Assembly: GCA_012727555.1 (NCBI GenBank)
Contig: JAAYGT010000157.1
Span: 1-64,000, forward strand
Source: Alcaligenaceae bacterium
Lineage (GTDB): Bacteria > Pseudomonadota > Gammaproteobacteria > Burkholderiales > Burkholderiaceae_B
Length of the DNA stretch: 64,000 nt
Direction of reading: 5' to 3'
Shown here: positions 1 to 64,000 of the stretch, piece after piece
How the letters are laid out: each line of letters begins with the position of its first letter
Numbering within the stretch: position 1 is the first letter of the stretch
Notes under the pieces: model-generated
Told to the model about the DNA's origin: nothing
Database searches by the model: none
What the model saw: the letters and a program-made list of their open reading frames with translations, nothing else
Translations under genes and position numbers: made by a program

Positions 1-570
1 ATTCTGGTTCAAGACGGTGTGTACGATGCCTTCCTGGCCAAGTTCTCGGCGGCGGTCTCTGCCCTGCAGGTGGGTAATGGCGCACAGCCCGGCACCGTCA
101 TTGGCCCGCTGATCGACCACAAAGCGGTTGGCAAGGCCCAGGAACACGTTGACGACGTCGTTGCCAAGGGCGGTCGTGTGGTTGTGGGCGGTGGTTTGCA
201 TGAACTGGGCGGCAACTTCTTCAAGCCTACCATTCTGGCTGATGCCACCCCCGACATGAAGATTTTCCGCGAGGAAACCTTCAGTCCGGTTGCTCCGGTG
301 TTCCGTTTCAAGACCGAAGACGAAGCCATTGAACTGGCCAACGACACGGAATTCGGTTTGGCCGCGTATTTCTATGGCCGCGACATTGGTCGCGTCTGGC
401 GTGTGGCCGAAGCCCTTGAATACGGCATTGTCGGCATCAACGAAGGCATCATTTCCACCGAAGTAGCCCCGTTTGGCGGCGTGAAGGAAAGCGGTACCGG
501 TCGGGAAGGTTCGAAGTACGGTATGGACGACTACCTCGAGATCAAGTACCTTTGCATGGGCGGTCTCTGA
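1..570 (+). CDS. gabD: NAD(P)-dependent succinate-semialdehyde dehydrogenase, C-terminal part
   Basis: This is the last 189 codons of an aldehyde dehydrogenase; the frame is open from base 1, so the N-terminus and the catalytic cysteine lie outside the window. The visible part has the family's NAD-domain return segment: EETFSPVAPVF, then FGLAAYFYGRD, then the C-terminal APFGGVKESGTGREGS. This last pattern is typical of GabD-type enzymes, which oxidise succinate semialdehyde to succinate in 4-aminobutyrate breakdown. A strong hairpin terminator follows the stop codon. Assignment to the ALDH superfamily is certain; the GabD subfamily rests on the C-terminal motifs and is likely. Related semialdehyde dehydrogenases remain possible. 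Confidence 0.88.
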   Translation: MLVQDGVYDAFLAKFSAAVSALQVGNGAQPGTVIGPLIDHKAVGKAQEHVDDVVAKGGRVVVGGGLHELGGNFFKPTILADATPDMKIFREETFSPVAPVFRFKTEDEAIELANDTEFGLAAYFYGRDIGRVWRVAEALEYGIVGINEGIISTEVAPFGGVKESGTGREGSKYGMDDYLEIKYLCMGGL

Positions 571-580
571 TCGTTTTTGC

Positions 581-660
581 GGGTTCCGCCGGAACCCCAC
601 ACAGGCTGATCCGAACGGCCTGTGTGGGGTTCGTTTTTAATGTGTGGGGTTCGGTTTTTT
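581..660 (+). terminator. compound terminator after gabD with a duplicated 3' arm
   Basis: A 15-bp arm at 592-606 pairs perfectly with 618-632 and is followed by TTTTT (634-638). The distal half of the 3' arm, TGTGTGGGGTTCG, is repeated at 641-653 and is again followed by a T run. The start of the 5' arm can also fold back on 581-587 (GGGTTCC with GGAACCC at 591-597). This gives three mutually exclusive hairpins upstream of the maoC-type gene. Confidence 0.75.
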
Positions 661-675
661 TACAGGTAAAAGGCC

Positions 676-1119
676 ATGAAATTTGCTGATTTGAAACCCG
701 GCATGGTGTTCAATCACGATCCGGTGCGGGTCGAGGAAGACGCCATGATGGAGTTTTCCAGGGTCTACGATCCCCAGCCCTTTCATATTGATCGCGACCG
801 TGCGCGCGAAAGCTGCTGGGGTGGCCTGATCGCCAGTGGCTGGTACACCTGCGCCCTGACCATGCGCATGGCGGTTGACTGTGTGCTGGCCGATTCCGAT
901 TCCTTTGGCTCACCCGGCATTGAGCGTTTGCGCTGGATCGAGCCGGTACGCGCTGGCGATACTATCCGGCTGGAAGCCCGCATCGACACCGTGCGAACAT
1001 CCAGCAAGCGCAGCGATCTGGGCATCGTGCGCTGGACATGGCGTGTATTCAACCAGCACGACCGGGAAGTGATGGAACTTGAGGCAACGACGTTGTTTGA
1101 ACTGGCGGGACAGTCGTGA
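676..1119 (+). CDS. MaoC-like (R)-hydratase-fold protein
   Basis: This 147-aa protein has a single hot-dog domain of the MaoC dehydratase family. The hydratase motif is seen as YDPQPFHID at residues 31-39, which keeps the Asp32 and His37 that act as catalytic dyad in (R)-specific enoyl-CoA hydratases. The usual Asn of the D-x-N-P-x-H motif is Gln here. Members hydrate enoyl-CoA thioesters in beta-oxidation or polyhydroxyalkanoate precursor supply, or act as single-domain thioesterase-like proteins; the substrate cannot be read from sequence. It lies 105 bp downstream of gabD behind the terminator, on the same strand. The ATG follows a GTAAAAGGCC stretch serving as a weak ribosome binding site. 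Confidence 0.85.
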   Translation: MKFADLKPGMVFNHDPVRVEEDAMMEFSRVYDPQPFHIDRDRARESCWGGLIASGWYTCALTMRMAVDCVLADSDSFGSPGIERLRWIEPVRAGDTIRLEARIDTVRTSSKRSDLGIVRWTWRVFNQHDREVMELEATTLFELAGQS

Positions 1120-1175
1120 TGGTATGGCGCATGCTCCTGATGCAGCTATGGCTGTGTTGAGCAGGTGGTATCCCG

Positions 1176-1454
1176 TCACTGGTCGTGGTAACGGCAGGCA
1201 ATCACCACCAGTCTACCTTCATCCACGCAGTACACCAGACGATGCGTGTCATCAATGCGGCGTGACCAGAAACCAGAAAGATTTTCTCGAAGAGGTTCCG
1301 GCTTCCCGATACCTTCGAACGGGTTTCGCAGGCAATCTTTAATCAGGGCATTGATGCGCTTAAGCGTTTTGCGGTCCTGGTTTTGCCAATATTCGTAGTC
1401 TTCCCAGGCAGCCAGCGTCCAGGTCAGTTGGGTACGGCAGGAATCAACCGGCAT
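1176..1454 (-). CDS. yoeB: YoeB-family mRNA interferase toxin
   Basis: The product is 92 aa if translation starts at the ATG that overlaps the end of the antitoxin gene by 11 nt; a longer reading frame upstream is unlikely. The sequence matches YoeB closely: LTWTLAAWEDYEYWQ near the start, then PFEGIGKPEPL, NLSGFWSRRI and HRLVY. YoeB toxins cut mRNA in the ribosomal A site using a Glu-Arg-His set, and these residues are present in the GKPEPL, SRR and RYH segments. The C-terminus ends RYHDQ instead of the usual RYHY, so the terminal active-site tyrosine is missing. It is translationally coupled to yefM upstream. Confidence 0.9.
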   Translation of the reverse strand: MPVDSCRTQLTWTLAAWEDYEYWQNQDRKTLKRINALIKDCLRNPFEGIGKPEPLRENLSGFWSRRIDDTHRLVYCVDEGRLVVIACRYHDQ

Positions 1455-1701
1455 CGACCAGATCCCGTTCGGTGGTCTTGCCGTTGCGATATTGTGCGAT
1501 TGATCGTTCAAGGTGAGCCGCATTGGCGGGTGATTTCAGCAAATGAACGGTTTCCATCAGGCTGTTGAACGTATCAAGCGACATCACCACGGCATCGGGT
1601 GCGTCACGGCGCGCAATGACCGTGTAGTCGGCATCGTCAACAACCTGATCAATCAGATTCTTCAGGCCATTGCGGGCCTCGGAGAAATTCACCACACGCA
1701 T
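1444..1701 (-). CDS. yefM: YefM/Phd-family antitoxin
   Basis: This 85-aa protein has the Phd/YefM N-terminal DNA-binding domain (RVVNFSEARNGLKNLIDQV, then ARRDAPDAVVMSLDTFNSL), followed by a charged, probably flexible C-terminal tail that in the family neutralises the toxin. It is the first gene of a two-gene operon with yoeB, whose start lies inside its 3' end. A GGATCC-like ribosome binding site precedes the ATG. An inverted repeat with TGTACA-type cores sits 19 nt upstream and is the likely autoregulatory operator. The pair is a classic type II toxin-antitoxin module embedded between metabolic genes. Confidence 0.92.
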   Translation of the reverse strand: MRVVNFSEARNGLKNLIDQVVDDADYTVIARRDAPDAVVMSLDTFNSLMETVHLLKSPANAAHLERSIAQYRNGKTTERDLVDAG

Positions 1702-1719
1702 GAAACAGGATCCTTGAAT

Positions 1720-1739
1720 TTGTGCAATTTATTGTACAA
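1720..1739 (-). promoter_or_regulatory. candidate YefM-YoeB operator palindrome
   Basis: Two 9-bp arms, TTGTGCAAT and ATTGTACAA, are separated by 2 bp with a single mismatch. The cores TGTGCA and TGTACA resemble the TGTACA hexamer in the known yefM-yoeB operator of Escherichia coli. The position just upstream of the antitoxin start fits autorepression. Confidence 0.65.
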
Positions 1740-1891
1740 GTCTAGGCATTTTTTTTGCACTCTGCAAGACCGTAAGTGCGACTGTGCAGGTCAAAAGCAG
1801 CATCCCCTGCCGTGTTTGACGGTGACAAAAATGCGGCAATCAAACACAGTGCAGGTAATATGAGCGTTGTGAAAAAAACCGGATCAGCGCC

Positions 1892-2860
1892 ATGTCAACC
1901 CCCTGCACACCACCCACCTACGAAGACGTCACCCAGGCCGCAGCCTTGCTTCAGGGCATTGCCCACCGCACCCCCGTGCTCACCTCGTCCACCCTGAACG
2001 ACTGCCTGGGCGCTCAGGTTTTCTTCAAATGTGAAAACCTGCAGCGTATTGGCGCCTTCAAGTTCCGGGGCGGCTACAACGCAGTGGCGCGGCTTACCCC
2101 AGAACAACGGCGTGCCGGTGTGGTGGCTTTTTCATCCGGCAACCATGCCCAGGCGGTGGCACTGGCATCCCGCTTGCTGGGTGTGTCGGCCACCATCGTC
2201 ATGCCGCTCGATGCGCCGGCCGCCAAGAAAGCTGCCACACGGGGTTATGGGGCGCGCGTAATCGAATACGACCGCCTGACACAAGACCGCGAAGCCATTG
2301 CCCGCGAATTTGTCGAACGCGATGGCCTTTCGCTGATTCCCCCCTTTGATCACCCGCACGTCATGGCCGGGCAGGGTACGGCGGTCAAGGAACTGATCGA
2401 AGAGGTCGGGCCACTTGATGAACTGTACGTGCCGCTGGGGGGCGGTGGTTTGCTGTCAGGATCATTGCTGTCCGCGGCGGCGCTGGCGCCGCAATGTCGC
2501 GTGTTCGGGGTCGAGCCCGAAGCCGGCAACGACGGCCAGCAGTCGTTCCGGTCCGGCCAGATCGTGCGCATTGACCCCCCGGCCTCGATTGCCGATGGCG
2601 CACTGACCCAGGCGCTGGGCAAACTTACTTTTTCCGTGATCAGCACGCTCGCGCACGACATCCTGACCGTCAAAGACGCCACCCTGGTATCGGCGCTGCG
2701 TTTCTTTGCCGAGCGCATGAAAATTGTGGTCGAACCCACCGGATGCCTGGGCGCAGCCGCCGTGTTTGATCAGGGGCAGGCCGTGCGCGGCAAACGGATC
2801 GGTGTTGTGCTCAGCGGCGGCAATATCGATCTCGCGGCCCTGGGTGGTTACTTGTCATGA
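1892..2860 (+). CDS. PLP-dependent threonine/serine dehydratase-like ammonia-lyase
   Basis: This 322-aa fold-type II PLP enzyme belongs to the IlvA/serine racemase/threo-3-hydroxyaspartate ammonia-lyase group. The PLP lysine is Lys57 in GAFKFRGG, the substrate loop is SSGNHAQ, and the phosphate-binding glycine loop is GGGGLLSG. There is no C-terminal ACT domain, so it is not the allosteric biosynthetic IlvA but the short catabolic type, which dehydrates and deaminates a 3-hydroxy amino acid. The ATG at 1892 lies close to a GGATCAGCGCC stretch, a weak binding site. It runs divergently from the toxin-antitoxin genes. Exact substrate (threonine, serine or hydroxyaspartate) is not decidable here. 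Confidence 0.88.
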   Translation: MSTPCTPPTYEDVTQAAALLQGIAHRTPVLTSSTLNDCLGAQVFFKCENLQRIGAFKFRGGYNAVARLTPEQRRAGVVAFSSGNHAQAVALASRLLGVSATIVMPLDAPAAKKAATRGYGARVIEYDRLTQDREAIAREFVERDGLSLIPPFDHPHVMAGQGTAVKELIEEVGPLDELYVPLGGGGLLSGSLLSAAALAPQCRVFGVEPEAGNDGQQSFRSGQIVRIDPPASIADGALTQALGKLTFSVISTLAHDILTVKDATLVSALRFFAERMKIVVEPTGCLGAAAVFDQGQAVRGKRIGVVLSGGNIDLAALGGYLS

Positions 2861-2864
2861 GGAC

Positions 2865-2881
2865 TCCGGAGATGCTCCGGA
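2865..2881 (+). terminator. short hairpin after the ammonia-lyase gene
   Basis: TCCGGAG at 2865-2871 pairs with CTCCGGA at 2875-2881 around a 3-nt loop, five bases after the stop codon. There is no T run, so termination strength is doubtful. Confidence 0.35.
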
Positions 2882-2915
2882 TCCCTGCGCTTGGCAGTGG
2901 CGAATAGGAGTACAC

Positions 2916-2954
2916 ATGACCAGGTTTTACTTTGGCAAGATTCGTAAATTTTAA
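2916..2954 (+). CDS. possible 12-residue basic peptide
   Basis: ATG at 2916 is preceded by AGGAG five bases upstream, which is better than the ribosome binding sites of many genes here. The frame reads MTRFYFGKIRKF and then stops. Four of twelve residues are basic and four are aromatic. A perfect 15-bp inverted repeat begins 8 nt after the stop. No gene follows on this strand, so a leader-peptide role for a downstream gene is not supported. It could be a free small protein, a decayed end of a gene, or chance. I do not recognise it. Confidence 0.3.
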   Translation: MTRFYFGKIRKF

Positions 2955-2962
2955 ACGACCTG

Positions 2963-3024
2963 TTTATCCGGATCGCCTTATATCCCCGGCCTGAAGGCTG
3001 AGGTTTTACGGCGATCCGGATAAA
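2963..3024. repeat. perfect 15-bp inverted repeat (large hairpin)
   Basis: TTTATCCGGATCGCC at 2963-2977 is the exact reverse complement of 3010-3024, with a 32-nt loop. The arms are not related to the palindromic repeat family that starts about 70 bp further on. It may act as a transcript 3' end for either direction, or be a separate short mobile or structural element. Confidence 0.6.
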
Positions 3025-3082
3025 GCCCCGATCACAGCGCCCTGATCATCGATTCAAAGTGCCCAGGCAGTTCGAACGAGTC

Positions 3083-3344
3083 AGCATTACTGCGAGGTTC
3101 TGTCGGGGTGTGGGGTCGCCTCGGGTGCTTGAGCACGCCGTTGTTGTGGCCCTGACCGGGGATACAAGGGTCCAGCTGTGTGAGCGCGATGCTTGTCGAT
3201 CCACCGGATCGACCGCGCGAGTTCTGGACCCGCCCCGGTCAGGGTCACAACAACGGGAAGCCCGCAGGGCCGTGCGATGCACCCGGAGCGCCCCCACACC
3301 CCGACAGAACCGTCAAAGAATACCCACACCCTTGGCAAGAACAC
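3083..3344. repeat. interspersed palindromic repeat, copy A (longest)
   Basis: The core runs 3096-3311 (216 bp) and is bounded by the inverted ends GGTTCTGTCGGGG and CCCCGACAGAACC. The two 33-bp outer arms differ at three positions. Inside, a second pair of inverted segments (GTTGTTGTGGCCCTGACC near 3141 and GGTCAGGGTCACAACAAC near 3237) extends the palindrome almost to its centre. The right side carries the block ACAACGGGAAGCCCGCAGGG shared with copies B and C. Flanking about 13 bp on the left and about 33 bp on the right are also conserved with copy B. There is no open frame of credible protein character. The element fills most of the gap between the ammonia-lyase region and ruvA. Confidence 0.85.
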
Positions 3345-3350
3345 GCCAAC

Positions 3351-3926
3351 TCAGTTCCTTGCCAGCGACTTCAACGCCTGCCGTATGCCTTCCGCCACCT
3401 CCAGGTTATCCGGCAGTTTCTTCACCGCCGTGGCCGATTCAGCCGCCGAATACCCCAGCGCCATCAGGGCATTCAGAATATCGTCCTGGTTGCTGCTCAC
3501 CGGCGCAGCACCCGACACCAGATCGGTACCCAGTTTGTCACGCAGTTCAAGCAGCAGACGTTCAGCAGTTTTCTTGCCAATACCCGGAATCTTGATCAGC
3601 CGCCCGGTTTCCTGTTTCGAGATGGCCAGGGCCAGTTCCTCGGCACTCATGCCCGACAAAATGGCCAGGGCCATACGGGCACCAATACCGCTGACCTTGA
3701 TCAGCGCCCGGAAAGTGGCCCGTTCTTTAGCGGTGCCAAAACCGAACAGATTGTGAGCGTCTTCGCGGATGCTCAGATGGGTGAACAAGGTGACCTTATG
3801 ACCCGTGTCGGGCAGGTTGTACAGCGTGCTCATGGGCACGTCAATTTCATAACCGACACCATTCACATCAACGCAAATGGTGGGCGGGGTCTTGTCGATC
3901 AGCGTACCGGTAATGCGTCCTATCAT
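3351..3926 (-). CDS. ruvA: Holliday junction branch migration protein RuvA
   Basis: This 191-aa protein matches the usual RuvA length. It begins [12 protein letters not shown], has the N-terminal OB-fold, then two helix-hairpin-helix segments ([14 protein letters not shown] and [16 protein letters not shown]), and a C-terminal domain III ([19 protein letters not shown]) that contacts RuvB. RuvA tetramers bind Holliday junctions and recruit the RuvB motor in recombinational repair. It follows purH and ruvC on the same strand. Unusually, ruvB does not follow: the next DNA is repeat copy A and then genes on the other strand. Confidence 0.97.
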
Positions 3927-4053
3927 GGCTTTCCTGGGGTGGATGAATTGTTGTCAGGCGAGGAGCAGCCTGCCGTGGAAAATGTCGTGCAGACAAAGCA
4001 CCCGAAGCGCCGTGTTCCATGAACACAAGGGTGTGTGCCCTGTGTGAACTGTA

Positions 4054-4085
4054 TTCACTGCGCTCAATCTTCACTGCGCTCAATC
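4054..4085. repeat. perfect 16-bp tandem duplication over the ruvC stop codon
   Basis: TTCACTGCGCTCAATC occurs at 4054-4069 and again at 4070-4085 without a gap. On the minus strand the first-transcribed unit contains the last residue codon and TGA stop of ruvC; the second is a copy just past the stop. It looks like a replication-slippage duplication in the ruvC-ruvA spacer. Confidence 0.85.
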
Positions 4086-4625
4086 GTGCAGGCGACCCGC
4101 ACGCCAGCGGTTGCTGCGCGCCTGAACCAACTGGCCAGTCTGGTTCAGGCGGGCGCTCAGGGGAGCAACGTGAGCGTGGCAAATGGCACAGGCCAGGGCA
4201 TCGGCCGAATCGGCAGCCGGCAGGCCATTGAGCGACAGCAAATGCTGCACCATGGTCTGCACCTGCTGCTTGGCCGCCCGGCCGGTACCGACCACCGATT
4301 TTTTCACTTGCAGGGCCGTGTATTCGTGAACCTCCAGATTCAGGTCAGCCAGTGCACACAAGGCGGCGCCACGCGCCTGGCCCAGCAGCAGGGTTGACGT
4401 GGGGTTGACGTTCACGAACACCTTTTCAATGGCCGCCACACCGGGATTATGCGTCTGGATGATCTCGCGCACGTTGTCGAGGATCACTTTCAGACGCCGG
4501 GCCAGGGGTTGCTGGGCGGGCACCACAATGGTGCCGCTGGCAATGTACTGCAGGCGCGGGCCATCGGTATCAATGACCCCGAAGCCCGTACGCTGCAGCC
4601 CCGGGTCGATTCCCAGTATGCGCAC
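4080..4625 (-). CDS. ruvC: crossover junction endodeoxyribonuclease RuvC
   Basis: This 181-aa RuvC resolvase starts at GTG, one base after the purH stop, and the N-terminus then reads [15 protein letters not shown] as in the family. The four acidic catalytic residues can be placed: Asp7, Glu67 (AAIEKVF), and Asp139 and Asp142 (ADSADALA). The length agrees with the roughly 173-aa E. coli protein plus a short tail. It cuts Holliday junctions made mobile by RuvAB. A longer frame upstream would overlap purH and lacks family similarity. The near-zero spacing suggests translational coupling with purH. Confidence 0.96.
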
Positions 4626-4626
4626 C

Positions 4627-6216
4627 TTAATGGCGGAAGTGGCGGGTGCCGGTGAATACCATGGCCAGACCCCGCTCGTTGGCGGCAGCAATGACTTCGT
4701 CATCGCGTACGCTGCCGCCCGGCTGGATGACGCAGGTGGCGCCGGCATCGGCCACTACATCAAGACCGTCGCGGAAGGGGAAGAAGGCATCGGACGCCAC
4801 GGCGGAGCCTTGCAGCGTCAGCCCGGCATTGTCGGCCTTGATCGAGGCAATACGGGCGGAATCGATGCGGCTCATCTGGCCGGCGCCCACGCCCAGTGTC
4901 ATGCCGTTGCCTACAAACACGATGGCATTCGATTTCACATACTTGGCCACTTTCCAGGCGAACATCAGGTCGCGCATCTGGGTTTCAGTGGGGGCTTTTT
5001 CCGTGACAACCTTGAAAGCATCGGCCGGAACCTGGAAGTCGTCGGGGTTCTGGACCAGCCAGCCACCGCCCACGCGCTTGATGTCGAGGTCGTTGTGACC
5101 GCCGCCCTGGGGCACTTCGAGTACGCGCACATTTTTCTTGGCCGCAAAAACGGCCAGGGCTTCAGACGAGTAGCCGGGGGCCAGCAGCACTTCAACGAAC
5201 TGGCCGCTGACGGCCTGGGCCGTTGCTTCATCGACGGGGCGGTTGAACGCGATGATGCCGCCGAAGGCCGATGTGGGGTCGGTTTTGAAGGCTTGCTGGT
5301 AAGCTTGCAGCGGGCCATCGCCCAGCGCAACGCCGCAGGGGTTGGCGTGTTTGACGATAACGCAGGCACTGCTCTGGAAGCTGCGTACGCATTCCCAGGC
5401 GGCATCGGCATCGGCGATGTTGTTGTAAGACAGTTCCTTGCCCTGCAACTGGCGATAGCTGCCCAGCAGACCGGCACGCACCGGGTGGTCAATGTAGAAC
5501 GCGGCGGTTTGATGGGGGTTTTCGCCATAGCGCAAGACCTGCTGGCGGCGAGCCTGCAGGGTGAGCACGCCGGGCCAGGGGCTGCGCTCGGGCGTTTCGT
5601 TCTGGGCAGGCTCACGCTGGGCCAGGCTGGTCAGGTAGGCGGCAATGGCGCCATCGTAGGCGGCGGTGTGGGCATAGACCTTGGCGGCCAGTTCCAGACG
5701 CAACCCGTACGAGGGTGCGCCCAGCGTGTCGATGTCGGCCAGGACGCGTGTGTAGTCGGTGGGATCGATGACAACGGCCACGCCGCCTGCGGGTGTGCCG
5801 TGGTTCTTGGCCGCCGCGCGCAGCATGGCCGGGCCACCGATGTCGATGTTTTCGATGGCGTCTTCGAACGTGCAGCCGGGTTTGGCAATGGTTTCACGGA
5901 AAGGGTACAGGTTCACGACCAGCAGATCGATGCGGTCAATGCCGTGTTCCTTCAGGGTGTCAAGGTGTTCTGCGCTGTCGCGACGCGCCAGCAGGCCGCC
6001 ATGAATTTTCGGGTGCAGGGTTTTGACGCGGCCATCGAGAATTTCCGGTGAGCCGGTGTGTGCGGCCACTTCCGTGACCTGAAGCCCAGCGTCGAGCAAC
6101 TGGCGGGCAGTACCGCCCGTTGAAAGCAGTTTGACGCCGCGCTGGGCCAGGGCCTGGGCAAATTCAACAATGCCGGTTTTGTCGGAAACCGACAGAAGAG
6201 CTGTCTGGATTTTCAT
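4627..6216 (-). CDS. purH: bifunctional AICAR transformylase/IMP cyclohydrolase
   Basis: This 529-aa protein matches the E. coli PurH length. The N-terminal MGS-like IMP cyclohydrolase domain starts [20 protein letters not shown] and includes [13 protein letters not shown]. The larger C-terminal transformylase domain contains LRYGENPHQ and the folate/AICAR signature [10 protein letters not shown]. It catalyses the last two steps of IMP synthesis in the cytoplasm. The start at 6216 is chosen because the long upstream extension has no family character. It lies 25 bp after fis and just before ruvC, an arrangement common in Burkholderiales. Confidence 0.97.
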
Positions 6217-6241
6217 GGTGAAGTGCAGGTAAGTTTGGAAA

Positions 6242-6481
6242 TCAGGGCTGCAGACCGTGCGCAAGCAGTTTCTTGCGCAGGGTGCTGCGTGTAATGCCGA
6301 GCATCTCGGCGGCCTTGGACTGATTGCCGCCTGCCTGTTCCAGTGCGATCTGCAGAACCGGGCGTTCGACACAGCCGATGACCATGCCCAGCATGTCGCG
6401 GGGTTCGGAATCGCCGAGGTCGTTCAGGTAGCGCTCGAGTTGCTCGCGGACGCAGCGTTCGAGAGGAGAGATGTTCGTCAT
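6242..6481 (-). CDS. fis: Fis-family DNA-binding protein
   Basis: This 79-aa protein has the Fis C-terminal helix-turn-helix ([20 protein letters not shown] at residues 51-70). It is shorter at the N-terminus than the 98-aa E. coli Fis, as is usual for betaproteobacteria. Fis is a nucleoid-associated regulator of growth-phase genes and recombination. It starts five bases after the dusB stop and is followed by purH; dusB-fis is also the order in E. coli. Confidence 0.93.
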
Positions 6482-6485
6482 GGTG

Positions 6486-7523
6486 TCAGAGGGTGTAAAG
6501 GTCGGCTTCGTGGGCCGGTGTTTCGTGTGGTGGGTGGATGTGTTCGTGTGATGCTTGCGCGTCGAACCAGTGTTCAAGTGTGCGCATTTGTTCCCCGGTG
6601 CTTTCCAGGGTATTGATATGGTCAATGACAGGTTGCGTGTCGGGCAGCGTGGCCAGATACCAGCCAATGTGCTTGCGCGCCGTGCGTACACCGGTGAACT
6701 CACCGTAGAACGAATAATGGTCTTCCAGGTGGTCGAGCAGCACATGCCGCAGTTCGCCATACGTGGGCGGTGGCCGGTGCACACCGTGGGCCAGATAGTA
6801 ACTGATCTCGCGGAAAATCCAGGGCCTGCCCTGTGCGGCCCGGCCGATCATGACTGCATCGGCACCGGTGTAATCGAGTACCTGGCGCGCTTTTTCAGGG
6901 CTGGTGATGTCACCGTTGGCGACCACCGGAATGCTGAGCGCTTGCTTTACTTCGCGAATGGTGTCATATTCGGCCTGCCCTGTGTAGAGATCGCAGCGGG
7001 TACGCCCGTGCAATATAAGGGCGGCAATGCCGATATCCTGCGCCAGAAGCGCAACGCGCAGCGCGTTGCGTGACGTTTGGTCCCACCCGGTACGGGTTTT
7101 CAGGGTAACCGGCACCCCCAGTGGGCGGCAGGCATCAACCACGCTGCGCAGTATGGCAACCACACGGGGTTCATCGCGTAGCAGCGCAGAACCCGAAGCC
7201 ACATTACACACCTTTTTAACCGGGCAGCCCATATTGATATCAATAATGCGTGCGCCCTTTTCAATGTTGAAAAGGGCGGCCTCGGCCATCATGGCCGGAT
7301 CAGACCCGGCAATTTGAACGGCAATGGGGTCGATTTCCCCGGTGTGGTCAATGCGTCGCGATGTTTTGACACTATTCCAGAGCCTGGGGTTGCTGGCAGC
7401 CATTTCGGACACGGCATAACCTGCCCCCAGTGCCTTGCACAGCTTGCGGTAGGGGCGATCAGTAACCCCCGCCATGGGTGCCACGAAGACGGGGTTGGGA
7501 AGAGACCAGGGGCCGATATGCAT
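6486..7523 (-). CDS. dusB: tRNA-dihydrouridine synthase B
   Basis: This 345-aa FMN enzyme reduces uridine in the tRNA D-loop. Motifs are APMAGVTDRPYRKLC, the catalytic-cysteine segment DINMGCPVKKV, HGRTR, ANGDITSPEKA and MIGRAAQGRPWIF. The start at 7523 (MHIGPWSLPN) aligns with the E. coli N-terminus. In-frame ATGs 9 and 54 nt upstream are possible but add residues not seen in the family. It leads the dusB-fis-purH-ruvC-ruvA group. Confidence 0.95.
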   Translation of the reverse strand: MHIGPWSLPNPVFVAPMAGVTDRPYRKLCKALGAGYAVSEMAASNPRLWNSVKTSRRIDHTGEIDPIAVQIAGSDPAMMAEAALFNIEKGARIIDINMGCPVKKVCNVASGSALLRDEPRVVAILRSVVDACRPLGVPVTLKTRTGWDQTSRNALRVALLAQDIGIAALILHGRTRCDLYTGQAEYDTIREVKQALSIPVVANGDITSPEKARQVLDYTGADAVMIGRAAQGRPWIFREISYYLAHGVHRPPPTYGELRHVLLDHLEDHYSFYGEFTGVRTARKHIGWYLATLPDTQPVIDHINTLESTGEQMRTLEHWFDAQASHEHIHPPHETPAHEADLYTL

Positions 7524-7616
7524 GAAAGGCATTTTACCCCGCCCGAACACGGTTTCGGGCGGGTTGAGTGAGTGCATGTGTTGCGGCCGGTTCAGTCAGG
7601 CGCAGCACGTTGGGGG

Positions 7617-8765
7617 TCAGGTGCGCAGGCCTTGCAGAAGATGGCGCGCCAGAGGCATGCGCAGGGGCTGGCAAAGATCCATCGAAAGCAGGGCCAGCCC
7701 GCATGCGTGTTCCACCCAGGGGTTTCCGGTGGTGAAAATGCGGGGCAGGGTGTCGGTGATGGCAGCGGTCAGCCAGCGGTCGGGACGGCGTTGGTCGGTG
7801 TAGGCGTGCAAAAACGCGTCGGGGTCGTTGTCGGGCTTGGCCAGCCAGGGTGCCAGTGTGCGTGCCAGTTGTGCCGCGTCGCGCAGACCAAGATTCAGAC
7901 CCTGACCGGCCACCGGATGCAGGGTTTGTGCTGCGTTGCCGATGGCCAGGGTACGTGGGCCGGTACGTGTCGGGCCGGCATGCAGTTCCAGCGGATACAC
8001 ATGGCGCTCACCGAGCAGTTCAAGGCGGCCCAGGCGGTCGCCGAACTGTTCACGCAGTGCCTTCAGGAAGGCGGGGGCGTCGAGTGCAGCCCGTTCGGTG
8101 GCAGCCTGCGGGCTGCAGCACCAGACCAGACCGTGAATGGCCGGGCCCGCCGGATGAGGCAGCATGGCCAGGGGGCCCTCGCGGGTGAAGCGTTCGAAGG
8201 CCCAGCCGGGGCGGGGTTGTCCCGCCTGGATCATGGCCAGAATGGCGTGCTGGTTATAGGTGCGGTCCACCCCGGTTGGCCGCTTGCCGTCGGATTGTAT
8301 GCAGACACGGCTGCTGAACGGGCCGGATGCGCTTTCAAAGCCGATGTGGCCGGATTGGCGTGCCGCCGTGGTGGCCTGGGCAATGCAGGTGATGCCGGCA
8401 ACCGAAACGGCGGCATGCAACCGGGCCAGCAAGGCATCGTAGCCAACCACACTGCCCAGTTCGGGGACGCCCAGTTCGCCGGGGGTGATCAGGGTACGCC
8501 CGAGCCGCCCGGCCTGCGACACGTGCACGGTGCTGATGGTGGCCGCCTGAGCAGGCCAGGCGCCGAGCGATTCCAGTGTCTGGCGACTGCCGTAGTTCAG
8601 GGCCAGCGTACGCGGGTCGGTGGCAACGGGGTCCGGCCCGGTGCGCAGGGTTCCGATCAGTGCGATGCGTGCCGGGTCGGGCGCGTGTCTGGCCAGTATC
8701 AGGGCAAGGGCGCTGCCCACGGGGCCTGCGCCGCGAATGGCAATGTCGAACTCGGGCGTTGTCAT
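7617..8765 (-). CDS. ubiH: FAD-dependent ubiquinone hydroxylase, UbiH/VisC family
   Basis: This 382-aa flavoprotein monooxygenase begins with the Rossmann motif IRGAGPVGSALALILA. It carries the UbiH/F/COQ6 signature, here AIGNAAQTLHPVAGQGLNLG, where the common GDAAH form is replaced by GNAAQ. These enzymes hydroxylate the aromatic ring of ubiquinone precursors at the membrane. UbiH is favoured over UbiF/UbiI by overall pattern and length, but paralogues are hard to separate by eye. It is transcribed as a single gene divergent from the 8.9 kb leader region. Confidence 0.82.
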   Translation of the reverse strand: MTTPEFDIAIRGAGPVGSALALILARHAPDPARIALIGTLRTGPDPVATDPRTLALNYGSRQTLESLGAWPAQAATISTVHVSQAGRLGRTLITPGELGVPELGSVVGYDALLARLHAAVSVAGITCIAQATTAARQSGHIGFESASGPFSSRVCIQSDGKRPTGVDRTYNQHAILAMIQAGQPRPGWAFERFTREGPLAMLPHPAGPAIHGLVWCCSPQAATERAALDAPAFLKALREQFGDRLGRLELLGERHVYPLELHAGPTRTGPRTLAIGNAAQTLHPVAGQGLNLGLRDAAQLARTLAPWLAKPDNDPDAFLHAYTDQRRPDRWLTAAITDTLPRIFTTGNPWVEHACGLALLSMDLCQPLRMPLARHLLQGLRT

Positions 8766-8914
8766 GAGAAATTATCCGTTCGCTGCAATGGGTCGATTTT
8801 ACCTGTGCGCCATCGTTGCCGGCTGTGTGCAGCGCAGTGGACGCAGATCATGCCGGTTCGGCAACCGGTGTTGTAATCCTGCTGTAACAACGTTGTTTTC
8901 CTGAGGAATCAGGG

Positions 8915-8943
8915 TTGTCCCTAGTGAGGGGCGGCGGTACAAT
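8915..8943 (+). promoter_or_regulatory. sigma-70 promoter for the 9.2-12 kb gene group
   Basis: The -35 element TTGTCC (8915-8920) and -10 element TACAAT (8938-8943) have 17-bp spacing, predicting a start near 8950. A small hairpin (CCTGA/TCAGG) and the AACAACGTTGTT palindrome lie immediately upstream. Confidence 0.65.
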
Positions 8944-8974
8944 GTCGGGGTGTTCATAAAACAGGAGCTGTGCG

Positions 8975-9040
8975 GTGAATTCCGACCCCGGCGATAGTTG
9001 TCGATCTAGTATCGGCAGTTTTTTCTCCAGGTGCGTGTAG
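8975..9040 (+). CDS. possible 21-residue leader peptide
   Basis: GTG at 8975 is preceded by AGGAG with 7-nt spacing and opens a 21-codon frame that starts about 25 nt after the predicted transcription start. The peptide is Ser/Arg-rich (four of the residues 8-14 are Ser, two Arg or Cys) and ends SRCV. Its stop codon coincides with the foot of a GGCAG/CTGCC hairpin. This is compatible with translation-dependent control of the leader, but no codon run typical of an attenuator is seen. It is speculative. Confidence 0.3.
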   Translation: MNSDPGDSCRSSIGSFFSRCV

Positions 9041-9211
9041 GCAGGTTTCTGCCCTTTCCGGCATAGCTCGGTCACGCCCTGGTGTTCAAGGGCGTGGCAG
9101 TTTCAGGTTGCTTTTCAGGTAACCGAACTCCCGTCAAGTCATTGTGTAAGTCCCGCGCATGTGTGCGCAGGGCCATGCGTGTCTGTTGCGTATGCTTTTC
9201 GGGAGCCAACC

Positions 9212-9562
9212 ATGCGTTTGTTCAATCTTTTCCTGCGTCGTGCAGGTGTCCAGTCCACCCGCTCCGTTTCGGCAGCCTCTTTGCCCGATCGTTCCGTTTC
9301 CCGCCTTACCGTGGAATGCCCGCGTACGGTATTGCCTGAACTTCGTCGCCAGATCTGCCTCGATTTCGAAGCGGCCGGTCTTGAACTGGAAGCGCTGCGC
9401 ATCGACAGCGCGCAGAATCTTGACATGGCGCGTGCCTGCCTGACGATCCGCTATACGCCCGCCAATCGCCGTGCTCTCATGTCGCAGGCACGTCAGATCA
9501 GTGAGTTTCCTGGCGTGCAGCGAGTGCAGTGGGGTGACCGCGCCGGAAAAGCGCTGAACTGA
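9212..9562 (+). CDS. small protein resembling the C-terminal domain of MgtC
   Basis: This 116-aa soluble protein begins MRLFNLFLRRAG with GGGAG as ribosome binding site. From about residue 32 (SRLTVECPRTVLPELRRQ) to the end (EFPGVQRVQWGD) the pattern of alternating strands and helices resembles the ACT-like C-terminal domain of MgtC proteins, without the membrane domain. Similarity is by pattern only. In MgtC this domain is regulatory rather than transporting. It precedes the CtaG-like gene by 102 bp on the same strand. If the MgtC relation is wrong, it is simply a conserved-looking small protein of unknown role. Confidence 0.45.
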   Translation: MRLFNLFLRRAGVQSTRSVSAASLPDRSVSRLTVECPRTVLPELRRQICLDFEAAGLELEALRIDSAQNLDMARACLTIRYTPANRRALMSQARQISEFPGVQRVQWGDRAGKALN

Positions 9563-9664
9563 TTTTCTTCGGGGCAGGTGCGGGTGTCGTGTCGTCGCCG
9601 TGCCCCGTGTGGTGTTACCATTTAACCGCAAATTTCGTATCTGGTGCCCCCTGCACATAGGCTC

Positions 9665-10531
9665 ATGACACTGCTTGAATGGCTCATTCCCTGGGAATTG
9701 TCTCCCACGCTGCTCCTCATGTTCTTTGCGGGGGGCTGGCTGTTCTTCCGGGGTACCCGCGTTCATAAAGTAAGCGTATCCCGCCAGGCCCTGTTCTGGG
9801 CCGGTATGGTCATTCTGTATTTATCCATGCATACCCGCATCGATTACTACGCGGAACGCATGTTTTTCATCCATCGTTTGCAGCACCTGGTGCTTCACCA
9901 CCTGGGGCCCCTGCTGATCATGGGTGCCTACCCCGGGCAGGTCATGCGCGCCGGTCTTCCCATGGCATGGCGTCTTCGCTTGCGGTCATTTTGCCGCAGC
10001 ACCCCGGGCCAGCTCGTTCAAACGGTCCTCACCCACCGAATCTTCGTGCCCTTCCTGTTTGTCATTCTGGTGGTCGGGTTTCTGTTGCCGGTGGTGCAGT
10101 TTTACGCCATGCTCGACTGGCGTCTGTACCGCATCATGAACTGGTCGGTGGTGATCAGCGGGTTCATGTACTGGAACCTCATCCTCGACCGGCGCCCCAG
10201 TCCGCCGGCGGTGCTCTCGCCGCTGGGCCGCGTCATTTCACCGATTGTCACCATGGTGCCCCAGGTGGCGGTGGGTATCGTCATTACCTTCACCCAGCAC
10301 GATCTCTACCCCATTTTTGATCTCTGCGGGCGTGCCATTCCAGGTATTTCGGCGCTTACCGACCAAGCCATTGGCGGGCTCACCATGTGGGTGCTTGCGG
10401 CCTTCGTTGAAGTGTTCGGCGTACTGTTCGCGCTGCAAACCTACATGCGGCTTTCGTCCCGGAACCGGTTGTCGGCCTGGTCCAGGCCGGCTTCACCGCC
10501 AGGGCCACCCACCTTGTCGGCAGCCTCGTAA
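9665..10531 (+). CDS. CtaG-family (caa3-type) cytochrome c oxidase assembly membrane protein
   Basis: This 288-aa polytopic membrane protein of the Caa3_CtaG family has about seven hydrophobic segments. Conserved histidines occur in MFFIHRLQHLVLHHLGPLL and in the later VGIVITFTQHDLYP segment. Family members are linked to copper insertion and assembly of haem-copper oxidases; this is not the Cox11-type CtaG. The ATG at 9665 is preferred over a GTG 21 nt upstream. Its TAA stop overlaps the ATG of the next gene by one base, so the two are coupled. Function as oxidase assembly factor is a family inference. Confidence 0.78.
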   Translation: MTLLEWLIPWELSPTLLLMFFAGGWLFFRGTRVHKVSVSRQALFWAGMVILYLSMHTRIDYYAERMFFIHRLQHLVLHHLGPLLIMGAYPGQVMRAGLPMAWRLRLRSFCRSTPGQLVQTVLTHRIFVPFLFVILVVGFLLPVVQFYAMLDWRLYRIMNWSVVISGFMYWNLILDRRPSPPAVLSPLGRVISPIVTMVPQVAVGIVITFTQHDLYPIFDLCGRAIPGISALTDQAIGGLTMWVLAAFVEVFGVLFALQTYMRLSSRNRLSAWSRPASPPGPPTLSAAS

Positions 10532-12081
10532 TGAGCCGGCCGGTCACTCACCCTGTCAGGCCGGTGGCTTTACCGCCACCAAGGCGTTGTTTGGGCCGGT
10601 CTGCCATGGCGCTTGTCCTTGCGTTTTCGGTATTGGTAACGGCACCCGCTCCGCTGGTTGCGCAACCCATGGGCTTGCCGTCCATGGGGTCGGCTTCTTC
10701 GGTTGAATTGTCGCCCGCTCTTGAGCAAACGCTTGGCAATGCCATCATGGAGCAAGGGCGGCGTGATCCAACCTATGTGGCCGATCTCGATGTCAATCAA
10801 TACCTCACTGGTCTTGGCCTGAAGCTGGTGGCCCATGCCCCTGAAAAAGGCACCGTGCCAATTTCAGTCTTCAGTTTGCGCGATGCCCAGATCAATGCCT
10901 TTGCCTTGCCGGGCGGGTTCATCGGTATCAACAGTGGTCTGGTGGTCACGGCCCAGAGCGAATCTGAACTGGCGTCCGTCATTGCGCATGAAATCGCGCA
11001 TGTGCTGCAGCGACACATTGCACGGGGCATGACCCAGCGTTCACAGAATACCGGCGTCATGATGGCAGCTATTGCGGGCGCCTTGCTGGCTGCTTTGGCA
11101 GGCAGTGCCGACCTTGCCATGGGGGTGGCGGCCTTCGGTCAGGCGGCTGCCGTTGACCGCCAGCTGGGCTTTTCCCGCCAGGCGGAACAGGAAGCGGATC
11201 GGGCCGGGTTTGAAATGCTGCGCAAAGCCGGGTTTGATCCTCTGGGCGGCGTGCGCATGTTCAACCATTTGTCGAATGCCTCGCGCTTGAACGAAGGTGC
11301 CGGTGGCAATGTCTACACCAGCACGCACCCGTTGTCTGTGCAGCGTATGTCCGACATGCAGAACCGCGCGGCAACGGTCCGTTCTTCGGGGCGTGCCGCC
11401 AGCTCCGATACCTTCTGGTTCGTGCGGGCCAAACTGCGTGTCGAACAGGCGCGTGGCGGGCAAGCCTTGCGCTCGGCCATCAGTGCCCTGCAAACAGAAA
11501 CGGCCGACAAAGATCCGCGTCGCCAGGCGGGCGCCTGGTATGGTCTGGCGTATGCTGCCATGCAGCGTGGTGACCACGATCAGGCCCAGGGTTTTCTTGA
11601 GCGCGCCCGTCAGGCCTCGGGCTCGGGCGGGTCGCCTGAAATCGATGCGCTGGCTGTCCATCTGGCGCTTGAGCAGAAGAATTTTCAGCAGGCTCTGCAG
11701 GTTTCTCAGGCGGCCCTGCGCCGTTGGCCCAATCAGCAGGCTTTATCGCTGGTTCGTGCCCAGGCGTTGCAAAAGGCCGGCCAAGACCTGCAAGCCGTCA
11801 CGTTGCTTGAAGACGTCATTCGCAAGTGGCCCGATGTCCCCCAGTACCATCAGTTGCTCGCGTTCAGTCTTGAGCGTCTCGATAAACCGGTGCTGGCGCG
11901 TCGTGCCATGGCCCGTTACTATGAATTGACCGGGGCGCTGCCGACGGCGGTGGAACAACTGACCCAGGCACGCGCCCTGAGTACCGACTTCTACACCCAG
12001 TCCGAACTCGATCTGCACATACGCACTCTCAAGGAACGTGTGCGTTCCGAGCGCGAGCTGCTGGAACGCTTCAAGTCCTGA
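10531..12081 (+). CDS. periplasmic M48 metalloprotease with TPR domain, BepA-like
   Basis: This 516-aa protein has a signal peptide ending near residue 45 (PAPLVAQ), an M48 zinc protease domain with HEIAH at 153-157 and the third ligand in QEADRAGFEML (about 218), and a C-terminal half of TPR repeats (for example the repeated ALRRWPNQQALSLVRAQAL pattern). This is the layout of BepA (YfgC), which assists or degrades outer-membrane proteins such as LptD at the BAM complex. It is translationally coupled to the CtaG-like gene. BepA-like is well supported; orthology is inferred. Confidence 0.88.
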   Translation: MSRPVTHPVRPVALPPPRRCLGRSAMALVLAFSVLVTAPAPLVAQPMGLPSMGSASSVELSPALEQTLGNAIMEQGRRDPTYVADLDVNQYLTGLGLKLVAHAPEKGTVPISVFSLRDAQINAFALPGGFIGINSGLVVTAQSESELASVIAHEIAHVLQRHIARGMTQRSQNTGVMMAAIAGALLAALAGSADLAMGVAAFGQAAAVDRQLGFSRQAEQEADRAGFEMLRKAGFDPLGGVRMFNHLSNASRLNEGAGGNVYTSTHPLSVQRMSDMQNRAATVRSSGRAASSDTFWFVRAKLRVEQARGGQALRSAISALQTETADKDPRRQAGAWYGLAYAAMQRGDHDQAQGFLERARQASGSGGSPEIDALAVHLALEQKNFQQALQVSQAALRRWPNQQALSLVRAQALQKAGQDLQAVTLLEDVIRKWPDVPQYHQLLAFSLERLDKPVLARRAMARYYELTGALPTAVEQLTQARALSTDFYTQSELDLHIRTLKERVRSERELLERFKS

Positions 12082-12186
12082 GGTTCGGCCGTTTGTCTGG
12101 TTCAGGCTGGAAGCCGTCAAGCATCGAGTGGTTCACTCTCCGTTGCTGCCTTGGTCGTAAACTCAAGTGGCCCGGTTTTCGATTGA

Positions 12187-12373
12187 ACAAGCATTGCGGC
12201 GAGGTTCTGTCAGGGAGCAGGCGCGTCTCGGGTGCTTGAGCACGCCGTTGTTCTGGACCCGCCCCGGTTGGGGCCACAACAACGGGAAGCCCGCAGGGCC
12301 GTGCGATGCACCCGAGGCGCGCCTGCACCCTGACAGAACCGTCAAAGAATACCCCCGCTCTTCACAAGAACAC
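12187..12373. repeat. interspersed palindromic repeat, copy B (intermediate)
   Basis: The core runs 12203-12340 (138 bp), bounded by GGTTCTGTCAGGG and CCCTGACAGAACC. The 33-bp outer arms differ at only two positions, although they differ from copy A's arms at six to seven. Relative to A, the left inner arm and centre are missing: the sequence jumps from GCCGTTGTT directly to CTGGACCCGCCCC. The block ACAACGGGAAGCCCGCAGGG and the flanks (AGCATT on the left, GTCAAAGAATACCC on the right) are kept. The rest of the 12082-12427 gap shows nothing I can name. Confidence 0.85.
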
Positions 12374-12427
12374 CCGTCACAAAAGAACAACCGGCTTCTC
12401 GCCCGCTGCACTACACCTAGCGGGCTG

Positions 12428-13519
12428 CTACCGCCCCGTCTCGAAAAACCGGGCCAGACGTGCCGGCAGCCAGGTCAGGTGGCCCGGGAACGGCCCGACC
12501 ACAAAACTGGCGTGCCCCCCCTCGGCCGGTTGATGCAATACGACATGGCTGGAACCATCGGCAGAACCCGGCAGGCAGGCTTCGGGTACAAAGGGGTCAT
12601 TGCGGGCGTTCAGCACCAGAGTAGGTACTTGAATGCCCCCCAAAACCGGTTTGCTCGATGCGCGTGTCCAGTAATCGAGTGCATTCTGGTAGCCATGCAT
12701 GGGGGCTGTGTAGACGTTGTCGAACTCGCGCAGCGTTCGGGCGTGATTCAGACGGTAGATATCGATGTTGCCAGGGAAGCGTCGTGCTTTTTCCTGCATT
12801 TTCTTGCGCATGCTGCGCAGGAAATAGCGTGAATAAATCTGTTTGCCGATGCGGGTGTCCGACAGATAGTTGCCGCAAGCGACCAGGTCGACCGGTACCG
12901 AAATGGCCGCTGCACAGGCAAGGCCTGATGCGGCCGGGCCGGCCTCACCCAAGTACTTCAGCATGGCATTGCCGCCCAGCGAAACACCAACGCAATGCCA
13001 GCGCGCGTGCGGCAGGCGCTCGCGTACGACGGACACCATGAACTCGACCTCGGCGGTGTCGCCCGAGTAATAGGCGCGCGCCATGCGGTTCGAAAAGCCC
13101 GAGCAACCCCGGAAGTGGGCAATGACCACAACCCAGCCCCGTGCCCTGAAGTGTTGCGCAATGGCTTGCGCGTAGTGACTTTGGCTGCTGCCTTCCAGGC
13201 CATGAAACAGGATCAGTGCAGGGGTGTCGGGCGTTTGTGGCAGACAGGCCCAGTCGCCCTGAGCGATCCAGCGCCGTGCGCCGGTGGCTGCCAGGCCCGG
13301 GTGGGGTTGTACGCTTTCGCCCGACGCCAGGCGGTCAGTGAACAAGCCGGGGCCGCTCCAGTCAAAATCGATGAAATCGCCATCGGGTGTGTCGACCCGC
13401 TCACGCACGAACGAAATGACATGGTGCCGCGCCATGAGTGCACCGTACAGGGTTTGCAGGTTGCCGCCGGGCAACCAGCCCGGAGCGGGGCAGGGCGAAG
13501 TGTCGATCGTTGCTGTCAC
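12428..13519 (-). CDS. YheT-family alpha/beta hydrolase
   Basis: This 363-aa alpha/beta hydrolase of the YheT/embryogenesis-associated EMB8 family begins with the typical APGWLPGGNLQTLYGAL segment. The catalytic set can be placed: nucleophile Ser in CVGVSLGGNAML, Asp in NARNDPFVP and His in GGHASFV; the oxyanion region is LFHGLEGSSQSHYA. Members are carboxylesterases of unknown natural substrate. The stop is 88 bp from repeat copy B, which lies at its 3' end. An in-frame alternative start is not obvious. Confidence 0.9.
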   Translation of the reverse strand: MTATIDTSPCPAPGWLPGGNLQTLYGALMARHHVISFVRERVDTPDGDFIDFDWSGPGLFTDRLASGESVQPHPGLAATGARRWIAQGDWACLPQTPDTPALILFHGLEGSSQSHYAQAIAQHFRARGWVVVIAHFRGCSGFSNRMARAYYSGDTAEVEFMVSVVRERLPHARWHCVGVSLGGNAMLKYLGEAGPAASGLACAAAISVPVDLVACGNYLSDTRIGKQIYSRYFLRSMRKKMQEKARRFPGNIDIYRLNHARTLREFDNVYTAPMHGYQNALDYWTRASSKPVLGGIQVPTLVLNARNDPFVPEACLPGSADGSSHVVLHQPAEGGHASFVVGPFPGHLTWLPARLARFFETGR

Positions 13520-13527
13520 AATGGGGA

Positions 13528-13950
13528 TCAGTGCAGTGTGTGGGCGGGTTCAGAGGGGTCGAACAGGGGGTCGTGCATCGGTGCGTGCGATGCGTGATGC
13601 AGAACCATCTTCCAGCCCTGGGCTGTGCGCTGGAAGATATTCGTGGCATAGCAGTAGTGGGTCTGGTGCTCAGGGTGTGCAACAAGCGTGATCTCTTCGA
13701 TCACTGAGTGCACGGTTGTGGTGCCCTGAAGCGTGAGGCCTTCACTGAGGGTACGAACCTGTATGGGGCCCGCCGCAAAAATTTGTTGCCAGGCACTTTG
13801 AATGGCATGAAACCCCAGAGCATGCATGCCGCCGGGGTGGATGCACAAGGTGTCGTCGTCGGTCGCCCAGACGCTCATCATGAGGTGCAGGTCGGCCTGG
13901 CGCATGGCCTGGTAAAACGCAGCCTGAACTTCGTGCGGAGTTGTGAACAT
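13528..13950 (-). CDS. NTF2-like / SnoaL-domain protein
   Basis: This 140-aa single-domain protein of the NTF2 superfamily (DUF4440/SnoaL-like) has an N-terminal helix with EVQAAFYQAMRQADLHLMMSVW, then DDDTLCIHPGG and a C-terminal YCYATNIFQRTAQGWKMVLHHAS. Small hydrolases, isomerases and binding proteins share this cone fold, so no activity can be assigned. The ATG at 13950 is chosen by domain length; there is no clear ribosome binding site, and an upstream Met would add about 11 hydrophobic residues. It ends eight bases before the YheT gene start and probably shares its transcript. Confidence 0.78.
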   Translation of the reverse strand: MFTTPHEVQAAFYQAMRQADLHLMMSVWATDDDTLCIHPGGMHALGFHAIQSAWQQIFAAGPIQVRTLSEGLTLQGTTTVHSVIEEITLVAHPEHQTHYCYATNIFQRTAQGWKMVLHHASHAPMHDPLFDPSEPAHTLH

Positions 13951-14074
13951 GGGGCTGGACCAAAAAAACAGTGCGGGATACATGCACGGGGCAGACGCCC
14001 CGATAGCCGGGACAACAGGTGTTTCAACCATTGGACTACACGGCTGCACGAAGGTTCCGTGCAGCGTGGCGGCT

Positions 14075-14287
14075 TCAGTGCCCGTGGGGTGCCGAGCCGG
14101 GTTCAAGTTGATATTTTGCGCTGCAATAGGGGCAGATGGCATGCCCTGTTTTGCCAATTTCAATGAAGACGCGCGGGTGCATGCTCCAGAGGGGGGCTTT
14201 CGGGCCCGGGCAATACAGAGGCAGGTCGGAGCCCTTGATGGTGATGACTTCGTCTTTTGGGGTTGCCGTGGAAGCAGTGCTGCTCAT
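14075..14287 (-). CDS. small zinc-finger (CHCC-type) protein
   Basis: This 70-aa protein has the zf-CHCC pattern: ITIKGSDLPLYCPGP, then WSMHPRVFIEI, and GHAICPYCSAKYQL, giving Cys, His and a CxxC pair as likely zinc ligands. Betaproteobacteria commonly carry such a small protein; it is related to the zinc-binding part of NDUFS6. The ATG at 14287 has AGGATA upstream. It lies 124 bp before the NTF2-like gene on the same strand and is divergent from azlC. Function is unknown beyond zinc binding. Confidence 0.88.
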   Translation of the reverse strand: MSSTASTATPKDEVITIKGSDLPLYCPGPKAPLWSMHPRVFIEIGKTGHAICPYCSAKYQLEPGSAPHGH

Positions 14288-14433
14288 GGGGGTATCCTGG
14301 ATGGCGGTTGGCTGGGGCGCCGGCATGATCATGCGCAGGTGCCCACCTGGAACAGGGTTATAAAACAACAGTGCATCATTGTACCAAGCGTGACAGGCTT
14401 ACAATAGATCGTTTTGAATTCTGGCAGGGTAAC

Positions 14434-15189
14434 GTGAAGTCTGTGCAAGGGGTGTCCTGGTGGCCCGATCTTCCCAGGCGGCAATACTTCAGAAACGGGT
14501 TTCGCGATGCCGTCTCGGCTTTGCTGGCTACGTCCGCCTGGGGGTTTGTCACGGGCATTGCCATGGTGAAGTCCGGTCTGACCGAATTCATGGCGGCGCT
14601 CATGACGCTCACTGTTTATGCCGGCTCGGCCCAGCTCACGGCGCTACCGCTCATCGAAGCCGTCACCCCGCTCTGGCTCATTTTTCTGGCCGGTACGATC
14701 GTGAACGTGCGGTTTGTCATTTTCGGGGCGGCACTGTTTCCGTATTTTGCCCATCTTCCGCTCATGAAGCGCATCGTCACAGGCTACATCACCACCGATG
14801 TCGGCTTCGTTATTTTCATGGCCCGTTACGGCGATGCCCGGGCCAGGGGCACTACTGAACAGTTGTGGTACTACCTGGGCTTGGTGGTTCCGGGCTGGTT
14901 TTCCTGGATGATCGCCTCGATGCTGGGTATTTTTCTGGGGGGGTATGTGCCATCCGGGTGGTCGCTTGAGTTTGCAGCCACACTGGCACTGCTGGCCATC
15001 GTCATTCCCCTGGTCAAGACCCGTCCCATGATGGTCTGCTGTCTTGTGGCCGGCGCCATTGCCTGGATCGGGCAGCCTTTACCGCTGCGGCTGGGTTTGC
15101 TGGCGGCCGTTCTGGGTGGTGTCGTGGCCGGTGTCGTTGCTGAACGCCTGCAGCAGGCAGCGCATGGCCGGCGCAAAGGGCGTGCCTGA
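14434..15189 (+). CDS. azlC: AzlC-family branched-chain amino acid exporter, large subunit
   Basis: This 251-aa polytopic protein has AzlC signatures: the segment FRDAVSALLATSAWGFVTGIAM, the segment LTVYAGSAQLTAL and NVRFVIFGAALFPY. AzlCD systems export branched-chain amino acids or analogues. The GTG at 14434 is preferred, as it follows GGCAGGGT and gives a sensible N-terminus; an open frame continues 63 nt upstream. A TACAAT hexamer near 14401 may be its -10 element. It is directly followed by azlD. Confidence 0.87.
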   Translation: MKSVQGVSWWPDLPRRQYFRNGFRDAVSALLATSAWGFVTGIAMVKSGLTEFMAALMTLTVYAGSAQLTALPLIEAVTPLWLIFLAGTIVNVRFVIFGAALFPYFAHLPLMKRIVTGYITTDVGFVIFMARYGDARARGTTEQLWYYLGLVVPGWFSWMIASMLGIFLGGYVPSGWSLEFAATLALLAIVIPLVKTRPMMVCCLVAGAIAWIGQPLPLRLGLLAAVLGGVVAGVVAERLQQAAHGRRKGRA

Positions 15190-15190
15190 T

Positions 15191-15532
15191 ATGTCGCTTA
15201 CTGATCACGACCTGTATATTCTGGCAGCCATTGCCCTGCTCACTGTCTGCAGTGTGCTGACGCGATCCATTTATTTTGCACTGGGACACCATCTGCCCTT
15301 GCCCGAGTCCGTGCGGCAGGCGTTGCGCTATGCGCCGGTGGCAGCACTGGTGGCCATTATCGTGCCTGAACTGTGGCCGTCCGGCATCGGGTTGTCTGGT
15401 GTGCTGAATGTGAAGTTCGGCGCAGCGGTCATTGCGGTTCTGGTGTTCCTGCGGACACGCAATACCCTGTTGGTCATATTGGGTGGCATGTTTGCTTTCT
15501 GGGTTTTGCGAGCGCTGGCCGTGTTCTTTTAG
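15191..15532 (+). CDS. azlD: AzlD-family small subunit
   Basis: This 113-aa hydrophobic protein has about four membrane segments and the AzlD pattern LTRSIYFALGHHLPLPESVRQALRYAPVAALVAI followed by a conserved closing helix. It starts two bases after the azlC stop, so the pair forms an operon and probably a heteromeric exporter in the inner membrane. The 138-bp gap to the helicase gene holds no gene. Confidence 0.88.
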   Translation: MSLTDHDLYILAAIALLTVCSVLTRSIYFALGHHLPLPESVRQALRYAPVAALVAIIVPELWPSGIGLSGVLNVKFGAAVIAVLVFLRTRNTLLVILGGMFAFWVLRALAVFF

Positions 15533-15670
15533 CGACAGCACACGCCGGTTTTCGGGCATGTCGGTGTGTTTGCAGCCCGGTATGCTAAACACAGGGCGGT
15601 GGTGCGCTAAAATGATCCGGTTAAACAGCTGCACGTGGGGTGTCTCCTGCGCTGAGCGCAACCATCATCA

Positions 15671-17041
<1,371 letters not shown>

Positions 17042-17114
17042 GGCGCGCCCGGCACCTGTTACCCAGTGTGCCGGTTGCAGGTGATCCATGTTTTTCTGGG
17101 GGAGGCTGTGTTGT

Positions 17115-17507
17115 TCAGGCACCGCTCGCCAGGCGCTCCTGCAAGGGGGCTGGTGTGTCAGCGGTCACGGCGGGCAGTTCCCCGCGTTCGGCGCGGTCAA
17201 CCAGTTTTTCAAGGTGCTCGATGTAGGGCAACAGAGGGCCGAAGAATACGGTTTGCGTCCCGTTCTGGATCTGCAGGGTGGGGAAGTTTTCGATGTCGTC
17301 ATCGCCCAGCAGGTTTTCGTGGTCTTCGATGTCGAGCCACACAAAACAATGTTCCGGGTGCCGGCGCGCCAGTTCGGCAAACGCCGGAGCATATTGTTTG
17401 CAGGTATTGCACCAGTCGGCGCAAAAACACGTGATCACAAGGCCCTGCAAGGCCTGCAGGCGTTCAAGAAGCCTGGCGCGGTGATCCGCTGGGTTGAAAA
17501 TATTCAT
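17115..17507 (-). CDS. thioredoxin-family protein with CNTC active site
   Basis: This 130-aa thioredoxin-fold protein has the redox motif DWCNTCKQYAPAF (Cys33 and Cys36) and the cis-Pro loop IENFPTLQI. The usual thioredoxin CGPC is CNTC here. No signal peptide is visible, so it is probably cytoplasmic. The start at 17507 is chosen by fold; an upstream frame would extend into the divergent neighbour. It is divergent from the CysZ-like gene with 62 bp between them, and that gap contains an inverted ATCCGGGT/ACCCGGGT pair. The specific partner is unknown. Confidence 0.85.
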   Translation of the reverse strand: MNIFNPADHRARLLERLQALQGLVITCFCADWCNTCKQYAPAFAELARRHPEHCFVWLDIEDHENLLGDDDIENFPTLQIQNGTQTVFFGPLLPYIEHLEKLVDRAERGELPAVTADTPAPLQERLASGA

Positions 17508-17569
17508 TACAAGAAAAAATCCGGGTGTTTGATCTATGATACCCGGGTCTGCACATTTCAGGTATTTCA

Positions 17570-18364
17570 ATGAGCTCATCCGATGTTGCCGTGCGTGGGT
17601 CGCGCCAGTCTGTGGCGGGTACCTCGATGGTTACCCTGGCCTTCAAGCGGGCCGTTGTTTCGCAATGCCATCCCAAAATGCTCATGGCGTTGTTCTTGCC
17701 GTTCATCATCGCGCTGCTGGGCGCCATCATTCTGCTCTGGTTCTTCTGGGATCCGCTCACCGAATGGCTCAATGTGCAGGTGGCCGGCTGGGAGATCGTG
17801 AATCAGGTGGATGCCTGGTTGCTGGCCATCGGTCTGTTTTCCATCAAGCTTTACATGGTGCCCATGCTGGCCGTGGCCATTCTGCTGCCTTTGTCCGGCA
17901 TTCTGGGTTTGGTGATTGCGGCCGTGTTCGTGATGCCGCTGGTGCTCAAGCACCTTGAAAAACGCGACTACCAAGGGCTCAAACGTCAGGGCCAGTATGC
18001 CACGGCGGTGGGGGCCTGGAATGCCGTTTGGGTGGGTGTGCTGTTTGTTCTGGGCTGGCTGGTGACCATGCCGTTGTGGCTCATTCCACCGCTGCCTGTG
18101 CTGCTGCCCATTTTCTGGTGGGGGTTTGCCTTCACCCGCATGCTGCGCGTCGATGCCATCATCGAACATGCCAGCATCCAGGAGCGTCGCCTGATCTGGC
18201 GACGCCATAATCGTGAGCTCTGGATCATCGGTCTTGTGCTTTCACTGATCAACCTGTTTCCACCGGCCTGGCTGGTGCTGCCGGTTTTTTCGGCACTGGT
18301 TTTCGCACATTTTTGCCTTGAGGCCTTGCGGCGCCTGCGTGCCGACACGGTCATCGATGTCTGA
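17570..18364 (+). CDS. EI24/CysZ-like integral membrane protein
   Basis: This 264-aa protein has four to six membrane segments of the EI24 domain family, which includes the sulfate-related CysZ. A cytoplasmic N-terminus of about 35 residues precedes ALFLPFIIALLGAIILLWFF, and later segments include IPPLPVLLPIFWWGFAFTRM. The family function is poorly defined outside CysZ, and the sulfate role cannot be inferred here. The CinA-like gene follows at 21 bp, so the two may be cotranscribed. Confidence 0.75.
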   Translation: MSSSDVAVRGSRQSVAGTSMVTLAFKRAVVSQCHPKMLMALFLPFIIALLGAIILLWFFWDPLTEWLNVQVAGWEIVNQVDAWLLAIGLFSIKLYMVPMLAVAILLPLSGILGLVIAAVFVMPLVLKHLEKRDYQGLKRQGQYATAVGAWNAVWVGVLFVLGWLVTMPLWLIPPLPVLLPIFWWGFAFTRMLRVDAIIEHASIQERRLIWRRHNRELWIIGLVLSLINLFPPAWLVLPVFSALVFAHFCLEALRRLRADTVIDV

Positions 18365-18385
18365 CATTTTCAGGAAGTCAACCCT

Positions 18386-19207
18386 GTGACAACGCCCGTT
18401 CATTCCCTGCCCCGTATCCGCATGATCATCATCGGCGATGAAATCCTCTCGGGGCGTCGCCAGGACAAACATTTTTCCAAGCTCATCGAATTGCTGGGGC
18501 AGCGCGGCATGCAGCTGTCCGGTGCTGAATTCGTCTCTGACGACCGCGCCACCATTGTGGCAACGCTGAAACGCAGTTTTGCCATGGATGACATCGTGTT
18601 CTGCTGCGGCGGTATCGGTGCCACGCCCGATGACCAGACCCGTCAGGCGGCGGCCGAGGCGCTGGGCTTGTCGCTTGAGCTGCACCCGGAAGCCGCCCGT
18701 CTGATTGCCGAGCGTTGTGCCGACAACGAGCGTAACGGGCAGGGCAGTGGTGACATGTCGTTGCCTGAAAACCAGCAACGTCTGCAAATGGGGGTTTTTC
18801 CGGTCGGTTCTGAAATCGTGCCCAACCCCTACAACAAGATCCCGGGGTTTTTCATTCGCAATCATACGTTCATGCCGGGTTTTCCGGTCATGGCCTGGCC
18901 CATGATGGAATGGACCCTGGACACCCGTTATGCAGCATTGCATCACGGGGTTGAACGTGTCGAGCACTCGTTCATTGTGTTCCGGATGCCCGAATCCCGT
19001 ATTACGCCTGCGCTTGAAGAGCTTGAAAAACGCTGGCCTGGTGTGAAGGCGTTCAGCCTGCCCAGCATGGGCGAGGCCGGTGGGCGGGCGCATATCGATC
19101 TGGGCGTGAAAGGCGAGCCCGAGGCAGCGGCCCAGGCGCTCGAGTTCCTGCGTCAGGAAGTGTTGCGGCTGGGTGGCCGTCTGAACCCGCCCGACAACGA
19201 TCACTGA
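18386..19207 (+). CDS. CinA-like molybdopterin-binding domain protein
   Basis: This 273-aa protein has a MoCF/MoaB-like domain at the N-terminus (IRMIIIGDEILSGRRQDKH, then FCCGGIGATPDDQTRQAAAEAL), as in the N-terminal half of CinA, but no CinA C-terminal deamidase domain. CinA relatives with this domain can act as ADP-ribose or NAD-related pyrophosphatases; the stand-alone form is often annotated as competence/damage-inducible protein A. It starts at GTG with AGGAAG nine bases upstream. It is not part of the Moco operon found about 2 kb further on. Confidence 0.8.
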   Translation: MTTPVHSLPRIRMIIIGDEILSGRRQDKHFSKLIELLGQRGMQLSGAEFVSDDRATIVATLKRSFAMDDIVFCCGGIGATPDDQTRQAAAEALGLSLELHPEAARLIAERCADNERNGQGSGDMSLPENQQRLQMGVFPVGSEIVPNPYNKIPGFFIRNHTFMPGFPVMAWPMMEWTLDTRYAALHHGVERVEHSFIVFRMPESRITPALEELEKRWPGVKAFSLPSMGEAGGRAHIDLGVKGEPEAAAQALEFLRQEVLRLGGRLNPPDNDH

Positions 19208-19321
19208 GCGGGTCAGCAATGTGCTTTTGCCTGCAGCGCCCATGTGCGTGCAGGCGATGCAGCATACGTTGCATTGCGATACAGGGCTTGCGTGCAAGGC
19301 CTGTTTTTTCATATCATCAGA

Positions 19322-19337
19322 TTGTTGCAACGCACAA
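19322..19337. promoter_or_regulatory. TGC-N3-GCA element upstream of the IclR gene
   Basis: TTGTTGCAACGCACAA at 19322-19337 is nearly the reverse complement of the palindrome at 20160-20176 before the phasin gene. It sits 11 bp ahead of the iclR-type start, where a bound repressor would block expression. A weaker relative, GTTGCATTGCG, is at about 19268-19278. Confidence 0.5.
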
Positions 19338-19347
19338 TGGTTAGATC

Positions 19348-20157
19348 ATGTCCCGATCCAGTCCCTCAGCCCGTAGCGGTGAGCTGTTGAATCCCGGTGA
19401 TTCCACAATCACGATACAGGTGCTTGAGCGCGCCATGCTGCTGCTTGATGTTCTGGCGCGCCATGCCGATCCCGTTCCCCTGAAAGACCTTGCGGCCGCC
19501 ACCGGCCTGCACACGTCAACCACCCACCGCATTCTGAATGACCTGGTTGTGGGGCGCTATGTCGAGCGTGTCGATGGGGGGCTTTACCAGCTGGGTATGC
19601 GTTTGCTGGAGCTGGGTTCGCTGGTCAAGGGGCGGCTCAATGTGCGTGAGGTCGCTGTCGAGGCCATGCGTGAACTGCATAAACTCACTGGCCAGACGGT
19701 TAATCTTTCCGTTCAGCAGGGCGACGAAATCGTCTATGTCGAGCGTGCCTGGAGCGAGCGTTCGGGCATGCAGGTGGTTCGGGCAATTGGCGGACGCGCA
19801 CCTTTGCACCTGACATCAACCGGTAAACTTTTTCTGTCAGTCTGTGATCCGCGTCAGGTACGTGCGTATTCCATTCGTACGGGTCTGGCAGGCAACACCC
19901 GCAACAGCATCACACAGCTAGATCAGCTTGAACGTGATCTGGCTCTGGTCAGGCGTCACGGTTATTCCCGCGACAACGAAGAGCTTGAGCTGGGTGTGCG
20001 CTGCATAGCGGCCGGTATCTACGATGATTCCGGCAAGTTGCAGGCGGGCCTGTCGATCTCGGCACCTTCGGAGCGCATGCGCGATGAATGGATTCCTGTT
20101 CTGCTGCGTACGGCCGGTCAGATCTCCGAAGCCCTCGGATACGAACCACCGCTCTGA
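19348..20157 (+). CDS. IclR-family transcriptional regulator
   Basis: This 269-aa protein has an N-terminal winged helix-turn-helix (about residues 25-90: LERAMLLLDVLARHADPVPL, LKDLAAATGLHTSTTHRIL) and a C-terminal effector-binding domain with LHLTSTGKLFLS and LGVRCIAAGIYDDSG. IclR proteins usually repress or activate catabolic genes in response to small acids. The direct neighbour is the phasin gene, which has its own promoter. Its own upstream region has a TGC-N3-GCA element shared with the phasin promoter. Targets are unknown. Confidence 0.92.
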   Translation: MSRSSPSARSGELLNPGDSTITIQVLERAMLLLDVLARHADPVPLKDLAAATGLHTSTTHRILNDLVVGRYVERVDGGLYQLGMRLLELGSLVKGRLNVREVAVEAMRELHKLTGQTVNLSVQQGDEIVYVERAWSERSGMQVVRAIGGRAPLHLTSTGKLFLSVCDPRQVRAYSIRTGLAGNTRNSITQLDQLERDLALVRRHGYSRDNEELELGVRCIAAGIYDDSGKLQAGLSISAPSERMRDEWIPVLLRTAGQISEALGYEPPL

Positions 20158-20159
20158 TT

Positions 20160-20229
20160 TTGTTGCGTTGCAACAAAAAAATGCTTGACGCACGACACGA
20201 TTGGCGTAAAATGTGTTTTGTGCAACGCA
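20160..20229 (+). promoter_or_regulatory. phasin promoter with two PhaR-type operator elements
   Basis: TTGTTGC-GTT-GCAACAA (20160-20176) is a perfect 7-bp inverted repeat with a 3-bp spacer. The promoter follows: TTGACG (20185-20190), a 16-bp spacer, then TAAAAT (20207-20212). A second element, TGCAACGCA (20221-20229), lies at the expected transcription start. The TGC-N3-GCA form agrees with the TGC-rich sites reported for the PHA regulator PhaR. Confidence 0.6.
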
Positions 20230-20341
20230 GCATGGAAGGTTTTCACGTAGGTCTGGTGATTTGCTTAGCCTTCTTTATTTTTACGCTTGAACATTGTTCA
20301 TTCATTGCGGGCGTTTCTGCCCAACCTATAAAGGAATCATC

Positions 20342-20932
20342 ATGAGCGCAATCCCCCAAAACGTACTGGCCAACCAGAAAGCTTCCCTCGACAACATGCT
20401 CGCCATTCAGGGCGCCATGTTCGGCGGTTTCGAAAAACTGGTCGATCTGAACCTGAAAGTCATGAAAGCCACCATGGACGAAGTTGCCCAGAAGTCGCAG
20501 CAAGCGATCCAGGTGAAAGATGCCCAGGAAGCCGTTGCCTTTGTTTCTGGTCTGGTTCAGCCCAACGCTGAAAAAGCCACGGCCTATGGCAAACATGTGT
20601 ATGACATCGTTGCCGGCGTGCAAACCGACATCACCCGCCTGACCGAAGAGCAAATTGCCCAAGGTCGCGAACAAATGACCGAAACCATCGACCAGTTGGC
20701 CAAAAATGCGCCTACAGGTTCCGAAGGTGCCGTTGCCCTGATGAAATCGTCGCTGGCAACCGCCAACAGCGCCTACGAATCCATGGCCAAAGCGGCTCGC
20801 CAGGCTGCCGATGCGGCCGAATCGAACATCACGGCTGCCACGAACGCCACGATCAAGGCGGCTACTGATGCAGCCGACGCCGCCAGCAAAACAGCCGCTG
20901 CCGCAACTCGCGCACGTCGCCCTGGCGCCTGA
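20342..20932 (+). CDS. phaP: phasin (PHA granule-associated protein)
   Basis: This 196-aa helical protein has the phasin_2 pattern: NVLANQKASLDNMLAIQGAM near the start, FEKLVDLNLKVMKATMDE, and a long amphipathic middle. The C-terminal 45 residues are very rich in Ala and Thr, ending in a basic RARRPGA. Phasins coat polyhydroxybutyrate granules and control their number and size. AAAGGAA precedes the ATG with good spacing. Two strong hairpins follow the gene. The upstream operator elements suggest repression by PhaR until granules form. Confidence 0.92.
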   Translation: MSAIPQNVLANQKASLDNMLAIQGAMFGGFEKLVDLNLKVMKATMDEVAQKSQQAIQVKDAQEAVAFVSGLVQPNAEKATAYGKHVYDIVAGVQTDITRLTEEQIAQGREQMTETIDQLAKNAPTGSEGAVALMKSSLATANSAYESMAKAARQAADAAESNITAATNATIKAATDAADAASKTAAAATRARRPGA

Positions 20933-20944
20933 GCATTTGGAACG

Positions 20945-20968
20945 ACTGCCCGTGCCGGCACGGGCAGT
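20945..20968. terminator. 24-bp perfect palindromic hairpin after the phasin gene
   Basis: ACTGCCCGTGCC (20945-20956) pairs perfectly with GGCACGGGCAGT (20957-20968) with no spare loop bases. There is no T run; it is either a first transcript-end hairpin protecting the phasin mRNA or a weak terminator. Confidence 0.6.
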
Positions 20969-20997
20969 GTAGCCGCAGGCGGGTAACCGTTCTGCAG

Positions 20998-21036
20998 TAA
21001 AAAAACCCGTATCTTTTCAGGTGCGGGTTTTTTTTT
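20998..21036. terminator. bidirectional intrinsic terminator between phaP and moeA
   Basis: AAACCCG (21003-21009) pairs with CGGGTTT (21024-21030). An A run precedes and a T run follows, so it can stop transcription from both the phasin gene and the converging Moco operon. Confidence 0.85.
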
Positions 21037-21106
21037 GGGTTGTATTCGACCCGGGCCTGCCCTTGCGGGGGCACTGCTGAACAAGGCTGGCCGCCGTGGC
21101 CAGTGT

Positions 21107-22315
21107 TCAGCCCAGCCAGGCTTTCAGGTCGTAGTAACGCACGACATCGCCCCCGGCGACCCGTGTTCCGGCTGGAATGCGGGCCAGTGCACCGGCCCAG
21201 TCCAGGGAGCGGATGATGTTCGAGCCCTGCTGTGCATAGGGCACCAGCCCGGGCAATGACCCGGCACCTTGATCGTGTATTTGTACCCGCAGGAATTCTT
21301 CGCGTTTTTCGTTGAAGGAAGCCGGCGTGTCGAGAATGCCATGCATTACGGACGGGAAGGGATCGATGCGGCCCTGCAGTGTGCGGATCAGGGGCGTGAC
21401 CAGCAGGCTGTAGACCACAAAGGCGGAGACCGGATTGCCTGGCAGGCAGACCACCGGTTTGCCCTGAATGTGTGCCAGGGCCACCGGCTTGCCGGGCTTC
21501 ATGGCGACCTTCCAGAGATCAAGCTGCCCGCCCAGCGATTCCAGCACCGGCTTGACCAGATCTTTGTCACCCACCGACACACCGCCGACCGTCAGCAGCA
21601 GGTCACAATCGGGCAACAAGGTTGTGAAAGCCTGTTCCAGGGATTCGGTGGTGTCGCAGGCGTGATGCACGGCGATCACCCGCGCATCCAGCGCACCCAC
21701 CAGGGCCGCCAGCATGGGCCCGTTGGAATCGTGGATCTGGTGCTCGGCACGCGGTTGGCCGGCGGGTACAAGTTCGTCGCCGGTGGTCAGGATACTGACC
21801 CGCAAGGGGCGGAACACCGGCACTTCGGCATACCCCTGCGAGGCCAGCAGGGCAATCTGGCCGGGCCCCAGCCGGGTGCCCATGGGCAGCAGCTGGTCGT
21901 CGGCACGAACATCTTCACCACGCAAGCGCACGTGGTCTCCCTGTGCCGGGGGCACGGTGATGGTGAACTGGTTGTTCGCTTCCTGGCCGTTTTCCTGCAT
22001 GACCACCGTATCGGCGCCGGCCGGCATCAGGCTGCCGGTGAACAGTCGTATGGCCTGGCCCGGCTGCAGGGCCTCCGGCATCTGGCCGGCGTAGCAGCGC
22101 TGCTGTACAGGCAGGGCTCGCCCCGGTGCGTAGTCGGCAAAGCGGATTGCGTAGCCGTCCATGGCGCTGTTGTCGGCGGGCGGAAGATCAAGCGTGGCGA
22201 ACAGGGTCTGGGCCAGAACGCGCCCGCCTGCCTGGTGAATGGGGCACAGTTCGGTGGCGGTGGGTGGTTGACCAGCCTGGGCCAGAGTCAGTTGGGCGGT
22301 GTCGAAATCCAGCAT
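21107..22315 (-). CDS. moeA: molybdopterin molybdenumtransferase
   Basis: This 402-aa MoeA has domain I/II features PPADNSAMDGYAIRF, the central MoCF domain with LLTVGGVSVGDKDLVKPVLE, and PGKPVALAHIQGKPVVCLPGNPVSAF, then a C-terminal domain IV. It inserts molybdate into adenylated molybdopterin. It is the last gene of moaC-moaD-moaE-moaB-moeA. The start lies six bases after the moaB stop. A likely client in this window is TtrA. Confidence 0.95.
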   Translation of the reverse strand: MLDFDTAQLTLAQAGQPPTATELCPIHQAGGRVLAQTLFATLDLPPADNSAMDGYAIRFADYAPGRALPVQQRCYAGQMPEALQPGQAIRLFTGSLMPAGADTVVMQENGQEANNQFTITVPPAQGDHVRLRGEDVRADDQLLPMGTRLGPGQIALLASQGYAEVPVFRPLRVSILTTGDELVPAGQPRAEHQIHDSNGPMLAALVGALDARVIAVHHACDTTESLEQAFTTLLPDCDLLLTVGGVSVGDKDLVKPVLESLGGQLDLWKVAMKPGKPVALAHIQGKPVVCLPGNPVSAFVVYSLLVTPLIRTLQGRIDPFPSVMHGILDTPASFNEKREEFLRVQIHDQGAGSLPGLVPYAQQGSNIIRSLDWAGALARIPAGTRVAGGDVVRYYDLKAWLG

Positions 22316-22321
22316 GGCGGC

Positions 22322-22846
22322 TCAGGTGCGGTTACGAAAGTGTGAGGCAAAATTGCAGGGTGTGTGTGTGCTGTCGAGCTGTTCGCGGATGATCTTGCTC
22401 CAGGCCAGTTCGCAGGCGCCGGGTGATCCGGGAACACAGAAAATGAGCGTGTTGTTGGCCATGCCCCCGAAGGCATCGGACTGCAGGCTGGAGCTGCCGA
22501 TATCCAGCCATGACAGGTGACGGAACAGTTCGCCGAAACCGGTGAAGGTCTGGTCGAGCAGCGGGCGTATGGCGCGTACCGTGGTCTGGTCGTGCGAAAA
22601 GCCGGTGCCGCCATTGGTGATGATGACCTGGACGGCCGGATCGGCAACCCACTGGCTGATGACCTTGCGGATTTCATACAGGTTTTCCGGGCAGATCTGG
22701 TGATCGACACACCGGTGGCCATCGTTGACCAGGCTGTTTTCAAGAAGATCGCCGGATTCGTCGTTGCCTTTGTGACGGCGGTCGGAAATGGTGAGAACGG
22801 CGGCGTTCAGTACAACACGGGGTGCATCAGGATCGTGGCGTGGCAT
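22322..22846 (-). CDS. moaB: molybdenum cofactor biosynthesis protein MoaB
   Basis: This 174-aa MoaB/MogA-family protein carries VVLNAAVLTISDRRHKGNDESG, the motif TNGGTGFSHDQTT and SDAFGGMANNTLIFCVPGSP. It adenylates molybdopterin ahead of metal insertion by MoeA. The ATG at 22846 has AAGGATA upstream; longer frames reach into the moaE spacer. A 129-bp gap separates it from moaE, the largest in the operon. Confidence 0.92.
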   Translation of the reverse strand: MPRHDPDAPRVVLNAAVLTISDRRHKGNDESGDLLENSLVNDGHRCVDHQICPENLYEIRKVISQWVADPAVQVIITNGGTGFSHDQTTVRAIRPLLDQTFTGFGELFRHLSWLDIGSSSLQSDAFGGMANNTLIFCVPGSPGACELAWSKIIREQLDSTHTPCNFASHFRNRT

Positions 22847-22975
22847 GGTTGGGTATCCTTCTGGAACAGGGTTTGGTAGAGCGAAGGCGTTTGGTAAATC
22901 AAGGCCTGGCCTGCTTGAGCAGCAGGGGCATGGACCGGTTGCATGGCCCGGGGTATGCGCAGAAAACCCCGGCAT

Positions 22976-23443
22976 TCATGCGGGCGGTAAAGAGGACCAG
23001 GATTGCGTTTTTTCAGCATCGGTTTCGCGCTGTTCCACCCAGAACTGTGCTCCTGTTTTCAAGGTTTCCCGCTTCCAGAACGGTGCCCGGGTTTTCAGGG
23101 CATCGATGATGAATTCGCAGGCACGGAAGGCATCGCCCCGATGCGCACTGGCAACGCCCACGAAAACGATCTGGTCGGCACTGCGCAGTTCACCCACGCG
23201 GTGCACCACCAGGCAGTCGGTGACAGCCCAGCGTTCGCGCGCCGTGGCGCATAGATCGGAGATTTCGCGTTCGCACATGCCCGGATAGTGTTCCAGAAAC
23301 AGGGTGTCGGTGGCCTGATCGGGACTGTAGTCGCGCACATAACCAGTGAATGAAACGACGGCACCGGCCTGCCCGGCCGACCCGGTACGCAAACGTTCGA
23401 TCAGTTCGGCTACATTGAAATCAGCTTCCTGAACAAGCACCAT
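22976..23443 (-). CDS. moaE: molybdopterin synthase catalytic subunit
   Basis: This 155-aa MoaE has the family segments GAVVSFTGYVRDYSPDQ, LFLEHYPGMCEREI, VHRVGELRSADQIVFVGVASAHRGDAF and APFWKRE with the catalytic lysine region. With MoaD it converts cyclic pyranopterin monophosphate to molybdopterin by adding two sulfurs. It starts six bases after moaD. Confidence 0.95.
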   Translation of the reverse strand: MVLVQEADFNVAELIERLRTGSAGQAGAVVSFTGYVRDYSPDQATDTLFLEHYPGMCEREISDLCATARERWAVTDCLVVHRVGELRSADQIVFVGVASAHRGDAFRACEFIIDALKTRAPFWKRETLKTGAQFWVEQRETDAEKTQSWSSLPPA

Positions 23444-23449
23444 GATGAT

Positions 23450-23722
23450 TCAGCCTCCGGTGACAGGTTCGAACACGGCGACTTCATCGCCAGGCCTGAT
23501 TTCAGCGGTATGGTTCGCGTGGTACTGGTTAATGGCGATTTTCAGCCGCTGCACCGACCCGAGTGCCGGATAGCGCGCCTGTACCTGTTCCAGCCATTGG
23601 GCCGCTGAAATGGGTGCGTCAAGAGGCCAGGATTCCTGGCGGGTGCCGGTCAGTTCGGCAACGTGGGCAAAATATAAAACCGTGATCACAGCAAAAGGCT
23701 CCGTGAGGTGAGTGTCAGGCAT
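23450..23722 (-). CDS. moaD: molybdopterin synthase sulfur carrier subunit
   Basis: This small ubiquitin-fold protein ends in VFEPVTGG; the terminal Gly-Gly is thiocarboxylated to donate sulfur. The first strand is ITVLYFAHVAELTG. The start is uncertain. ATG at 23722 overlaps the moaC stop and gives 90 aa; a GTG at 23689, nine bases after GGAG, gives 79 aa and the more typical N-terminus. An ATG at 23731 is also in frame. Confidence 0.92.
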   Translation of the reverse strand: MPDTHLTEPFAVITVLYFAHVAELTGTRQESWPLDAPISAAQWLEQVQARYPALGSVQRLKIAINQYHANHTAEIRPGDEVAVFEPVTGG

Positions 23723-24218
23723 CAGTGCCATGCCAGTCGCCGCTTTTACCCCCCGACTTGAAGCGCAGGCGAATTGTTTCCAGCACAATGCCTTTGTCGG
23801 CGGCTTTGCACATATCGTAAACCGTCAGGGCGGCAATGCTGCAGGCTGTCATGGCTTCCATTTCCACCCCGGTTTTGTAATCGGTGCGGCAGGTGGCCCG
23901 TACATGCAGTGTATGGCTGGCGTGGTCGGGTTCAAATTCGATGCCGATGAAGCTCAGTGGCAGGCTGTGGCACAGCGGGATGAGATCGGCACACCGCTTG
24001 GCCGCCAGAATGCCGGCAATGCGTGCCGTGTTCAGGACATCGCCCTTGGCATTGGCTGCTGCGTTCAACAGTTGCCAGGCGGTTGCGTTCATGCGCACGC
24101 GGCCCTCGGCAACGGCCGTACGTGCCGTGGACGCTTTGTGGCTGACATCGACCATTGTGGCCTGGCCGGAGGCATCGAGGTGGGTAAGGGCGGGGGAGCT
24201 GGGCGTGTTCAACGGCAT
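23715..24218 (-). CDS. moaC: cyclic pyranopterin monophosphate synthase
   Basis: This 167-aa MoaC has family segments LTHLDASGQATMVDVSHK, AKRCADLIPLCHSLPLSFI, and TDYKTGVEMEAMTACSIAAL with a C-terminal KSGGKSG. It acts after MoaA in the first step of Moco synthesis. AGGA lies upstream of the ATG at 24218. It leads the operon; moaA is not in the window. I looked for a Moco riboswitch in the 128-bp divergent upstream region and saw none. Confidence 0.96.
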   Translation of the reverse strand: MPLNTPSSPALTHLDASGQATMVDVSHKASTARTAVAEGRVRMNATAWQLLNAAANAKGDVLNTARIAGILAAKRCADLIPLCHSLPLSFIGIEFEPDHASHTLHVRATCRTDYKTGVEMEAMTACSIAALTVYDMCKAADKGIVLETIRLRFKSGGKSGDWHGTDA

Positions 24219-24346
24219 GGTGTCCTGGTGCTTTGTGTGCCAAAGCCTTGCGGCCTGACGGGGTGCTGAAAGTCGTATCATAATGGTTCGCCACCACAAG
24301 GGTACCAAAGCCCTTGCTCATCGTGGTGTTAACCGGAGACTTTCTT

Positions 24347-24853
24347 ATGTCGATTAAAGTAGGTGACCGCGTACCTGAGGGTACGCTGACAGAATTCATT
24401 GAAACAGCGACGGATACCTGTGCTGTGGGCCCCAACAGCTTTCAGGTGGCCGATCTCGTCAAGGGGCGCAAAATTGCCGTATTCGCCGTGCCGGGTGCTT
24501 TTACCCCAACGTGTTCGGCCAAGCATCTGCCCGGCTTCCTGGAACTGGCCGACCAGATCCGCGCCAAAGGGGTCGATGAAATCTGGTGTCTTGCTGTGAA
24601 CGATGCCTTTGTCATGGGCGCCTGGGGGCGTGACCAGGGGGTTCAGGGCCGCATTCGCATGATGGCCGACGGCAGTGCCGCCTGGACATGCGCACTGGGC
24701 CTTGAAATGGATCTGACCGCACGCGGCATGGGTGTGCGTTCCCAGCGTTATTCGGCACTGATCGATGACGGCGTTGTCACCCAGCTCAACCTTGAAGCGC
24801 CGGGCCAGTTCCAGGTCTCCGACGCCCAGACCTTGTTGTCGCAGCTGGGCTGA
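24347..24853 (+). CDS. peroxiredoxin, Prx5-like
   Basis: This 168-aa atypical 2-Cys or 1-Cys peroxiredoxin carries the peroxidatic motif PGAFTPTCSAKHLPGF with Cys56, preceded by VAVPG-type strands and followed by WCLAVNDAFVMGAWGRDQ. It reduces hydrogen peroxide and organic hydroperoxides using a thiol donor. GGAG precedes the ATG at a distance of 9-10 bases. It is divergent from the Moco operon. No fused glutaredoxin domain is present. Confidence 0.93.
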   Translation: MSIKVGDRVPEGTLTEFIETATDTCAVGPNSFQVADLVKGRKIAVFAVPGAFTPTCSAKHLPGFLELADQIRAKGVDEIWCLAVNDAFVMGAWGRDQGVQGRIRMMADGSAAWTCALGLEMDLTARGMGVRSQRYSALIDDGVVTQLNLEAPGQFQVSDAQTLLSQLG

Positions 24854-24925
24854 TTTCTTCCCTTCTTTGTTGCGTGCGTCGCCTTCAGGCGTGCGCACGC
24901 CTGCCCGGTTTCTGGTGCGTGCCGT

Positions 24926-26461
24926 ATGGTCAAAACGATTGGTGCCTTTTCTTCGCTGTATCTCGCAACGTTGCTGCTGCTGGTAGGTTCAGGCCTCTTC
25001 AACACCTACCTGGGTTTGCGTCTGGCCGCTGACAACGTGTCTGAAATCTGGATCGGTGGCCTGATTGCGGTGTACTACCTGGGTCTGGTGTTCGGTGCAC
25101 GTATCGGGCACAAGATCATCATTCGTGTCGGCCACATTCGCGCCTACACGGCCACGGCGGCCATGGTTACGGTTACCGTTCTGGCCCTTGCCCTGATCGA
25201 CAACCTGTACACCTGGCTGGGTTTGCGCTTTGTGGCCGGGCTGGCCATGGTCACCCAGTTCATGGTGCTTGAAAGCTGGCTCAATGAGCAAACGGAAAAC
25301 CATCAGCGTGGCACCGTGTTCGCTTTTTACATGGTGTTTTCCGGTCTCGGTACCGTGCTGGGGCAACTTGCACTCACGCTGTTTCCCAGGCTCAACTACG
25401 AACCGCTCATGTTCGTGGCCATCTGTTCATCGCTGTGCCTCATTCCGGTTGCGCTTACGCGGCGTTTGCATCCTGCCCTGCAGTTGCCCGCGCCGCTGCA
25501 TGTTCGCTACTACGTGCTGCGTGTACCGCTTTCACTGCTGGTTCTTTTTGTGGCCGGTGCCATCAGCGGTGCATTCTACGGTCTTGCGCCGGTGTATGCG
25601 TCCAAACAGGGGCTCGCCAGCAGTCAGGTCGCAGTATTCATTGCCGCCTCGGTGGCCATGGGGCTGGTGGCCCAGTGGCCCCTGGGCTGGTTGGCCGATC
25701 GCGTCAACCGCGCCGCCATGATTCGTGTCAACGCCTTGCTGCTGGCCGTGTTGTCGGTGCCGCTGTGGGGCTGGTGGTCGTTTCCCTATTGGGCCCTGGT
25801 GGCATTTTCTGCTGTCTTCGGGGCGTTGCAGTTCACGTTGTACCCATTGGGCGCTGCCTTTGCCAACGATAACGTTGAATCTGACCGGCGTGTGGGCCTT
25901 AGTGCCATTTTGTATATGGTGTACGGTATTGGCGCTTGTCTGGGCCCGTTGCTGGCCGGTGTGCTCATGCGCGAAATCAGCGACAGCATGTACTTTGTCT
26001 TTGTTTCGGCCTGCGCCGTCATTCTTGTGGTGTTCGTGCGTGCCCAGCGCATTTCCGGTTCCCACCTCAGTCAAGATGCCCCCACCCAGTTCGTGCCCAT
26101 GGGCGACAGTCTGGAAGGCAGCAGTGTGGTTCCCGTGCTCGATCCCCGCGTAGATCCCGACTCCGACAAATCCTTTCAGCCCATGTCGGCCGAAGAAATG
26201 GAATTGCCGGTTCTGCCCGACGAGCCTGGTGTGTCTGAACAGTCCGTGCAAACAGCTGAACAGGGGGTAGGGCCGGAGGGGACATCGGAAGCGGCCCCTG
26301 CATCTGCCATTGCTGACGCAACCGGCGCAACCGGAGCAGCTTCAGCCGCTTCCATGACCGAACCGGCCAGCGTTCCCGCTGATGCAAAGCAGGCATCGAC
26401 CCAGGCGTCTTCAGGTCAGGCGGCCCAGCCGTTCAGGGCGTCAGGTTCTGTCGAGGTATGA
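24926..26461 (+). CDS. MFS permease (YcaD-like) with long C-terminal tail
   Basis: This 511-aa protein has about twelve membrane segments in the first 375 residues. The pattern ETENHQRGTVFAFYM and WLADRVNR are typical of the YcaD-like major facilitator group. Residues 380-511 form a hydrophilic tail, first acidic and Pro-rich, then Ala/Ser/Thr-rich, with no recognised domain. The last residues and the stop codon are encoded by a GGTTCTGTC sequence that matches the end of the nearby repeat family, so the tail may have been reshaped by a repeat. The substrate is unknown. Confidence 0.82.
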   Translation: MVKTIGAFSSLYLATLLLLVGSGLFNTYLGLRLAADNVSEIWIGGLIAVYYLGLVFGARIGHKIIIRVGHIRAYTATAAMVTVTVLALALIDNLYTWLGLRFVAGLAMVTQFMVLESWLNEQTENHQRGTVFAFYMVFSGLGTVLGQLALTLFPRLNYEPLMFVAICSSLCLIPVALTRRLHPALQLPAPLHVRYYVLRVPLSLLVLFVAGAISGAFYGLAPVYASKQGLASSQVAVFIAASVAMGLVAQWPLGWLADRVNRAAMIRVNALLLAVLSVPLWGWWSFPYWALVAFSAVFGALQFTLYPLGAAFANDNVESDRRVGLSAILYMVYGIGACLGPLLAGVLMREISDSMYFVFVSACAVILVVFVRAQRISGSHLSQDAPTQFVPMGDSLEGSSVVPVLDPRVDPDSDKSFQPMSAEEMELPVLPDEPGVSEQSVQTAEQGVGPEGTSEAAPASAIADATGATGAASAASMTEPASVPADAKQASTQASSGQAAQPFRASGSVEV

Positions 26462-26592
26462 GGTTCTAGTAGGGGCATGAGGTTCTGTCAGGGCTGCAAC
26501 AACGGGAAGCCCGCAGGGCCGTGCGATGCCCCCGATGCGCCCCACACCCCGACAGAACCGTCAACGCATACCCACACCCTTTGCACGAAGAT
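26443..26592. repeat. interspersed palindromic repeat, copy C (shortest) with end duplications
   Basis: The core runs 26481-26559 (79 bp), bounded by GGTTCTGTCAGGG and CCCCGACAGAACC. After the left end it jumps straight to CAACAACGGGAAGCCCGCAG, so the whole left arm and the inner palindrome are missing. On the left the end motif recurs: AGGTTCTGTCGAGG at about 26444 and GAGGTTCTAG at about 26460, before the real end. The right flank (GTCAACGCATACCCACACCC) matches those of copies A and B. Confidence 0.82.
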
Positions 26593-26630
26593 CCGCCACA
26601 GAACAAGAAGCCCCCCCGGCTACCCTGAAC

Positions 26631-27479
26631 TCAGCGCGGAATCAGAACAACAATGGCCCCGATGGCCAGCACAATCCCTGCGCCGTTGATCCACGACAGT
26701 TTTTCACGGAACACACCGGCGCCGATCAGCGTACCCAGTGAAATGACCCCGATATTCATGGCGGAAAACACCAGTGTCGGGTTCTCCGGAAACACCTGAT
26801 GTGCACGGATATAAAAATAGATATTGCAGAAATTCAGTACACCCAGCACCACGCCGGCCAGCAGACTGCGTCCCTGCCAGACCGTACGTCGCGCCAGCAG
26901 CCAGCCGAAGATCACGATGCCGGCCAAGACGAAGGCGGCCAGCAAGCTGTTTGGAAAGGCCGCACCACTTTTGGCCAGTTGTTTGAACAGGATGTCGATG
27001 GTGCCGTAACCGGCCCAAACCGCCAGCAGATAGCCGATGGCGCGTGTGCGGTCTGCCGGATCCTCGGCAGGCGCCGGCTTGTACAGCAGGCACAGCAAAG
27101 CAAGCAGTGCAGTGGCGATTCCCAGTATTTTTGGCCCTGACAAAGCTTCACCGAACACCACGAACGCGGCGATCAGGGGAATGAACAACGACAGCCGTTG
27201 TGCGGCATCGCTCAGCACGATCCCGGCGTGCCGTACGGCACCTGCCATGGCCAGAAAAATGGTCGGTAGCAAAATACCCAGCGCGACAAGAATCCACCAT
27301 GGTGTGTTTGTTGTCAGCAAAGCAGCAGGGCGTGCGCCCAGCAAGGTCAGTGTCAATGCGGCGGCCACCACGTAATTGACGGCAATGGCCTGGTCGATAT
27401 GCAGTTGATGTTTGCGCGCCAGTTTCAGCAAAACCGAGACGGCCACACTGCAACTGATGCTGATGAGAAGCGTGATCAT
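26631..27479 (-). CDS. EamA/DMT-superfamily transporter
   Basis: This 282-aa protein has about ten hydrophobic helices in two EamA halves, beginning MITLLISISCSVAVSVLLK and ending GAGIVLAIGAIVVLIPR. The second half contains NIGVISLGTLIGAGVFREKLSWING, a typical DMT closing segment. Substrates of this family are metabolites exported or imported by drug/metabolite transporters; none can be assigned. The start at 27479 is chosen over a longer frame because the extension is hydrophilic and lies in the divergent promoter region. Repeat copy C lies 72 bp past its stop. Confidence 0.85.
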   Translation of the reverse strand: MITLLISISCSVAVSVLLKLARKHQLHIDQAIAVNYVVAAALTLTLLGARPAALLTTNTPWWILVALGILLPTIFLAMAGAVRHAGIVLSDAAQRLSLFIPLIAAFVVFGEALSGPKILGIATALLALLCLLYKPAPAEDPADRTRAIGYLLAVWAGYGTIDILFKQLAKSGAAFPNSLLAAFVLAGIVIFGWLLARRTVWQGRSLLAGVVLGVLNFCNIYFYIRAHQVFPENPTLVFSAMNIGVISLGTLIGAGVFREKLSWINGAGIVLAIGAIVVLIPR

Positions 27480-27678
27480 GTGTGCCTTGAACGTAAAAGT
27501 GTCAACAGCGCGGATGGTAGTCAGTGCGCCGCAGCGATTCAAGGCATCCAGCGTGACGTAGCTGCATTGTTTCAAAATGCACTGCCCGACGATGTGGCAA
27601 GCTGCGTCAACTCCCTTGTTTCAGTGCTTATGAGATGCATTGGAAGCCGTTTTGCCACCGCCAGCTATTTTGTTGGTT

Positions 27679-27707
27679 TTTGTAAGGCATCCATTTTTCA
27701 GTCATAA
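27679..27707 (+). promoter_or_regulatory. sigma-70 promoter of the isochorismatase-fold gene
   Basis: TTGTAA (27679-27684), 17-bp spacer, CATAAT (27702-27707). The ATG follows about 40 nt after the predicted start, behind CAGGAGA. Confidence 0.65.
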
Positions 27708-27753
27708 TCAAAAGCCAATCCAACCCTATTTCGGTTTGTTTCCAGGAGACTTC

Positions 27754-28359
27754 ATGAACCAGGCATTTGATCCAAAAAAAACAGCGGTGTTGTCCTTACA
27801 TCTTGTCAATGACATTGTGTCTCCCGAAGGCAAGTTTGGTCCGTTTTTTGCTGCCCAGGTACAAGAGCGCAAGGTGCTTGATCATGCCGCACGCCTGCTT
27901 GAGCGTGCCCGCGCCGCAGGCATGCTGGTTGTGCATGCTGCCGTACGCTTCAAGCCCGGTCATGTTGATCTGGTGGCCAACAGCCCCTTGCTGACCATGG
28001 TGCGCGACATGGATGCACTGGTTGAGGGTACCTGGGGTGCCGACTTCGCCCAGGGCGTGCAGCCGCAGGCCGACGAACCCGTGATCACGCATCAGCGCGT
28101 GGGTGCCTTTCACGAAACCGGCCTGGATGCCTTGCTGAAAAGCCGTGGCATTGAACACCTTATCCTGCAGGGTGTTGTTACCAACAACATCGTTGAGCAC
28201 AGTGCCCGTGATGCCGTCGATCGCGGATACTACGTCACGGTTGTGGACGACTGCTGCTCGGCACCCGCCCCCGAAGTGCATGCCGCGTCGATCGGCAACC
28301 TGGGGTTGCTGGCACAGGTCGTTTCGCTTGACGATTGTTTGTCACGCCTGAAACCCTGA
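27754..28359 (+). CDS. isochorismatase-fold protein lacking the catalytic triad
   Basis: This 201-aa protein has the cysteine hydrolase/isochorismatase fold: AVLSLHLVNDIV at residues 11-22, GMLVVHAAVRF, VGAFHETGLDALLKSRGIEHL and GVVTNNIVEHSARDA. In active members the triad is Asp-Lys-Cys. Here the Asp position is His16, the Lys position is His113 and the Cys position is Ile146, so the known hydrolase chemistry should not work. The rest of the fold is well kept, including two cysteines at 167-168 near VVDDCCSA. It is a single gene with its own promoter. A binding or different catalytic role is possible. Confidence 0.85.
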   Translation: MNQAFDPKKTAVLSLHLVNDIVSPEGKFGPFFAAQVQERKVLDHAARLLERARAAGMLVVHAAVRFKPGHVDLVANSPLLTMVRDMDALVEGTWGADFAQGVQPQADEPVITHQRVGAFHETGLDALLKSRGIEHLILQGVVTNNIVEHSARDAVDRGYYVTVVDDCCSAPAPEVHAASIGNLGLLAQVVSLDDCLSRLKP

Positions 28360-28508
28360 GCGATTATTTTCGGCCTGGATCTTCAAGGCCGGCTCAAGAA
28401 ACCTGACAAAACTGCTGCACGAATACCCTCTGTTCAAGAAACCTGCCCCAGCCGCACGTATTGCATAGCCCTGTACCCCCTATGCCCCTGTGTTTCCAAA
28501 GCACGTTC

Positions 28509-29432
28509 TCATGCAAGAAAAAGATGCCCCAAGGTGCGCACGCCAATACCCGGCACCGCACCCGCCAGGGCAACACGCCACATCGCACCCGTGCGGGGCC
28601 CGGCCGCACACAAAACAGCAATTCCGGGCAAATCCGTCGAATGAATCAGCCAACCTGCACTGGCATTCATCAGATGCGTATTCAGGGTGCCGTTTTGCAG
28701 CATTTCTGCCCAGACCCCCAGCAACGCCATGCCACCCCCCAGATACTTGGTCAGCGTGAAAGTCACCAGGGCGGGGTCCAGGCCCAGCGGTTCCAGAACG
28801 GGTTGTAACCCGTAGCCCAGCCAGGAGAACAGGCCCGCCTGCCGGCACACGCCCACCAGTAGCAAAGCCAGCGCCAGCATGGGAATGGCACCTGTGGCAA
28901 TACGCAGTGCCTCTGCGCCCGCCTGCTGAATGACATCCAGTACCGGGCGTGGGCCCATGGTGCCTTCGACAGCCAACCCCACAGGCGGAGCCACGCATGA
29001 GCGTGTCAGTACATGCCAGGTAAAGCCTGCAGCGATCAAACCACCCAGCCAGGACAGCGCCAGGGTTTCGCCCAGTTTTAACCCCATGGGCGCCAGCGGG
29101 AACACGACGTTGGCCTGGCCCATCGCAAGAATCATGGCCAATGTGGCGGCAAGCTGGCGTTGTGAAGCACCGCGCAGTTCCATCATGGCCAGTACGGCCA
29201 CCGGCGCCGCAAAACTGACAAAACTCATTTGCAGTGCTGCAAGCAAGCCTAGACCCGTTACCCCGAACCACAAAAGTCCCGGCTCCAGCAGCCGAACCAG
29301 CCACCCCATGAATCCTGCCAGTTCCAGCAGACGCATGATGCACAGCATGATGACCATGACAGGCAGCAGTGAGAACAGGGCGATTTCCACAGCCGACCGA
29401 CCACTGTGCAGCAGAAGTTCTGTCCAGATCAT
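28509..29432 (-). CDS. nucleoside recognition (Gate) domain membrane protein
   Basis: This 307-aa polytopic protein has two Gate-type nucleoside recognition segments: about residues 15-140 (FSLLPVMVIMLCIMRLLELAG) and 180-300 (TGAIPMLALALLLVGVC, then TKYLGGGMALLGVW). These domains occur in nucleoside transporters and in SpmA/SpmB of sporulators; here it is a transporter-like protein of unknown substrate. The start at 29432 removes a hydrophilic extension that would overlap the SDR gene. It follows the SDR gene by 37 bp and is probably cotranscribed. Confidence 0.75.
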   Translation of the reverse strand: MIWTELLLHSGRSAVEIALFSLLPVMVIMLCIMRLLELAGFMGWLVRLLEPGLLWFGVTGLGLLAALQMSFVSFAAPVAVLAMMELRGASQRQLAATLAMILAMGQANVVFPLAPMGLKLGETLALSWLGGLIAAGFTWHVLTRSCVAPPVGLAVEGTMGPRPVLDVIQQAGAEALRIATGAIPMLALALLLVGVCRQAGLFSWLGYGLQPVLEPLGLDPALVTFTLTKYLGGGMALLGVWAEMLQNGTLNTHLMNASAGWLIHSTDLPGIAVLCAAGPRTGAMWRVALAGAVPGIGVRTLGHLFLA

Positions 29433-29469
29433 GATGAATTGCGATTCGGGAGCAGCACGTTGCTGCGCG

Positions 29470-31043
<1,574 letters not shown>

Positions 31044-31051
<8 letters not shown>

Positions 31052-31715
31052 GTTCAAATCCCCTGCGCAGTGTGGTGCGCCGTGCCCGCCGCACGATCGC
31101 TTCGAGTGCCAGGCCCATGGCCCAGTACAGGCCGATGGCCACCACGAAGGCTTCCACCGGAATGAAGTAGCGGGACTGCACGGCGTTGGCCGCCGCAGTC
31201 AGTTCCGTTACCGTGATAATGCTGAGAAACGAGGTGTCCTTCAGGCTCATGATGGCCTGATTGCCCAGTACCGTGCGTGACCTCATCACCAGCTGGGGCA
31301 ATACGATGCGCACCCAGGCTTTTTTGCGTCCGTAACCGTGGGCATACGCCGCTTCCAGCGTGCCGGGTGCAAGTGTCAGGCGTGCGCCGCGCAGAATTTC
31401 TGCAATGTAGGCACCGTGGTACACCGTCAGTCCCAGCAGGCCCGCTTGCAGGGCCGTCAGCCGAAGACCGACTGCGGGTAGCCCGTAATACAGCAAATAG
31501 GCAAACATCAGAAACGGCAGCATGCGCATGACATTGACGCCACCACGCAGCAGCTTTGACGTTGCGCCCCCGTGTTCGGTCATGTGGTAAACCGCTACGC
31601 AGGCCAGCAGAAAACCCGCAATCGTTGAGCCCAGAAACAAGCCTATCGTTGTGCCCAGCCCTTGCAGCAACACATCCCGGGCCTGCCAGACAATCATCCA
31701 GTTTTCGGCGTTCAT
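31044..31715 (-). CDS. polar amino acid ABC transporter permease (second)
   Basis: This 223-aa HisM/GlnP-type permease has about five helices and the EAA loop (GTLEAAYAHGYGRKKAWVRIVLP) that docks the ATPase. It follows the first permease with a 9-bp gap and overlaps the ATPase gene. The pair forms the heterodimeric inner-membrane channel. Confidence 0.92.
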
Positions 31716-31724
31716 TCTGTTCTC

Positions 31725-32366
31725 CTACAGGGCCAGCCGGTTGGCGCGTCGTTCTGCAATGGCCTGCACCTTGATCAGCAGCGCGACCATCACCATGTAG
31801 ATGGCGGCGGCTGCCAGCATGGGAGGCAACGGTTCATAGGTGACGGCGGCAATACGGTTGGTTACCCGGGTCAGGTCCACCAGGCCGATGATGGCAACGG
31901 CCGGGCTGCCTTTGATCAGGAAAGACATTTCGTTGACCAGGCCCGGCAGGCTGGCAACCACCATCTGGGGCAGCATGATGCGGCGAAACATCAGCGAGGA
32001 CGACATGCCGCAGGCTTGTGCCGCCTCGCGTTGTTCTTTTGAAAAGCTTTGTACGGCACCACGCCAGATTTCGGCATTGAAGGCGGACGTGTTGATGGTC
32101 AGGGCCGTGATCGCCACCAGTTCCCGATCCAGCGTCATGCCAAAACCGGGGGCAGCCAGAAAGATGAACAGTGTCAGCGTGACCAGGGGGGCTGATCGCG
32201 CCAGACTGATCCAGGTGGCCAGGATCTGGTCCAGAATCGGGATGCGTGCCATGCGCAGCAATGCCAGACCCAGACCGATCACGACCCCCAGTGCAATCGA
32301 TATGCCGGATATCCATGCGGTGACGCAGGCGCCGTCCCACAGCATTTTCCAGGTCTGTGCATCCAT
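31725..32366 (-). CDS. polar amino acid ABC transporter permease (first)
   Basis: This 213-aa permease of the same family has the EAA loop KEQREAAQACGMSSSLMFRRI and an N-terminal helix ACVTAWISGISIALGVVIGLGLA. It lies 32 bp after the binding-protein gene. The order SBP-permease-permease-ATPase is the standard polar amino acid arrangement. Confidence 0.92.
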   Translation of the reverse strand: MDAQTWKMLWDGACVTAWISGISIALGVVIGLGLALLRMARIPILDQILATWISLARSAPLVTLTLFIFLAAPGFGMTLDRELVAITALTINTSAFNAEIWRGAVQSFSKEQREAAQACGMSSSLMFRRIMLPQMVVASLPGLVNEMSFLIKGSPAVAIIGLVDLTRVTNRIAAVTYEPLPPMLAAAAIYMVMVALLIKVQAIAERRANRLAL

Positions 32367-32398
32367 GGTGCTCTCCGTGTATCAGATTTCAGAATGGC

Positions 32399-33361
32399 TC
32401 ATTCCAGGCCGGCCAGTGCATGGAACTGTTTCTGGGTGGTGATGGGTTCCGTGGGCAGGTCAGGGAATGCCTCGCCAAACCACTTCACTTGCAGCTCCTT
32501 CAGGCGGCCGTTGTCACGAATTTTTTTCATGAAGCCTTCCGTGAACGTCAGCAGCTCCGGGCTGTTCTTCGGAACGGGCCAGGCGGCAAAGCCGTTGCCG
32601 GAAACCGCCATGCCCTTTTCAAAGACGCCGGGGCGTGCCTTGACCAGGTCGTTGACGGAGATCACGGCATTGACCACGTAGTCGAGGCGGCCATTGGCCA
32701 GGTCGGCATAGGCTTCGGGGTACGACTGGTATTCCACGACTTTGCCCAATGAACCCCCTTGGGCCTTGAGCATTTTTTCCAGTTCAGGCAAACGAGCCAG
32801 CAAGGCGCTGCCGGCCTGTACACCCAGTGTTTTGCCTGACAGCGAAGCGATGTCGCCCAGGCGCGTGTCACCGGCTCGTTTCACGTAATAGTGCTGCGCC
32901 GAGGCAAACGGCGGCGCAAAGTTGAAGACCCGCAGGCGTTCATCGGTAACCAGCGCCCCGGTGTAGGCAAGGTCGTACTGGCCACCTGACACAGCGGCCA
33001 GCAGGCCTGTCCAGGGCAGGATTTCCTGATTGACTTTCAGTCCCGACTCGGCCGCATACTGTTTGAAGTCTTCCAGTAATTCAGCATGGAAACCGGCAGG
33101 TTTGCCATCACGGATGAAGTTGAACGGCGCATAGTCGTCTTCGGTGGCGACTTTGATTTCACCGCGTTGCTTGATCTCGGCCATATCGGCGTGGGCCGGG
33201 CCGGCCACGGCAATGAACGCACTCAGGATGCACAGTCCGAGCGCTTTTCGCAGATCGGCAAAGCGCGCAGGTGACGCACCAGTACGCATCGGTACGCACC
33301 AGACTGGTGCTGGTGTGGAGGCTGTACGGCTGTACGGGACAGTGACGGGCTTTTTCAGCAT
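32399..33361 (-). CDS. polar amino acid ABC transporter substrate-binding protein
   Basis: This 320-aa periplasmic binding protein of family 3 has EIKVATEDDYAPFNFIRDGK, GFHAELLEDF and a C-terminal ELQVKWFGEAFPD. The ATG at 33361 has a perfect AAGGAG. Cleavage after AGPAHA would then need an unusually long 58-residue signal region. An internal Met25 (33289) would give a normal 34-residue signal. The extra N-terminal stretch is encoded by DNA with short direct repeats (ACGCACCAG twice). The ligand cannot be named; the neighbouring MocR regulator and aminotransferase suggest an amino acid or amine. Confidence 0.9.
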   Translation of the reverse strand: MLKKPVTVPYSRTASTPAPVWCVPMRTGASPARFADLRKALGLCILSAFIAVAGPAHADMAEIKQRGEIKVATEDDYAPFNFIRDGKPAGFHAELLEDFKQYAAESGLKVNQEILPWTGLLAAVSGGQYDLAYTGALVTDERLRVFNFAPPFASAQHYYVKRAGDTRLGDIASLSGKTLGVQAGSALLARLPELEKMLKAQGGSLGKVVEYQSYPEAYADLANGRLDYVVNAVISVNDLVKARPGVFEKGMAVSGNGFAAWPVPKNSPELLTFTEGFMKKIRDNGRLKELQVKWFGEAFPDLPTEPITTQKQFHALAGLE

Positions 33362-33408
33362 GGTGTTGCTCCTTGGGCAATGAGGGTCGGACAGACCATC
33401 GAGAACCC

Positions 33409-33442
33409 ATTCTAGGAGCGGGCAAGAAGCACCAAAAGGTGC
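33409..33442 (-). promoter_or_regulatory. ABC-operon promoter with overlapping palindrome
   Basis: On the minus strand, TTTTGG (33432-33437) and TAGAAT (33409-33414) have 17-bp spacing. The palindrome GCACC-AAAA-GGTGC (33429-33442) covers the -35 element, so a bound regulator, most simply the divergent MocR protein, would control the operon. Confidence 0.55.
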
Positions 33443-33563
33443 AGTTTTGAGCGGTGTTCGAGACAGATGAGGACTGATTGGCGTGTCCTCGATGCGGAAG
33501 GGGGCTTTGGCATGGAAATTGCTTCAAAGAGTGTTCAGTAGTTGCAACAAAAGGATGAACACC

Positions 33564-35072
33564 ATGATCGACCACTATCTGCACATTGATTTCGACCCGG
33601 CGCACAGCTTGCAGCAGCAATTGCGCCAGTGCCTTGTGGACGCGATATTGCGCGGTATTTTCCCGGTGGACGAACCCCTGCCTTCGTGCCGTCAGCTTTC
33701 TCAGCAACTTTCGGTTTCACGCAATACGGTTGCCCTGGTGTATGAAAGCCTGCTCGATAAAGGCTACCTGATCAGCAAGCCCCGCAGCGGGTACTACCTG
33801 CATCCTGATTATCATCATGTCGCTGGCGCCGGCCATGTTGCACCTGTCAGCACAGCGCAGGCGGTCAATGGCATGTCTGAGGGGCCGGCACAGGGCGGTG
33901 TTCAATGGTCCAGTAAGGTGGTGCAGTCTGCCGGCCATTTTTATGGCACGCTCAAGCCCAAAAACTGGGCTCATTTCAAGTATCCCTTTGCCTATGGTCA
34001 ATCGGACAGCGATCTCTTTCCGCGGCGTGCCTGGCGCCTGGCGGAGCGTGATTTGCTGAATCAGGAAAACCTGTCGTTGTGGACCGCAGACAACGCGGAT
34101 CGTGATGATCCCGAGTTGATCGAGCAACTTCGTACACGGGTGCTTCCCAAGCGGGGTATCTGGGCACGTCCCGAGAATATTCTGATCACGTTGGGGTCGC
34201 AAAATGCACTGTATTTGCTGGCGCGGTTGCTGACAGGGCCGGGTATCCGGGTGGGTATCGAAAACCCCGGCTACCGCGATGCCTGGAATATGTTCACCCT
34301 GAACAAGGCGCAGGTCAGTCTGCACCCTGTTGACGCCGAGGGGCTGGTTGTGGATGATGCGCTTTCCCGGTGCCAGTATGTTTACGTTACGCCCAGTCAT
34401 CAGGTGCCGACGGGTGTAACGTTGTCAGCCGCGCGTCGCCGTGCGCTGTGGCAGATGGCATGCCGGCACGATCAGATCGTGATTGAAGATGACTACGACG
34501 CCGACCTCAATCTCAGCCAGCACCCGTTACCTGCCCTGAAGTCGGCCGACACCCAGGGGCGTGTCATTTATCTCAGCAGCTTTTCCAAGAGTCTTGCGCC
34601 TGGTTTGCGCATTGGTTATGTTGTTGCCGATGAAGAATTGATTGATGAAATGCGAGCTCTGCGTCGTCTGATGTATCGGCATCCTCCGTTCAATATTCAA
34701 CGTTTGCTGGCGCGTTTTCTTGCCCAGGGCGATTACGATGCGCACCTGCGCCAGTACCGTACCGCGTATCGGGCCAAACATGCACAGCTGCATGCTGCCG
34801 TTGAAAAGCATTTGGGCGGGTGTGCCTACAGTACCAGCGAGGGGGCGGCTTCGTTCTGGATGGCAGCACCTGAAGGCGTGGATACCCAGAAACTGGCCTG
34901 GGCCGCTGCGCAGCGCAGCATCATGATTGAACCGGGCACCAGTCATTTTCTGGATGGTACGGGTTCAACGCGTCACTTCCGCCTTGGGCTCAACGGCATT
35001 CGTGCGGAACGGATTGTGCCGGGCATTCAGCTTTTGTCGGATACCCTGATGGGTGCGGGCGTTCTGCAGTGA
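33564..35072 (+). CDS. MocR-family regulator (GntR winged helix plus aminotransferase domain)
   Basis: This 502-aa fusion protein has an N-terminal GntR winged helix (residues about 10-80: LRQCLVDAILRGIFP, LPSCRQLSQQLSVSRNTV) joined by a linker to a fold-type I aminotransferase domain. The PLP lysine is Lys342 in SFSKSLAPGLRIGY; other ligands include the Asp in EDDYDADL and Asn in NPGY-type positions. MocR proteins sense PLP or amino acid adducts. The ATG at 33564 follows AAAGGAT well; one three codons upstream is possible. It is divergent from the ABC operon and convergent with the aminotransferase gene. Confidence 0.92.
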   Translation: MIDHYLHIDFDPAHSLQQQLRQCLVDAILRGIFPVDEPLPSCRQLSQQLSVSRNTVALVYESLLDKGYLISKPRSGYYLHPDYHHVAGAGHVAPVSTAQAVNGMSEGPAQGGVQWSSKVVQSAGHFYGTLKPKNWAHFKYPFAYGQSDSDLFPRRAWRLAERDLLNQENLSLWTADNADRDDPELIEQLRTRVLPKRGIWARPENILITLGSQNALYLLARLLTGPGIRVGIENPGYRDAWNMFTLNKAQVSLHPVDAEGLVVDDALSRCQYVYVTPSHQVPTGVTLSAARRRALWQMACRHDQIVIEDDYDADLNLSQHPLPALKSADTQGRVIYLSSFSKSLAPGLRIGYVVADEELIDEMRALRRLMYRHPPFNIQRLLARFLAQGDYDAHLRQYRTAYRAKHAQLHAAVEKHLGGCAYSTSEGAASFWMAAPEGVDTQKLAWAAAQRSIMIEPGTSHFLDGTGSTRHFRLGLNGIRAERIVPGIQLLSDTLMGAGVLQ

Positions 35073-35213
35073 TTGTTTAGAGCATTGTGTGGCAGAAGGC
35101 TGTGTTGTTTGCGGCGGGCACACGCATGAGTCGATCCGTGCGGTCTGCTGCCGTGGCTGTTCTGGATGAGCGTGCGTATCGCGCCTGTTTCTTTTTGTCG
35201 TTGCGCTGCCAAA

Positions 35214-35255
35214 AAAATGCCCCTTGACTGCCGGGCTGGCAAAAAGGGGCATTTT
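35214..35255. terminator. bidirectional terminator between mocR-type and aminotransferase genes
   Basis: AAAATGCCCCTT (35214-35225) is the reverse complement of AAGGGGCATTTT (35244-35255), with an 18-nt loop. A and T runs on both sides suit termination of both converging transcripts. Confidence 0.8.
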
Positions 35256-35306
35256 GACGGGTTGTTCGCACCAGGCCTGCAGGCAGGGTGCGGATTATTC
35301 TGTTTA

Positions 35307-36626
35307 TCAAAGCGAACCGTGTTGCGTGAACACGTCGTCCAGAATACCCAGGGCCTGGTTCAATTCGGTTGCTGTGGCAATGCAGGGCGGGGCCAGGTGA
35401 ATGCGGTTGGCCACGACGAACGTGAGCAGACCCCTGGCCATGAGCGCCGACTTCAATGCGGCAACACGCTCTGCACCGAGCGGTGTGCGTTTGGCGGGGT
35501 CCGAGACCAGTTCCAGTGCCCAGAAGTAGCCCAGACCGCGCACCTCACCAATCATGGCGTGCCGCTCACACAGGGTATGTACGCCCGGACCCAGTATCGA
35601 TGCACCCAGTCGCTGTGCATTGCCGATCATGTCTTCCTGGGTCATGGCATTGAGCGTTGCCACGATGGCCGCCATGGCCAGGGGGTGGCCGGAATAGGTC
35701 AGGCCACCCGGAAACACACGATCCTGGAACCAGGTGTCGACCTTTTCCGACACAATCACGCCGCCCGCCGGTACATACCCTGAGTTGACGCCTTTGGCGA
35801 AAGTGATCAGATCCGGAACGACATCGTAGTGATCCAGTGCAAACCAGGCACCTGTGCGTCCGAAGCCGACCATGACTTCGTCAAGGATCAGGAAAATGCC
35901 GAATTCGTCGGCCAGGGCACGCACACCTTTCAGATACCCTGCGGGCGGCACCAGAACCCCCGCTGTGCCTGGAATGCTTTCGAGCAAAATGGCTGCAATC
36001 GATTCCGCACCTTCAGATTCAATGACACGACGCAGGTGATGCAGTGCGCGCTCACACTCCTCTTGTTCGGTTGTTGCATGAAATTCAGAGCGGTACAGGA
36101 ACGGATTGAAAAAATGGATGTGGCCACGGGCAAATTCGTTGGGTACGCGCCGGGGGTCGCCCGTGGCGACAATCGCAGCACCCGTATTGCCGTGGTAGGA
36201 ACGGTAGGCCGACAAGACTTTGTCGCGGCCTGTCACCTGGCGTGCCATGCGAATGGCATTTTCGTTGGCATCTGCGCCTGCGTTGGTGAAAAACACTTTC
36301 CTGAAGCCCGCCGGGGCACGTTCCAGGATCAGGCGCGCGGCCTCGGCGCGTTGCGGGTTGGCAACGGCGGGTGCAATGGTGCACAGCTGTGCTGCCTGAT
36401 CCTGGATGGCTTTGATGACGGCCGGGTGCTGGTGACCGATATTGGTATTGACGAGCTGGCTGCTGAAGTCAAGGTAGCTGCGGCCTTCGAAATCCCAGAT
36501 CTGGCAGCCCTGACCGCTGGCAATTGCCAGTGGATCAAGATGGCCTTGGGCTGACCACGAGTGAAAAACATAGTTCAGATCGTCTTGACGTACGCTGGCG
36601 TTGGTCAGTGTGTCGGTGATGCGCAT
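35307..36626 (-). CDS. class III PLP aminotransferase (omega-amino acid type)
   Basis: This 439-aa enzyme has the class III pattern: FFTNAGADANENAIRMAR, AYRSYHGNTGAA, LILDEVMVGFGRTGAW with Asp249, and ITFAKGVNSGYVPAGG with the PLP Lys278. Members transaminate omega-amino acids, taurine-like compounds or diamines, usually with pyruvate. AAGGAA precedes the ATG at 36626. It converges on the MocR gene, and with the ABC importer it looks like an uptake and transamination unit. The substrate is not determined. Confidence 0.9.
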   Translation of the reverse strand: MRITDTLTNASVRQDDLNYVFHSWSAQGHLDPLAIASGQGCQIWDFEGRSYLDFSSQLVNTNIGHQHPAVIKAIQDQAAQLCTIAPAVANPQRAEAARLILERAPAGFRKVFFTNAGADANENAIRMARQVTGRDKVLSAYRSYHGNTGAAIVATGDPRRVPNEFARGHIHFFNPFLYRSEFHATTEQEECERALHHLRRVIESEGAESIAAILLESIPGTAGVLVPPAGYLKGVRALADEFGIFLILDEVMVGFGRTGAWFALDHYDVVPDLITFAKGVNSGYVPAGGVIVSEKVDTWFQDRVFPGGLTYSGHPLAMAAIVATLNAMTQEDMIGNAQRLGASILGPGVHTLCERHAMIGEVRGLGYFWALELVSDPAKRTPLGAERVAALKSALMARGLLTFVVANRIHLAPPCIATATELNQALGILDDVFTQHGSL

Positions 36627-36767
36627 GATGATTCCTTGGAGGTTTTGCCGAAAACCCAACTATAGGAACCCGCACTGTATCCCGGTTAGAGCCAGATCGG
36701 CATCGGTTATGTGCCAGTTGCACGTCGGGGCAGTGCAAGAAAACGTTTTTCGTTGATGAAATGCAAA

Positions 36768-36794
36768 AAGGGTCAGCACGGTGTGCTGACCCTT
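36768..36794 (-). terminator. intrinsic terminator of the tRNA operon
   Basis: AAGGGTCAGCAC (36768-36779) pairs perfectly with GTGCTGACCCTT (36783-36794) around a 3-nt loop. In minus-strand reading it is followed by a short U run and sits 10 bp past tRNA-Asp. Confidence 0.9.
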
Positions 36795-36803
36795 GGAATT
36801 CTT

Positions 36804-36880
36804 TGGCGGAGCGGACGGGGCTCGAACCCGCGACCCCCGGCGTGACAGGCCGGTATTCTAACCAACTGAACTACCGCTCC
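36804..36880 (-). tRNA. tRNA-Asp (GTC)
   Basis: A 77-nt cloverleaf including an encoded CCA end. The acceptor stem is GGAGCGG/CCGCTCC, the anticodon loop reads CTGTCAC with GTC, and the T loop is GGTTCGAGCC. It is the last gene of a three-tRNA operon. Confidence 0.97.
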
Positions 36881-36922
36881 GCAGCGGTATACTGTGTTAA
36901 CCGATGCCAACAACAGTGTAGT

Positions 36923-36998
36923 TGGCGTCCCCTAGGGGATTCGAACCCCTGTACTCACCGTGAAAGGGTGATGTCCTAGGCCTCTAGACGAAGGGGAC
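36923..36998 (-). tRNA. tRNA-Glu (TTC)
   Basis: A 76-nt cloverleaf with encoded CCA. The acceptor stem is GTCCCCT/AGGGGAC, the anticodon TTC lies in CTTTCAC, and the T loop is GGTTCGAATCC. It lies between tRNA-Ala and tRNA-Asp. Confidence 0.97.
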
Positions 36999-37072
36999 AG
37001 GACAAGCAAGGCAAGCATTATAACAAACTTTTCGCTACACTGCAAAACCTTTCTCTACATTCTTCGCTTGAC

Positions 37073-37148
<76 letters not shown>

Positions 37149-37178
37149 GTTTGCTGCGATGTCTTGCGAAGAAACAGA

Positions 37179-37207
37179 ATTATGCACCATCTAATTTTCT
37201 TGTGCAA
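37179..37207 (-). promoter_or_regulatory. promoter of the tRNA-Ala-Glu-Asp operon
   Basis: On the minus strand, TTGCAC (37202-37207), 17-bp spacer, CATAAT (37179-37184). The predicted start is about 22-25 bases before tRNA-Ala. The remaining stretch up to lnt is T-rich with a CCTGAAAAA/TTTTTCAGG hairpin (37235-37268) overlapping the lnt stop codon. Confidence 0.75.
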
Positions 37208-37263
37208 GTGGTTTTAGGGTTTTTTTGTGAAATTCCTGAAAAATTTTTTTGTGTTGCGTTTTT

Positions 37264-38898
37264 TCAGGGCGTGGTTTCCACTGGGCGCTTGCGGCGTCCG
37301 GATGAAAAACCCAGCACCATGGCGCTGAGCAACAACACCGGATTGTTACCCCAGCGGGCATACGGCGTCAGGCCAGTGGTACCTTGCACCTCGACATCGA
37401 GCACCCCCAGGGCATTCGGCGCCAGCACGGCGCGTACTTTGCCGTTGGGATCAATGGCTGCCGTCATGCCGGTGTTGGTGGCACGCAGCATGGGGCGTCC
37501 GGTTTCCCGTGCCCGCATGCGTGAAATGTGCAGGTGCTGGCGCACGGCCCACGAGTCACCGAACCAGGCCAGATTACTGAGGTTCACCAGCAGTGTTGCG
37601 TTGTTGCTTGCCGTGACAGCGGCCAGCAGTTCTTCACCAAAGACGTCTTCGTAGCAGATATTCGGCGCCAGTCGTTGGCCGGCCACGGCGAATGGGGCCT
37701 GGTCGAGCGGGCCCGGATGGAAGTCCCCGAGCGGAATATTCATCTGTTCGACGAACCAGCGAAAACCGGTGGGTACAAATTCGCCGAAGGGAACCAGATG
37801 GTGTTTGTCGTAACGCATTGCGAGGCGTGCCGACAGCAGTTCATCCGGTGTGGTGTCGGCGGAAATGGCGATGGCGCTGTTGCTGTAGCGCGGCTTGCCG
37901 TCAGTCTGTTCGGCCAGGGGGGCGCCCAGGATCAGGGTGGCCTGGCGCTGGCGGGCAATGTCGATCCAGCGTTCCCAGACGCCTGCCGGTATCCGGTTTT
38001 GCAGCAGGGGTATGACCGTTTCCGGCAAAATGATGATGGCAGGTGCTCCGTTGGCTTCCTTCGGTGGCAGGGCGGCCAGGTGCATGTAGGTTTCAAGCCC
38101 TTTTTGCAGGTGGGCCGGATCGAACTTCAGCGATTGCGGCACATTGCCCTGAACCAGTCGGACAATCAGCCGGTTGCCGTAGTCGTGTGTCCAGTGAATC
38201 GAGCCCAGTGCCAGACCGCTGAAGCCTATGACCAGGCCCACACCCAGCGCAGCGGCCGCTTTGCTGTCGTTCCCCGCCTGGCGAGCCTGTGCAAACAGGG
38301 CCATGCCGGCTGCGATGAAGGCTGCAATCCAGGCAACCCCGTACACACCCAACAGGGGTGCCCAGCCAGACAGCATGCCATCAATGTGGGCATAACCAAT
38401 GTTCAGCCAGGGAAATCCGGTGAACAGCGTGCCTCTGAACCATTCGAACAGTGTCCAGCTGGAGGCAAACAGGGCGGCACCAAGCACCATGGCGCGCAGG
38501 CGGTTGTGATCGGCGTGACGGTAGGCAAACAGCCAGTGCGTGAGGGCTGCGGCGGCAGACCCGTACAGGGCCAGGAAGCCGGCCAGCGCGAGTACGGCCA
38601 GCCCTGCGGGTGCCGGGTGCATGCCGCCGTAAACGTGCATGCTGGTGTACAGCCAGTAGAGTCCGACTGAAAAGCTGCCCAGGCCAAAGGCAAACGCGCG
38701 CAGGGCTGCCTGCCGCGTGCGTGTGCTGCCGAAGACGGCGTAGGCCAGCAGGGCAAGGCAGACGACCTGCACCACGGGCAGGCTCCAGCCGGGCAACGGG
38801 CCGGGCGCAAAAGCCAGTGCATGGGCACCGCCCAGAAAGAACAGATTCAGCGTCCAGCGGTGGCTGCGCCAGGTGTTGATCAGGGCGGAGAGTGTCAT
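37264..38898 (-). CDS. lnt: apolipoprotein N-acyltransferase
   Basis: This 544-aa protein has six or more N-terminal membrane helices and a periplasmic nitrilase domain. The catalytic set is visible: Glu in IIILPETVIPLL, Lys in RYDKHHLVPFGEF and Cys in APNICYEDVFGEEL. It acylates the N-terminal cysteine of lipoproteins as the last maturation step. It overlaps corC by 4 bp, ending the operon miaB-phoH-ybeY-corC-lnt. Confidence 0.96.
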   Translation of the reverse strand: MTLSALINTWRSHRWTLNLFFLGGAHALAFAPGPLPGWSLPVVQVVCLALLAYAVFGSTRTRQAALRAFAFGLGSFSVGLYWLYTSMHVYGGMHPAPAGLAVLALAGFLALYGSAAAALTHWLFAYRHADHNRLRAMVLGAALFASSWTLFEWFRGTLFTGFPWLNIGYAHIDGMLSGWAPLLGVYGVAWIAAFIAAGMALFAQARQAGNDSKAAAALGVGLVIGFSGLALGSIHWTHDYGNRLIVRLVQGNVPQSLKFDPAHLQKGLETYMHLAALPPKEANGAPAIIILPETVIPLLQNRIPAGVWERWIDIARQRQATLILGAPLAEQTDGKPRYSNSAIAISADTTPDELLSARLAMRYDKHHLVPFGEFVPTGFRWFVEQMNIPLGDFHPGPLDQAPFAVAGQRLAPNICYEDVFGEELLAAVTASNNATLLVNLSNLAWFGDSWAVRQHLHISRMRARETGRPMLRATNTGMTAAIDPNGKVRAVLAPNALGVLDVEVQGTTGLTPYARWGNNPVLLLSAMVLGFSSGRRKRPVETTP

Positions 38899-39782
38899 TC
38901 GGAAGGGGTATCGGCTTGAGCAGCCTGATGGGGGGAATGCTGAATGTGCAGCCAGAGCGCACGTTTGGCATCGGCACCGACCACGGTGATGTTCAGGCCG
39001 TTGTGGGTGACGCTGTCGCCCCGACGCGGGATGCGCCCCAGTTCGCTGGCCAGCCAGCCGCTGAGGGTGTCGAAGTCGTCGTTGGGCAGTTCGGTATTGA
39101 ACGTTTCGTTGAAGTCGTCGATTTCCGTGATGCCCATGGCCCGCCAGCTGTTGGAGCCGGTCTGGAAAATGGTTTTTTCATCGTCTTCGTCGTATTCGTC
39201 TTCGATGTCACCGACGATTTGCTCCAGCACGTCTTCCATGGAAACCAGGCCGGCCACGCTGCCGTGTTCGTCGACCACGATGGCCAGATGGTTGCGGCTG
39301 CTGCGGAAGTCGTGCAGCAGCACGTTCAGGCGCTTGGTTTCGGGGATGAAAACGGCCGGCCGTACCAGCGGGCGCAGGTCGAGCGTGGGGTTGGTGATGG
39401 ACAGCAGCAGGTCTTTGGCCAGCAAAATGCCCACGATGTTGTCGCGGTCATCTTCGTACACGGGAAAGCGCGAGTGGCCTGTTTCGATAATGATGGGCAG
39501 CAGCTCGGACAGAGGCCGCGTGATGTCGAGCATATCCATTTTGCTGCGCGGTACCATGATGTCGGCAACGGTCTGGTTGGCGACATCGAGGGCGCCGGAG
39601 AGCATGGCGTAGGCTTCGCTGTCGAGGACCTGACGCTCGTAGGCGGCATCAAGAACCGCCTTGATGTCGTCGCGGTCTTCAGGTTCGGCGGGCCGGATGA
39701 ACGTGATGATGCGTTCGAGCAGGGATTTTGCAGGCTGTTTTGAGGGCCGGTGATCGGCCTCGGTAGAGTTGGGGTCTGACAT
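38895..39782 (-). CDS. corC: CorC/HlyC-family protein with CBS domains
   Basis: This 295-aa protein has an N-terminal cytoplasmic lead, two CBS domains (about 75-205: VADIMVPRSKMDMLD, GHSRFPVYEDDRDNIVGILLAKDLL and DEHGSVAGLVSMEDVLEQIVGDI), an acidic linker and a C-terminal CorC_HlyC domain. It lacks a membrane domain. It is linked to magnesium/cobalt homeostasis; YbeX is the E. coli homologue, where it sits in the same operon. The ATG at 39782 is preferred over a start seven codons upstream. Confidence 0.93.
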   Translation of the reverse strand: MSDPNSTEADHRPSKQPAKSLLERIITFIRPAEPEDRDDIKAVLDAAYERQVLDSEAYAMLSGALDVANQTVADIMVPRSKMDMLDITRPLSELLPIIIETGHSRFPVYEDDRDNIVGILLAKDLLLSITNPTLDLRPLVRPAVFIPETKRLNVLLHDFRSSRNHLAIVVDEHGSVAGLVSMEDVLEQIVGDIEDEYDEDDEKTIFQTGSNSWRAMGITEIDDFNETFNTELPNDDFDTLSGWLASELGRIPRRGDSVTHNGLNITVVGADAKRALWLHIQHSPHQAAQADTPSE

Positions 39783-39845
39783 TGTCCGGGGGACTGAGTT
39801 CAAGAAGGCTTAGGATAACCGAAAATCAGGGCAATTATGCTGTTT

Positions 39846-40349
39846 TCAAGCCATGTACGGGTCAGGCAAGCCCATGTCGCGCAAAATGGCGGTTTCCAGG
39901 GCTTCCATGTGATCGGCCTCATCGGGTTCGATGTGGTCGTATCCAAGGGCGTGCAGGGTGCCGTGCACCACCAGGTGGGCGGCATGGTTCAGCAGGGGTT
40001 TGCCTTGTTCCGTGGCTTCACGTTGCAGTACGGGAACGCACAGCACGATGTCACCGTACAGTGTGCCTTCGGGGTCAGGGTCGTATTCAAAGGTCAGTAC
40101 GTTTGTGGCGTAGTCTCGCCCGCGGTAGGCGTTGTTCAGGCTGAGGCCTTCGTCGGCATCGACAAAGCGCAGGGTCAGTACAACGGCCACCGGCAGTGCC
40201 TGGTTCTGTTGCGCCGATGCCCGGGCAGCACCTGCCAGGGCACGCTGCACCCAGCGGCGCACCCGCCAGCGTGGCAGGTCGGGGGCCGGTGTACCGTACT
40301 GTACCGAAAGCGACAAGGCCGGCACGGGGTGCGTTTGTTCAGCTGACAT
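39846..40349 (-). CDS. ybeY: endoribonuclease YbeY (rRNA maturation factor)
   Basis: This 167-aa protein carries the metal-binding motif [11 protein letters not shown], preceded by [15 protein letters not shown]. YbeY is needed for 16S rRNA 3'-end maturation and 70S quality control. The ATG lies inside the end of phoH with an 11-bp overlap, so it is translationally coupled. Confidence 0.95.
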
Positions 40350-41346
40350 GATCGCCTGCTTTTTCGTAGGCATCCACGATGCGAGCCACCAGCGGATGGC
40401 GCACGACATCGCGACTGGTGAAGCGGGTGAAGGAAATGCCCTGGACATCGTGCAGGATGTCGGCCGCATGCATCAGGCCGCTGGCATGGCCACGCGGAAG
40501 ATCAACCTGGGAGGGGTCGCCGTTGATGACCGCCTTGCTGCCGAAACCGATACGGGTCAGGAACATTTTCATCTGTTCCGGTGTGGTGTTCTGTGCTTCG
40601 TCGAGGATGACGAAGGCGTGATTCAGCGTGCGCCCGCGCATGTAGGCCAGCGGCGCAATTTCGATGGTCTGTTTTTCAAACATGCGCTGTACGCGCTCGA
40701 ACCCCATCAGGTCGTACAGGGCATCGTAGAGCGGGCGCAGATAGGGGTCGACTTTCTGGGCGAGGTCGCCAGGCAGGAAGCCCAGGCGCTCGCCGGCCTC
40801 TACGGCAGGGCGGGTCAGCACCAGTCGCTGTACGGTTTCACGTTCAAGGGCGTCAATGGCACAGGCCACGGCCAGCCAGGTTTTGCCGGTGCCGGCCGGG
40901 CCGATACCGAAGGTGATGTCGTGGCTCAGGATGTTGTTCAGGTAGTCGCGCTGGCGCGGGGTACGCGGCCGCAGGTCGGACTTGCGGGTGCGCAGGTTCA
41001 TGCTCGGGTCATCGACCGGCGGCAGTTCTGGCAGCACGTTGTCGTGCGGGTCAGTGCCGGCCGGTGCCGTACGCCCGGCACCCAGTTCGACCAGACCCAG
41101 CTGGATGTCATCGACCGACAAGGCTTTATGGGTTGCGCGCCGGTGAAACAGTTCAAGTGCCTTGGCCGCTGTTTCGGCGTGTTCGCCCGTAACGGTAACG
41201 TGATCGCCGCGCCGGTTCAGCACAACATTCCAGCCATCGGCGATCTGCCGCAGATTTTCGTCGAGCGGACCGCACAGGTTGGCCAGGTGGGTGTTGTCGC
41301 CATCAAGGTGAACAACCACTTTCTTGCGTGAAGGGGTGCGCGTCAT
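40339..41346 (-). CDS. phoH: PhoH-like ATPase (YbeZ)
   Basis: This 335-aa protein has an N-terminal KH-like region and a PhoH domain with Walker [16 protein letters not shown] and Walker [11 protein letters not shown]. YbeZ interacts with YbeY and is thought to act in rRNA processing. It overlaps the miaB end by 4 bp. Confidence 0.94.
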
Positions 41347-42707
41347 GCCTGGCCTTGCAGGGTCGATTCCTGGGTGATGATTTCGCCGCGCAGGGTGTTG
41401 GTAAGGGCGGCCGTGATGCGAAGGTCGATCATTTGGCCGATGAGGCGATGATTGCCGGCAAAGTTCACGATGCGGTTGTTTTCGGTGCGGCCTGACAGTT
41501 CGTTGGGGTCGCGGCGCGACGGTTTTTCAACCAGAATGCGCTGGACCGAGCCCACCATGCTCTGGCTGATGGCCGCCGCCTGTTCGTTGATCAGGGCCTG
41601 CAGTTGTTGCAGGCGTTCCAGTTTCACAGCCTGCGGGGTGTCGTCGTCGAGGTCGGCCGCCGGCGTGCCGGGGCGGCGTGAATACACGAACGAATACGAC
41701 TGGTCGAAGCCGACATCGCGGATCAGTTGCAGGGTTTTCTGGAAGTCGGCTTCGGTTTCGCCGGGGAACCCGACGATGAAGTCGGATGACAGCACGATGT
41801 CGGGGCGGGCGGCGCGAAGGCGTCGCACGATGGACTTGAATTCAAGTGCGGTGTAGCCACGTTTCATGGCCGCCAGCACGGTGTCGCTGCCCGCCTGCAC
41901 GGGCAGGTGCAGGAAAGGGACCAGTTTGGGCAGTGTGCCGTGGGCTTCAATGAGCCGGGTGGTCATTTCCTTGGGGTGCGAGGTGGTGTAGCGGATGCGT
42001 TCGATGCCGGGTATTTCGTGCACGTAGTCCAGCAGCATGGCGAAGTCGGCAATTTCATGGGTGTCACTCATGGCGCCCCGGTAGGCATTGACGTTCTGGC
42101 CCAGCAAGGTGACTTCTTTCACGCCCTGGTCGGCCAGGTCGGCAATTTCCATTAGCACGTCGTCGAAGGGGCGGGACACTTCTGCGCCGCGGGTGTAGGG
42201 GACAACGCAGAAAGAGCAGTATTTGCTGCAGCCTTCCATGATCGAAACGAAGGCCGTGGGCCCGTCAACACGTGCCGGTGGCATGGCATCGAATTTCTCG
42301 ATTTCAGGAAAGCTGATGTCCACTTGCGGGCGCCCTGACTGCCGGCGCTTTGCGATCAGTTCCGGCAGGCGGTGCAGGGTTTGCGGGCCGAACACCACAT
42401 CGACATAACCGGCCCGGCGCACGATGGCCTCGCCTTCCTGACTGGCCACACACCCGCCCACCCCAATGATCAGGTTCGGATTGTTTTGTTTCAGGTGCTG
42501 CACCCGCCCGAGGTCGGAAAATACTTTTTCCTGGGCCTTTTCGCGCACCGAACAGGTGTTGAACAGGATGATGTCGGCTTCTTCCGGGTTCTGGGTCAGT
42601 TCCACGCGCTCGCCTTCGCGCAGGATGTCGGCCATTTTGTCGGAATCGTATTCGTTCATCTGGCAGCCGAAGGTGCGGATGAAGAGCTTGCGTGTGGTTT
42701 CTTGCAT
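41343..42707 (-). CDS. miaB: tRNA-2-methylthio-N6-dimethylallyladenosine synthase
   Basis: This 454-aa radical-SAM methylthiotransferase has an N-terminal MTTase domain starting [17 protein letters not shown], the radical-SAM triad CSKYCSFC with PYTRG, and a C-terminal TRAM domain ([19 protein letters not shown]). It adds a methylthio group to A37 of tRNAs reading UNN codons. It heads the operon. The 218-bp gap to ttrA contains a ttrA-side hairpin and no further gene. Confidence 0.96.
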
Positions 42708-42850
42708 GATGGATGGCCGTGACGGGTGTTGATCCCGGGGGCGCGATTTGAAGTTGTCAAGCCCGGGATTTTAACCGGTTCCGTGCGCTTTGGCCTGCCG
42801 GTACGAAAGCACCGGTTTGTGGTTCACGCACTGAGCAGGGCGGCACAGCA

Positions 42851-42898
42851 TTCAGGGTGCAGACCCGGTTTTGTAAAGACCCGGATCTGCACCCTGAA
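42851..42898 (-). terminator. hairpin at the 3' end of ttrBCA
   Basis: TTCAGGGTGCAGA (42851-42863) pairs perfectly with TCTGCACCCTGAA (42886-42898), with further CCGGG pairing in the loop. It lies about 27 bp past the ttrA stop. No T run follows, so termination may be partial or Rho-aided. Confidence 0.6.
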
Positions 42899-42925
42899 AG
42901 CGCGTGTTGCTGCAAACGGCTCGTG

Positions 42926-45900
42926 TCAGACGATTCGTTCGATACGTGCGGGTAGCCCTTGCCGAACGGCACCGCCGGATACCCAGTCGATCCAGACGTT
43001 GCGGAAGGTGCCGCGTGTGGCATCGGGAATACCCATTTCATTCAGATTGACACCGGCTGCCAGGGCTTCTTTCATGGGGGTGGGCCGGCCGTCAATACGA
43101 TGCGAACGTGCCCCCAGTTCCTTATGGCCGTAGCCGTGCTCGATGGCGATAGCCCCTTCCATGATGCCATCACGCACCACGGCAACACCTTCCACCGAAC
43201 CGCCGGGGGTTGAAACCCGGATGCGATCACCGTTGCGTATGTTCAGGCGGTCGGCATCGTTGCGGTTGACGGAGATCGGGTTGTGCGGGTGAACCTGGCG
43301 CAAGCGTTCCACACCGATCGACATGGAGCTCATGAGATTCGATTTGTAGGATGTCATGAGCAGGGGCCACTGGTCGTGCGGGAACTGTTCCCGGGCGGCC
43401 CGGCCATCGGCCAGGCGGGTGGGGTACCAGGTGGGGCAACCGTTGTAGCGTTCACCGGTGAGCGCATGGCGCATGCGCCAGAGTTCCTCATTCCAGACCT
43501 GAAGAGCCTGAGTGTGCGCCTTGCGGATATGGTCACCTTTCCAGGCGGCATCGATGGCGTCGAACCGGCCGCCGCGCGTCATGAGCATGGCGACCTTGCG
43601 CCATTCTTCCGGCTTGAGTCCGGATTCAAGCGCAGGGCGGAACCGCGCCACACCGGTGATTTCGAGGTCGTCATCGGAGGCATCGCCAACAACTTTACCG
43701 CCGGCCCAGGCCATGTTGGCCATTGCGCGCAGGTAGAAGTCTTCGGGGGTGTTCAGATGGTGAGTGCCGCCGTCTTTGTCGGCCAGGGCGTTGTCACCGA
43801 AGCCAGGCATGCCCAATGTTTTGGCAACGGCAATCAGGAACACTTCCAGCGAAATGGTTTGCCCGTCGGCGGTTTTGCCAACGGCCGGCACAACGGTGGG
43901 CCAGCGCACGGTGGACGACTTGGCGATGACATCGGCCCAGGGGGCGGAAATGCCCCAGCTTTCGTACGTGACCGTGTCGGGCACGATGTAGTCGGCGTAG
44001 GCGTTGGTTTCGTTGATGAACGGGTTGATCGAAATGAACAGAGGCAGCTCGTTCGGGTCTTTCAGCTTGTCGAGGGCCACATTCTTGAAACCGGGCAAGG
44101 CGTACACCGGGTTGCTCATGTGGTTGATCCAGGCCTTGGCCTTGTAGGGGTAGCCTTCCAGCCCCGACATGATCATTTCACTGCTGATATTACCGGTGGC
44201 CGGGTACCAGGGTGCCTGTGCCGGGTAGGGCGATTGCCCGGCTTCTTTCTTGCGACGGAATTCGCTGGTTTTTTCGTAGGGGAAGCGGGTGCGTGACAGA
44301 GGTACGCCTTTCGGGGCGACACGGCCTTTGAACTGGGCAAAGTTATAACGCGGGCCGGGGCCAAACGGGCCAAAGGGGCCGGCATCCAGCACCAGGCCGC
44401 CTGCCACGTTCAGGTTGCCAACCAGGGTGTTGAGCATGCCGATGGCATAGGCGGTATAGAAGCCGGAGCCGTTCATGCTGCCGCCGTGCGTGTCGGCGAC
44501 CGCCTGTTTGCCAAAGCTGGTGAATTCGCGGGCCAGCGCAATCATGTCATCGACCTTCACACCGCACAGTTCGGCGTATTCATCGAGTGTTTTGCGTTGG
44601 GCATGTGTGCGCAGCATGGCCAGCGACGAGGCCACGCGTACAGGGGTCGGGGCACCGTCGGCGTTCTTGAGCTCGATGACTTCATCAACGAACAGGGTGG
44701 CAGGTGAGGTCTGGGTATGCGGTGCCAGTGTGCCGTCTGTGCCTTTCACAATGAAGACATCGGGCTGTTTTTCATCAGCCGGTTTGGGCCAGCCCAGGTC
44801 GGCGCCGCGGACAAAGGTGCCGAAGCGCGGGTGGTCGGGGTCGGCTACCAGCAGGTGGGTGGCGTTGGTCCAGGACGCTTCGCCGGCTGCTTCCATGGCC
44901 GCAGGGCCTGGTTGGGACAACGACTTCACATCGTAGCGGTCGTTTTCAATGATCCAGCGGATCATGCCCATGACCAGGGCCAGGTCGGTGCCGGGCAGGA
45001 CGGGCTGCCAGCGGTTGCCCGAACCGGCGGCCAGGCTGGATGAGGTCGGCAGGATGGGCGAGACCACGACATAGCGGAAGGTGTTTTCCTTGCGCGAGCG
45101 GGCTTCGGCCAGTTCGCGCCCCTGGCGCTGGAAGGGGTTGCCGGATTGGGCGGGTGCCGAACCGATGAACAGACCGAACCGGGACCGTTTCCAGTCGGGT
45201 TTGCCGTGCGGCAGGCCGCGCAGGTCGCCCAGCATGGCGCCCATGCCGATACGGCGGGACTGGCCGCAGTAGGAACCGTGGTTACTGAAGTTGATGGTAC
45301 CGAAGGATTGTTCGGCAAAGCGGCGCAAAATGCCGGTGCGCCCTTCGTTGGCGGAGTCGTTCACCACCAGCTGGTTTGAGCGGGGGCCGTATTCCGGGTT
45401 TTCAGGGTCGATCAGGGTCTGGGTGTCGTAAATGGCGCGCAGGCCATCCACGTGGCCTTCACCGAACAGGTTTCCGCCTTCGCAGACTTCCTTGACCAGT
45501 TGTTCAAAGGAAATGGTTTCCCATTGGCCGGAGCCGCGTGGGCCCACACGTTTGAGCGGCTGGGTGATGCGGTAGGGGCTTTTCTGTTGTTCCAGCATGG
45601 AGGAACCCCGTGCACAGGCGGTGGCGCGGCCTTCAAGGCCGGCTTCGCCACCCAGCTGGGCATACACCTGGCGCACAGGCGTTTCCATGGGGGCCGGATT
45701 GGTCGTGGCCAGGGGGTGATAGGGGTTGCCGGCTGTACGCAGGATGGTGTTGGTTTCGGTGTCAACACGGACCCGAACGCCGCATTGGGTCCAGCAGCCC
45801 AGGCAGCTGGACGTGCTGACCACCTGGCCGGGCTGGGTGGTGAGGGTGCCGGTGGCCGGGTCAATACGGAATTCAGGGGTCAGCGAGTTGCCCCGTACGG

Positions 45901-46102
45901 CATCGGCCGTGGGGGCGCCGGCGGTGCCGGTGATCAGGCCTTTGGCCGCTTTCACAACGGTGTCGCCGTAACCGGCCGCAAAGGCCGCCAGACCACCGGC
46001 CGCCACACCACCACGCAGCATCATGGTGCGACGTGTGGTGTTGACTGTTTCCTGTACTGCGGACTCTTCAGGGGTATTCGGGGTGTTTTTTGTGGTGCTC
46101 AT
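42926..46102 (-). CDS. ttrA: tetrathionate reductase catalytic subunit
   Basis: This 1058-aa molybdopterin oxidoreductase has a Tat signal with NTTRRTMMLRGG at residues 21-32. A [4Fe-4S] motif follows, with Cys100, Cys103 and Cys107 (SCLGCWTQCGV) and a distal cysteine in ATACARGSS. The active-site region NHGSYCGQSRRIG and a C-terminal cofactor domain come later. Length, Tat signal and the ttrB-ttrC-ttrA order agree with TtrA of Salmonella, which reduces tetrathionate to thiosulfate in the periplasm. The start at 46102 is chosen because the longer frame puts 36 residues before the Tat signal. The two-component ttrSR genes are absent. A related sulfur oxyanion enzyme cannot be excluded. Confidence 0.87.
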   Translation of the reverse strand: MSTTKNTPNTPEESAVQETVNTTRRTMMLRGGVAAGGLAAFAAGYGDTVVKAAKGLITGTAGAPTADAVRGNSLTPEFRIDPATGTLTTQPGQVVSTSSCLGCWTQCGVRVRVDTETNTILRTAGNPYHPLATTNPAPMETPVRQVYAQLGGEAGLEGRATACARGSSMLEQQKSPYRITQPLKRVGPRGSGQWETISFEQLVKEVCEGGNLFGEGHVDGLRAIYDTQTLIDPENPEYGPRSNQLVVNDSANEGRTGILRRFAEQSFGTINFSNHGSYCGQSRRIGMGAMLGDLRGLPHGKPDWKRSRFGLFIGSAPAQSGNPFQRQGRELAEARSRKENTFRYVVVSPILPTSSSLAAGSGNRWQPVLPGTDLALVMGMIRWIIENDRYDVKSLSQPGPAAMEAAGEASWTNATHLLVADPDHPRFGTFVRGADLGWPKPADEKQPDVFIVKGTDGTLAPHTQTSPATLFVDEVIELKNADGAPTPVRVASSLAMLRTHAQRKTLDEYAELCGVKVDDMIALAREFTSFGKQAVADTHGGSMNGSGFYTAYAIGMLNTLVGNLNVAGGLVLDAGPFGPFGPGPRYNFAQFKGRVAPKGVPLSRTRFPYEKTSEFRRKKEAGQSPYPAQAPWYPATGNISSEMIMSGLEGYPYKAKAWINHMSNPVYALPGFKNVALDKLKDPNELPLFISINPFINETNAYADYIVPDTVTYESWGISAPWADVIAKSSTVRWPTVVPAVGKTADGQTISLEVFLIAVAKTLGMPGFGDNALADKDGGTHHLNTPEDFYLRAMANMAWAGGKVVGDASDDDLEITGVARFRPALESGLKPEEWRKVAMLMTRGGRFDAIDAAWKGDHIRKAHTQALQVWNEELWRMRHALTGERYNGCPTWYPTRLADGRAAREQFPHDQWPLLMTSYKSNLMSSMSIGVERLRQVHPHNPISVNRNDADRLNIRNGDRIRVSTPGGSVEGVAVVRDGIMEGAIAIEHGYGHKELGARSHRIDGRPTPMKEALAAGVNLNEMGIPDATRGTFRNVWIDWVSGGAVRQGLPARIERIV

Positions 46103-46116
46103 GATGGGGGTCCTGT

Positions 46117-47169
46117 TCAGTGACGGGGCGCAGCGTGCAGGGCGGCGTGCGCAGTGCGTGCGGGCAGGTAGTCGAAGGCGATGCTGACGAGGGCGATCAG
46201 GGCAATGCACAGGCCCAGTACGCCCGCCATGCCCAGCAGGCCGTCACTGCCCAGCGGCATGCTGTACAGGTACAACCCGGCACCGTATTTAGGTACGCCC
46301 TGTACCCCCATGAAGAGAATCCAGCGGAAAATCCAGGCGGTGGCCAGCATCGCCGCAGCGATCAGCAGGGAATACAGGCGTGCGGTATGACGTTCAGCCG
46401 GCGCCAGCACGAGGGCCAGAATGATCAGGCCTGCGGCAATGGACCCGAACAGGCTCAGACGCCAGACCGGGAAGAGGTCAAACAGGCGCACTGCTGTATC
46501 GAAGGACGCGTCAAGCCCTGCCAGGCCGGCGGCCACCCACAGTGCCGCACAGGCCATCAGCAGCACAACGGCGCTCAGGCTCAGACGACGCAGCGTTGCG
46601 GCCGGCAGGGCCTGCAACCCACCGGGCAGCCAGCGTGCAACCAGCAGGATGGCACCCAGGGCAGCCAACCAGCCAGTCAGGGCAAAATTCAGCGGCAGAA
46701 AAGGTGTGTTCCACAGGGGGCGGGAGTGCACGGCCATCACTTCGGCACCCGTGTACACCAGAATAGAGGCGGCCGAAGCTGCGAGCAGGACGGCCAGCAC
46801 CTTGAGCAGACCGGGGCGGTGGGTCCACCAGGCCAGGGCAAACAGCAGGGTCAGGCCAATGAACACCGGCAGCAGCAGGGCACCGATGGACATCCACGAC
46901 CAGGGGGTGAAGTGGGCATAAAAATGCCAGAACCGGCCAGGCTGATGCAGGTCGGCCAGCAGGGACACAGGAGCGGACAGGGCGCTGACCAGCAGTACCG
47001 CCACAATAGCCGGCAGCAGGCGTGACATGCCCGAGCCGGCTGGCGCCAACGCCGCGGCCGCAGCCATGAGTGCCGAGGTGGCACAGATGCCGATCAGGAA
47101 AAAGTACTGGACCGCCCAGGGCAGCCAGGCGACCTCGTAGGCCGGGGTAAGTAATTCGATGATGTTCAT
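46117..47169 (-). CDS. ttrC: tetrathionate reductase membrane subunit (NrfD family)
   Basis: This 350-aa NrfD/TtrC-type quinol-oxidising membrane anchor has eight to nine helices. The N-terminus, with VAWLPWAVQYFFLIGI then LADLHQPGRFWHFYAH and FTPWSWMSIGALLLP, matches TtrC closely. It passes electrons from quinol to TtrB and TtrA. It starts 37 bp after ttrB and ends 14 bp before ttrA. Confidence 0.9.
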   Translation of the reverse strand: MNIIELLTPAYEVAWLPWAVQYFFLIGICATSALMAAAAALAPAGSGMSRLLPAIVAVLLVSALSAPVSLLADLHQPGRFWHFYAHFTPWSWMSIGALLLPVFIGLTLLFALAWWTHRPGLLKVLAVLLAASAASILVYTGAEVMAVHSRPLWNTPFLPLNFALTGWLAALGAILLVARWLPGGLQALPAATLRRLSLSAVVLLMACAALWVAAGLAGLDASFDTAVRLFDLFPVWRLSLFGSIAAGLIILALVLAPAERHTARLYSLLIAAAMLATAWIFRWILFMGVQGVPKYGAGLYLYSMPLGSDGLLGMAGVLGLCIALIALVSIAFDYLPARTAHAALHAAPRH

Positions 47170-47206
47170 GATTCAACCTTGATGCCGTGTAGGGTGCGGG
47201 CCGCGT

Positions 47207-47974
47207 TCAGTGATCGGAAACCAGACGTACACTGGCCTGGCCATCGATACCATTGACGAATTCATCGGGCATGCCGATGTAAAAAACGTGAGGCGATGTG
47301 CCCATGCCGGGTTTCAGCACTTTGACGTCGTTGCTGTTTTCCTTCAGGGTGCGCGAAATGGTGCTTTCCGGATCGTTCAGGTCACCAATGACGCGGGCGC
47401 CCCCCACGCAGCTTTCCACACAGGCCGGCAACAGGCCGGCTTCCAGGCGGTGTTCGCAGAAGGTGCATTTGTCGGCGGTTTGTGTTTCGTGGTTGATGAA
47501 ACGGGCATCGTACGGACATGCCTGCACGCAGTAGCCGCAGCCGACACACCGTTCGTTGTCGACCAGCACAATGCCGTCTTCACGCTGGAACGTGGCCTGC
47601 ACCGGGCAGACGGGAACACAAGGCGGGTTGTCGCAGTGGTTGCACAGACGCGGCAGGCTGAACATGGCTGGCGCATCGGTTTCGGGGAGAGCGACTTCGT
47701 ACTGAAGGACGGTGGTGCGAAACTGACCAATGGGTGGCTGGTTTTCCAGCGAGCAACTGACCGTACAGGCCTGGCAGCCGATGCACTTGCGCAGATCAAC
47801 CACCATGCCGTACCGCTTGCCGGCCATGCCTGGCCGGCGCGGCGGTTGTGTTGCGGCGGTGGCAGGTTGGATGGGAATGACGGTGGCCGTGGCGCTCAGG
47901 CCCAGCAGGCCTTTAAGGAAGCCTCGCTTCCCTGGTTGAAGCGGCCGGCGTATTTCTTCGTGCTGCAGTGTCAT
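47207..47974 (-). CDS. ttrB: tetrathionate reductase iron-sulfur subunit
   Basis: This 255-aa ferredoxin-like subunit has four cysteine clusters for [4Fe-4S] centres: CIGCQACTVSC, CNHCDNPPCVPVC, CVGCGYCVQAC and CTFCEHRLEAGLLPAC. The Tat signal is GKRGFLKGLLGL, with Lys-Arg in place of the usual twin Arg; the same rare KR form is known in Salmonella TtrB. An upstream Met (48004 region) would lengthen the signal; 47974 is preferred. It is the first gene of ttrBCA. Confidence 0.92.
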   Translation of the reverse strand: MTLQHEEIRRPLQPGKRGFLKGLLGLSATATVIPIQPATAATQPPRRPGMAGKRYGMVVDLRKCIGCQACTVSCSLENQPPIGQFRTTVLQYEVALPETDAPAMFSLPRLCNHCDNPPCVPVCPVQATFQREDGIVLVDNERCVGCGYCVQACPYDARFINHETQTADKCTFCEHRLEAGLLPACVESCVGGARVIGDLNDPESTISRTLKENSNDVKVLKPGMGTSPHVFYIGMPDEFVNGIDGQASVRLVSDH

Positions 47975-48006
47975 GATCGGGTCTCTTGGTGCTGTTTCAT
48001 GCATGG

Positions 48007-48036
48007 AAAGCATGATTCGGTCTTGAATGATGCTTT
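48007..48036 (-). promoter_or_regulatory. imperfect inverted repeat in the ttrB leader
   Basis: AAAGCATGATT (48007-48017) and AATGATGCTTT (48026-48036) match at 10 of 11 positions with an 8-nt spacer. It lies between the tandem palindromes and the ttrB start and could be a hairpin in the leader RNA or another protein site. Confidence 0.45.
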
Positions 48037-48039
48037 CTT

Positions 48040-48075
48040 AAGGTTATAACCTTATTACTAAAAGGGATAACCCTT
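48040..48075. promoter_or_regulatory. tandem palindromes between ttrBCA and the SLC13 permease
   Basis: AAGGTTATAACCTT (48040-48053) is a perfect 14-bp palindrome. AAGGGATAACCCTT (48062-48075) is a close relative with arms AAGGG/CCCTT. Their centres are 22 bp apart, two helical turns, so a dimeric regulator could bind both on one face. Both are followed by TATT on the plus strand. They do not look like FNR, ArcA or ModE sites. Confidence 0.6.
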
Positions 48076-48280
48076 ATTGAGATGTATCAAGTGACCTGCC
48101 GATGTGTTGAAAATCAGTGCATTTCCCAGCGGTTAAAATGGCGCTGGCGTTTTTGCTCCTTGGGGTTTGTTGTCGTACCGGGGGCAAACAGCGCCGACAC
48201 ATTCATTGCCCGTGGCGTTTCGGCCGGAACCTTCCCCGCGTCCGTGCGCTGTACGGCCTCTTTCTTCAGGTTGTCTTTTT

Positions 48281-50122
48281 ATGCCCTCCGGTCTTGCCCT
48301 GAACCAGGAACTGCTGCTGGTTCTGGGATTGTTGTGCTGTGCGGTCGTCATGTTTGCCCGCAACAAGCCTCGCATGGATGTCGTGGCCCTGCTCATGATG
48401 GTGGCGCTGCCTTTGACCGGCGTCATTTCGCCCACCGAAGCGCTGATGGGGCTCAGCGACCCCAATATTGTGCTGATCGCGGCGTTGTTCGTGATCGGGG
48501 AGGGGCTGGTGCGTACGGGTGTGGCCCAGCAACTGGGCGATTGGCTGACGCGGCGTGCGGGTGCCAGCGAGACGCGTCTGCTGGTTTTGCTGATGATGAT
48601 CGTTGCCGGCGTGGGTGCGTTCATGAGTTCCACCGGGGTCGTGGCCATTTTCATTCCCATCGTGTTGCGCATTGCCCGTCAGGCTGACATTCCTGCCGCC
48701 CGCTTGATGATGCCTTTGTCGGTGGCCGCGTTGATCAGCGGCATGATGACGCTGGTGGCTACCGCCCCTAACCTGGTGATCCAGGCAGAGCTGGTCCGGC
48801 GTGGGCATGACGGTTTCGGCTTTTTCAGTTTCACGCCATTTGGCGTGCCGATTCTTGTACTGGCTCTGGTGTACATGGTGGTGGTCCGGCGTTTTCTGGG
48901 GCGAGATGACGCAGGCGTGGTTTCGGCCCGACCGTTGTGGTCCGACTGGGTCCGTCAGTACGGACTGGCCGGACGTGACCGGCGTCTGCTGGTTACGCCG
49001 GAATCCCTGCTGCCGGGCGAAACCCTGGAAAGTCTGAATTTGCGCGGCAGCATGGGCATCAATATTCTGGCCATCGAGCGACCGCGTCGTTTTGGCTACG
49101 ACTTGATCGAGGCCCGTGGCCGTACACGCCTGAAGGCGGGCGACGTGCTGTTGATCGATATACGCAATCCGGATTTCGACATGGATGCATTTTGCCAGGC
49201 GCATCGCATCCAGGACATGCCTTTGTCGGGTGTGTATTTTCGTGATCGCTTCCAGGAAATGGGCATGGCCGAAGTGCTTGTTTCGCCCAATGCCCGCATG
49301 ATTGGCAAGACGCTGCTCGACCTGCGTTTCCGGTCGGTGTTCGACGTCACTGTCGTTGGCCTGCGGCATGGCAAGCAGCCGGTGTCCGGTTCCGTGGTTG
49401 AGGAGTCTTTGCAGGCCGGTGATACCTTGCTGGTGGTCGGTACCTGGCGTGCCATCCGAAGGCTGGCCCAGAACCGCCGTGATCTGATCGTGCTCGATTT
49501 GCCGGCCGAGTCTGATGACGTTGCCCCGGCCCGGCGCAACGGGCCCTTTGCCCTGTTCACCCTGTTGCTGGTTATTGCCATGATGGTCACAGGGGTGGTC
49601 AGCAATGTCCAGGCGGCGCTGATCGGTTGTTTACTGCTGGGGTGGTTCAAGTGCATTGACATGCCAGCGGCGTATCGCTCCATTCACTGGCAAAGTCTGG
49701 TCCTGATTGTCGGCATGTTGCCCTTTTCCCTGGCCTTGCAGCGTACCGGAGGCATCGACCTGGCGGCGCAGGGCTTGCTGGCCGCCCTGGATGGGGTGGG
49801 CCCTCAGGGGGTGCTGGCCGCAGTGTTTGCCACCACGGCCGTGCTGGGGCTGTTCATTTCCAACACCGCCACTGCGGTTCTCATGACGCCTGTCGCTCTG
49901 GCGATTGCCCAGGTGCTGAACGCTTCGCCCTACCCGTTTGCCATGACGGTTGCGCTCGCTTCGTCGGCGGCGTTCATGACGCCGGTGTCCTCGCCTGTCA
50001 ACACGCTGGTGGTCGGGCCGGGTAATTACCGTTTCATGGACTTCGTGATCTTTGGTGTGCCGCTGACCGTGCTGGTCATGGGCCTGACCGTGTTTCTGGT
50101 GCCCCGGCTGTTGCCGTTTTAG
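48281..50122 (+). CDS. SLC13/DASS-family permease with RCK-C (TrkA-C) domains
   Basis: This 613-aa permease has membrane segments in its first ~190 and last ~180 residues. The motifs VVAIFIPIVLRIARQ and LVATAPNLVIQAELV are characteristic. Between the halves lies a soluble part with two TrkA-C-like domains (about 210-380: LLPGETLESLNLRGSMG, then MIGKTLLDLRFRSVFDV). The second membrane half has LFISNTATAVLMTPVALAIA and MTPVSSPVNTLVVGP. Members carry dicarboxylates or sulfur oxyanions such as sulfate. It is divergent from ttrBCA, making a sulfur oxyanion substrate attractive but unproven. Confidence 0.85.
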   Translation: MPSGLALNQELLLVLGLLCCAVVMFARNKPRMDVVALLMMVALPLTGVISPTEALMGLSDPNIVLIAALFVIGEGLVRTGVAQQLGDWLTRRAGASETRLLVLLMMIVAGVGAFMSSTGVVAIFIPIVLRIARQADIPAARLMMPLSVAALISGMMTLVATAPNLVIQAELVRRGHDGFGFFSFTPFGVPILVLALVYMVVVRRFLGRDDAGVVSARPLWSDWVRQYGLAGRDRRLLVTPESLLPGETLESLNLRGSMGINILAIERPRRFGYDLIEARGRTRLKAGDVLLIDIRNPDFDMDAFCQAHRIQDMPLSGVYFRDRFQEMGMAEVLVSPNARMIGKTLLDLRFRSVFDVTVVGLRHGKQPVSGSVVEESLQAGDTLLVVGTWRAIRRLAQNRRDLIVLDLPAESDDVAPARRNGPFALFTLLLVIAMMVTGVVSNVQAALIGCLLLGWFKCIDMPAAYRSIHWQSLVLIVGMLPFSLALQRTGGIDLAAQGLLAALDGVGPQGVLAAVFATTAVLGLFISNTATAVLMTPVALAIAQVLNASPYPFAMTVALASSAAFMTPVSSPVNTLVVGPGNYRFMDFVIFGVPLTVLVMGLTVFLVPRLLPF

Positions 50123-50180
50123 ACGGCAGGTTTTTGTCGTGTCCGCGTTAAACTGAAGCCTGGTCGGTAAGGAGTTGTGT

Positions 50181-51254
50181 ATGAAATCGTGGTCGAGTCG
50201 TTTGGGCGTGGCCGTGCTGGTTGCTGCGGCGCTTGCCGGTGCCGGTGTCTTTTACTGGCAACGCACGCAGCACGCCGGCTATGGTCCGGGTTTTGTCAGT
50301 GGCAATGGCCGGATCGAGGCCACAGAAATCGATGTTTCCACCAAATTGGCCGGCCGGTTGCTCGATATTCAGGTTGCCGAAGGCAGTTTTGTGAAGGCCG
50401 GTGAACCTTTGGCCCGCATGCAGACCGACACCCTTGAGGCGCAGCGTGATGAAGCCCGGGCCCAGTTGCAGCAGGCACACCATGCCGTGGCCACGGCGCA
50501 GGCCATGGTGCTTGCCCGCCAAAGCGAACAAACAGCGGCCCAGGCGGTGGTTACGCAGCGTGAAGCTGAACTGCATCTGGCCCACCAGCGTCTGGGCCGT
50601 TCTGAACAATTGGCTGTACGAGGCGCCGTGCCGCGCCAGACGCTCGACGATGACCGCGCTGCCCTGGGCACCGCCCAGGCCCTTCTGGCGGCCTCCCATG
50701 CGCAGGTGGCTGCTGCTGCCGCTGCCGTGCAGGCGGCCCGAACCCAGGTCGTCAGTGCGGAATCTGCGGTCATCGCGGCAGAGGCCACGGTGGCTCGAAT
50801 CCAGGCGGATATCAACGACAGCGTGTTGTCTTCGCCGCGCGACGGGCGTGTGCAGTTTCGTGTCGCCAGCCCGGGCGAGGTGCTGGCTGCGGGCGGAAAA
50901 GTGCTGAATGTGGTCGATCTGGCCGATGTTTACATGACCTTCTTCCTGCCTGAAACCGTGGCGGGCAGGGTTGCCCTGGGTGCCCAGGTGCGATTGATCC
51001 TTGATGCGGCGCCTCAGTACGTGATCCCGGCACGTATTTCTTTCGTGGCCAGTACGGCCCAGTTCACCCCCAAAACGGTTGAAACGGCCAGTGAGCGGCA
51101 AAAGCTCATGTTCCGCGTGAAGGCCCAGATTCCGCCCGAACTGCTGCAAAAGCACCTGGAACAGGTCAAGACGGGGTTGCCGGGTATTGCCTGGGTACGC
51201 CTTGATGATGCACAGGATTGGCCCGAGGCGCTGCAGGTACGCCTGCCCGATTGA
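50181..51254 (+). CDS. HlyD-family periplasmic adaptor, YhiI-like
   Basis: This 357-aa membrane fusion protein has one N-terminal membrane helix ([19 protein letters not shown]), a biotinyl-lipoyl-like start [20 protein letters not shown], a long Ala/Gln-rich coiled-coil (about 85-215), and a second lipoyl half with [20 protein letters not shown]. It bridges an inner-membrane ABC exporter to the outer membrane. AAGGAG lies six bases before the ATG at 50181. It leads an exporter operon with the RbbA-like and YhhJ-like genes. Confidence 0.9.
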
Positions 51255-51271
51255 ATGGCGGAGGCTACATC

Positions 51272-54145
51272 ATGAGCCAGTCCCCTGCGAACCCGTCGCT
51301 GCCTTCGGATCCCGGCGTCGGGTCGTGGATCGCCGATATCCGGGGCGTCAGTCTGAACTACGGCAAGGCACAGGCCTTGCAGGCCATCGATCTGCATATT
51401 CCTGCCGGGTGTGTGGCCGGCCTGATCGGCCCTGACGGGGTCGGCAAGTCCAGTCTGCTGGCTCTGCTGGCCGGAGCGCGTGTGGTGCAGCAGGGTACGG
51501 TCATGGTTCTGGGGGGCAGCATGGCCGATCCGCAGCACCGTCAGGCCGTGTGTCCGCACATTGCCTACATGCCTCAGGGGCTGGGAAAGAATCTGTATCC
51601 CACGCTGTCGGTGCGCGAAAATCTGGAGTTTTTTGGTCGCATGTTCGGCCATTCTGCCCCCGAACGCGCACGGCGTATTGATGATCTGGTGACCAGCACC
51701 GGGCTGGCCGAGTTTCTTGACCGGCCGGCCGGCAAGCTTTCCGGGGGCATGAAGCAGAAGCTGGGCCTGTGTTGTGCGCTCATTCACGATCCCGACTTCC
51801 TGATCCTTGATGAACCCACGACCGGGGTGGATCCCCTGGCGCGCAGTCAGTTCTGGGAACTGATCGCCCGCATTCGCCGCGATCGTCCGGGCATGAGCGT
51901 GATCGTTGCCACGGCCTACATGGATGAAGCCGATGGCTTTGACTGGCTGGTGGCCATGGACGAAGGGCGTATTCTGGCAACCGGTACGCCTGTTGAACTG
52001 CACCGGCGCACCGGCACGGCTTCGCTGGAGCGGGCTTTCATTGCCTTGCTGCCCGAGCACAAGCGGCGCGACTACCGTCCGGTCGACATTCCACCGCTCG
52101 TGGTACACACTGACGCCGGGCTGGCCATCGAAGCCCGCGATCTCACCATGCGTTTCGGCCCGTTCGTGGCGGTCGATCACGTCAGTTTCCAGATTCGTCG
52201 TGGCGAAATTTTCGGTTTTCTGGGGTCGAACGGGTGCGGCAAGTCCACCACCATGAAAATGCTGACCGGGCTGTTGCCGGCCTCCGAAGGCCAGGCCTGG
52301 CTGTTCGGGGAAGCCATTGATGGCGACAACCTGGCCACCCGGCGACGTGTAGGGTATATGTCGCAGTCTTTTTCGCTGTATTCCGAACTGACGGTACGGC
52401 AAAACCTGGTGTTGCATGCGCGCCTGTTCCAGGTGCCAGAGCCTGCCATTGCCGAACGTGTGCGTGTCATGGCGGAGCGTTTCGGTTTGCTGGAGGTGCT
52501 CGACGCCTTGCCCGACAACCTGCCCCTGGGCATGCGGCAGCGCCTGTCGCTGGCGGTTGCGGTTGTGCATGAACCCGAGCTGCTGATTCTTGACGAGCCC
52601 ACATCCGGGGTCGATCCCGTGGCGCGTGATGTTTTCTGGCAGCTTATGGTCGATCTGGCCCGCAACGATGGCGTCACCATTTTCATTTCCACCCATTTCA
52701 TGAACGAAGGGGCGCGGTGTGACCGCATTTCCCTGATGCACGCCGGTAAGGTGCTGGTCAGCGATACGCCAGATCGCCTGGTCGCGCAACGTGGTGCACG
52801 CACTCTTGAGGAAGCGTTCATCGGGTATCTGAAAGATGCGGTGGAGCAGGGCGGGTCCGCCACGCCAACGACTGCACTTAAGGCATCAGAGTCTGCTGAG
52901 TCACCCCCTAAACCACAAGACCCGGGCTGTTTCCCGGGGGCGGGCAGTGCAGTGGCCCGCGTTGCCAATGAAGAATCTGTAGCGTCCCGGCCGCCACCCC
53001 GGCCGCCATCGGCCAGGTTCAGTCTGGCCCGTGCCTTCAGTTTCGCCTGGCTGGAAAGCCTGCAGCTGCAGCGCGATCCCTTGCGCCGTTTGCTGGCCTT
53101 GTTGGGTACGGCCATGCTCATGTTTATCATGGGCTATGGCATCAACATGGATGTCGAGGATCTGAACTATGCCATTCTTGATCGGGATCAGACCCAGCTG
53201 AGCCGTAACTATGCCTTGAATTTGTCCGGTTCACGCTATTTTGTCGAGCGTGAGCCGCTGCACGATTACGACGCTCTTGATCGGCGCATGCGCAGCGGCG
53301 AGCTGGCACTGGCGATCGAAATTCCCGCCGGTTTTGCCCGCGATGTTGCCCGTGGCAGCACGCCGGAAATCGGTGCCTGGATCGATGGCGCCAACCCGCA
53401 GCGTGCCGAAACCGTGCTGGGTTATCTGAAAGGCATGCATCAGCACTGGCTGGTGGACCAGGCCCGTCACCGGCTTGGCGTGGATCAGGCCACGCTTGTA
53501 CCTGCCACGGTCGAGACCCGGTATCGCTACAACCCCGACGTCAAAAGCCTGCCGGCCATGGTGCCGGCGGTCATTCCCCTGTTGTTGCTCATGATTCCGG
53601 CCATGCTGGCCGCCTTGTCGGTGGTGCGTGAAAAGGAACTGGGATCCATCATGAACCTGTACGTCACCCCGGCCACCCGTACCGAATTCCTGCTGGGTAA
53701 ACAGTTGCCCTATATTGCCCTGGGCATGTTGAACTATCTGTTGATGGTGGGGCTGGCCATTACGGTCTTTCAGGTGCCGCTCAAGGGCAGTTTCTGGACG
53801 CTGACCCTGGCGGCGCTGCTGTATGTGATGTTTGCCACCGGTTTTGGTCTGTTTGCCTCAAGCTTCACCCGCAGCCAGATTGCCGCCATGTTCCTGGCCA
53901 TCATCGGCACCATTCTGCCGGCGGTGCAGTTTGCCGGCTTGCTTAATCCGGTCAGCTCGCTTGAAGGGCTGGGTGCACTGGTGGGGCAGGTGTACCCGGC
54001 CACGCATTTCCTGACCATCAGCCGGGGTGTTTTCAGTAAAGCGTTGGGGTTTGGCGATCTGGCCGCGTCATTCTGGCCTCTGGCCTTGTCTGTGCCGGTG
54101 ATCCTTCTGGCATCAATCGCCTTGCTGCCGCGACAGGAGCGTTGA
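51272..54145 (+). CDS. rbbA: RbbA-like ABC transporter: two ATPase domains fused to a permease
   Basis: This 957-aa fusion has a first ATPase (Walker [10 protein letters not shown] at 53-61, signature [11 protein letters not shown], Walker [13 protein letters not shown]) and a second (Walker [10 protein letters not shown] about 317-325, Walker [13 protein letters not shown]). The second signature motif is degenerate (LPLGMRQRL). A Pro-rich linker then leads to a C-terminal ABC-2 permease half of about 370 residues. This is the RbbA/YhiH architecture; E. coli RbbA was reported to act at ribosomes. Here the operon context with HlyD and YhhJ supports export. GGAGG precedes the ATG. The linker is longer than in E. 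coli. Confidence 0.88.
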
Positions 54146-54146
54146 C

Positions 54147-55271
54147 ATGCGCAGCGGCTTGACTGTTTTCCGCCTGGGCGTCAAAGAGCTCTGGAGCCTG
54201 GTTCGCGATCCGGCCATGTTGATCCTGATCGTGTACATGTTTACCGTGGCCATTTATTCGGCGGCCACGGCCATGCCGGAAACCCTGCACAACGCGGCCA
54301 TTGCCATTGTCGACGAAGACCGTTCGCCGTTGTCGGGCCGGATTGTGTCGGCGTTTTATCCGCCCCAGTACGCACCCCCCCGGCTGATCAGCCACGACGA
54401 GGTGGATCCGGCCATGGATACCGGTCTCTACACATTTGTGCTGACCATTCCCCCGGGTTTTCAGGCCGATGTGCTGGCTGGCAGGGCGCCCGGCCTGCAA
54501 CTGAATGTGGATGCCACCCGCATGTCGCAGGCTTTCACCGGCAGCAGTTACATACAGCAAATTGCCCTGGCCGAAGTCAATGAATTCCTGCAAGGGCACC
54601 GGCGTGTGCCGGCATCGGGGGTGGAACTGGTCGAGCGCGTGCGGTTCAATCCGACCCTGGAGCGTTCATGGTTCGGTTCGCTGATGGAAGCCATCAACAG
54701 CATCACCATGCTGTCCATTATTCTGACCGGCGCTGCCCTGATCCGCGAGCGTGAACATGGCACCATCGAGCATTTGCTGGTCATGCCGGTTACACCTTTG
54801 CAGATCATGGTGTCCAAGGTCTGGTCCATGGGGCTGGTGGTGCTGATTGCGACGGCGTTGTCTTTGTTGCTGGTGATCCGTGGTGCCATTGGGGTACCCA
54901 TTGAAGGGTCGATACTGTTGTTTCTTGCAGGTACCCTGCTGCATCTGTTTGCCACCACATCCATGGGCATTTTCATGGCCACGCTGGCCCGCAGCATGCC
55001 CCAGTTCGGCCTGCTGCTGGTCATGGTGCTGTTGCCCTTGCAGATGCTGTCGGGCGGGCAGACTCCGCGCGAAAGCATGCCGCAACTGGTGCAGGACATC
55101 ATGTTGCTGGCACCCACCACGCATTTTGTTTCTCTGGGGCAAGCCATACTTTATCGTGGTGCGGGGCTGGATGTGGTCTGGCCCCAGTTTCTGGCCTTGG
55201 TGCTGATCGGCAGCGTTTTTTTTGTGGTTGCCTTGCGACGTTTCAGGGTTGCGCTGGGGCAAATGGCGTGA
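54147..55271 (+). CDS. yhhJ: ABC-2 type permease, YhhJ-like
   Basis: This 374-aa permease has an N-terminal helix, a large periplasmic loop (about 45-180) and five further helices, including a REREHGTIEHLLVMPVTP segment typical of ABC-2 exporters. It starts one base after the rbbA stop. It probably pairs with the permease half of RbbA. Its substrate is unknown. Confidence 0.88.
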   Translation: MRSGLTVFRLGVKELWSLVRDPAMLILIVYMFTVAIYSAATAMPETLHNAAIAIVDEDRSPLSGRIVSAFYPPQYAPPRLISHDEVDPAMDTGLYTFVLTIPPGFQADVLAGRAPGLQLNVDATRMSQAFTGSSYIQQIALAEVNEFLQGHRRVPASGVELVERVRFNPTLERSWFGSLMEAINSITMLSIILTGAALIREREHGTIEHLLVMPVTPLQIMVSKVWSMGLVVLIATALSLLLVIRGAIGVPIEGSILLFLAGTLLHLFATTSMGIFMATLARSMPQFGLLLVMVLLPLQMLSGGQTPRESMPQLVQDIMLLAPTTHFVSLGQAILYRGAGLDVVWPQFLALVLIGSVFFVVALRRFRVALGQMA

Positions 55272-55314
55272 CACGGAATGTGACACACCCGCAGGTGCCC
55301 GGATGTCGATCGTT

Positions 55315-55320
55315 ATAATC
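55315..55320 (+). promoter_or_regulatory. consensus -10 element before the sensor kinase gene
   Basis: A perfect TATAAT lies 75 bp before the kinase start in the 123-bp gap. No good -35 is seen at 16-18 bp, so an activator may be needed if this is a promoter. Confidence 0.4.
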
Positions 55321-55394
55321 GGGTACTGGACGTGACGGGGTCCGCTGTATGGGTTGTCTGTTGGTGCAGCCGTATTGATTCAAAGGAGACCTGA

Positions 55395-57905
55395 TTGACC
55401 CGGGACGATTCCGCGCCTGATCCGCAAGCTACCCGGATAACGCTATTCCTTGGCAGACGCTCCGGCGTCCTGCTGGTCGAATGTCTTGCTGTTTTGGCCA
55501 TTATTGCCTTTGTTGTTGTGCAATTGGTCGCGGATCGCAACCGGATCAAGTCGGTCATCAGCGAAGAGTCTTCACGCATGCAGGCTGTTGTTGCCGACAG
55601 TACGGGTCAAATGCTGGCATTGCTCGAGCAGGTGCTTGCCGCACTGGCCTCCGATCTGGCCAGGCAGGGTAGTGCAACGGTGCCCGGGCGGTCGTTCGAT
55701 CTTCACACACAGCTCGCGGCCAGTCAGCGGGGCCTTGCTTTTGTCGAGTCACTGTTCGTTCTCGATGCCCAGGGCGCCCTGCTGGCCGATTCCCGGGCTG
55801 TACTTCGCCCGGGCGACAATCAAGGCAGCCATCCGGTTTTTCAGGAGCAGGTGCGTACTGACCGGATCGGTGTGTTTCTGGTGTCCGCTCCGCCGCTTGC
55901 TGCCGGGTCGATCACGCCCGGCCTGCTGTATGCCAGCATCCCGTGGTTCGATCACACGGGGGTGTTCGGTGGCGTGATTGCTGCGGTGTTGTCAACCGAG
56001 GCTTTGTCTTTTTCATTTGAACGTCTCAGGGCGCACCCCGATGACGTCATCGGTCTGGCCCGTGCGGATGGTCAGCTTCTGGTCCGTAATCCCTATCTGA
56101 TCGACGTGCGCGAAGGCGCGCTGCTGGACGCTTACCGGACAGCAGCGCGCAGCGTTGAGTATGTGGGTAGTGCGTATCGCGAGGAGCAGGGGCCGTTCAG
56201 AATCGATCGTCTTGTCAGCTACCGCAAGGTTCGCAACTTTCCAGTGGTGGCTTTTGTCGGCCTGGCACTGGAGCCCCGCTTGCAGCCCTGGGTCAGTCGT
56301 GCCTGGATGCACGCAGCCTGGGGTTTTCTTGCACTGGTGCTGGTGCTGGGATCGGGCCAGCTCTGGCGCTATGGTCTGCGTGCCCGGGAGCGGGAAAATA
56401 CAGCACGGCTTACCCGCATGAATGGCCTGGTTCGAGCCTCATCTGAATTGATCGCCTGTGCCGGGGTGGCTGATGTCATGCAAACGCTGGTCGATCTGGC
56501 ACGGGAACTTGTGCCGTGCCGGCATGCGCGTATCGACATGGACAGCGGCCCAGGGTTGCTTGAGCAAGAGTTTGCGGTGTCCGGTGATCGCGGCTTGCGG
56601 GGCGAAAGCCCGTGTGACGGGCAGGGCCCGTCCATTTCGGCCCGGCTGCTTGATACCCGGGGCAAAGCGATCGGGGCGATTGTCCTCCGGGGGCCTTTGT
56701 CCGGCCGGTTTGTGGTGCATGATCACGCGGTGCTGAACGAACTTGCCCAGGTGGCCAGTCTGGTTATCCAGAAAATCCAGGCGGAAGTGGTCAGCCGTGA
56801 AGCGGGTCGCGAACTGGAGACGGTGCTCAATTCCATGTCGGATGCCGTATGTCACTTTGATCACGACTGGAAGTTCACGTTCGCCAATGCCCACGCGGTC
56901 AAGTTGCTGGCAAAGCCTGCCAATGCGTTGTTGGGGCAGTGTGTCTGGGATGTCGTACCCTCGGTGCGTCATTCGTTCATGCAGGCCCAGTGCCAGTGGG
57001 CCGCCAGAAATTGCAAAGATGTCGATTTTGAATTCTATTCCGAACGCCTGCAGGGGTGGTTCCACTTTCGTGCCTTTCCTGATGCCCACGGCCTGACCCT
57101 GTATTTCCAGGATATCACCGACCACAAAGCGCGTGACGAGCAATTGCGCCAGGCAAACCGCCTCGAGGCCATGGTCAGGTTGGCGGGTAGTGTGGCCCAT
57201 GATTTCAATCATGTGCTGGGCACGATCCACCACTCGGCCGAGCAGCTGACCGGGTGTCTGGAGGGGCAGCCGGTTGTGCGCCAGAAAGCATTTGAGCTGC
57301 TGCACGCCGCCCGGCAGGGTATTCGTCTGGCTCGGCCTTTGCTGGCATTTGCCCGCCGTCAACCCCTGACACCCCAGACCATTGACCCAGGCCGCGTGCT
57401 GTTTGAAAACCTGGCACGTTTCAAAGAGGCTCTGGGCCACACGGCCCATTTGAACATCAGTGTTGTCAATCTCTCCGAACCATGGCTCATTCATGTCGAT
57501 GTGCCCTTGTTCTTCGATGTGATCCAGAGTGTCTGCCTGAATGCGCGTGATGCCATGGGGGAGGGCGGTGAGGTGGTGGTTCGCGTGACGTGCACCACGC
57601 TGCATGCCGGTGACATTGCCTCTCTGGACGCCATTGTGCCGGGCGAGTATGTGCTGATTACCGTCTCCGATTCCGGGGTTGGCATGACGCAAAGTGAGCT
57701 GGAGCGGGTGTTTGATCCCTTCTATACCACCAAGGCCGCGATCGGAGGCAGTGGCCTTGGGTTGAGCATGGTGCACGGGTTTGTCAGGCAGTCCGGCGGG
57801 GCGATCCGTATTTACTCGCAGCCTGGCGAAGGCACCACGGTGCAGATCTATCTGCCCCGTGTGGAATACGATCTTCAGGCTGCCGATTCGCTGGAGCTGG
57901 CATAA
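55395..57905 (+). CDS. orphan membrane sensor histidine kinase (Cache-like, GAF, PAS, kinase)
   Basis: This 836-aa kinase starts at TTG behind AAGGAG. A helix at about 24-46 and another at about 303-325 enclose a periplasmic sensor of about 255 residues resembling a double Cache domain. Then come a GAF-like region (about 345-465), a PAS domain (about 475-580), the phospho-acceptor region LAGSVAHDFNHVLGTI with His602, and the ATPase domain (CLNARDAM, VSDSGVGM, FDPFYTTK, GSGLGLSMVHGF). There is no receiver domain and no response regulator gene nearby. The ligand and partner are unknown. Confidence 0.88.
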   Translation: MTRDDSAPDPQATRITLFLGRRSGVLLVECLAVLAIIAFVVVQLVADRNRIKSVISEESSRMQAVVADSTGQMLALLEQVLAALASDLARQGSATVPGRSFDLHTQLAASQRGLAFVESLFVLDAQGALLADSRAVLRPGDNQGSHPVFQEQVRTDRIGVFLVSAPPLAAGSITPGLLYASIPWFDHTGVFGGVIAAVLSTEALSFSFERLRAHPDDVIGLARADGQLLVRNPYLIDVREGALLDAYRTAARSVEYVGSAYREEQGPFRIDRLVSYRKVRNFPVVAFVGLALEPRLQPWVSRAWMHAAWGFLALVLVLGSGQLWRYGLRARERENTARLTRMNGLVRASSELIACAGVADVMQTLVDLARELVPCRHARIDMDSGPGLLEQEFAVSGDRGLRGESPCDGQGPSISARLLDTRGKAIGAIVLRGPLSGRFVVHDHAVLNELAQVASLVIQKIQAEVVSREAGRELETVLNSMSDAVCHFDHDWKFTFANAHAVKLLAKPANALLGQCVWDVVPSVRHSFMQAQCQWAARNCKDVDFEFYSERLQGWFHFRAFPDAHGLTLYFQDITDHKARDEQLRQANRLEAMVRLAGSVAHDFNHVLGTIHHSAEQLTGCLEGQPVVRQKAFELLHAARQGIRLARPLLAFARRQPLTPQTIDPGRVLFENLARFKEALGHTAHLNISVVNLSEPWLIHVDVPLFFDVIQSVCLNARDAMGEGGEVVVRVTCTTLHAGDIASLDAIVPGEYVLITVSDSGVGMTQSELERVFDPFYTTKAAIGGSGLGLSMVHGFVRQSGGAIRIYSQPGEGTTVQIYLPRVEYDLQAADSLELA

Positions 57906-57917
57906 GCTGGTCTGGCT

Positions 57918-58658
57918 TCAGCCCACCAGTGGGCGTGCCAGCATACGTACCGGTGCGCCGTCGCCTTGCGTGATGTTCAGTGCATTGCACATCACTTCCA
58001 CGCGTTGCCCGTTCAACGAATCCAGATGGGTCAGGTGTTCAACAATCAGAATTCCGTTGGCCAGCAGTGCTCGGTGAATCGGGTAGTTGAAACCTGGCGC
58101 GCGTTGTGAAACCGGCGCATCGGGCGTCGGGAAATCGACACCCAGCAGTTTCACGCCCTGGTCAAGCAACCATTGGGCACTGGCCTGGCTCAGGTACGGA
58201 TGGTCTTCGTAGCCGGGTGTTCCCACGCTTTTGTGCAGGCCGGTATTCAGAATCAACATCTCGCCCGGAGCGAGATGTGTTTTCGCACCTTCCAGGTGAA
58301 CGGGTTCAATCAATGCATGACCACCGGTGTCAACGGGCCAGACCAGCCCTGTTCCTGATAGTCGGGATAATGGAATTTCATCCAGCCCGGGCGCATCGTT
58401 GAACAAATGCCGTGGGGAGTCGATGTGGGTGCCCGTATGAACCACCAGCGTGAGTCGGGTCGCGTTGATCAGGTGTTCTGGAATTTGTCTGATCTTTTCG
58501 AGCGTCGGCGCGGGAAAGAAAGGCACCCGCGGTGTCTGGCTGTCCAGCCGGTGCGACAGGTCGATCCAGGGGCCTGCCGCTGCCGTTGTGACCGGACTGC
58601 CGGCAGGCACGTTCCAGCCCAGCCAGCCTTTTGCGTTTGAGGGGGTGCAGTCGCACAT
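57918..58658 (-). CDS. cyclase-family metal hydrolase (kynurenine formamidase-like)
   Basis: This 246-aa protein has the cyclase-family metal motif HTGTHIDSPRH, preceded by WIDLSHRLDSQTPRVPFFP and followed by VDFPTPDAPVS. Such enzymes hydrolyse N-formylkynurenine or other cyclic and formyl amides; kynureninase genes are not nearby, so the specific substrate is open. GGAG precedes the ATG. It follows the MmgE/PrpD gene by 15 bp and is probably cotranscribed. Confidence 0.85.
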   Translation of the reverse strand: MCDCTPSNAKGWLGWNVPAGSPVTTAAAGPWIDLSHRLDSQTPRVPFFPAPTLEKIRQIPEHLINATRLTLVVHTGTHIDSPRHLFNDAPGLDEIPLSRLSGTGLVWPVDTGGHALIEPVHLEGAKTHLAPGEMLILNTGLHKSVGTPGYEDHPYLSQASAQWLLDQGVKLLGVDFPTPDAPVSQRAPGFNYPIHRALLANGILIVEHLTHLDSLNGQRVEVMCNALNITQGDGAPVRMLARPLVG

Positions 58659-58673
58659 GATCTTGTTGCTCCT

Positions 58674-60032
58674 TCAGTGTCCGAGCAAACGGGTCAGGTC
58701 GTTCGTGGTGTGGTTTTCGAGGGAAAGTACCGTGGCGATGATCTGCTCGGATCGTTGTCCGGGCATGACGCCTTGCACATTGGCTCTGAATTTCTGGATC
58801 AGTTCATCACGACTGAGCGGGTTGTTGGGGTCTCCTTTCGGGTACAGGAAGAGTGCTTCGTGGCGTGTGCCATCGTTCAGCGTAACGACGACCCGGGCAG
58901 GGAATTTTTCGGGGTACAGCGGAGACAGTTCCGGGTCAACCGAGACCTCGGTCTTGTCGAGCACGCGTCTGATTTCCGGGGCGTTGAACCGTTCCGGGCG
59001 GAATTGGTCCTGGCCGATCGTGCCATCGACGAGGGCGGCGGCAACGCAGTAGGGTACCGACAGCCTGGCTGCCATGGTGGTTGTGACGTCTTTGCTGGAA
59101 AAGTGCGACTTCACGGTGGCATAGGTTTCAATTGCAACCGAGGCAATGGTGTCCGGATCGATGGTGTGCCCGGCCAGAATCGACAGTGTGGCGCCGATGG
59201 GGGAATGACTCGCCAGAATGGACGGGTACGGCTTGAACCCGTTGTTCAGGATTTCCCAGTGCACGCCCAGGCCGGCTGTAAGGGCTTCAGGTTTGGGGTC
59301 GGTACTGAAGGCCGCCAGGTAACCTTTGGGATGTCCCAGGATATCGGGTGGGCTGCTGGCACCCAGACGGGCGAGCAAGGCAGACAACACGCCATTCATG
59401 CCCGATTTTCCGGGATGCAGGCTTTTTGTATCGTCGCCCGACTCAAAAAACGTATTCAGGCCGGCCGCTTGTGTGCCGGCATGGCCCAATGCGGTGAGGG
59501 TCAGGTCGGCATCCAGGCTATACGCTTTTGCTGCAGCGGCGGCGGCCCCGAACGTGCCGTTCGTGGCTGTGGAGTGCCAGAAACGGTAATGGGTTGGCAT
59601 GACGGCCATACCGATCCGGCTCGTGATTTCATAGCCGGCAACCAAGGCTTCGATCAATCGTTTGCCATCAAGCTGTTCTGCTTCTGAAACGGCCAGGGCC
59701 GCCGGTACGATGACCGAGCCCACGTGAATCAGTGCACGTTTGTGGGTGTCATCGTTGTCGGCTGCATTTATAAGCATGCCGTTGGCCAGTGCGGCAAGCG
59801 CAGGGTGTGCCTTGCGGCCACCGATCAGGGTGGACAGTTCCGTACTGCCGAATTGTGTGGCCAGGTCAAGCGCAATACGGGCTTTGCGCGGGTCTTCCTT
59901 GTGGGCACCGATGGCACAGCCCAAGGCGTCCAGCAGTACATATTTTGCCTGTTCGATGACTTCAGGCGGTAGTTGCTGGTACGCAATGTGCGCTGCGAAA
60001 TCGGCCAGTTGGCGTGTGAGCGTATCCGTCAT
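58674..60032 (-). CDS. MmgE/PrpD-family dehydratase-like protein
   Basis: This 452-aa protein has the all-helical N-terminal domain (QAKYVLLDALGCAIGAHK, INAADNDDTHKRALIHVGS, VAGYEITSRIG) and the C-terminal alpha/beta part (FKPYPSILASHSPIGA). The family includes 2-methylcitrate dehydratase and cis-aconitate decarboxylase, with many members of unknown substrate. The start at 60032 drops ten residues of the longer frame. It is downstream of a branched-chain-type binding protein gene and upstream of the cyclase, which suggests a catabolic cluster. Confidence 0.88.
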   Translation of the reverse strand: MTDTLTRQLADFAAHIAYQQLPPEVIEQAKYVLLDALGCAIGAHKEDPRKARIALDLATQFGSTELSTLIGGRKAHPALAALANGMLINAADNDDTHKRALIHVGSVIVPAALAVSEAEQLDGKRLIEALVAGYEITSRIGMAVMPTHYRFWHSTATNGTFGAAAAAAKAYSLDADLTLTALGHAGTQAAGLNTFFESGDDTKSLHPGKSGMNGVLSALLARLGASSPPDILGHPKGYLAAFSTDPKPEALTAGLGVHWEILNNGFKPYPSILASHSPIGATLSILAGHTIDPDTIASVAIETYATVKSHFSSKDVTTTMAARLSVPYCVAAALVDGTIGQDQFRPERFNAPEIRRVLDKTEVSVDPELSPLYPEKFPARVVVTLNDGTRHEALFLYPKGDPNNPLSRDELIQKFRANVQGVMPGQRSEQIIATVLSLENHTTNDLTRLLGH

Positions 60033-60061
60033 GGTGGTGTTGTTCGTTCCGTTGATGTGCA

Positions 60062-60101
60062 ACGGCCGCCACGGCCCGGATGAGCATCATGTGGCGGCCG
60101 T
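60062..60101 (-). terminator. hairpin between the binding-protein and MmgE/PrpD genes
   Basis: ACGGCCGCCAC (60062-60072) pairs perfectly with GTGGCGGCCGT (60091-60101) with an 18-nt loop. There is no T run. It probably reduces read-through or stabilises the 3' end of the abundant binding-protein transcript. Confidence 0.5.
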
Positions 60102-60124
60102 CATTCAGGGGCGCGTGCGCAGGA

Positions 60125-61339
60125 TCAGGACTTCTTCACAAGCGGGCACTGGCTTTCGGACAGCGGGCGGTAGGCTTCGCTGGCCGGAATCACGGCCTTG
60201 ATCTTCAGCAGGTCCCATTCACCCTTGGATTCTGCGGGTGTCTTGGCTTCGGCCAGCAGCATGTCGTAGACCATGCGGCCGTCGGCACGGATGACGCCAT
60301 TTTTCGTATAGAAATCGTTCACTGGCGTTTCCTTCATTTTGGCAGACACGGCAGCGGCATCATCCTTGCCAACCGCTTTGACCGCGTTCAGGTAGTGCAT
60401 GGTGGCGGAATACATACCCGCTTGCACCATGGACGGCATGCCTTTGTGACGTTCGTAGAAACGTTTGGCAAAAGCACGTGTCTGGTCGTCGCGATCCCAG
60501 TAAAAGCCCGTGGTGAACTGCAGCCCTTGTGCGGCTTGCAGCCCCATGCCTTTGACATCGTGCAGGAACACCAGCAGGGTTGCCAGTTGCTGGCCACCTT
60601 GGGTAATGCCGAATTCGGAGGCTTGCCGCACCGAGGTCTGGGTGTCTTTGCCGGCGTTGGCCAGACCGATCACTTTCGCACCTGAGCTTTGTGCCTGCAG
60701 CAGGTACGACGAGAAGTCGGCGCTGTTCAGCGGAGCGCGTACATTGCCCAGGATTTTGCCGCCATTCTTTTCAACAACCGTGCTGGTGTCTTTTTCCAGT
60801 GAGTGCCCGAACGCGTAGTCGGCCGTGATGAAGAACCAGGAGCTGCCACCGCCCTTGGTGACGGCTGCACCTGTACCGTGTGCCAGAGCATAGGTGTCGT
60901 ACACATAGTGAATACCGTACGGTGAGCACTGGTCGTTGGTCAGCGAGGACGTGGCGGAGCCGGCAAAAATGGTGATTTTTTCTTTTTCCTTGCCCAGTTT
61001 CTGCAGAGCCAGGGCGGATGCCGAGTCCGTTGACTCGATGATCATGCTGACTTTGTCACGGTCGTACCATTCGCGTGCACGGGCTGCAGTGATGTCCAGT
61101 TTGTTCTGATAGTCGGCGGACACGACTTCGATCTTGCGACCGAGCACTTCGCCACCAAAATCTTCCACCGCCATTTTCACGGCCGTGACGCCACCGGGGC
61201 CGCCGTGTGCGGAATAAACACCGCTCATGTCGACGATGGCGCCGATACGGAAAGGTTCGTTGGCCTGGGCCTGGGCGGCAGCCGCCATGAAAAGGCCGGC
61301 AAAAAGGATTTGCGTGGTACGACGGATGGAGTACTTCAT
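60125..61339 (-). CDS. branched-chain-type ABC transporter substrate-binding protein
   Basis: This 404-aa periplasmic binding protein of family 6 (LivJ type) has a signal peptide ending near AQAQA (residue 26) and a mature start EPFRIGAIVDMSGVYS. Later segments include SSWFFITADYAFGHSLEKDT and KVIGLANAGKDTQTSV. CAGGAG lies close upstream of the ATG. No permease or ATPase genes are adjacent, so it is an orphan receptor in this window. Its ligand may be an acid or amide handled by the following MmgE/PrpD and cyclase enzymes. Confidence 0.9.
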   Translation of the reverse strand: MKYSIRRTTQILFAGLFMAAAAQAQANEPFRIGAIVDMSGVYSAHGGPGGVTAVKMAVEDFGGEVLGRKIEVVSADYQNKLDITAARAREWYDRDKVSMIIESTDSASALALQKLGKEKEKITIFAGSATSSLTNDQCSPYGIHYVYDTYALAHGTGAAVTKGGGSSWFFITADYAFGHSLEKDTSTVVEKNGGKILGNVRAPLNSADFSSYLLQAQSSGAKVIGLANAGKDTQTSVRQASEFGITQGGQQLATLLVFLHDVKGMGLQAAQGLQFTTGFYWDRDDQTRAFAKRFYERHKGMPSMVQAGMYSATMHYLNAVKAVGKDDAAAVSAKMKETPVNDFYTKNGVIRADGRMVYDMLLAEAKTPAESKGEWDLLKIKAVIPASEAYRPLSESQCPLVKKS

Positions 61340-61385
61340 TGTCTGCTCCTGATTGTGTCTGGTTTTTCGTAGTTGGCGTTATTAC

Positions 61386-61411
61386 GAGTCAGTGGCGTGT
61401 CGTTCTGACTC
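61386..61411. promoter_or_regulatory. inverted repeat upstream of the binding-protein gene
   Basis: GAGTCAG (61386-61392) and CTGACTC (61405-61411) form a 7-bp inverted repeat with 12-bp spacing, 47 bp before the gene start. It may be an operator. The rest of the 280-bp gap holds a hairpin and no gene. Confidence 0.4.
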
Positions 61412-61577
61412 AGTGCGAGGATATGCAGCCCTTCCAAAGCAAGTTTCATGCCACTTTTTTTGGTTTTGACAGGGTGGTGGTCAATCATGCTGCGTTCAGT
61501 GCACATGAGGTTGTGGGCACGCATCGTGTGTTCATTTAAACTACATTTGTGTTGACGTGTGGCGTTTGTGACTACAT

Positions 61578-61604
61578 CTTGAACGACACAATGCGTCGTT
61601 CAAG
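61578..61604 (-). terminator. 10-bp perfect hairpin after the quinone oxidoreductase gene
   Basis: CTTGAACGAC (61578-61587) pairs with GTCGTTCAAG (61595-61604) around a 7-nt loop, 16 bp past the stop codon on the minus strand. It lacks a U run on that strand. Confidence 0.45.
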
Positions 61605-61619
61605 GGTTTGTGCCACTGA

Positions 61620-62609
61620 TTAATCCATCGCCAGCACATACTTCCCGCTGGCTTTACCGGCAGCCAGTGTGTTCAGCGGTTCTGCAAACGCTTCCAGTTC
61701 GAACACCTGGGCTACGTCGGGCCGAATGGCGCCCTGGGCATGCAGTTTGAACAGGTGTTCCTGCGCTGCACGCACTTTTTCGGGTTGGCGTTCGCGGTAG
61801 TCGCTCCATTGCAGACCGCATACAGCAATGTTTTTCACCAGCAGGTAATTGGCCTTGATGCTGGGTATTTTCCCGGCGGCAAAGCCGATCACCACCACAC
61901 GCCCGCACCAGGCAACCGCGCGCAACGAGGCTTCAAACACGGCATCGCCCAGCGGGTCCAGTACAACGTCGGCACCATGCCCGTTGGTGCAGGCCAGCAC
62001 CTGATCCCGCAGGCTGTCGCGCAGGTTGTCGGCGGCAAGATCAATAATGTGGTCCGCACCGTGGCGGCGCGCAATCGCAGCCTGTTCGGGCGTATTGACC
62101 CCGGCCAGGGCAATGCCTCCCAGCCCTTTCACCAACTGGATCGCGGCGCCACCCACGCCACCGGCTGCGCCGTTCACCAGAACGATTTCACCGGGTTTGA
62201 ACTGGCCACGTTCCATCAGGGCAAAGTAGGCGGTCTGGTACACCAGGCCCATGGCGGCCGCGTCCTTGTCGCTCATGGTGTCGGGCAGTTTGTGGCAGTT
62301 GTCGGCCAGGGTGGCCGTGCAGCTGGCAAACGCACCGTATTCCATCTGGGCCACAACGCGGTCACCGGGCTTGAAGCCGGTGACATTGCGCCCGATGGCA
62401 CGAATCGTGCCGGCTGCGTCTTTGCCGGGAACGAACGGACGCTCGGGAAGGATCTGGTACTTGCCGGTCACCACCAGCGTGTCGGGGAAGTTCACCCCGG
62501 CATGGGTGATGTCGATCAGCACGTCGTTGTCGCCACAGACCGGATCGGGCAGGGTTTCCACCTGCAGGGTGTCCGGTGGGCCGAACTCGTGAATCACAAC
62601 AGCTTTCAT
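61620..62609 (-). CDS. NADPH:quinone oxidoreductase-family protein
   Basis: This 329-aa medium-chain dehydrogenase without catalytic zinc ligands has the quinone oxidoreductase pattern: [31 protein letters not shown], the cofactor motif [20 protein letters not shown] and a C-terminal [14 protein letters not shown]. Members reduce quinones or enoyl thioesters with NADPH. AAGGAG precedes the ATG. It lies 31 bp after the CaiB/BaiF gene and probably shares an acyl-CoA-related operon. Confidence 0.9.
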
Positions 62610-62640
62610 AACGTTTTGTCTCCTTGAAACGGGTCGCGCC

Positions 62641-63753
62641 TCAACCCAGAATGGCCTGGGTATGTTCCCCCAGGGCCGGGGTTCGTTGATCGGTTTCGGG
62701 GGCCCTGAAGGCGGGGCTGATCGGCATGGGCAGGGCGGGCATGCGCGTGCCGCCGGCTTCCGTCACGGTGCGGTCGAACAGACCCCGCTCCACAAAGTGG
62801 GGGTCGCGTACGGCTTCTTGCAGGCTGACCACACGCACGGTGCAGACATCCTGGTTTTCAAAGCGTTTCAGCCAGTGTGCAACCGGATGACGGGCAATGA
62901 GGCCGGCAACGGTGGATCGTATGACTGCGTCATCTGTTTCCTGCAGCAGTTCAGGGGCATCGAGCAGCGTCAGGAAGTTGGACCAGAACTTGTCTTCCAG
63001 CGGCGCGGCGGCCAGGTACTGGTCGTCTTGAGTACGGTAGATGGCATAACGCGGTGTGCCGCCCGTGACCAGATCCGATCCGGGCGTTGGCCATTGCTTT
63101 GCCGCCCAGCCATTGCCCAGCCCCCAGTACATCAGGGTGAACAGGTTGTCGGTCATGGAAATGTCCAGGTGCTGACCTTTGCCGCCGTTCAGGTCACGCT
63201 GGCGCAGGGCCAGCAGAATGTTCACCATCGCCGGATACGTGCCGCCCGCCAGGTCACCGGTCAGGGTGGGGGGCAGGGTGGGGGCACCGGACGCATCGCA
63301 GGTCAGGGCCAGCATGCCGGTTTCCGCCTGGAAGTTCAGGTCGTGTGCGGCGGTCAGGGCCTTGGGGCCTGTCTGGCCGTAGGCGGTGATCGAGCAGTAG
63401 ATCAGGCCCGGATTCACGGCACTCAGGCTGGCGTAGTCGAGCCCCAGGCGTTGCATCACTCCCGGACGGAACTGTTCGACCAGCACATCGGCTTCACGTA
63501 CAAGATCCAGTATCTTCTGCCTGGCCGTGTCCGATTTCAGATCAACACACACCGATTTCTTGCCCCGGTTCAGCAGGGCAAAATTCACGCTGTCCACATC
63601 CAGCTTCGGTTCGTAGGTGCGCATTTCATCGCCGGCGCCGGGACGCTCCAGTTTGATGACGTCGGCACCGGCTTCGGCCAGCATCAGCGTGCACAAGGGG
63701 CCGGGCAACAGGGTGCTGAAATCCAGCACTTTCACGCCATGCAGCGGCTGCAT
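62641..63753 (-). CDS. CaiB/BaiF-family CoA transferase or acyl-CoA racemase
   Basis: This 370-aa class III CoA transferase-fold protein has the start [53 protein letters not shown] and the catalytic-Asp region [14 protein letters not shown]. It is closest in pattern to alpha-methylacyl-CoA racemase/CoA transferase members. Its ATG overlaps the stop of the preceding 3-hydroxyacyl-CoA dehydrogenase gene by one base, so it is coupled to it. Confidence 0.88.
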
Positions 63754-64000
63754 TACTGGCCCTCCTGGCGGCGGGCCCAGGCCACCTGGGCGCGGCGTGC
63801 AGGTGCATAGGGTTCCTGGCCCAGGGCTTCGTACAGTGCCTTGGAAACGCGGTAGTGGTGATGCAGGCCGGAACGGTTCAGCAGCGTGATCGGGCCCTCG
63901 GGGTAGCCCAGGCCCAGACACAGAGTTTTGTCCATGTCATCGGCGGTGGCCAGTTGTTCGTCAAGGCGACGCAGCGCGGCGTTGTAGTAGGGGCGGATCA
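63753..64000 (-). CDS. 3-hydroxyacyl-CoA dehydrogenase, C-terminal end (cut by window)
   Basis: The frame is open to the end of the window and gives about 82 C-terminal residues. The segment DMDKTLCLGLGYPEGPI matches the C-terminal dimerisation domain of 3-hydroxyacyl-CoA dehydrogenases, as does the RPYYNAALRRLDEQL stretch before it. The NAD-binding domain lies outside the window. It is the upstream partner of the CoA-transferase gene, supporting an acyl-CoA degradation operon. Confidence 0.75.
   Translation of the reverse strand, partial: IRPYYNAALRRLDEQLATADDMDKTLCLGLGYPEGPITLLNRSGLHHHYRVSKALYEALGQEPYAPARRAQVAWARRQEGQ

Follow-up and report, generated by a model that had tools for sequence, protein, structure and literature searches.

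A predicted class II FNR promoter of ttrBCA with an embedded palindrome resembling a recurrent family-wide motif in an Alcaligenaceae bacterium

Introduction

Class II FNR/ANR promoters carry a box centred at -41.5, the classical class II FNR position, and their -10 element lies 22 bp past the box. Tandem-operator repressors, such as those of the lambda/434-like and LexA types, are associated with palindromes about two helical turns apart. For the ttrBCA operon, the available portions of two papers (PMC11293645; PMC5408782) place a TtrR box, GTGG-N4-CCAC, upstream of ttrB together with an FNR-type site. In the literature listings consulted, which covered few subscription papers, no account of ttrBCA being controlled by FNR was recognised for bacteria other than gammaproteobacteria.

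The DNA analyzed here is a stretch of 64,000 nucleotides from an Alcaligenaceae bacterium (assembly GCA_012727555.1, contig JAAYGT010000157.1), hereafter the window. It encodes ttrBCA on the minus strand and, divergently on the plus strand, a CitMHS/SLC13-type permease, and the region between ttrB and the permease contains two palindromes (Table 1). Like class II FNR/ANR promoters, this region has a box at a predicted position of -41.5 and a 22-bp spacing to the -10 element, while it adds a palindrome between the box and the -10 and another over the putative start. As in lambda/434-like and LexA operators, the palindromes are 14 bp long, follow each other at 22 bp and lie around a core promoter; in contrast to those systems, the family of the window offers no candidate protein, and the spacing is variable across the family. 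The locus shares its operon and an upstream FNR-type site with the TtrR-type ttrB promoter, as far as the latter is covered by the available portions of PMC11293645 and PMC5408782. However, TtrSR genes were not found and the TtrR box is missing in the window promoter. In the loci that carry this box, the FNR-type site comes before it, while in the window promoter the site directly precedes the -10.

Table 1. Features of the ttrBCA region and of the small-protein loci. Positions are those of the window unless a locus is named.
Feature	Position	Strand	Sequence, basis or remark
ttrA	42926..46210	-	longest ORF; start provisional
ttrC	46117..47169	-	ORF and profile match
ttrB	47207..47974	-	ATG at 47974, by the G065 protein start; longer ORF starts at 48013
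Imperfect hairpin, ttrB leader	48006..48037	-	arms and folding
Palindrome 2	48040..48053	.	AAGGTTATAACCTT; perfect 14-bp; covers the -10 hexamer and the putative start
Putative transcription start of ttrBCA	48042	-	box and -10 geometry
Inferred -10 hexamer	48049..48054	-	TAAGGT; exactly 22 bp after the FNR box
Palindrome 1	48062..48075	.	AAGGGATAACCCTT, in ttrB order AAGGGTTATCCCTT; flanked by the FNR box and -10
FNR/ANR box	48077..48090	-	TTGATACATCTCAA toward ttrB, plus strand TTGAGATGTATCAA; centre at -41.5 relative to the putative ttrB start
CitMHS/SLC13-type permease	48281..50122	+	TrkA_C domain matches; divergent neighbour
Small-protein loci	L237:1584-1817; L313:1249-1482; L315:1315-1506; L250:1286-1480		

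The ttrBCA genes and the neighbouring permease

TtrA, TtrB, and TtrC scored under the curated NCBIfam cut-offs (1363 against 1750, 396 against 416, and 208 against 314 bits, respectively). They are nonetheless clear homologues in the right order, with tetrathionate as the presumed substrate.

An initial annotation of the window had proposed joint control of ttrBCA and the permease. By tblastn, however, the permease adjoined ttrB in none of 129 other loci, the window's own genome aside; these comprised 20 wider, 80 named, and 29 shorter family loci, which are overlapping sets with flanks of about 1.5 to 8 kb. The use of tblastn avoided antisense ORFs, which could hide genes. On the permease side of the FNR box, no TANNNT was read at 22 bp, and the geometry from box to -10 fits ttrB and not the permease. 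Both results argue against the proposed joint control.

Further along the window, positions 55395-57905 encode a large sensor kinase that matched PAS and HATPase, as well as Cache below the threshold. The ORF list contained no response regulator gene adjoining it.

A conserved FNR box and promoter core

The FNR box matched the consensus TTGATNNNNATCAA at nine of 10 positions and lies 1 bp past palindrome 1. The initial annotation had set FNR aside on the grounds that the palindromes do not resemble FNR sites, and this adjoining box was missed. Since TTGA-N6-TCAA by itself is expected 0.85 times per window, the weight of the box comes from its conservation. Of 156 ttrB upstream regions, 83 contained a box of at least 9/10 followed after 22 bp by TANNNT, while each of the other spacings between 14 and 31 bp gave the same pair in seven regions or fewer. 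This conserved spacing among relatives speaks against dismissing FNR. The 156 regions included 79 of 83 family places and 77 of 80 named loci, with some organisms in both, and it is from the named loci that the family is taken to be Alcaligenaceae-type; left out were G027 and G030 (not included), G031 and G014 (too short, contig end), and three named loci that were too short.

The -10 hexamer matched TATAAT at three of six positions, and the start predicted from this geometry places the box at -41.5. A sigma-70 scan of positions 47900-48320 found no promoter, which counts neither for nor against an FNR-dependent one. The genome encodes FNR-type proteins (L057 and L058) with, by sequence, N-terminal cysteines and an E-x-x-S-R helix, and the best NCBIfam match of L058 was Fnr at 180.5 bits, under the curated cut-off of 228. 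Taken across relatives, FNR activation of ttrBCA appears well supported by conservation.

The complete pattern TTGA-N6-TCAA-22-TANNNT occurred at two places in the genome by pattern search. The second (L167; G000 C93:19386-19427) is followed by a gene of the Crp/Fnr family whose product has N-terminal cysteines.

Distribution of TtrSR and TtrR-type boxes

The absence of TtrSR genes, as stated in the initial annotation, was borne out by the searches of the genome. The TtrS of a relative matched in the kinase domain only (37%, residues 378-635 of 646), the best TtrR match (42%) was the response regulator just after that kinase, and all six Phosphonate-bd hits were within open frames no longer than 352 aa. 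Kinase-domain TtrS matches of such kind occurred in 249 of the 268 family genomes.

Among the 79 family ttrB regions, 64 carried an FNR core (box of at least 8/10), and the core did not occur in any of the 13 regions that were assigned to ttrSR; five of these assignments had ttrS directly upstream and eight were made by a genome TtrS match below 1e-100. The 15 regions without a core consisted of these 13 and the loci L018 and L210. L018 contains TTGACATTAGTCAT, 22 bp, and TAGACT, with a box under the threshold, and its genome also encodes a TtrS and a second ttrB (L217). L210 has a 9/10-type box (TTGATGTAGGTCAA), but its -10 place reads GAAAAT. FNR cores and ttrSR appear to be almost completely mutually exclusive in these 79 regions, and the TtrSR-less ttrB loci of the family seem mostly to use a class II FNR promoter.

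The GTGG-N4-CCAC box was missing from positions 47900-48300. It was present in 26 of the 29 upstream regions of L137-L165, with two Stappia (alphaproteobacteria) and one Marinobacter as the exceptions, and matched in three of the other 131 regions, where two of the matches are one contig counted twice. A candidate TtrR box unlike this one, TAGRT-N6-AYCTA, was found in 18 of 20 ttrSR-type ttrB loci outside L137-L165, a set in which two contigs occur twice. The carriers were L015, L016, L021, L023, L033, L087, L088, L094, L095, L123, L177, L178, and L213-L218, while L126 and L136 had no such box. TAGRT-N6-AYCTA was also not found in the window promoter.

In the genome G202, locus L009 includes a possibly decayed TAGRT-N6-AYCTA box (GAGTAAACCCATCTA), which runs from 140 to 126 bp ahead of the ttrB match and is just upstream of the FNR core. 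The TtrS match of this genome is confined to the kinase domain, and G200 and G203, of the same genus, retain ttrSR. G202 may represent a snapshot of a regulatory switch.

The palindromes and a family-wide motif

The tandem palindromes with 22-bp phasing that had been described in the initial annotation are both present, 22 bp apart from start to start, with six of seven pairs matching and one mismatched pair in palindrome 1. Perfect palindromes of 14 bp are common, with 10 in the window and an average of 6.04 in simulated windows. Two palindromes with 5-bp arms that agree in their four outer bases and lie 14-40 bp from each other occurred once in the window, whereas simulated windows averaged 0.035, a measure that was picked after the sites had been seen. 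A pattern search for the AAGG-N6-CCTT pair with a gap of 5-12 bp found no second place in the genome. The conservation test set by the initial annotation failed in most relatives: AGGG-N4-CCCT of palindrome 1 was within the spacer from box to -10 in two of 67 distinct promoters (the window and G065), and AAGG-N6-CCTT of palindrome 2 was downstream of the box in one of the 67. The palindromes are almost private to the window, without broad conservation.

Palindrome 1 contains AGGGTTATCCCT, which is one mismatch (11/12) from AGGGTTWACCCT. Exact copies of AGGGTTWACCCT gave strand counts of 498+516 in the 268 family genomes, against 55+54 for a reversed control (the pattern read backwards, itself a palindrome), and were found in 229 genomes against 65 for the control. 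At one mismatch, the counts in the window's genome were 21+15 against 6+2. In ten genomes of ten genera, hand-chosen among those with motif matches, the counts were 42+38 against 2+0, and by our own count the 56 distinct sites of these genomes included eight exact pairs no more than 40 bp apart.

Spacings of the tandem pairs differed across the family, from 15 to 34 bp. Small uncharacterised proteins had pairs upstream both beside the 3' end of uvrD (23-24 bp, one of 34 bp) and in the interval that separates a pseudouridine-synthase-like gene from one of the RDD type (17-18 bp). Pairs were also found upstream of putA (21 bp in the window's genome and 15 bp in G065); uvrD, putA, and the other genes were named by reading the sequences rather than by a domain scan. 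Several tandem copies directly precede TATAAT-like hexamers, and further copies fall within frames or close to various genes, LysR-type ones included. The same 12-mer was found 0.4-0.5 kb before the 16S rRNA start at five of 30 loci (L264, L269, L274, L279, and L287), where it is probably in the rRNA leader. Because these copies could be an RNA hairpin, the motif need not act as a protein site wherever it occurs.

A weight matrix was built from the tandem and putA sites, with none from ttrB; it takes in two weak putA sites chosen by eye, which slightly favours palindrome 2. Over the 64 kb, palindrome 1 ranked first (17.39) and palindrome 2 third (9.78). The ttrB site of G065, an exact AGGGTTWACCCT in the same place as palindrome 1, scored 19.29, and that of G127, which overlaps the -10, scored 14.95; G202, about as close by TtrB identity, reached just 3.97. 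Scores of at least 14.9 between the box and the start occurred in three of the 67 distinct promoters, while shuffles averaged 0.04, and none of 4680 shuffled upstream regions attained the score of palindrome 1. As a second tandem site, palindrome 2 is a weak match, akin to that of putA (8.23) and far under the strong sites. Weak second sites included those of putA and of C78 (3.79).

Two sets of small proteins (62-79 aa) share D-x-[LI]-E-[RQ] and have AGGGTTWACCCT-like tandem palindromes upstream. They had no match above the cut-off, with six searched in Pfam and four in NCBIfam, and a role as ribbon-helix-helix autoregulators was dropped, as its sole basis was a weak Pfam hit (E 0.16). FadP was considered as the factor because some sites are near acyl-CoA genes, and the available portion of PMC5343134 gave no FadP motif. 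Among titles and abstract openings retrieved with the letters of the motif, no paper on a bacterial regulator was recognised; one of the titles dealt with bacterial REP elements (PMC2817692).

Interpretation of the promoter region

The region would be the promoter of ttrBCA, of the class II FNR type, with a box at -41.5, a 22-bp spacing, and a TANNNT -10. Lack of oxygen would switch ttrBCA on, where the box and spacing rest on conservation and the activation and start are predictions. Palindrome 1, in the stretch from the FNR box to the -10, may be a copy of TAGGGTTWACCCTA, which recurs in the family and is often in tandem around the core promoters of putA and the small proteins, while palindrome 2 would span the -10 and the start. 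A putative dimeric factor on this operator might block RNA polymerase, its likeliest role, and provide a second input besides FNR; a repressor suits best because the site would overlie the RNA polymerase footprint. We therefore lean, with moderate confidence, toward anaerobic FNR activation of ttrBCA combined with an operator, probably repressive, for a putative factor. An extra regulator at the ttrB promoter is plausible but unproven. The operator part is weakened by the presence of the motif at that place in just three of 67 promoters, by palindrome 2 being low-scoring and in one of 67, by the score of 3.97 in G202, by the varying pair spacings (15-34 bp), and by the 12-mers that are probably in the rRNA leader. 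More tentatively, a putative regulator acting on tandem TAGGGTTWACCCTA copies, conserved in the family at core promoters of the small proteins, putA, and others, may in a few genera have come to gate the FNR-driven ttr promoter after the loss of TtrSR.

The promoter might instead depend on FNR only, with no second regulator and with the palindromes as accidents of an A/T-rich core promoter, in which the -10 region tends to read TAAGNT with TATA after it. The lack of AGGG-N4-CCCT in 65 and of AAGG-N6-CCTT in 66 of the 67 distinct promoters agrees with such accidents, as does the frequent TATA directly after the -10 hexamer in relatives without the palindrome. We consider this rather unlikely, given that no other site in the window matches the motif, which was trained elsewhere, as well as palindrome 1 does, that G065 carries an exact copy in the corresponding place, and that 0 of 4680 shuffles reach the palindrome 1 score. 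The suggestion of the initial annotation, in which an undescribed regulator dedicated to tetrathionate respiration acts through the tandem palindromes on ttrBCA and the permease jointly, is very improbable. While TtrSR was not found and the tandem is unusual and at a single place in the genome, the permease is beside ttrB in 0 of 129 other loci, the motif is not confined to ttr loci, and the FNR box would already provide anaerobic control. The suggestion holds in part, in that palindrome 1 is a member of a motif that recurs across the family and for which no named factor was found; its oversight of FNR does not stand. Equally hard to credit is an origin of the palindromes as relics of a TtrR box after the loss of ttrSR. 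The ttrSR-bearing relatives have TAGRT-N6-AYCTA upstream of ttrB, and some instances, such as TAGGTATAACCATCTA, loosely resemble AAGGTTATAACCTT; G202 also seems to retain a decayed box. However, the half-site spacing is off by 2 bp, and both TAGRT-N6-AYCTA and GTGG-N4-CCAC are missing in the window promoter.

The favoured combination of FNR activation and a putative operator suggests a rewiring of tetrathionate respiration, where a dedicated two-component sensor would have been replaced by a bare oxygen-sensing promoter on which further input may be layered. The analysis also brought to light a palindromic motif that is strong across the family and for which no named factor was found.

A hairpin in the ttrB leader

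No leader hairpin was seen by eye in the upstream sequence of G065. In the window, the extra imperfect hairpin reported in the ttrB leader proved to be real: its 13-nt arms (48006-48018 and 48025-48037) are 92% complementary, and the leader (48042-47973) folded at -14.1 kcal/mol, with z = -3.03.
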